DNA from: a virus
Reading direction: 5' to 3' (one strand)
Virus record (IMG/VR): IMGVR_UViG_3300035670_001441
Span: 1 to 20,750 of that record
DNA length: 20,750 bases
The notes below the pieces were generated by a model that saw only the letters and a program-made list of their open reading frames with translations, was not told where the DNA came from and did not search any database. This document shows positions 1 through 20,750 of the stretch, piece after piece; position 1 is the first letter of the stretch, and the number at the start of each line of letters is the position of its first letter. The position numbers and the translations under genes were made by a program.

Positions 1-1
1 A

Positions 2-850
2 GCCGCCGGTCTAGACCCCACCACAGGCCGCCCGCTGGCCTCTGCTGGTGCGTCCAGCCGCATGAAGCGCATTGACCAAGAGCCTGCGGCCAACCGCAAA
101 GGCGATGAGTTCTTTTTGTTGCGTCCAGACACGGCTCCCTTAAACGACCGAATACAACTCACCCATCGCGGTCTTATCTCTTTTGCATCACGCACCGGAG
201 GCGTAATTACTTACTCCGCAAATGAAGGGCCGAATAATTCCCCTGCCTTGATTGCAGAGAATACGCCCCGTGGTAATTATGTCGGCATAACCGGGAGGTT
301 TCCGTTTGAAGGTTCCACAAGCCGCTTCAAGGAAGGGGTCAGGGATTTTACATTCCAGTATTATGTAAAGTTCGGCGGACCCTTTGGTTATCTCTATGAC
401 TGGGTTGACATTGTTGTAAGGCTTGGCTCTAGGGGCTTTGTTGACATCATTGCCGGTGTGGAATCACGGGTTGGTGGCGAGCTATATGCTCAAGTCACCA
501 TGGGGGTAAGAGAAGACATTGGCAAGCCCACGACTGAGCTAATTGATTCATCCGAGCCTATAGGCTCTGGCAATGGCCCGCCTCTGACGCCAGGTGAATG
601 GCATCACCTAGCCGTATCAAAGCAAGGTAGCAATCTTTATGCGTTTTTTGACGGACAGCTTGTTGGCTCTGCGGTTGTTTCTTGGACGACTATGGTCTTT
701 CAGTCAACCCCAGCAAGTGAATGGCTAAAAATAGAGTACGGCGTTAATAGTGTTCAATCCATAGCATCAGCGCCTGTGTATCTACACGGCCTGCGTTTTG
801 ACCCCAAGGCCCTCTACACGGACAACTTCACCCCACCGCCAAGCCTCTAA
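2..850 (+). CDS. LamG/concanavalin-like tail fibre or receptor-binding protein, 3' part (5' partial)
   Basis: The reading frame is open to the left edge of the window, so the ATG at 62 is probably internal and the gene begins upstream. The protein has a LamG/ConA-type beta-sandwich pattern: an FTFQYYVKF strand, then GEWHHLAVSKQGSNLYAFFDGQLVGS, a form of the W-HlAv...ly-FvdG-lvG signature of LamG domains. Such domains are common near the C-termini of phage tail fibres and bind carbohydrate or host surface. The base composition is visibly more AT-rich than the following genes, which fits frequent exchange of receptor-binding modules. It shares ATG/TAA bases with the next small gene at 850. That it is a fibre is inferred from the fold and its position before tail-type and lysis genes. 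Confidence 0.6.
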   Translation, partial: AAGLDPTTGRPLASAGASSRMKRIDQEPAANRKGDEFFLLRPDTAPLNDRIQLTHRGLISFASRTGGVITYSANEGPNNSPALIAENTPRGNYVGITGRFPFEGSTSRFKEGVRDFTFQYYVKFGGPFGYLYDWVDIVVRLGSRGFVDIIAGVESRVGGELYAQVTMGVREDIGKPTTELIDSSEPIGSGNGPPLTPGEWHHLAVSKQGSNLYAFFDGQLVGSAVVSWTTMVFQSTPASEWLKIEYGVNSVQSIASAPVYLHGLRFDPKALYTDNFTPPPSL

Positions 851-969
851 TGACCGACCCACGCGCACTGATCCAGCGGGCGCAGGCCCAGACCCAGGCC
901 AACCGCTATGCGTTTGTCCTTCGCGCCGCTAACGCTAAGCTAGTGAATACTATCCGTGCAGCTAAGTGA
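850..969 (+). CDS. Small 39-aa phage protein
   Basis: A 39-codon ORF begins with ATG at 850, overlapping the TAA of the tail fibre gene (TAATG). It ends with TGA at 967-969, overlapping the GTG start of the next gene. The protein is Ala/Gln/Arg-rich and predicted helical (MTDPRALIQRAQAQ at the start, LRAANAKLVNTIRAAK at the end) with no membrane segment. Precise stop/start overlap on both sides is the main support that it is real. Function unknown; similar small basic helical proteins sit between fibre and chaperone genes in other phages, but I recognise no family. Confidence 0.6.
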   Translation: MTDPRALIQRAQAQTQANRYAFVLRAANAKLVNTIRAAK

Positions 970-1550
970 CCGTGCTCCCCTTTGTTCAGTCTCCGGCTGA
1001 GCAAACGACCCGTCGCCTTGGCACCCCCACATCCGGCATCCTCGAGATGCCTGTGATCGGTGGCCTGACCGTGGATGAGTCGGCCATCATCTCTGAACTC
1101 TTGGCCACCCAGCAATCGGCCTTTGTCACTGGTGCTGGCGCTGCAGACGTGATCGCCAAGTCAGAGGAGATCAGCCTGACGGAAGCCTTCCAGATCATTG
1201 AGAAGGCCGTCATGGGCAAACCCTTGGAAGGTGCCGCTGATCAGATCAGGATCCGCCACGCGGACCGCATTGCAGAGGTGGCCAAGGTCTATGCCAAGGC
1301 TGGTCAGGTCAACATGGAGGCGACCGTGACCGCCCTGATCCGCTGCCGCCTGAACCTGCCCGAGTGGTCCGTCGCTGATACCAAGGGGCTGCACAAGGCG
1401 CTCTTTGATGCGATCTGGGAGCTTGCGCAAGAGGAGCAGACTGCCGAAGCAATGCCTTCCTCTCCGCCGTCTGAGGAAGACCTGGGAAAGCAGCCAGCGG
1501 CCACTGGTCCCAGCAGGAAGCCGACTGGGAAGCGATCTTCTGGGAACTAG
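966..1550 (+). CDS. Probable tail assembly chaperone, short form (gpG-like)
   Basis: A GTG start at 966 overlaps the preceding TGA and gives a soluble protein of 194 aa. Residues about 33-160 are Ala/Glu-rich and helical; the C-terminal 40 residues are a Pro/Ser/Glu-rich disordered tail. Codons 174-175 (GGA AAG) lie in the heptamer G GGA AAG at 1484-1490, identical to the slippery site used by lambda G/GT. The -1 frame is open from 1475 to 2137. In long-tailed phages a short chaperone and its -1 extension bind the tape measure protein during tail assembly. The assignment rests on this frameshift layout, not on residue similarity, and no tape measure gene is visible nearby, so the exact role is inferred. 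Confidence 0.6.
   Translation: MTVLPFVQSPAEQTTRRLGTPTSGILEMPVIGGLTVDESAIISELLATQQSAFVTGAGAADVIAKSEEISLTEAFQIIEKAVMGKPLEGAADQIRIRHADRIAEVAKVYAKAGQVNMEATVTALIRCRLNLPEWSVADTKGLHKALFDAIWELAQEEQTAEAMPSSPPSEEDLGKQPAATGPSRKPTGKRSSGN
1484..1490 (+). other. Candidate -1 programmed ribosomal frameshift site (G GGA AAG)
   Basis: The heptamer GGGAAAG matches X XXY YYZ in the zero frame of the 966 gene (CTG GGA AAG). It is the same heptamer as in lambda gene G. After slippage, decoding continues at GCA 1490 in the frame that runs to 2137. The -1 frame is closed at 1472-1474 (TGA) and the zero frame at 1548-1550 (TAG), so the site sits inside the only permitted window. A small hairpin is possible just downstream (CCAG 1494-1497 with CTGG 1504-1507). 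Confidence 0.75.
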
Positions 1551-2137
1551 CCCACGGGTATCCCGGCCAGTTCCAGCGGTTGACCTTTGGCCGTGAACGC
1601 AGGACCGTTGTCCTTAGGGCTTGGCGGGCACTGCACAAGATCCGCCGTGACCAGGCGGCCTTGACCGAGCTGCCGATGGCGCAGTTGACCAGCCTGATGG
1701 CCAACATCAACCGCGACCCCAAGAAGGCCAAGCCCTTCTCTCTCTACGACTTCACCCTGTTCAATGAGAAGCCAGACGATGGCAAGGGCCAACTGAGCGC
1801 TGAGGTGGCGGCTGTGGCCTTGGCCCTGCGGCATGAGGACCGTGCGCCACGCAGCGTGCTGGCCGTCTGGGATGCGATCCTCGCTGCCGCCACTGAGCAG
1901 GGCAGTGTGCCGCCCATCCGTGCGCTGGCCAGCAAGGATGACCATGTGTGGGTGCTGGCGCCGAAGTTCGAGGGCCAGCATGTGCGCGGCGGGCTGGTCT
2001 GCGTGACCGGCCAGGCCCATGGCGTGCTGGAGGTCTATGACATCGACCGCCCGCTGGCCTGCTATCAGGTCAAGGTGCCCAAGCGCCCTTTGGCCGGCTG
2101 GATCGAGGCCGACCTGCTGCTGGCGGGGGAAACCTAG
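1490..2137 (+). CDS. -1 frameshift extension of the tail chaperone (gpT-like part of a GT fusion)
   Basis: This is the 215-residue segment reached by -1 slippage at 1484-1490, giving a fusion of about 390 aa with the 966 gene. The segment before the first ordinary start is clearly protein-like (DWEAIFWELAHGYPGQFQ), so coding sense begins well upstream of the TTG at 1580, the only plausible independent start. That TTG has no Shine-Dalgarno sequence. The rest is a soluble alpha/beta protein with a possible beta-rich C-terminal domain (HVWVLAPKFEGQHVRGG; PLACYQVKVPKRPLAGW). I recognise no family. In lambda, the T part of gpGT recruits the major tail protein; a similar role here is inference from the arrangement. 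Confidence 0.6.
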   Translation, partial: AASGHWSQQEADWEAIFWELAHGYPGQFQRLTFGRERRTVVLRAWRALHKIRRDQAALTELPMAQLTSLMANINRDPKKAKPFSLYDFTLFNEKPDDGKGQLSAEVAAVALALRHEDRAPRSVLAVWDAILAAATEQGSVPPIRALASKDDHVWVLAPKFEGQHVRGGLVCVTGQAHGVLEVYDIDRPLACYQVKVPKRPLAGWIEADLLLAGET

Positions 2138-2142
2138 AGATC

Positions 2143-2148
2143 AGGAGG
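2143..2148 (+). promoter_or_regulatory. Strong ribosome binding site (AGGAGG)
   Basis: AGGAGG lies ten bases before ATG 2159. Most other genes here lack one and start by stop/start overlap, so this marks an independently initiated gene after the frameshift cistron. Confidence 0.6.
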
Positions 2149-2158
2149 CAGGCCACAG

Positions 2159-2542
2159 ATGACGGTGCTCGAGCTGCGCAATGCACTGGCCGCCTTGTTG
2201 ACCAGCAGCATTGGCACCTACACGCTGGGCAATGGTTCGACCACACCGGCCATCTCGGTCAGGGCGGTGGGTGAGCGGCTGCCGATTGGGACCACCGTCA
2301 CCGGCATGGAGGTGGTCATCGTGCGTGACCCTGAGCTGAACCCAGTGACGGCCTACAAGGAACCGGGAGCATTCAGGGAGTGGACCGTTTACTTAGTTGA
2401 CTGGTCTGATGCAACGAGCCTCGAGGCCCCTGCAGCAGCCATCGTCGCGGCCTATCCCGGCACCCTGGTGCAGACCGCCAGCGTGCCCAAAGGCGTGGGG
2501 CCACAGAACCAAATGGAGCTGACGATCAGGTTCCAGCAGTAG
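2159..2542 (+). CDS. Tail completion/terminator-like structural protein (tentative)
   Basis: An ATG start is preceded by AGGAGG at 2143-2148, ten bases upstream, one of the few strong ribosome binding sites in the window. The 127-aa soluble protein has an N-terminal helix (LELRNALAALLTSSIGTY), then alternating beta strands including GMEVVIVRDPELNP and REWTVYLVDWSD, a helix (SLEAPAAAIVAAYPG) and a last strand QMELTIRFQQ. That helix-beta order and size resemble small tail terminator or neck proteins, and the gene lies after the chaperone pair. I do not recognise a named family, so the role is inferred from size, fold impression and position. Confidence 0.45.
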   Translation: MTVLELRNALAALLTSSIGTYTLGNGSTTPAISVRAVGERLPIGTTVTGMEVVIVRDPELNPVTAYKEPGAFREWTVYLVDWSDATSLEAPAAAIVAAYPGTLVQTASVPKGVGPQNQMELTIRFQQ

Positions 2543-2575
2543 GGGAAACCTAAAGCGTCGAGCTTCTGGGTCACC

Positions 2576-2857
2576 GTGCCTTCTGAGGAGATCAGTTATC
2601 CCCAGGTGGAGCGGCGGAAGTTCAGCCGCGTGCAGGTCATGGAGGCCACAGCTGGTGCTGTGCTGGCCTCTGCTGTGATCGGCACCGCTGCTGGTGTCGG
2701 GTGGTTGATTGTCCAACTGCCCAACAGGCTGCAGCAGCTGGAGACCAACATCACCCGGATTCTGGAAAACCAGGATCTGTTCAATGCCAAGTTCCTGGAG
2801 TTGGAGAAAAAGGTGGAGGACATCGACCGCCGGTTGATCCGGCAGGAGCTGCGCTGA
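2576..2857 (+). CDS. Small membrane protein with coiled coil (lysis region)
   Basis: A GTG start gives 93 aa. Residues 1-24 are charged and cytoplasmic-looking, residues about 25-48 form one hydrophobic segment (AGAVLASAVIGTAAGVGWLIV), and residues about 50-93 are a heptad-like coiled coil ending in many charges. The stop overlaps the next ATG as TGATG at 2855-2859. One membrane span plus a coiled coil immediately upstream of a lysozyme fits a holin regulator, spanin-like or hemolysin XhlA-like protein. XhlA-like proteins have the coiled coil before the span, the reverse of this one, so the exact role is not decided. Confidence 0.6.
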   Translation: MPSEEISYPQVERRKFSRVQVMEATAGAVLASAVIGTAAGVGWLIVQLPNRLQQLETNITRILENQDLFNAKFLELEKKVEDIDRRLIRQELR

Positions 2858-3105
2858 TGTTTCGCCTGATCAAGGGCCAGGTTGATGCCACCTTGTTCTT
2901 GCCCGTGCTGATCGGCCTGCTGTATGCGGGCACAGGAGGGTGGACGGAATCGAGGTGGACTGGAGCGCTGGCCATCATGGGCCTCGGCGGTGCCGCCAGG
3001 GCCGGCTGGGAGCGCGGATTCCAGACCTACAACCCCAACCTCCACCGCCCCGAACAGCCCCGCGACGACCATGGCCGCTTCGTGAAGCGCGATGAACAGC
3101 CCTGA
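2857..3105 (+). CDS. Small membrane protein, holin candidate
   Basis: The start is taken at ATG 2857, overlapping the previous TGA; longer readings of this frame run through the preceding gene and look non-coding there. The 82-aa protein has two hydrophobic stretches, residues about 9-23 (DATLFLPVLIGLLYAG) and 28-44 (TGALAIMGLGGAARAG), then a hydrophilic charged tail ending GRFVKRDEQP. Two spans and a charged C-terminus fit a class II-type holin. The assignment is contextual: it lies three genes upstream of a lysozyme, among other small membrane proteins. Confidence 0.55.
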   Translation: MFRLIKGQVDATLFLPVLIGLLYAGTGGWTESRWTGALAIMGLGGAARAGWERGFQTYNPNLHRPEQPRDDHGRFVKRDEQP

Positions 3106-3343
3106 TCGCCGCACAGAGCCGCACTATGGCCGCCGCGCTGGCGACCATCACATCAGTCCTGCCGCCCTCGCGGTGGCTCTGCTGCTTGGGATTCAGACCG
3201 TCTCGGTGTTCACCCTGCTGGGCATGTTCCAAGGCCTATCGACGGAGAACGCCCGCATCGTCAAAGAGCACAGCCACCTGAAAGACGGCATGTATCAGGT
3301 GGCCAACCGCTGCTACGAGATCACCAAGGCCATGAACAAATGA
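3092..3343 (+). CDS. Small single-span membrane protein (lysis region)
   Basis: ATG 3092 overlaps the end of the preceding gene by 14 bases; the stop overlaps the next start as ATGA at 3340-3343. The protein is 83 aa: a polar, Arg-rich N-terminus, a hydrophobic segment about residues 24-46 (ALAVALLLGIQTVSVFTLLG), and a polar C-terminal region of about 35 residues with one Cys. The topology resembles small accessory lysis proteins such as antiholins or spanin components, but no defining motif (for example a lipobox) is seen. Function unknown beyond a probable lysis-cassette role. Confidence 0.5.
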   Translation: MNSPDRRTEPHYGRRAGDHHISPAALAVALLLGIQTVSVFTLLGMFQGLSTENARIVKEHSHLKDGMYQVANRCYEITKAMNK

Positions 3344-3543
3344 CCGGTCTGCACTGGAGCGTCGATGACATCCGCATCGTGGGCGACATCATCGCCGGCA
3401 GCCTCTTGGCTGGTGCCCTGCGGCTGATTGTGCTCAAGGCCTTTCTTGAGCCGGTCGCGGCCTACATCGGCCAGCAGGCCTACCGCAGGGCAGACAAGGC
3501 CTTAGGCGACCGCCTGCCTGATCTCCCGATTGCTGAGCCATGA
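3340..3543 (+). CDS. Small membrane-associated protein (lysis region)
   Basis: The 67-aa product starts at an ATGA overlap with the previous gene and ends in an ATGA overlap with the lysozyme gene at 3540. A hydrophobic segment spans residues about 14-35 (GDIIAGSLLAGALRLIVLKAF), followed by an amphipathic Arg/Asp-rich tail. Tight coupling to the lysozyme is the main functional hint. Holin or antiholin are possible; there is no family signature. Confidence 0.5.
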   Translation: MTGLHWSVDDIRIVGDIIAGSLLAGALRLIVLKAFLEPVAAYIGQQAYRRADKALGDRLPDLPIAEP

Positions 3544-4172
3544 CCAAGACTCCTGTTCAGTTCCTTGATCTGTTCCGGTACTACAAGGGGCTGCCGCATC
3601 AGATCGCGGCCCTGACGCAGCTCGGTGAACTGATCCCGGCCAGCCTGCTCCATCGAGAGAACGAGTGGTTCCATACGTGGAGCCAGGCCGGCAAGCAGCC
3701 TGATCCCGACTGGCTGCAGCCTGCCCTCGACATCATCCGCGAGTTTGAAGGCCTGCGGCTGGAGGCGTACCGCTGCCCTGCTGGCGTCTGGACGATCGGC
3801 TACGGCACCACCCGCTACCCCGGCAGCGATGGCGGCCCTGTCCGCAAGGGTGATGTCATCACCGTTCAGCAGGCTGAGTTCTATCTGATCGACGCCCTGC
3901 AGAACCTCTATGTGCCCAACATCTTCCACCTGATCCCTGCGAGCCGTCACTGGGCCGGTCACCGCATCGCAGCCTTGGCCAGCTGGGCGTACAACGTCGG
4001 TCTCGGTGCGGTGGAGACCAGCACCCTGCGGCGGCGGATGAATGACGACGAGCCGGCCCACATCGTCGCCCAACAGGAACTGCCCCGATGGAACAAGGCC
4101 AATGGCCAAGTGCTGGAGGGCCTCACCCGCCGCCGTGCCGCTGAGGTCAAGCTGTTTCTTGGAGAGCAATGA
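3540..4172 (+). CDS. Phage lysozyme (GH24 muramidase), endolysin
   Basis: The 210-aa protein has a GH24 (T4 lysozyme type) domain from about residue 60. Aligning with T4 lysozyme, the catalytic Glu is E70 (EFEGLRLEAY), the position of T4 D20 is C79 (YRCPAGVW) and T26 is T85 (WTIGYGT); the 9 and 15 residue spacings match exactly. Cys at the second position is familiar among phage GH24 enzymes. The enzyme cleaves the MurNAc-GlcNAc bond of peptidoglycan at lysis. About 60 N-terminal residues before the domain are unassigned and there is no classical signal peptide, so release probably depends on a holin. The start is set by ATGA overlap at 3540; the end overlaps the transpeptidase-like gene. Confidence 0.9.
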   Translation: MTKTPVQFLDLFRYYKGLPHQIAALTQLGELIPASLLHRENEWFHTWSQAGKQPDPDWLQPALDIIREFEGLRLEAYRCPAGVWTIGYGTTRYPGSDGGPVRKGDVITVQQAEFYLIDALQNLYVPNIFHLIPASRHWAGHRIAALASWAYNVGLGAVETSTLRRRMNDDEPAHIVAQQELPRWNKANGQVLEGLTRRRAAEVKLFLGEQ

Positions 4173-4681
4173 TCGGACCCACCAAACGCCCACACGACTT
4201 TGGTTTCAAGGTCGGTGACCATCACATCGTCGTCAACGATGCTTCTGAGACTGCTAAGGCGTTTACGTTCTTCGGTCAGCAGATCTGGGAACTGCCGTGC
4301 CTGGCACGTGGCCAAGGCAGTGATTATGAGTTCCGACTTGTCCGCACCGACACACCACCGGGCCTATATCAGGTGGGTCAGATTTACCGTGATTACGAGA
4401 CTGCGGGCAAGCATCCGGCCTACGACCGGACGTTGATGAGCTACGGCTGGTACTCGTTCGACATGATCGACCTCGAGCACCAGGAAAGCCGCTACGGCAG
4501 GGCCGGCATCATGCTGCATGGTGGTGGCTCAGCGTGCGGGTGGCCTGGGGCCTGGGCACCGATGCAGAAGCTCTACGCGACTCATGGTTGCCTGCGGATG
4601 CATAATGTGCATCTGCGCGATGAGGTGCTGCCGCTGACCCGCTCCGGCACGCTGTTCATCTCGGTTTGGCAGGAGGGATGA
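4169..4681 (+). CDS. YkuD-type L,D-transpeptidase-like protein
   Basis: The 170-aa protein carries the YkuD signature: IMLHGGG with H117, then ATHGCLRMHN, the [S/T]HGC-[R] motif, with likely nucleophile C141 and H139. The family uses a Cys thioester to crosslink or edit peptidoglycan stem peptides. There is no signal peptide or anchor. The gene overlaps the lysozyme by ATGA at 4169 and the next small membrane gene by ATGA at 4678, so it belongs to the lysis block. It may act in lysis, wall modification or particle entry; which one cannot be read from sequence. Parts of the gene (around 4200-4400) are less GC-rich than its neighbours. Confidence 0.82.
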   Translation: MIGPTKRPHDFGFKVGDHHIVVNDASETAKAFTFFGQQIWELPCLARGQGSDYEFRLVRTDTPPGLYQVGQIYRDYETAGKHPAYDRTLMSYGWYSFDMIDLEHQESRYGRAGIMLHGGGSACGWPGAWAPMQKLYATHGCLRMHNVHLRDEVLPLTRSGTLFISVWQEG

Positions 4682-4887
4682 ACACGGCGGCCCTGCTCAG
4701 GCTTTTGGCCTGGGTTTTCGCCGTGCAGTTCGCCATCTATGGCGCCGGCGCTGCAGCCTGCATCTATGTCGGCCTGGTCTACCGCAAGGCAGCCTGCCAG
4801 AACTTTGATGCCAACCTGCAGCGCACCTTTGAGACTGCGACGGCCACCGTGCTGGCCCTGCTTGGCGGCAAAGCTATGGAGCGCTAG
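4678..4887 (+). CDS. Small membrane protein following the transpeptidase
   Basis: The 69-aa product is read from ATG 4678, overlapping the previous TGA. An in-frame TTG at 4666 also exists, but the ATGA overlap follows the rule seen elsewhere in the block. An AGGAGG at 4671-4676 lies too close to this ATG for usual pairing. Residues about 5-36 are strongly hydrophobic (LLRLLAWVFAVQFAIYGAG), with Cys residues at the boundary; a weaker hydrophobic patch lies near the C-terminus. It could be a spanin-like or accessory lysis protein; no lipobox. The stop shares CTAG with the convergent minus-strand ORF. Confidence 0.55.
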   Translation: MNTAALLRLLAWVFAVQFAIYGAGAAACIYVGLVYRKAACQNFDANLQRTFETATATVLALLGGKAMER

Positions 4888-5060
4888 GGGGTCTTGATCC
4901 CCTTGGACCGGCAGACCTGCCGCAGCACCTCCGTGGCCCGCGCTCCAGTCCAGCAGTTGATCGCTATCCCTGCCGCGACTACCTGCCAGACCACTGCACC
5001 GTGCTCATTGACCGCAACCGTGATATACGGCACAGCATCAGCGGCCATGGCGGGCAACAT
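4884..5060 (-). CDS. Small hypothetical protein, convergent with the lysis block
   Basis: A minus-strand ORF of 58 aa from ATG 5060 (or 76 aa from TTG 5114). It ends in a CTA (TAG on the minus strand) sharing CTAG at 4884-4887 with the stop of the plus-strand gene. Its residue pattern is protein-like (PYITVAVNEHGAVVWQVV, then AGIAINCWTGARATEVL), whereas the opposing plus-strand reading is Thr/Ala/Ser-rich and looks like a shadow. No family is recognised. It would be the last gene of the leftward early operon, 182 to 236 bases after the sigma gene. Confidence 0.45.
   Translation of the reverse strand: MLPAMAADAVPYITVAVNEHGAVVWQVVAAGIAINCWTGARATEVLRQVCRSKGIKTP
4888..4902. repeat. Short GGGG/CCCC hairpin between convergent ORFs
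   Basis: GGGG-TCTTGAT-CCCC can fold with a seven-base loop just after the stop of the 4678 gene, inside the end of the minus-strand ORF. There is no T-tract, so it is at most a weak bidirectional terminator. Confidence 0.3.
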
Positions 5061-5086
5061 AGCGGTGGACCCATCGCTAACTTGCC

Positions 5087-5353
5087 GTGGCCTGGGGCGA
5101 TTGGTTGGTGCCAAAGCTGAGCGTTTCAGCAGAAGCGCAGATGCACCACACCGTCCATGTGCTGCAGCGGGAAGGGCCAGAGAACGTTGACCAGCTGGTC
5201 AGGATCGCCTGCTCACTGGCCCAGCAGAACGCTTTGCAGTCGGCCATCATCCGTCAGGCCATTGGCCACATCAGCCTGCTGGAGATGACGATTGAGCTAG
5301 ACCGCAAGCAGCCCCCAGGGGTCTGGCGCCGGCTTCTCAACCTGTTTCGTTAG
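5087..5353 (+). CDS. Small hypothetical helical protein
   Basis: A GTG start yields 88 aa with good protein character (VDQLVRIACSLAQQN, then IRQAIGHISLLEMTIELDRK) and a basic C-terminus ending LLNLFR. It is predicted soluble and helical. The last 57 bases overlap the end of the sigma factor gene on the opposite strand, and its start lies close to or inside the minus-strand ORF ending at 4884. Function unknown. A separate plus-strand promoter is not obvious in the short upstream gap. Confidence 0.5.
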   Translation: MAWGDWLVPKLSVSAEAQMHHTVHVLQREGPENVDQLVRIACSLAQQNALQSAIIRQAIGHISLLEMTIELDRKQPPGVWRRLLNLFR

Positions 5354-6223
5354 CAGCATGTGCCGCTGGATTTGGCGGTACGCCCGATCTGCCTGCAGCC
5401 TGATCGCCTCACGGCTGACATTGAGCTTTCGGCCAATTTGCGCCCACGTCTGTGGTTCTGTGCCGTCGATGCCGTAGCGCATCTTGATGATCATCTGCTG
5501 CTTGGGCGTGAGCATGTTCAGGGCCTGTTTGATCAGCTCGACGTCGATGGAATCCGAAACCTGCTCGAGGTGGTCTGTTGCGGTAGCGCCATCGCCTAGG
5601 AGGGTGCCCAGCTCTGAGCCGTCCTCTGTGACGTTGGCCTCCAGGCTGGCGCAGGGTCCACCGATCAGCAGTGCCCGCTCGTATTCATCGACCGTCAGCT
5701 TCATGGCCTTGGCCATCTCGGCTTTGGTCGGTGGGCGGCCCAGTTCAGCGGTCAGCTGGGTCATGATGCGGTTGTGGGCCATGAACCGCTCGGCCACCTG
5801 ATGGGGCAGGCGAATGGTCCGTCCGTTCTGCTCGATGCCACGGGTGATCATCTGGCAGATCCACCAGTAGGCATAGGTTGAGAACTTGTAGCCCCGCTCA
5901 GGGTCCCATTTCTCGACGGCACGGATCAGGCCGAGGATGCCGTCTTGCATCATGTCCTCTGGCGCTGCATTGAAGCCGCCGAGGCCCCGTTGCCGCTTGC
6001 GGCAGATCGAGGCGACCAGCTTGATGTTGGCTGAGATGACGCGATTGCGAGCGGCCATCCCACGCTTGATGATCCGCTGTTCCTGCTTGGTGTAGGGAGC
6101 GGGTTTGGCCTCCTGCAGGCGGATCATGGCCTGCACCCTGCGGCCCAGGTGGATCTCCTCATCAGCGGTCAGGAGTGGAATCCTGCTGGCCTCATTGAGG
6201 AAGACATCAAGGCTGTCTTTCAT
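5297..6223 (-). CDS. RpoD-type (group 2-like) sigma-70 factor encoded by the phage
   Basis: The 308-aa protein shows sigma-70 regions in order: 1.2 at residues about 5-35 (FLNEASRIPLLTADEEIHLG), region 2 about 60-140 with core-binding helices and the -10 recognition segment YKFSTYAYWWICQMITRGI at 112-130, region 3 about 140-215, and region 4 about 235-290 with a helix-turn-helix (AQIGRKLNVSREAIRLQ). It resembles cyanobacterial group 2 factors. Unlike the host consensus, the recognition helix has AIRLQADRA in place of RVRQIEARA, and region 2.1 has an altered loop (RGLGGFNAAPEDMMQDG). It probably redirects host RNA polymerase to phage promoters. It starts 2 bases after the dcd stop, as part of the early operon. 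Confidence 0.9.
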   Translation of the reverse strand: MKDSLDVFLNEASRIPLLTADEEIHLGRRVQAMIRLQEAKPAPYTKQEQRIIKRGMAARNRVISANIKLVASICRKRQRGLGGFNAAPEDMMQDGILGLIRAVEKWDPERGYKFSTYAYWWICQMITRGIEQNGRTIRLPHQVAERFMAHNRIMTQLTAELGRPPTKAEMAKAMKLTVDEYERALLIGGPCASLEANVTEDGSELGTLLGDGATATDHLEQVSDSIDVELIKQALNMLTPKQQMIIKMRYGIDGTEPQTWAQIGRKLNVSREAIRLQADRAYRQIQRHMLLTKQVEKPAPDPWGLLAV

Positions 6224-6225
6224 GG

Positions 6226-6747
6226 CTAGAGGTGCCCCCGACTAGCTGTGACGGTCAGGTCGCCGTTGTAGTGACCTTTGACGGCATACGACTGCAGAGG
6301 AACATCAGCCATCACATAAAACAGCATCTGACCAATCTTCATCCCCGGCCAAATTGCAACCGGGTGAAGTTGCCGGCTGTTGTGCAGCTCGAGTGTCATT
6401 ACTGAGCCGTGGAAGCCAGGATCAGCGAATCCGGCCAGCAAGTGCTCAATGCCTTCCCGCGCCCTGCTCGACTTGAGAACGAACTGCGCCGCAATGTCGT
6501 TTGGAATGTTGAAGACCTCAAGGGTATGAGCCAGGACAAACTGCCCAGGCCTCATCCAGTACGGATTGTCTTGGCTGTGCTTGGCAAACGGGTAGGGGAC
6601 CAGCTCCGGCGATTCCGCGCTCTCGATCAGCAGCGTGTCACCCAGGCGCACATCAAGGCTGGCCGGGTTGAGCAGCTCCGGGTCAAACGGTGTGACCATG
6701 CCCGTCTCGCAACGGGTGGCCAGCATGTAGTCACAGAGAATGGCCAT
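6226..6747 (-). CDS. dcd: dCTP deaminase
   Basis: Read from ATG 6747 (GGAAG ribosome-binding-like sequence five bases upstream), the product is 173 aa, near the usual length for dCTP deaminase. A longer frame upstream is an out-of-frame reading of the preceding small gene. Motifs: SLDVRLGD at about 30-37, LKSSRAREG at 91-99 (dCTP/phosphate binding), AGFADPGFHG at 105-114, and TLELHN with catalytic E120. The enzyme deaminates dCTP to dUTP, feeding thymidylate synthesis. Whether it also acts as a bifunctional dUTPase cannot be told. The start overlaps the previous stop as TGATG; the sigma gene follows directly. Confidence 0.88.
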   Translation of the reverse strand: MAILCDYMLATRCETGMVTPFDPELLNPASLDVRLGDTLLIESAESPELVPYPFAKHSQDNPYWMRPGQFVLAHTLEVFNIPNDIAAQFVLKSSRAREGIEHLLAGFADPGFHGSVMTLELHNSRQLHPVAIWPGMKIGQMLFYVMADVPLQSYAVKGHYNGDLTVTASRGHL

Positions 6748-6905
6748 CAGGCTTCCGGTTGTTGGTTGTCGGTCTGGTGTTCCATCAGCTGCAGGACATG
6801 CAGCGCAAAGGCGGTGTGGGTCATGACGGCATGGACACCAGGGCTGCGGCCATAGCTCTCCATCCACCACTCCTCAAAAGCAGCGACCATGGCGGTCTGG
6901 TTCAT
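6747..6905 (-). CDS. Small 52-aa early protein
   Basis: A 52-codon minus-strand ORF from ATG 6905, overlapping the TGA of the upstream DNA-binding gene (ATGA), to a TGA at 6749-6747 that overlaps the dcd ATG. The protein is acidic-aromatic at the start (MNQTAMVAAFEEWWMES), then His-rich and helical (HAVMTHTAFALHVLQLM). Exact overlap on both sides and continuous protein-like composition support it. No family recognised; a similar WW-containing small protein could be an early host-takeover factor, but this is speculative. Confidence 0.65.
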   Translation of the reverse strand: MNQTAMVAAFEEWWMESYGRSPGVHAVMTHTAFALHVLQLMEHQTDNQQPEA

Positions 6906-7504
6906 GCCGTCCTCCAGTGGAAGCCTGCTGCGGTGTGGTCGGTATCCAGCACGGCCCGCAGCCGCTGTGGGGTCACATAAACTGACTTTGCCGCTCGGTA
7001 CACCGATGGATACCTGCGGCCACGTTCAACGCAGATGACGGGTTTGCGGACCCACGGCGGCGGCAGTTCCATGGCCACGATGCGAGCGGCCAGGAACTCG
7101 TTGTTGAAGAGCACCGTCAGCGTCGATTCAGACTGCCCGCCAAAGAGGTCTGGCCGTTCTAGGGCCAGCTTCCGCAGCGATTCACGGGTGAAGAAATACT
7201 GCTTGTGTTTGCCGTGGGGGTAGGTCCGGTAGGGCAGCCAGCCATTGGTGATCCACCGTTGAACGGTGGAATAGCTGACGCCCATCAGTTTGGAGACAAA
7301 GCCTGTGGTCACCCATTCGCCGGTGCTGCGGCGGAGGATGCCAAGGTCATCGCACTTGCGCCTGAGGGCCGTGGGTGTGCGCTTGGGCAGTCCAAGGGTG
7401 CCGGCCTGGGTGTTGTAGGCCCTAGGGACCATCGGCCAGGGCATGTCACCTGCAAGCGATGACAGGATTTCAACCTCCTGCTCGCGCCAGTAGAAGTTGC
7501 CCAT
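6902..7504 (-). CDS. DNA-binding protein with Myb/SANT-like N-terminus and MerR-like helix-turn-helix
   Basis: The 200-aa protein has an N-terminal Myb/GcrA-like unit, residues about 5-58 (WREQEVEILSSLAGDMPW; RTPTALRRKCDDLGI), typical of three-helix tryptophan-rich DNA binders. It is followed by a MerR/excisionase-like helix-turn-helix about 65-110 (FVSKLMGVSYSTVQRWITNG, then a winged YPHGKHKQYFF segment). The C-terminal ~80 residues contain a repeat-like PSVYRAAKSVYVTPQRLRAVL, a possible third DNA-binding helix pair. It lies in the early operon between the SSB-tail protein (2-base gap) and the 52-aa gene. Likely a transcription regulator or replication cofactor. Confidence 0.65.
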   Translation of the reverse strand: MGNFYWREQEVEILSSLAGDMPWPMVPRAYNTQAGTLGLPKRTPTALRRKCDDLGILRRSTGEWVTTGFVSKLMGVSYSTVQRWITNGWLPYRTYPHGKHKQYFFTRESLRKLALERPDLFGGQSESTLTVLFNNEFLAARIVAMELPPPWVRKPVICVERGRRYPSVYRAAKSVYVTPQRLRAVLDTDHTAAGFHWRTA

Positions 7505-7506
7505 CC

Positions 7507-7836
7507 TCAGAAAGGCATGTCGTTGCCGGCTTGAGGCTGGGTGGCAGCCTGCGGGTTGATCTGGCCGAAGCTGCCCCGTGCCCCATCACGACCGCGACCG
7601 TTGACGTAGATGCCAGGCACCTCGACCTCGGACTTGGTGGCATAGTCCCAGACCTTGCCGGTCTTGTGGCGGGTGGTGTCGTCGGCCAGCGTCATCACGT
7701 ATTGCGCGAAGGCATAGGCCGATTCGAGGGGGATGAACAGCGAAAGGCTGGTTGGGTTCTTGCCGCTCTGGTCGTACTTGTTCTCCCCGGTGCTCCACTT
7801 CACGGGCTTGGGGAAGGCGGGATTGAAGTCGTTCAT
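7507..7836 (-). CDS. Early protein with SSB-like C-terminal tip (possible ssDNA-binding protein)
   Basis: The 109-aa protein starts with ATG 7836 overlapping the previous stop (ATGA). Residues about 8-80 could form a compact beta-rich domain (PVKWSTGENKYDQSG, LSLFIPLESAYAFAQYV, VPGIYVNGRGRDG). A Gly/Gln/Ala/Pro-rich linker then leads to a terminal NDMPF. Bacterial single-stranded DNA-binding proteins end in a similar acidic-hydrophobic tip (DDIPF) that docks repair and replication enzymes. Position two to three genes downstream of the ERF annealing protein fits a recombination partner. The OB fold itself is not provable by eye. Confidence 0.5.
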   Translation of the reverse strand: MNDFNPAFPKPVKWSTGENKYDQSGKNPTSLSLFIPLESAYAFAQYVMTLADDTTRHKTGKVWDYATKSEVEVPGIYVNGRGRDGARGSFGQINPQAATQPQAGNDMPF

Positions 7837-8057
7837 GGGATTGGAGGAAGGTTGTAGTGGGCGCGGAGGATGCGGTGGGCCATACCGCTCAGCGTCAGAC
7901 CGTTACTGGCTGCATCGGCCTCGAGCAGTTCACGGGCATCAGGCCAGACGTAAACGCCAACGCGATGGCCGCGATCACCGTCAAAGAGCTGGCGGCGGAG
8001 CTGGGATGCCTCGCTGCTGCGACCAAGGCGTTTGCGTTCGTTAGGCCTAGTGGTCAT
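7833..8057 (-). CDS. Small ribbon-helix-helix-like DNA-binding protein
   Basis: The 74-aa protein has a charged N-terminus of about 30 residues followed by a pattern like CopG/Arc: strand RVGVYVWPDARE, helix LLEADAASNG and helix LTLSGMAHRILRAHY. ATG 8057 overlaps the previous gene's stop and its TGA overlaps the next ATG, so it is translationally coupled. It probably dimerises and binds DNA, perhaps an early regulator. The fold call is from pattern only. Confidence 0.55.
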   Translation of the reverse strand: MTTRPNERKRLGRSSEASQLRRQLFDGDRGHRVGVYVWPDARELLEADAASNGLTLSGMAHRILRAHYNLPPIP

Positions 8058-8314
8058 GAGTCAGAGAGAACGTCCCAAGCATCAAGGCGGTCTGAGGCAT
8101 TCGGGTCAAAGGTGAAAACCACGCTGACCACCTGCACATCAGGGATCTTGTAGAACTCCCTGGTGGCCCGCAGTTGCTCAAGCACAGTTTCCATGAGGCT
8201 GTAGCGGAAGCCCTTCCGTGGGTCGGGGCTCCAGGTCAGCCGTCCGTTCAGCGCACCGGAGAGGTACTGCCCGGTCTGCGCGTTTTGAATCAAAAAGCGC
8301 TCCCGTTTCAGCAA
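8054..8314 (-). CDS. Hypothetical protein, coding part in the -8054 frame (start uncertain)
   Basis: Protein-like sequence begins around LKRERFLIQNAQTGQYLSG and continues to DAWDVLSDS. The frame is open further upstream to an ATG at 8485, but that part is Ser/Thr/Pro/Arg-rich and looks like a shadow of the ORF in the other frame. TTG 8314 is a possible start giving 86 aa, with only a weak ribosome binding site. The ATG at 8485 does overlap the ERF stop as ATGA, which is the operon's usual start pattern, so a longer form is possible. Alternatively this is the second half of a gene frame-shifted relative to 8178-8516. Confidence 0.45.
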   Translation of the reverse strand: MLKRERFLIQNAQTGQYLSGALNGRLTWSPDPRKGFRYSLMETVLEQLRATREFYKIPDVQVVSVVFTFDPNASDRLDAWDVLSDS

Positions 8315-8516
8315 GTTGCTCGAGGTCGGCTGTGATGCGCTCGAGCAGGGCTTTGCGGCTGCAGTGGCTGCCGTAGGCCGTGATGCGTGATTCAAAGGCT
8401 GCCGCTGAGAAGACTTCGTGGTCGATGGCTTCAAGCTGGCGCGTCGCGGCATTGAGGTGGCGGAGCGCATGGACGATGTGGTCATGGGTTGCCACCAGTG
8501 AGAGAGGAAACGGCAT
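8178..8516 (-). CDS. Hypothetical helical protein, overlaps next gene out of frame
   Basis: ATG 8516 or GTG 8495 opens a frame whose first ~75 residues are clearly protein-like and helical (HALRHLNAATRQLEAIDHEV; RKALLERITADLEQLAETG). The last ~35 residues (Arg/Pro/Leu-rich) look non-coding, while the other frame becomes protein-like from about 8310. The two therefore behave as one gene shifted by +1, or as two genes overlapping by about 137 bases. No family recognised. The gene start overlaps the end of ERF (stop at 8482). Confidence 0.5.
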   Translation of the reverse strand: MPFPLSLVATHDHIVHALRHLNAATRQLEAIDHEVFSAAAFESRITAYGSHCSRKALLERITADLEQLAETGALFDSKRADRAVPLRCAERTADLEPRPTEGLPLQPHGNCA

Positions 8517-9189
8517 CGGTCAGAAAGCTGATGTGCTCTTGGGTTTTGATTTGATCCGCGATGCCGACGTTGGGTGGGGTGCCGAAGCGTGCGCGGAACT
8601 GATCGACCACGGCTGAGCGCTGATCAGGGGCCAAGGCCGTGATGGCCTGCTTGATGGCCTGAAGGTCTTCTGCGGTAGCAGCAGGCGGGCCGGCGGGTGC
8701 TGCTGGCCGTGACTGGGTAGCAGGCGCAGGCTTAGCGGCAGCGCGGCTGGTCTTGTTAGTGCTAGCAGCCTTGGGCTGGTCAAAGGCATCCCCGTCATCA
8801 TCTGGAATGCCGGCGGCCAGGCCGAGGATCGCCAGGATCGCGTAGCGCCGCTGATAGGTGCAGGCTGCACCGAAGTCATGGAGCGGGTTACCTCGGCTCG
8901 ATGTGGGGAGGATCAGGGGCAGCTCAGACCTCTCCTCTTCGCCTGAAACATGCTTGATGCTGGTGCAAAGGATCATTCCAGTGCCATCTTGAGATGGCCA
9001 CGGCTTAAAGGTCTGTGAAAGCCTTATGTTGCAATCCGCGAGCTTCGGGAGGATTTCGGCAAGCACAGTGGAAAGATCTGCGTAATTGCCGTATTGAGCC
9101 TTAGATGTCTCGTGAATTGTCCGAACGGACTTGTGAAATTCAACGAGAGCAGCAGTCAGTTGGCTGCCTTGCTGTGATTGTGCGCTCAT
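8482..9189 (-). CDS. erf: ERF-family single-strand annealing protein
   Basis: The 235-aa protein carries the ERF core at residues about 20-140: SVRTIHETSKAQYGNYADLS, then EILPKLADCNIRL, a GMILCTSIKHVSGEEERSEL strand pair, and the hallmark GNPLHDFGAACTYQRRYAIL followed by IPDDDGD. ERF proteins anneal complementary single strands during phage recombination and genome circularisation. A long Ala/Pro/Thr-rich linker (about 145-175) leads to a helical C-terminal region, usual in ERF. The first residues contain QGSQLTAAL, which recurs at the start of the upstream endonuclease gene. ATG 9189 overlaps that gene's TGA (ATGA). Confidence 0.9.
   Translation of the reverse strand: MSAQSQQGSQLTAALVEFHKSVRTIHETSKAQYGNYADLSTVLAEILPKLADCNIRLSQTFKPWPSQDGTGMILCTSIKHVSGEEERSELPLILPTSSRGNPLHDFGAACTYQRRYAILAILGLAAGIPDDDGDAFDQPKAASTNKTSRAAAKPAPATQSRPAAPAGPPAATAEDLQAIKQAITALAPDQRSAVVDQFRARFGTPPNVGIADQIKTQEHISFLTDAVSSLTGGNP
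9145..9171 (-). repeat. Duplicated 27-bp coding segment, ERF copy
   Basis: Codons 7-15 of ERF encode QGSQLTAAL. They match codons 8-16 of the endonuclease gene at 9945-9971 in 22 of 27 bases; all five differences are third-position synonymous changes. The start region of erf was probably copied when the endonuclease inserted, or arose from a related erf allele. Confidence 0.75.
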
Positions 9190-9992
9190 GACGCCACCAG
9201 TTCAAAAGACTTTTTTTGATAAGGTGCCAATTCGGACGGGCATCCATCTTTGCGCCAGCGCTCGTGGCTCCGCTTTGACATTCCAAGGCTTGCGGCCTCC
9301 TGTCTAATCAAGGCCTTCCGCTGACGTTCCTTTTCCAAGGCATTTGCCTTTATCTGGGCCTTGTGCTCCTGAACACTAAGCCCCTTGCTCTGTGCCGCGA
9401 GGGCAACGCGTGTGTCAACAGAGCGACGGTAATTGGCAAAATGGCTGGCCGACATTGTTCGGCCCTTCTGTGCCAATGAGATCAACCGTCGTGTCTGCTC
9501 GGACTTCGGCCTAAGTCCAATTGACCTAATGGCTTCAATCTGCCTTTCCGAAACAGGTCTTTGCCGCATGAAGGCAGAGATTCTGTTTCTTGTCTCGACA
9601 GAGGGATTCTGCATGCCCTCGCCTCCGTCACTTAAGTTGCGGAGGATGCCTGTACCGAGATCAATTCGGCCGTATCGCTTGATGAAGAACAGTTCCCAGG
9701 CTGCTGCTTGCGCCTTGGTCAGATTTCCTCTAAGCACTACGACATACCGTCTGTCTTTCGGCACGGAGATACCGTGCTTGCGATGGCCATGCTGGCAGAG
9801 CGCACGACGATAGCCAGTGGAAACGCCGATGTAGTAAGGGGTCTGATCCTCGCTGCGCAGGTATGCATACACACAAGTGGTATGCCTCGCTGTTGCAGCC
9901 TTGATGTGCGAGGCAAGGTGCCTCGCGGTCTTTAGGGGTGGAGAAAGGGCAGCCGTCAGCTGACTGCCTTGCGGGGTAGGGGAAGCAGGCAT
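9186..9992 (-). CDS. GIY-YIG homing endonuclease
   Basis: The 268-aa protein has a GIY-YIG nuclease domain at residues about 38-120: CVYAYLRSED (GIY position), PYYIGVSTGYRRAL (YIG with the Arg), and AAWELFFIKRYGR with catalytic E100. Two short NUMOD3-like DNA-binding repeats follow (PSVETRNRISAFM near 130, KSEQTRRLISLAQKG near 163) and a basic helical C-terminus. It probably cuts an intronless erf allele and spreads by homing. The composition is less GC-rich than neighbours. Residues 8-16 (QGSQLTAAL) match the ERF N-terminus, and the stop overlaps the ERF start, as if the gene had been inserted at the erf start. First gene of the leftward operon. Confidence 0.85.
   Translation of the reverse strand: MPASPTPQGSQLTAALSPPLKTARHLASHIKAATARHTTCVYAYLRSEDQTPYYIGVSTGYRRALCQHGHRKHGISVPKDRRYVVVLRGNLTKAQAAAWELFFIKRYGRIDLGTGILRNLSDGGEGMQNPSVETRNRISAFMRQRPVSERQIEAIRSIGLRPKSEQTRRLISLAQKGRTMSASHFANYRRSVDTRVALAAQSKGLSVQEHKAQIKANALEKERQRKALIRQEAASLGMSKRSHERWRKDGCPSELAPYQKKSFELVAS
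9945..9971 (-). repeat. Duplicated 27-bp coding segment, endonuclease copy
   Basis: This encodes QGSQLTAAL in the homing endonuclease, identical in protein to the segment at 9145-9171 in ERF but with five silent differences. It lies just inside the gene start, upstream of the GIY-YIG domain, so the endonuclease appears to use the original erf translation start. Confidence 0.75.
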
Positions 9993-10014
9993 GGGGTAGC
10001 CCGTGGACCCCTCA

Positions 10015-10044
10015 ACATTACCGCTAGTGGCACCTAGGGGTCAA
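10015..10044 (-). promoter_or_regulatory. Leftward early promoter with internal operator
   Basis: On the minus strand: -35 TTGACC at 10044-10039, an 18-base spacer, and -10 TAATGT at 10020-10015. The endonuclease ATG (9992) lies 22 bases beyond the -10. The spacer carries CTAGTGGCACCTAG (10024-10037), the same element as in the rightward promoter at 16121. A bound protein there would block polymerase. This is the only good promoter upstream of the leftward operon. Confidence 0.6.
10024..10037. promoter_or_regulatory. Candidate repressor operator, copy 1
   Basis: The imperfect palindrome CTAGTGGCACCTAG (CTAG-nn-GC-nn-CTAG) has 13 of 14 bases repeated at 16129-16141. It sits between promoter boxes in both places. 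No further copy was seen in the window. Confidence 0.55.
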
Positions 10045-10055
10045 GGTAGCGCTGG

Positions 10056-10775
10056 CTAGCTCGGGCACAGTTCACGAAACTCAGCACACAGCTCATCGCT
10101 GTCGCACCACGTCTGCATCGCCTCAATCGCCAGGTTCGTTCCGTCAGGCCCGCTCATCTCGGCCAGGTCGCTTGGCGCCCAGATCCTGTGACCGCCAAGC
10201 ACCTCCTTGAAGGCTTCGACCTGCTCCTGCGTCATCCCGCTGCAGTGCTGGCGCAGATCCCGCCAGGCCTCCTGACGGTCCAGCAGTCGATCCTTGGCAT
10301 GGCGCAGGAACATCTCACGCTGCTGCGTGCTCAGCCGTTCAGCCGCTTCAGGGCTAATGGCCCATTCCCGATCCTTCCTGGCCCACTCCGGTGGCTCCAG
10401 TAGCCCGCAGAAGTGACAGAAGAAATCACCGGCGGTCCATGGCCGCCCATCGTCGTGGCTGATCGGCTCTTGTGCTTTCAGCTGATCCATCAGCTTGCGG
10501 TCGGTCACCCCCGAGAAGTCTTGGCGGTCCAGCCGTTCGTTAGCGGTGGCCAGCTGGATGAAGGTCAGCGGTAGGGGCTGGGCAGTGCCGGCATTCTCGA
10601 GCTTGTTCCAGACCGCATCGGTCACGGCGCTAAAGCCTGCAGCCTTGCCCCATCGCAGGGCCGTGTCTTGCCTCCAGCCGCCGCGCAGACGCCAGAGCTT
10701 GAGGGTGCGGCCAAAGGCCTTGCGGGCCTCAGGGCCTGGGTATCTCTCCCTGTCGGTCTGCTCGGGGTTGGCCAT
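10056..10775 (-). CDS. XRE-like DNA-binding protein, candidate phage repressor
   Basis: The 239-aa protein has an N-terminal helix-turn-helix-like segment, residues about 18-62 (FGRTLKLWRLRGGWRQ, then ALRWGKAAGFSAVTDAVWNK), resembling the XRE/Cro-CI arrangement. The C-terminal part is unassigned: it contains a small Cys cluster (FFCHFCGLLEPPEW) and helical, charged segments. It lies between the operator-bearing leftward promoter and the integrase gene, the usual place for a lysogeny repressor. ATG 10775 is followed upstream by palindromic sequence that could be its own operator. No peptidase (LexA-like) motif is visible, so induction would be by another route. Confidence 0.55.
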   Translation of the reverse strand: MANPEQTDRERYPGPEARKAFGRTLKLWRLRGGWRQDTALRWGKAAGFSAVTDAVWNKLENAGTAQPLPLTFIQLATANERLDRQDFSGVTDRKLMDQLKAQEPISHDDGRPWTAGDFFCHFCGLLEPPEWARKDREWAISPEAAERLSTQQREMFLRHAKDRLLDRQEAWRDLRQHCSGMTQEQVEAFKEVLGGHRIWAPSDLAEMSGPDGTNLAIEAMQTWCDSDELCAEFRELCPS

Positions 10776-10788
10776 AGCGGTTTGCGGT

Positions 10789-10840
10789 ATGCAGAACCTG
10801 CATCGGCAGGCCCTCTCGGATTATCGGCTGCCTCGGCAGC
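10789..10840. repeat. Cluster of short inverted repeats between integrase and repressor candidate
   Basis: Three perfect inverted repeats lie close together: ATGCAG-AAC-CTGCAT (10789-10803), CCTGC-ATCG-GCAGG (10797-10810) and GCTGCC-TC-GGCAGC (10827-10840). They occupy the 77-base gap between the integrase stop and the 10775 start. They could be operators of the repressor candidate, part of the integrase attachment site, or a weak terminator; there is no T-tract. Confidence 0.5.
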
Positions 10841-10852
10841 ACATAGCCATAA

Positions 10853-12526
10853 CTAGCGGCTTTCTGCATCTTCCCTCGCCCTGCTGCCGTGCGCAATACC
10901 GAAATCTGCCGCCTCTTGTAGTACCCCTTCGCTTTCCGCTAATCTCGCCCCCGCCCAGAGGACCCTCCGGTCCAGTGGCCGCAAGGTCTGCCACTCCATC
11001 GGCCCGCTCCCCAGCTGCAGTCCCATCCGGCGCTCATCCCCGTCCAGCACGATCCGCAGCCCCAGGTCCACCAGGCAGCGGTTCACGGCATGGCGCTGCT
11101 CGCGGGTGTCTTCCCCTAGCGCAAACGCCTGACGGAACGCTTCCAGCGGCTCCCTTGCTGCCTCGGATTTGCTGCCCTTCTGCCGCATGGCCAGCTCCAT
11201 CTCCACGGCCTGCAGCTGCTGCTCGATGCCTGCCGCCTCCTGTTGCCTGGCCTTGAGCTGCTCGGCCAGCACGTCCACCGCCTGGCCCACTTCCGCAGCC
11301 TGCACCAGCGCCTTCTGCAGGTTCTGGCGTTTTCGGTCCAGCTGGGCCAGCTCTGTCCTGAGGTGATCAGCCCGGTTGCGCAGACCCTCCACCTGATCGT
11401 CAGCCATGCAGGCATTGACCATGGCCAGCAGCGCCTCTGGCTCCAGCCGCCGCAACAGGTGGGCCGTCGCCTCCAGCAAGGGCACAGGGCTCCTGCGGCA
11501 CCCGTCCTTATGGCTTGAGCGATGCCGGCAGAACAGATACCGGTGCTCGCTGCCGCCACTGGTCTGTAGCCCCAGCCTGGCCCCGCAGACGCAATAGCTC
11601 AGCCGCTGACCCACCCAGCGCATCAGGCCATTGGGTCCAGCTTGCTCAGCCGTCCGCCCACGGGCATTGATCAGCCCGCGTATGGCCAGCACCTCCTCCT
11701 TCGGGACGATGACCGGCAGCATCCCCTCGATGACCACCTCGCCATCAGCGGTGCCGTAGTGCTTGCGGTTCCGCAGCCGAATCGCGCCATAGACCCCATC
11801 GGTCAACATCGCCAGCGTCCTGACCGAGCTATTGGTCCAGCGGTTGCCGGAAGGCGTCAGCAGGCCTTGAGCATTCAGATCACGGCTCGTGGCCGAGCAT
11901 CCCTGATACCGCAGCAGTTCAAACACCTTGCGGACCACTGCCGCCTTCTCAGGGATGACCACATAGCCCTGGTCCGTCCATTCACACCAGCCAGGGCAGA
12001 ACAGGTTGGGCCTGGCCATGACCTTGGCCTCGAGCTTGGCCCGGTCCGCTTCCCAGCGGTCCTTCATCCGCATGGCCAGCCGTGCGCTGTATTCGTAGGC
12101 CGCCTGGATCTTGACCACCAGCACAATCAACCGGGTCGGGTCCGTGCGCAGCGTCTCCCTGCTGTATTCCGCCCCGTCCTCCAACGTCACGATCCTCACC
12201 CCGGATCCGACCAGGCCGCTCAGGATCGTCTCGATGGCATCCAAGGGTTCCTGGCGGCTGAGGCGGTCGATGGCCTCGACCAGCAGCAGCGGCGACGGCC
12301 CCAGCTGACCCGATTGGGCCAGGTTCAGGAATCGCCCCAGCGCCCCACGGGACAGGTGGTGGCCCTTGGAGGCTGAGCGCCCCGCATCCGACAGCTGCAG
12401 GCTCGTGTCGAGGGTCAGGCCATGACGTGCGGCCCACTGCTGCGCACCGTCGCTCTGACGCCCAAGGCCGCGGCCTGTGACCTGCTGTCTGGAGCTGACG
12501 CGCTCGTAGGAGAAGACCCTGCTCAT
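10853..12526 (-). CDS. Large serine recombinase (phage integrase)
   Basis: The 557-aa product is read from ATG 12526 (MSRVFSYERVSSRQQ); upstream in-frame sequence is a shadow of the plus-strand genes. The resolvase domain covers residues about 1-150 with nucleophile S11 in YERVSS and the motif EAIDRLSRQE. A recombinase domain follows about 165-290, then a Cys-rich zinc ribbon (YCVCGARLG, later YLFCRHRSSHKDGC), then a long coiled coil about 390-470, and a C-terminal domain. Large serine integrases insert phage genomes at attB without host factors. Location beside the repressor candidate and small regulators fits a lysogeny module. Confidence 0.88.
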   Translation of the reverse strand: MSRVFSYERVSSRQQVTGRGLGRQSDGAQQWAARHGLTLDTSLQLSDAGRSASKGHHLSRGALGRFLNLAQSGQLGPSPLLLVEAIDRLSRQEPLDAIETILSGLVGSGVRIVTLEDGAEYSRETLRTDPTRLIVLVVKIQAAYEYSARLAMRMKDRWEADRAKLEAKVMARPNLFCPGWCEWTDQGYVVIPEKAAVVRKVFELLRYQGCSATSRDLNAQGLLTPSGNRWTNSSVRTLAMLTDGVYGAIRLRNRKHYGTADGEVVIEGMLPVIVPKEEVLAIRGLINARGRTAEQAGPNGLMRWVGQRLSYCVCGARLGLQTSGGSEHRYLFCRHRSSHKDGCRRSPVPLLEATAHLLRRLEPEALLAMVNACMADDQVEGLRNRADHLRTELAQLDRKRQNLQKALVQAAEVGQAVDVLAEQLKARQQEAAGIEQQLQAVEMELAMRQKGSKSEAAREPLEAFRQAFALGEDTREQRHAVNRCLVDLGLRIVLDGDERRMGLQLGSGPMEWQTLRPLDRRVLWAGARLAESEGVLQEAADFGIAHGSRAREDAESR

Positions 12527-12537
12527 GCCCCTGAGCA
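12520..12537. repeat. Inverted repeat at the integrase start codon
   Basis: TGCTCA-TGCCCC-TGAGCA is a perfect 6-bp-arm inverted repeat that includes the integrase ATG (minus strand 12526-12524) and a second in-frame ATG at 12538. It could hide the start in an mRNA hairpin or bind a regulator. Confidence 0.4.
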
Positions 12538-12625
12538 TACGTGCGCGAATCTGCGACCCAGTACCTGCTCTGGGATGCAGATAAGCGCATGGGGGTGTAG
12601 GCTGTGGGAGTCGGCAGAGCGAGGC

Positions 12626-12868
12626 ATGGCCCGCCACCGGCACCCCCCCCTCGCCCGGCACTGGCCGGTTCCATCCATGTCCATCACCTGCATCGCTGCG
12701 TGGGCGCTCGCCCTGCTGCTGCTCCCCGTCCTGATCCTTCTCTGGGCCACCGAGACCCGCACCCAACGCATCCGCCGCTGGCGGAAGGAAGGCATGACGC
12801 AGAAGGCGATCGCCCAACGCCTTGGGTGTTCCCTCTATCAGGTGCGCAAGGCCCTCGTTACGGTCTGA
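12626..12868 (+). CDS. Membrane-anchored helix-turn-helix protein
   Basis: From ATG 12626 the product is 80 aa (63 aa from ATG 12677). A hydrophobic segment (SITCIAAWALALLLLPVLIL) spans the membrane and is followed by a basic stretch (RTQRIRRWRKEG) and a helix-turn-helix, MTQKAIAQRLGCSLYQVRKAL, like homeodomain-like or transposase HTHs. The predicted topology puts the DNA-binding part in the cytoplasm. Divergent from the integrase, it may control it or the lysogeny choice. Longer readings upstream of 12626 overlap the integrase start and look non-coding. Confidence 0.55.
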   Translation: MARHRHPPLARHWPVPSMSITCIAAWALALLLLPVLILLWATETRTQRIRRWRKEGMTQKAIAQRLGCSLYQVRKALVTV

Positions 12869-12869
12869 C

Positions 12870-12888
12870 GCAGATCGCTGCTATCTGC
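12870..12888. repeat. Inverted repeat upstream of an RHH gene
   Basis: GCAGAT-CGCTGCT-ATCTGC is a perfect 6-bp-arm inverted repeat eight bases before the ATG at 12896. The distance fits an autoregulatory operator for the ribbon-helix-helix protein, or a hairpin near the ribosome site. Confidence 0.45.
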
Positions 12889-12895
12889 ACGGACC

Positions 12896-13084
12896 ATGGC
12901 GCAACGCATCACCCTGACCTTGGCCCCCGAGCTGCTGGAGGGGGTCAAGGCAGCCAAGCCGAAGGCGCTCAGCCTGGCCTCCTTCTGCGCCCTGCTGGTG
13001 GAGGAAGGGCTGAGCAGGCAGGCTCCCGAGCTATCGGCTGACGCTCCTGAGCCAGGGCTAGCTAGCGGCTTGACTCTCCGCTAG
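12896..13084 (+). CDS. Small ribbon-helix-helix protein
   Basis: The 62-aa protein starts QRITLTLAPELLEGVKAAKP and continues LSLASFCALLVEEGLSRQ, fitting beta strand, helix A, helix B of the CopG/Arc fold. The last 20 residues are Pro/Ala/Leu-rich and disordered-looking. The gene sits between the membrane-HTH gene and a second RHH-headed gene at 13120, and shares the inverted repeat at 12870 upstream. Probably a transcription regulator of the lysogeny or early rightward genes. Confidence 0.55.
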   Translation: MAQRITLTLAPELLEGVKAAKPKALSLASFCALLVEEGLSRQAPELSADAPEPGLASGLTLR

Positions 13085-13097
13085 CAGCGGCTAAGCT
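13057..13097 (+). promoter_or_regulatory. Candidate rightward promoter with palindromes
   Basis: -35 TTGACT at 13070-13075, a 16-base spacer and -10 TAAGCT at 13092-13097, 23 bases before ATG 13120. A perfect 10-base palindrome GCTAGCTAGC lies at 13057-13066 and an inverted repeat CCGCT-AGC-AGCGG (13078-13090) fills the spacer. This spacer position matches the operator placement at 10024 and 16129, but the sequence differs, so a different repressor may act here. Confidence 0.5.
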
Positions 13098-13119
13098 ATC
13101 CGAGACCACGGATGGCCCA

Positions 13120-13761
13120 ATGGCTGAGCTTCGGATCAAGATTCCCGAGGAACTCATGTATCGCATTGAACATGAGCGGCCCAACTACCTAGACAGGAAG
13201 GCGTTTGTCTGCCTTCTCCTAGCTACTGCACTTGACAGGCCCGGTACGCTGGGAGCACCGAGCGCAGCCGGGGCTCCCTCTACTTCTTCTCTTCTTTCTT
13301 CTAGCTCTATAGAAGAAGAAAACAAAACCTTTAAAAACAATATGCGCGCGCGCGAGCTTTTGACGCCGCGTGATTTGGGGGAGAACCCACGGGCCAAGCG
13401 CGACCCGTATGCACGGCGGCAGTTGCCGGAGGATGCGGTGCCGCCTGAGCTGGCGAATTTGGAGGACTTGCTGAGGGAGTTCTGGAGCGTGAAGAAGGGA
13501 ACGCGCTCAGAACGGGCCTGGAACCGCCTCTGCAACAAGCTGCGTACCTTTGCCCCAGAGGACCGCGAGCCGGCCCTTCAGGCGGCTTGTAACGCGGGCT
13601 GGGCGGACATCTATGAGCCCGCTCCACCCCGGCCCCGTCCTGGGCAGTTTGCTGCCGCTGAGCCGGCGACCAAGCACCCGGCCAGCCGCCTGTTCATGAA
13701 TGGGCGCTGGGTCGATGAGGAACCGCCGGTGACCAACCCCATCTTGAAGGGGGTGATCTGA
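13120..13761 (+). CDS. RHH-headed protein, candidate replication initiator
   Basis: The 213-aa protein starts with a ribbon-helix-helix-like segment (AELRIKIPEELMYRIEHERP; FVCLLLATALDR). A low-complexity linker about 45-75 (Ser/Ala-rich, then IEEENKTFKNN) is encoded by AT-rich, hairpin-bearing DNA. A C-terminal half with mostly helical charged sequence follows (ELANLEDLLREFWSVKKG; WNRLCNKLRTFAPED). It resembles the lambda O arrangement: DNA-binding N-terminus, linker over the origin, protein-binding C-terminus. That analogy is inference; no family is recognised. The stop overlaps the next ATG (TGATG at 13759). Confidence 0.5.
   Translation: MAELRIKIPEELMYRIEHERPNYLDRKAFVCLLLATALDRPGTLGAPSAAGAPSTSSLLSSSSIEEENKTFKNNMRARELLTPRDLGENPRAKRDPYARRQLPEDAVPPELANLEDLLREFWSVKKGTRSERAWNRLCNKLRTFAPEDREPALQAACNAGWADIYEPAPPRPRPGQFAAAEPATKHPASRLFMNGRWVDEEPPVTNPILKGVI
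13276..13356. other. AT-rich, hairpin and alternating GC stretch inside the RHH gene: possible replication origin
   Basis: Within a GC-rich phage this stretch has a pyrimidine-rich run (13282-13302), a perfect 8-bp-arm inverted repeat TTCTTCTA-GCTCTA-TAGAAGAA (13296-13317), a purine run, an A/T-rich run (13321-13342) and an alternating GCGCGC run (13343-13354). Such a DNA-unwinding-element-like block inside a putative initiator gene resembles lambdoid origins. It is uncertain because no repeated iterons were found. Confidence 0.4.
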
Positions 13762-15221
13762 TGACCTGTAGGGCAATCCTTCACAGCACTGGGGCTGAAT
13801 GCATTCCCTTGCTATTGGTCCGAAAAGGGGAGATGACACCTCGCCAATGCGATCACGAGTTTCGAGGTGCAACTGGTGACTGTCCAACATGCAAAGCGCA
13901 AAGTGATGCTGCAGATACCCAAGACGGTGGGTCTTTTGCTCAAGCCATTCTTTTGATGCGCTCTCGTGGATTTGGCGTCACATACAAAAGATTTGGGTAT
14001 GGATCAGATGGTGGTGTTGAACCTTGGCGTGTCTGCCACTGGGGCCATCCACCTGGGTACTGGCAGGATGTACCTTTTCGGAACTGCCAAAATCCAGACA
14101 CCGATACCCACACTGTCAATCTTGCGGTTATCCGCGAATACTATGAAAAACAGTTCAAGCCTGAACTCGGGTTTTCAATAAAAACAGAGCCTCGTTTGAG
14201 GCGCCCTGGTGATCCTCCACGCCCTTACAGTCCCGACTTGGCTATTTACGACAGGAGTGGCAACAGGATGGTTGCTGTTGAGTACCAGCGCAGCCATGAG
14301 GCCTATGAAAAGTTTGCAGACCGCGACGCACTCAGGAGGCTGGAGGGTTGGGCATCTGTTGACTGGTGGTTTGATGACACACAGTCAGCTCCCAACTCCC
14401 GTGCTTCCACTGTTTACCAGAAAAGCCAAATGCACAGGACTCACTTGGCTGCTCTAGGTGTTCATCACTTCCGTTGCTGGGTTGACCCTGACACGCTAAA
14501 GCTACAGGCTGAATACGGTCGGGCCGGAACTATTCCGCCCGAACGCAAGACCCGAGTTCATCGACGACTTGAAAAGGCAGACCTGTCCCAGTGCAGCACT
14601 GCCAGGTTGATCCGCGAACTTGAGGGTCAACCGGAATACGCCGGCGTCAAGGATTACGTTCAACCACTTCGGCCCAAAAGCGGCTCATCCCTTGAGTTTC
14701 TGGAAGATGTCAATTACAGTATTGAGCGCCAGAAGAGAATTGCTACTGCGATAATTCAGAAGCAAAGGCGACTTGCGGAACAGGACCGCAAGGAGCGCGA
14801 ATATTTTGCAAGACTTGAGGCTGAACGCAAGGCAGCGCAAGAGCTGGCCGCTGCTGCTCGCATTGAGCGCGAACAGCGCTTGGCGGCTGAGCGGAAGATC
14901 GTTTCGCAGGTGCTCAAACCGCACCATCAGGTACAGTCTGAACGGATTGAGGTTCAGGACTGGGCTAGGACGGAGCGCCTAAGGCTCCAAAAGATTGAAG
15001 ATGCAAAATGGCATCCGATTGAATTTACTGACCCGGTTACTACCAGTCGATATTCCGTTCGTTTTGCTGTAAACCTTAGAGTTGGCGACCTGATTCGTAG
15101 CGGACCTGGCAAGGAGCCTGAGGTCTATCGCGGAATATCAGGCGCTGGTTACTCAACAGACAGATACACCTACTCAAGTATTGATGGATGGCAGGTCAGG
15201 CTTAAGGAATCCATTCCATGA
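13761..15221 (+). CDS. CoiA-like nuclease-domain protein with zinc finger and coiled coil
   Basis: The 486-aa protein has an N-terminal Cys motif (C30-x10-C41-x2-C44, in CDHEFRGATGDCPTCK), a central PD-(D/E)xK-like nuclease with YSPDLAIYDRSG (D159) and MVAVEYQRS (E174, Q176), as in competence protein CoiA, then a charged coiled coil about 320-400 (KQRRLAEQDRKEREYF; AERKAAQELAAAARI), and a C-terminal small beta domain. The gene is visibly less GC-rich than neighbours, so it may be acquired. A DNA-cutting role in recombination, replication or exclusion is likely; the target is unknown. A later ATG at 13833 is an alternative start. The end overlaps the next ATG (ATGA at 15218). Confidence 0.6.
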   Translation: MTCRAILHSTGAECIPLLLVRKGEMTPRQCDHEFRGATGDCPTCKAQSDAADTQDGGSFAQAILLMRSRGFGVTYKRFGYGSDGGVEPWRVCHWGHPPGYWQDVPFRNCQNPDTDTHTVNLAVIREYYEKQFKPELGFSIKTEPRLRRPGDPPRPYSPDLAIYDRSGNRMVAVEYQRSHEAYEKFADRDALRRLEGWASVDWWFDDTQSAPNSRASTVYQKSQMHRTHLAALGVHHFRCWVDPDTLKLQAEYGRAGTIPPERKTRVHRRLEKADLSQCSTARLIRELEGQPEYAGVKDYVQPLRPKSGSSLEFLEDVNYSIERQKRIATAIIQKQRRLAEQDRKEREYFARLEAERKAAQELAAAARIEREQRLAAERKIVSQVLKPHHQVQSERIEVQDWARTERLRLQKIEDAKWHPIEFTDPVTTSRYSVRFAVNLRVGDLIRSGPGKEPEVYRGISGAGYSTDRYTYSSIDGWQVRLKESIP

Positions 15222-15712
15222 TTAAGGCTTTTGATCTGACCGCTGTTCGCCTCCTGCTTGGGAAAGGCATCAGGGCTGGTCACTGGACCCTCTCAGACCT
15301 CGATCAGCCCCCTGATGGCTGGCTCTACTGCCGCGATCAGGCCCTTCGCATCCACGGCTATCAACCCACCCCCTACCGCAACCTCCTCCGCGATGACCCA
15401 CCCCCCTCCGAAGCCGTCCAACCCATCAACCCAAGGGACTTTGACGTGGCTGCAGCCCTTAGGCCTAACAAGGGACAGCACAACCTGGACGTACAGCCTC
15501 TCCGATGGCCTGACGACTTACAGCTTCCCCGTCAGCGTCACCCAGGTCATCTCCCAGGTGACCAAGACCCCAGAGCAGATGCGCCAGATCATGGCCACCA
15601 AGGACTCCTGGGAACCTCGGGGCAACACCGTCCACCAAGCGCTGGAACACTTCGTCAACCACCGCTGGAACCCGGCGAGTACCTGGCCGACCCCGATCAG
15701 TTCGACTTCTGA
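15218..15712 (+). CDS. N-terminal part of the RecB-like nuclease gene, or separate protein (frame A)
   Basis: ATG 15218 overlaps the previous stop (ATGA), the usual start pattern here. The first ~80 codons are protein-like (MIKAFDLTAVRLLLGKG; GWLYCRDQALRIHGYQ). From about 15465 the frame becomes Pro/Gln/Arg-rich shadow sequence, while the +1 frame becomes a RecB-like nuclease. The frame stays open to 15712, giving 164 aa if translated through. At 15458 the sequence reads CTT AGG C, the Ty1 +1 frameshift heptamer, exactly in frame A at the point where coding character changes. Either this is a +1 frameshift, an old indel, or two genes with a long overlap. Confidence 0.5.
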   Translation: MIKAFDLTAVRLLLGKGIRAGHWTLSDLDQPPDGWLYCRDQALRIHGYQPTPYRNLLRDDPPPSEAVQPINPRDFDVAAALRPNKGQHNLDVQPLRWPDDLQLPRQRHPGHLPGDQDPRADAPDHGHQGLLGTSGQHRPPSAGTLRQPPLEPGEYLADPDQFDF

Positions 15713-16106
15713 CGACTACGCCGCCTATGCCGACTGGATCGACCCGCTGATCAGCCACCCGCTCTGGGAGCGCATCACGCCCATCGGCTCTGAGGTCAAG
15801 GCCTACTGCCTCAAGCGCAACGTGGCCGGCACCTTTGATCTGGTCTTCCGCTTCGCAGACGGCTCCTACGGCCTGGCTGACCTCAAGACCCAATCCAGCC
15901 CCAGCGGCCAGCCCTATGACATCCGCCCCCAGCTCGGCGCTGGTGTCCACATGGTCGGGGACCGCTACAAGCTCTATTTCACCCGCTGCCTGGCCCTATG
16001 GGCGCGGCCTGGAGCGCTGCAGGTGCAGACCTATGACGCGCAGGAATGCCTCGACAGCTGGTGGAGCGTGCTCGAGCAGTACGAGGCCCGGTTCAGGCCT
16101 TTCTAA
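15441..16106 (+). CDS. RecB-like PD-(D/E)xK exonuclease (frame B)
   Basis: Coding character starts near 15465 (TWTYSLSDGL, then FPVSVTQVISQVTKTPEQM). TTG 15441 is the nearest plausible independent start (221 aa), with AAGGG only three bases upstream; an ATG at 15258 exists, but its upstream stretch looks like shadow. Motifs numbered from TTG: RGNTVHQALEHF with H65, E118 (SEVKAYC), D133 (GTFDLVFRF), ADLKT with D147/K149, and QLGAG with Q164. This is the RecB/Cas4-type nuclease pattern, probably trimming DNA ends for ERF-driven annealing, though ERF lies in the opposite operon. Possibly expressed by +1 frameshifting from 15218. Confidence 0.72.
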   Translation: MTWLQPLGLTRDSTTWTYSLSDGLTTYSFPVSVTQVISQVTKTPEQMRQIMATKDSWEPRGNTVHQALEHFVNHRWNPASTWPTPISSTSDDYAAYADWIDPLISHPLWERITPIGSEVKAYCLKRNVAGTFDLVFRFADGSYGLADLKTQSSPSGQPYDIRPQLGAGVHMVGDRYKLYFTRCLALWARPGALQVQTYDAQECLDSWWSVLEQYEARFRPF

Positions 16107-16120
16107 GCGCTAACGACCCC

Positions 16121-16149
16121 TTGACTGGTAGTGGCACCTAGCCCATGAT
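16121..16149 (+). promoter_or_regulatory. Rightward promoter with internal operator copy 2
   Basis: -35 TTGACT (16121-16126), a 17-base spacer and a weak -10 CATGAT (16144-16149). The spacer contains TAGTGGCACCTAG (16129-16141), identical for 13 bases to the element in the leftward promoter at 10024-10037. It lies in the gap after the nuclease gene and upstream of the small ORFs, RusA, methyltransferase and terminase genes. AGCGCTA occurs just upstream of the -35 in both promoters. A common repressor is likely. Confidence 0.6.
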
Positions 16150-16202
16150 GTGCATTAGCGGCCACGCCCCTCATGCCTCCACCCATCCGCCCATCCCCCC
16201 TC

Positions 16203-16391
16203 ATGACCATCCTTCCGGACGGTCCACCAGTCGCTGCCACCGAACGCTGGCACCTTCAGTCCGAAGCCATTGACGACTGGGCTTCCACCCCACACCTGGA
16301 CCTGTCCCTCCAGCTCATCGAATGGGACGGCCTCCCCTACACCCTCACCTATCACCCGCCCTTTCCGCCTTCCACGCCCCACTCGGCCTAA
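16203..16391 (+). CDS. Small hypothetical protein
   Basis: ATG 16203 gives 62 aa (MTILPDGPPVAATERWH... ending in a Pro-rich PFPPSTPHSA); an in-frame ATG at 16173 would add a Pro-rich stretch that looks non-coding. The middle (AIDDWASTPHLDLSLQLIEW) is protein-like. No Shine-Dalgarno sequence is visible. First gene after the rightward promoter. Function unknown. Confidence 0.5.
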   Translation: MTILPDGPPVAATERWHLQSEAIDDWASTPHLDLSLQLIEWDGLPYTLTYHPPFPPSTPHSA

Positions 16392-16402
16392 CTAGCCCTC
16401 CC

Positions 16403-16495
16403 ATGCGTACCCCCCTTTCCACCCCCTCCTCTGATGTCCTCGTCTTCCTCTTCTTCACAGCCCTCTTCGCCGTCATCGTTGCCCACCACGGTTGA
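16403..16495 (+). CDS. Possible 30-aa single-span membrane protein
   Basis: ATG 16403 to TGA 16493-16495 encodes a short protein with a polar start (MRTPLSTPSSD) and one hydrophobic segment (VLVFLFFTALFAVIVAHHG). It overlaps the next ORF from 16434, whose start is a poly-Ser run. Because T/C-rich DNA gives hydrophobic residues in one frame by chance, this may be a shadow; the clean topology is its only support. Confidence 0.3.
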   Translation: MRTPLSTPSSDVLVFLFFTALFAVIVAHHG

Positions 16496-16808
16496 CCTGC
16501 TGCTTGAAGACCTCGTAGCCCTTCGCACCAAGCTCGAGGCCGCTCAGGCCTCCTACGACGCCGCCATCGAGCAGCTCGACGCCGCCTACCGCGACAACCT
16601 CATCACCGATGACCAGCTGACACGCGGCACCCTCAAGTTCTCCCGTCAGTCCCGCAAGTCCTACACCTTCCCTGACGACCACCCCATTAACAAGCTCTCC
16701 GCAGACCTCAAGACCCAGAAGGAACTGGCCATCGCCCTCGGTGAAGCCGAAGAACGCATCACCTACTTCTGGACCGTCCGCAAGGTCAAAGCCAAAGGCG
16801 ACGCATGA
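16434..16808 (+). CDS. Hypothetical helical protein before RusA
   Basis: From ATG 16434 the product is 124 aa. A Ser-rich, low-complexity N-terminus (about 16 residues) precedes a coiled-coil-like region (DLLLEDLVALRTKLEAAQAS; AAIEQLDAAYRD) and a mixed C-terminal domain (RQSRKSYTFPDDHP; ITYFWTVRKVKAKGDA). TTG 16479 would remove the Ser-rich part. The stop overlaps the RusA start as ATGA at 16805. Coupling suggests a recombination or replication accessory, but no family is recognised. Confidence 0.6.
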   Translation: MSSSSSSSQPSSPSSLPTTVDLLLEDLVALRTKLEAAQASYDAAIEQLDAAYRDNLITDDQLTRGTLKFSRQSRKSYTFPDDHPINKLSADLKTQKELAIALGEAEERITYFWTVRKVKAKGDA

Positions 16809-17227
16809 CCCTCACATTTACCGTCGTCGGCCTGCCTGGTGCTCAAGGGAGCAAAAGAAGCCTGGGGAACGGCATCCTCATCGAATCCTCCAAAGCCGTT
16901 AAACCTTGGCGTCAAGACTGCAAGCACGCTGCCCTTCAAGCCGTTCCACCTTCATGGGATCGCTCACTCCCCATCTGCTTGTCCATCGTCTTTCGCTTCA
17001 ATCGCCCCGCAGGCCACTTCGGTAAACGCGGCCTCAAGCCCTCGGCCCCTCAACACCTCACCTCAGCTCGAGCTGGTGACATCGACAAGCTCTGTCGTTC
17101 CACCCTTGATGCCCTCACAGGCGTGGCCTACGACGACGACCGTCAAGTTGTCATGCTCTCAGCCTCCAAGCGCTACTGCACACCCGATGAACACCCCGGT
17201 GCCGTCATTACCCTCATTCCCCTCTAA
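16805..17227 (+). CDS. rusA: RusA-type Holliday junction resolvase
   Basis: The 140-aa protein has the RusA signature: GDIDKLCRSTLDALTGVAYDDDRQV, with D92 and D94 of the first acidic pair and the DDD cluster at 110-112, matching the catalytic Asp positions (D70, D72, D91) of E. coli RusA. The enzyme cuts Holliday junctions and branched DNA, allowing packaging of linear DNA. An N-terminal strand (TFTVVGLPGAQGSKR) also fits. The ATGA overlap at 16805 fixes the start. It lies in the plus-strand arm near the terminase genes, as is common in phages. Confidence 0.88.
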   Translation: MTLTFTVVGLPGAQGSKRSLGNGILIESSKAVKPWRQDCKHAALQAVPPSWDRSLPICLSIVFRFNRPAGHFGKRGLKPSAPQHLTSARAGDIDKLCRSTLDALTGVAYDDDRQVVMLSASKRYCTPDEHPGAVITLIPL

Positions 17228-17234
17228 GCCACCC

Positions 17235-17366
17235 ATGGCCCGCCTCACACCCTCCGTTCGCCTCGTCCCCCTCTCAGACCTTCACCGCACCCATCGCCTC
17301 ATCCTGACCTGCGTCGCCCTTCAATCCCTCACGATCCTGGGCATCCTCTACCTAGCGGCAAGCTAA
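17235..17366 (+). CDS. Small 43-aa membrane protein
   Basis: ATG 17235, seven bases after the RusA stop, gives 43 aa. The first 20 residues are basic (ARLTPSVRLVPLSDLHRTHR) and the C-terminal half is one hydrophobic segment (LILTCVALQSLTILGILYLA). Longer readings of the frame upstream overlap RusA and look like shadow. Single-span small proteins like this may be host-interacting or holin-like, but nothing decides. Confidence 0.5.
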   Translation: MARLTPSVRLVPLSDLHRTHRLILTCVALQSLTILGILYLAAS

Positions 17367-17382
17367 GCCGGAGGTGTCCCCC

Positions 17383-17691
17383 GTGGATTTCGCCATCCTC
17401 GCTCAACACCCAGACTGCTCCAGTCTCCTCATCGGTATCCCCATTGATGCCTTCGATGAGCAGACAGCCACGGACCACGCCTTCCACCTCACCCATTCCT
17501 ATTTCGTCCCTGGCCTCCTCCTCCCCTATCGCCCCCTCTCAACAGAAGGCGATTACCTCGTGGTCTATGCCTACGCTGGTTACAATCGCATTGCACTCAT
17601 CCCCGCCAGCTCTGCCGCCGAAGCGCAGCGCTACATGGCACAATTAAAAGCACACGGGCGAGTCGTTACCCCTGATCAGCCCATCGCATAA
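17383..17691 (+). CDS. Hypothetical protein before the methyltransferase
   Basis: GTG 17383 is chosen because GGAGG at 17370-17374 lies eight bases upstream; the GTG at 17374 overlaps that ribosome site. The product is 102 aa, soluble, with DFAILAQHPDCSSLLIG, a central DEQTATDHAFHLTHSYF and GDYLVVYAYAGYNRIAL. It ends nine bases before the methyltransferase ATG. No family recognised. It is one of very few genes in this arm with a clear ribosome site. Confidence 0.6.
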   Translation: MDFAILAQHPDCSSLLIGIPIDAFDEQTATDHAFHLTHSYFVPGLLLPYRPLSTEGDYLVVYAYAGYNRIALIPASSAAEAQRYMAQLKAHGRVVTPDQPIA

Positions 17692-17699
17692 CCATACAA

Positions 17700-18932
17700 A
17701 TGGCGTCCATTGCTGATCTGAAGTTTGATCACAAGAACGCCCGTAAGCGGACGGACTCCTCGCGCACTCTTATCCAAGAGTCGCTGCAGCGCTACGGTGC
17801 CGCACGCTCCATTGTCATTGACGAAGACAACCGCATCCTCGCTGGCAACGGCACCATCGAAGCGGCCAAGGCCCTAGGCCTCGACAAGCTCAAGGTCATC
17901 GAAGCTGCAGGCGATGAAATCATTGCCGTCAAACGCACTGGCCTCTCCGAACACGAAAAGGTCGGCCTGGCCCTTGCTGATAACCGTGCCGCTGAACTCT
18001 CGGAATGGGATGCCGAGATGCTTCACCAGCTCAGCGAAGAACACGACCTTGAACCCTGGTTTGAGCCAGAAGACCTCGAAGAACTCCTCAAGGGTGCTGA
18101 GCAGCTCGAGCCTTCAGAAGGCCTGACCGACCCAGACGAGGTGCCCGAGCCTCCGGCAGAGCCCATCACCAAACCCGGTGACCTCTGGATTCTCGGCAAC
18201 CACCGCCTCCTCTGCGGTGATAGCACTGACCCCTTGGCCATGGCCAAGCTAACCGAAGACAAACCTGCTGATCTCTGGCTTACAGATCCCCCCTACAACG
18301 TCTCTTACGAAGGAAAAACTAAAGACGCCTTGACCATCAAAAATGACTCAATGTCAAATGATGCATTCAGGCAGTTTCTTGTTGACGTTTATACAACCGC
18401 TAACTGTTACCTCCGGCCTGGTGCATCCTTCTACATCTGGCACGCAGACTCCGAAGGCTTCAATTTCAGAGGTGCCGCCCACGACATCGGCTGGAAGGTC
18501 CGTCAGTGCCTCGTCTGGGTCAAATCCGTCATGGTCATGGGCCGGCAAGACTATCAATGGAAGCATGAACCCTGTCTTTACGGCTGGACCGAAGGTGCTG
18601 CTCACTTCTGGGCATCTGATCGCAAACAAACAACAGTCCTTGAATTCGACAAGCCACGTCGTAACGGCGAGCACCCAACCATGAAGCCGGTTGACCTCTT
18701 CCAGTACCTCATGGCCAACTCCTCTAAGCCAGGAAACACCGTGCTCGACTCCTTCGGCGGCTCCGGCACCACTCTCATCGCCGCAGAACGCCTCGGACGT
18801 AAGGCTCGCCTCATGGAACTTGACCCTGCTTACTGCGACGTGATCGTCAAACGCTGGGAAGACTTCACCGGCCTCACCGCCGTCTGCATCCCCTCTGATA
18901 ACCACTTCGCGGAGCAGCAGGAGGCAGCCTGA
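17700..18932 (+). CDS. ParB-like nuclease domain fused to a DNA methyltransferase
   Basis: The 410-aa protein has an N-terminal ParB/Srx-like domain (residues about 1-115: DLKFDHKNARKR, DNRILAGNGTIEAAKALG) joined by an acidic linker to a methyltransferase. Motif IV is TDPPYN (DPPY 196-199) and motif I DSFGGSGTT (350-358) follows it, with MELDP acidic residue E373. The IV-before-I order is that of beta-class adenine-N6/cytosine-N4 enzymes. No restriction partner is visible, so it is an orphan enzyme that may protect phage DNA. The TGA at 18930-18932 overlaps the TerS ATG. A common domain pair in prophages. Confidence 0.88.
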   Translation: MASIADLKFDHKNARKRTDSSRTLIQESLQRYGAARSIVIDEDNRILAGNGTIEAAKALGLDKLKVIEAAGDEIIAVKRTGLSEHEKVGLALADNRAAELSEWDAEMLHQLSEEHDLEPWFEPEDLEELLKGAEQLEPSEGLTDPDEVPEPPAEPITKPGDLWILGNHRLLCGDSTDPLAMAKLTEDKPADLWLTDPPYNVSYEGKTKDALTIKNDSMSNDAFRQFLVDVYTTANCYLRPGASFYIWHADSEGFNFRGAAHDIGWKVRQCLVWVKSVMVMGRQDYQWKHEPCLYGWTEGAAHFWASDRKQTTVLEFDKPRRNGEHPTMKPVDLFQYLMANSSKPGNTVLDSFGGSGTTLIAAERLGRKARLMELDPAYCDVIVKRWEDFTGLTAVCIPSDNHFAEQQEAA

Positions 18933-19255
18933 TGGCAGCCCGTGATTCCTACAAAGGCCAAGCCGTTGAACGGGCAAAACGCTTTGCTCGCATCATCGCC
19001 AATGGCGGTCGCCGCTCAGACTGCATCCGCTACGCGGAAGAAAACTGGGGGGTCAAGGCCAGTGCCTGTGATCGCTACCTGGCCATGGCCCGCGATCAGC
19101 TCAAGGCCGACTGGGACATCGAACGCCCCCAGATGATCGCTGACCTCCTCTCTCAGTGCTCCACCCTCCAAATGGAAGCCCGCCGCGCTGGGCAGTACCA
19201 CATCGCCCTCGGTGCCATTAACACCGCTGCCAAGCTCGCTCAGCTCTGCTCATGA
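18932..19255 (+). CDS. terS: Probable terminase small subunit
   Basis: The 107-aa protein starts by TGATG overlap with the methyltransferase gene and its stop overlaps the terminase large ATG (ATGA at 19252). It is helical, with an HTH-like N-terminal half (QAVERAKRFARIIANGGRR; NWGVKASACDRYLAMARDQL) and a helical C-terminus. Size and position immediately before TerL define the call; terminase small subunits bind the packaging site and regulate TerL. No cos or pac site is obvious here. Confidence 0.7.
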   Translation: MAARDSYKGQAVERAKRFARIIANGGRRSDCIRYAEENWGVKASACDRYLAMARDQLKADWDIERPQMIADLLSQCSTLQMEARRAGQYHIALGAINTAAKLAQLCS

Positions 19256-20661
19256 GCATCCTGGCCGCAGTACCTGCCGGCAACGTCCTTCAGCAGCGCG
19301 GCACCACCGTTACCGCAGCACCCTCTACAGCTGCAGTGCTCGACCGCATCCGGGCCAGCCTCCTCCCCCATCAGCTCGCCTTCTGCAACGACACCTCACA
19401 CCGCAAAATCGGCCTCGTCTGTGGTTTCGGTGCAGGCAAAACCCATGGCCTCGTCGCCAAGGCCGTCACCCTCGCAGCTCAAAACATCGGCTACGTCTCG
19501 GCCCTCTTCGAGCCCGTTGCCCCCATGCTCCGCGACATCCTTGAGCGGACCATGGACGACTTGCTCAGCGAATGGGGCATCCCTTTTGACTTTCGCGTCA
19601 GCCCCCTCCCTGAGTACGTCCTGACCTTCGCTGAAGGGCAGCACACGATCCTCCTGCGGACCATGGAAACCTGGAACCGCATCAGGGGGCAAAACCTCTG
19701 CGCAATTGGCTTCGATGAAGCTGACACCGCTCCGATGCGTGTTGCAGAGAATGCCACCCGCATGGCCCTGGCCCGCCTTCGTGCTGGCACCGTCCGCCAG
19801 TTCTATGCCGCCACCACGCCTGAAGGGTATGGGTGGGCCTTCCAGACCTTCAAGGCCAATGCCACTGAAGACACCCGCCTGATCCAGGCCCGCACGCAGG
19901 ACAACCCCCACCTACCGCCTGACTTCATCCCAAGCCTGGTCGAGAACTACCCGGCCAACCTCATCCAGAGCTACCTCAATGGTGAGTTCGTCAACCTGAC
20001 CACCGGCACGGTCTACGACCGCTTCAGCCGCGACAAGCACGTCCGCGACCTGCCAGAGCTGGTCAACAAAGAGACTCGAATCAAACGCCCCTCTAGTGCG
20101 TCCGTCTACGACCACAGCAGGCCTCATCCAGACGAGACCATCCTTGTCGGCATTGACTTCAACGTCGGCAACACCAATGCTGTGCTGGCCGTCAGACGTG
20201 ATCGTGAGCTGTTTGTCTTCGATGAGGTGGCCGCGGCCCATGACACCGACGACTTGGGCAAGCAGATCCGCGAGAGGTTCCCTGATGCCCGCATCCTTGG
20301 CTATCCCGATGCCTCAGGCCGCAACCGCTCGACCAATAGCTCTCGCTCGGATGTGGCCATCCTCCAGAGCTATGACATCAGCAACATGGCCCCCTCGGCC
20401 AACCCGCCAGTCAGAGATCGTGTGGCCGCCGTGCAGGCAGCCTTAGAGAACGGCAAAGGGGAGACCAGGCTATGGATCAGCCCACGGTGCAAGAAGCTGA
20501 TCGAATGCCTGGAGCTGCAGTGCTGGACTGAAAAGGGCGACCCGGATAAAGACTCGGGATACGACCACATGAACGATGCGCTGGGCTACATGGTGCATCG
20601 CATCTTTGAGGTAGGCAGGGCCACCGCAGGCCAGCCCATCAGGAAGCTCAGGCTCTATTGA
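19252..20661 (+). CDS. terL: Terminase large subunit
   Basis: The 469-aa protein has a P-loop ATPase with Walker A CGFGAGKT (57-64), Walker B-like AIGFDEAD (151-158), and a coupling segment AATTPEGYGW. The C-terminal RNase H-like nuclease follows with VGIDFNVGNT (D302), GYPDASG near 355 and HMNDALGY as the last acidic motif. It pumps and cuts phage DNA into proheads. The closeness of HMNDALGY to other small terminases suggests a phage with a terminase of the DNA-packaging P-loop type; the packaging mode is not decided. The next gene begins 15 bases later. Confidence 0.93.
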   Translation: MSILAAVPAGNVLQQRGTTVTAAPSTAAVLDRIRASLLPHQLAFCNDTSHRKIGLVCGFGAGKTHGLVAKAVTLAAQNIGYVSALFEPVAPMLRDILERTMDDLLSEWGIPFDFRVSPLPEYVLTFAEGQHTILLRTMETWNRIRGQNLCAIGFDEADTAPMRVAENATRMALARLRAGTVRQFYAATTPEGYGWAFQTFKANATEDTRLIQARTQDNPHLPPDFIPSLVENYPANLIQSYLNGEFVNLTTGTVYDRFSRDKHVRDLPELVNKETRIKRPSSASVYDHSRPHPDETILVGIDFNVGNTNAVLAVRRDRELFVFDEVAAAHDTDDLGKQIRERFPDARILGYPDASGRNRSTNSSRSDVAILQSYDISNMAPSANPPVRDRVAAVQAALENGKGETRLWISPRCKKLIECLELQCWTEKGDPDKDSGYDHMNDALGYMVHRIFEVGRATAGQPIRKLRLY

Positions 20662-20676
20662 TCGGCAACTTAAGCC

Positions 20677-20750
20677 ATGCTCAACACCACCGGCCCGGTT
20701 CAGCTGCTGACCAATCCCAGCATCCTTGACCTCAAGGTTCAGGATCCGGG
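20677..20750 (+). CDS. Probable portal protein, 5' fragment
   Basis: ATG 20677 opens a frame (MLNTTGPVQLLTNPSILDL...) that runs off the window end. The position right after TerL is where phage portal genes lie. Only 24 codons are visible, so the identification is contextual. Confidence 0.45.
   Translation, partial: MLNTTGPVQLLTNPSILDLKVQDP

Follow-up and report, generated by a model that had tools for sequence, protein, structure and literature searches.

A putative lambda-type G/GT tail-assembly chaperone gene with a conserved −1 slip site on the fibre side of the tail genes in a cyanophage-like virus lineage

The lambda tail genes G and T are joined at the slippery heptamer G GGA AAG. Their products, G and GT, are tail assembly chaperones made with a −1 frameshift (Levin 1993 and Xu 2004, as summarised in PMC5009743). 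In siphophages the usual gene order is major tail protein, chaperones, tape measure and minor tail proteins (PMC3706429), and in lambda the order is U-V-G-T-H. The frameshift mechanism described below is of this well-known kind, and what is new is a strongly supported member of the group and the place where it is found. The window, by which we mean the whole stretch of DNA that was analysed, is a 20,750-base virus record (IMGVR_UViG_3300035670_001441) in which no end repeats were found. On sequence grounds, we assign with high confidence two overlapping frames of the window to a putative lambda-type G/GT tail-assembly chaperone gene with a −1 frameshift. The initial annotation had called them a probable tail chaperone pair, a reading that is supported here by a match to PF06223, by the conservation of the slip site and by a terminator-like neighbouring gene.

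The zero-frame open reading frame (ORF) of the G-type tail assembly chaperone lies at positions 966..1550 on the plus strand, begins with GTG and encodes 194 aa. Its codons CTG (1482-1484), GGA (1485-1487) and AAG (1488-1490) place the plus-strand heptamer G GGA AAG at 1484..1490 in the zero-frame register, and this is the sole in-register X_XXY_YYZ heptamer of the ORF. The −1 open frame, which encodes the T domain, extends over 1475..2137 on the same strand with its stop codon at 2135-2137. Joined to G at position 1490, it would give a GT fusion of 175 + 215 = 390 aa, for which the predicted junction reads ...EEDLGK followed by AASGHWSQQEADWEAIFWELAHGYPGQFQ, the T part starting with AASGHW. 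The first −1-frame start codon 3' of the heptamer is a TTG at 1580. The initial annotation had given the register of the heptamer, the opening of the −1 frame at 1475, the closing of the zero frame at 1550, a fusion of about 390 aa and a first normal start at 1580, and each of these is correct. It had also described the −1 frame as protein-like well before any start codon, which agrees with a −1 coding signature that begins right at the heptamer in homologues.

Protein searches returned 75 viral contigs plus further loci, including the cyanophages P-SS2, S-CRES1/2/3, S-CBS2 and S-CBS4, and the alignment of homologues that had been proposed as a check was carried out. A slippery heptamer (GGGAAAG, AAAAAAG or GGGAAAA) is retained at the homologous position in 72/72 loci examined from viral contigs. 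The cyanophage isolates P-SS2, S-CRES1, S-CBS2 and S-CRES3 also carry an in-register slippery heptamer, S-CBS4 has the in-register slippery site A AAA AAA, and a prophage of Trichocoleus sp. FACHB-40, with a homologue at 33% identity, has GGGAAAG at the site. Codon choice was counted in 54 clusters below 90% nucleotide identity. The glycine codon at the slip site is GGA in all 35 clusters that have one, compared with a background of 10% of Gly codons, and the leucine codon before AAA AAG is CTA in 8/8 clusters, compared with a CTA background of 7.6% of Leu codons. Before GGA AAG the leucine codon is CTG or TTG (27/27 clusters); the codon ahead of the slip site thus covaries with, and always matches, the form of the heptamer. 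On a tree of 55 rows, built without the slip site, GGGAAAR and AAAAAAG were exchanged approximately seven times, with strongly supported branches requiring at least three of these exchanges, and a non-slippery state at the site is absent from all 55 rows. Given that the protein changes between LGK and LKK while the slip site is retained, the conservation points to selection on the slip rather than on the amino acids.

Purifying selection is seen in both frames from the codon-position variability across homologues. Before the heptamer, column variability is highest at zero-frame position 3 (1.30-1.44 bits). Right after the heptamer the peak is at zero-frame position 2 (1.11 vs 0.75 and 0.88 bits), and it is still there farther downstream (1.24 vs 0.67 and 0.75 bits). 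Zero-frame position 2 corresponds to the third codon position in the −1 frame, hence the coding frame switches at the heptamer. No conserved downstream RNA structure was found, with RNAalifold returning no pairs for 34 sequences, and single-sequence RNA folds were no better than shuffles, except in S-CRES1 (z −3.0). Upstream of the slip site there is a purine-rich GAGGA (1473..1477, plus strand), and an element of the GAGGA/GGAGG/GAGG type occurs in 28 of 33 window-like sequences, nearly always starting 11-12 nt before the heptamer. We keep it as a weak candidate for a Shine-Dalgarno-like element that could possibly stimulate slippage by anti-SD pairing, because GAGGA also encodes a conserved Glu-Glu.

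The −1 frame of the window matches Pfam PF06223 (Phage_tail_T, lambda gpT) with an E-value of 2.5e-5 and 25.0 bits, the curated cutoff being 25.9 bits, and PF06223 is matched by 23 of 49 T homologues (best E 5.3e-6). The frame also matches the PHROG tail families 337 and 5297, as well as phrog_34388. From its profile matches, the T part is classed as homologous to the lambda gpT family (PF06223); the direct hhalign comparison of the T profile with lambda T was not significant. In approximately 50 window-like viral contigs the homologues of G have 48-84% identity, whereas identity falls to about 20-33% for those of the cyanophages and the Trichocoleus prophage. The window G has no significant match in Pfam or PHROG, and its profile was not significant in a direct hhalign comparison with lambda G. 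The structure model of G is confident (mean pLDDT 83) and consists mostly of helices, and from residue 175, just beyond the slip site, its C-terminal tail is disordered. A fold search gave no significant named match in the PDB or BFVD; BFVD gave two strong unnamed matches, and entries named as chaperones matched only weakly. The virion proteomics table of P-SS2 lists ORFs 61-63 and 66-69, and the G/T homologues, ORFs 64/65, are missing from it (PMC2784084, Table 2). This is as expected, given that in lambda neither chaperone product, G or GT, is found in mature virions (PMC5009743). The P-SS2 paper makes no mention of frameshifting or chaperones (PMC2784084), and a frameshift annotation is absent from the named relatives that were examined.

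Directly upstream of the pair is a LamG-domain tail fibre-like gene (2..850, plus strand; Pfam Laminin_G_3, E 3.3e-6), cut at its 5' side by the contig end. Downstream, the gene at 2159..2542 (plus strand) travels with G/GT and is homologous to S-CRES1 gp75, S-CBS2 gp18 and S-CBS4 gp29, and its homologue in the Trichocoleus prophage directly precedes the tape measure. The PDB fold matches of its model (pLDDT 87) are mostly phage neck and tail terminator proteins (T5 p142, R4C, T1, GTA and others), which are mutually consistent, each with an E-value of only approximately 0.004-0.3. By its predicted fold (gpU/T5 p142) and its neck/tail synteny, this gene probably encodes a tail terminator protein.

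Elsewhere in the window, at 3540-4681, the lysis block has an endolysin gene and, immediately after it, an L,D-transpeptidase-like (YkuD) gene, which is an unusual pairing. A full sigma-70 factor and a dCTP deaminase are encoded at 5297-6223 and 6226-6870 (minus strand), and both gene types also occur in P-SS2. The 268-aa ORF at 9186-9992 (minus strand) is GIY-YIG-looking by eye, has no Pfam match and has no match among the ORFs of relatives. Its first residues, QGSQLTAAL, repeat the start of the adjoining ERF recombinase gene (8482-9189), with a 27-nt direct repeat of 85% identity. The ORF has the appearance of a homing endonuclease that was inserted recently and thereby duplicated the start of its target. 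A large serine recombinase (10853-12817, minus strand) suggests a temperate phage; apart from one distant match, the genome collection yielded no related prophage.

The position of the pair, after the LamG fibre-like gene and before the lysis block with no tape measure following, had been pointed out as unusual, and the same order is present in close relatives. In these (G001-G003, G005 and G006), the pair comes after tape measure, tip and fibre genes and is followed by the terminator, with lysis genes next. The tape measure in G002 is recognised by PHROG tape measure families. Across approximately 50 window-like loci, tip and fibre genes are found upstream where the contig reaches, and the terminator is found downstream. 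The contig starts within the fibre gene, which is why the window has no tape measure, and from relatives at 77-84% protein identity we infer that it lies upstream of the pair in the window's own phage as well. Hence, the pair is not between the major tail protein and the tape measure in this lineage. We treat a location before the tape measure as a common, but not a functional, criterion for G/GT. To judge from the contigs compared, the unusual position is a real, lineage-wide rearrangement. The major tail protein/tape measure slot of the window-like lineage has two conserved minus-strand genes. These neck/connector-like genes are at L019:7785-8592 (minus strand), and likewise in G001, G005 and G006, in a late region that is otherwise on the plus strand. 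Both have plus-strand homologues in the Trichocoleus prophage (L102:11510-12433), which separate GT from the terminator, and by this comparison of gene orders the two minus-strand genes are an inverted piece of a structural operon. No related chaperone pair was found in KBS-S-2A, MED4-184 and S-H1, the nearest terminase relatives.

Several other explanations of the locus were considered. If the two frames were independently translated genes, with T starting at the TTG at 1580 or a nearby codon, the heptamer would be incidental. The TTG is start-like, and the annotations of S-CRES1 and P-SS2 list two separate genes, but no −1 start codon is conserved across loci in place, class or ribosome-binding site, and several loci (L065, L066, L069 and L093) have no −1 start codon within the first 60 codons. 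In addition, the −1 frame is conserved starting at the heptamer, which is itself invariant. The combination named at the outset as refuting a frameshift, an intact start at 1580 with no conserved heptamer, was sought in the homologues and is absent, given the lack of a conserved start, and we consider independent translation very unlikely. It is just as hard to credit that the fusion is made by transcriptional slippage on an A run rather than by ribosomal slippage. Even though runs of A6 or A7 occur in some homologues (AAAAAAG, and AAAAAAA in S-CBS4), the A run is limited to three in the GGGAAAG of the window and of most homologues, and the preceding codon is tuned for X XXY YYZ two-tRNA pairing, which polymerase slippage does not need. 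A −1 break seen in one contig alone could be a sequencing error. However, the same break with the same heptamer is present in 77 loci (69 distinct), isolate genomes included, and purifying selection in both frames argues against a decaying frameshifted gene; error and decay are refuted by the comparative data, have next to no probability and were rejected.

The frameshift fusion could also be made by a pair that has been put to another use, such as chaperoning fibre assembly, given that in the window-like lineage the pair directly follows the fibre gene, away from the tape measure. However, the pair stays linked to the tail-terminator-like gene, and in S-CRES/S-CBS2, S-CBS4 and Trichocoleus the homologous pairs are located near the tape measure. 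A search of window-like contigs detected no further G or T homologue outside the pair, and in this lineage the slot that normally carries the chaperones, ahead of the tape measure, has no plus-strand chaperone pair. We regard repurposing as quite improbable. It is also unlikely that in this uncultured cyanophage-like lineage the fibre-side G/GT has gained an altered role, for example in fibre or tip assembly besides its role with the tape measure.

A lambda-type G/GT chaperone gene is hence the preferred reading, in which slippage, how often it occurs and the action of the products as chaperones are inferred. Most ribosomes would stop at 1550 and produce the 194-aa G protein, and a minority would slip from GGA AAG to GGG AAA at 1484-1490 and read on to 2137, producing the 390-aa G-T fusion. 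By analogy with lambda, G would coat the tape measure protein, GT would recruit the major tail protein to the tape measure, and both would depart before the tail is completed. The conserved tail-chaperone frameshift is extended here to several cyanophage groups in which it has been recorded as two separate genes. As a natural experiment, the repeated swapping of two slippery motifs while the protein goes from LGK to LKK is unusually clean. Since the chaperone module is not restricted to its slot ahead of the tape measure, such pairs will be missed by tools and annotators that rely on position.

Compared with lambda, the window pair has the same heptamer, the same slip direction, a short 3' overlap, a zero-frame chaperone plus a fusion, and a PF06223 T domain. 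It differs in that the window G has 194 aa, whereas lambda G has 140 aa, with no detectable sequence similarity. In lambda the pair is between the major tail protein and the tape measure, whereas in the window lineage it comes after the tape measure, tip and fibre genes. P-SS2 ORFs 64/65 are homologous to G and T, have an in-register GGGAAAG and are followed by the terminator homologue, but they are annotated as two genes and are approximately 19 kb upstream of the tape measure. S-CRES1/2/3 and S-CBS2 have a homologous G/GT with AAAAAAG or GGGAAAG and the terminator homologue downstream. Their gene order differs, and in loci of this type it is G/GT, HNH (minus strand), terminator, major tail protein and tape measure. 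In S-CBS4 (gp31-gp34), the homologous G/GT has A AAA AAA, and the order is terminator, a gene at the major tail protein position, G/GT and tape measure. The deposited gene calls of S-CBS4 (L013) split the pair at 7998-8971, where the G ORF is connected through the in-register A AAA AAA at 8498 with a −1 frame that includes the annotated gp33. The Trichocoleus sp. FACHB-40 prophage shares a homologous G/GT with GGGAAAG, but has the pair between the major tail protein and the tape measure, with neck genes and the terminator intervening.
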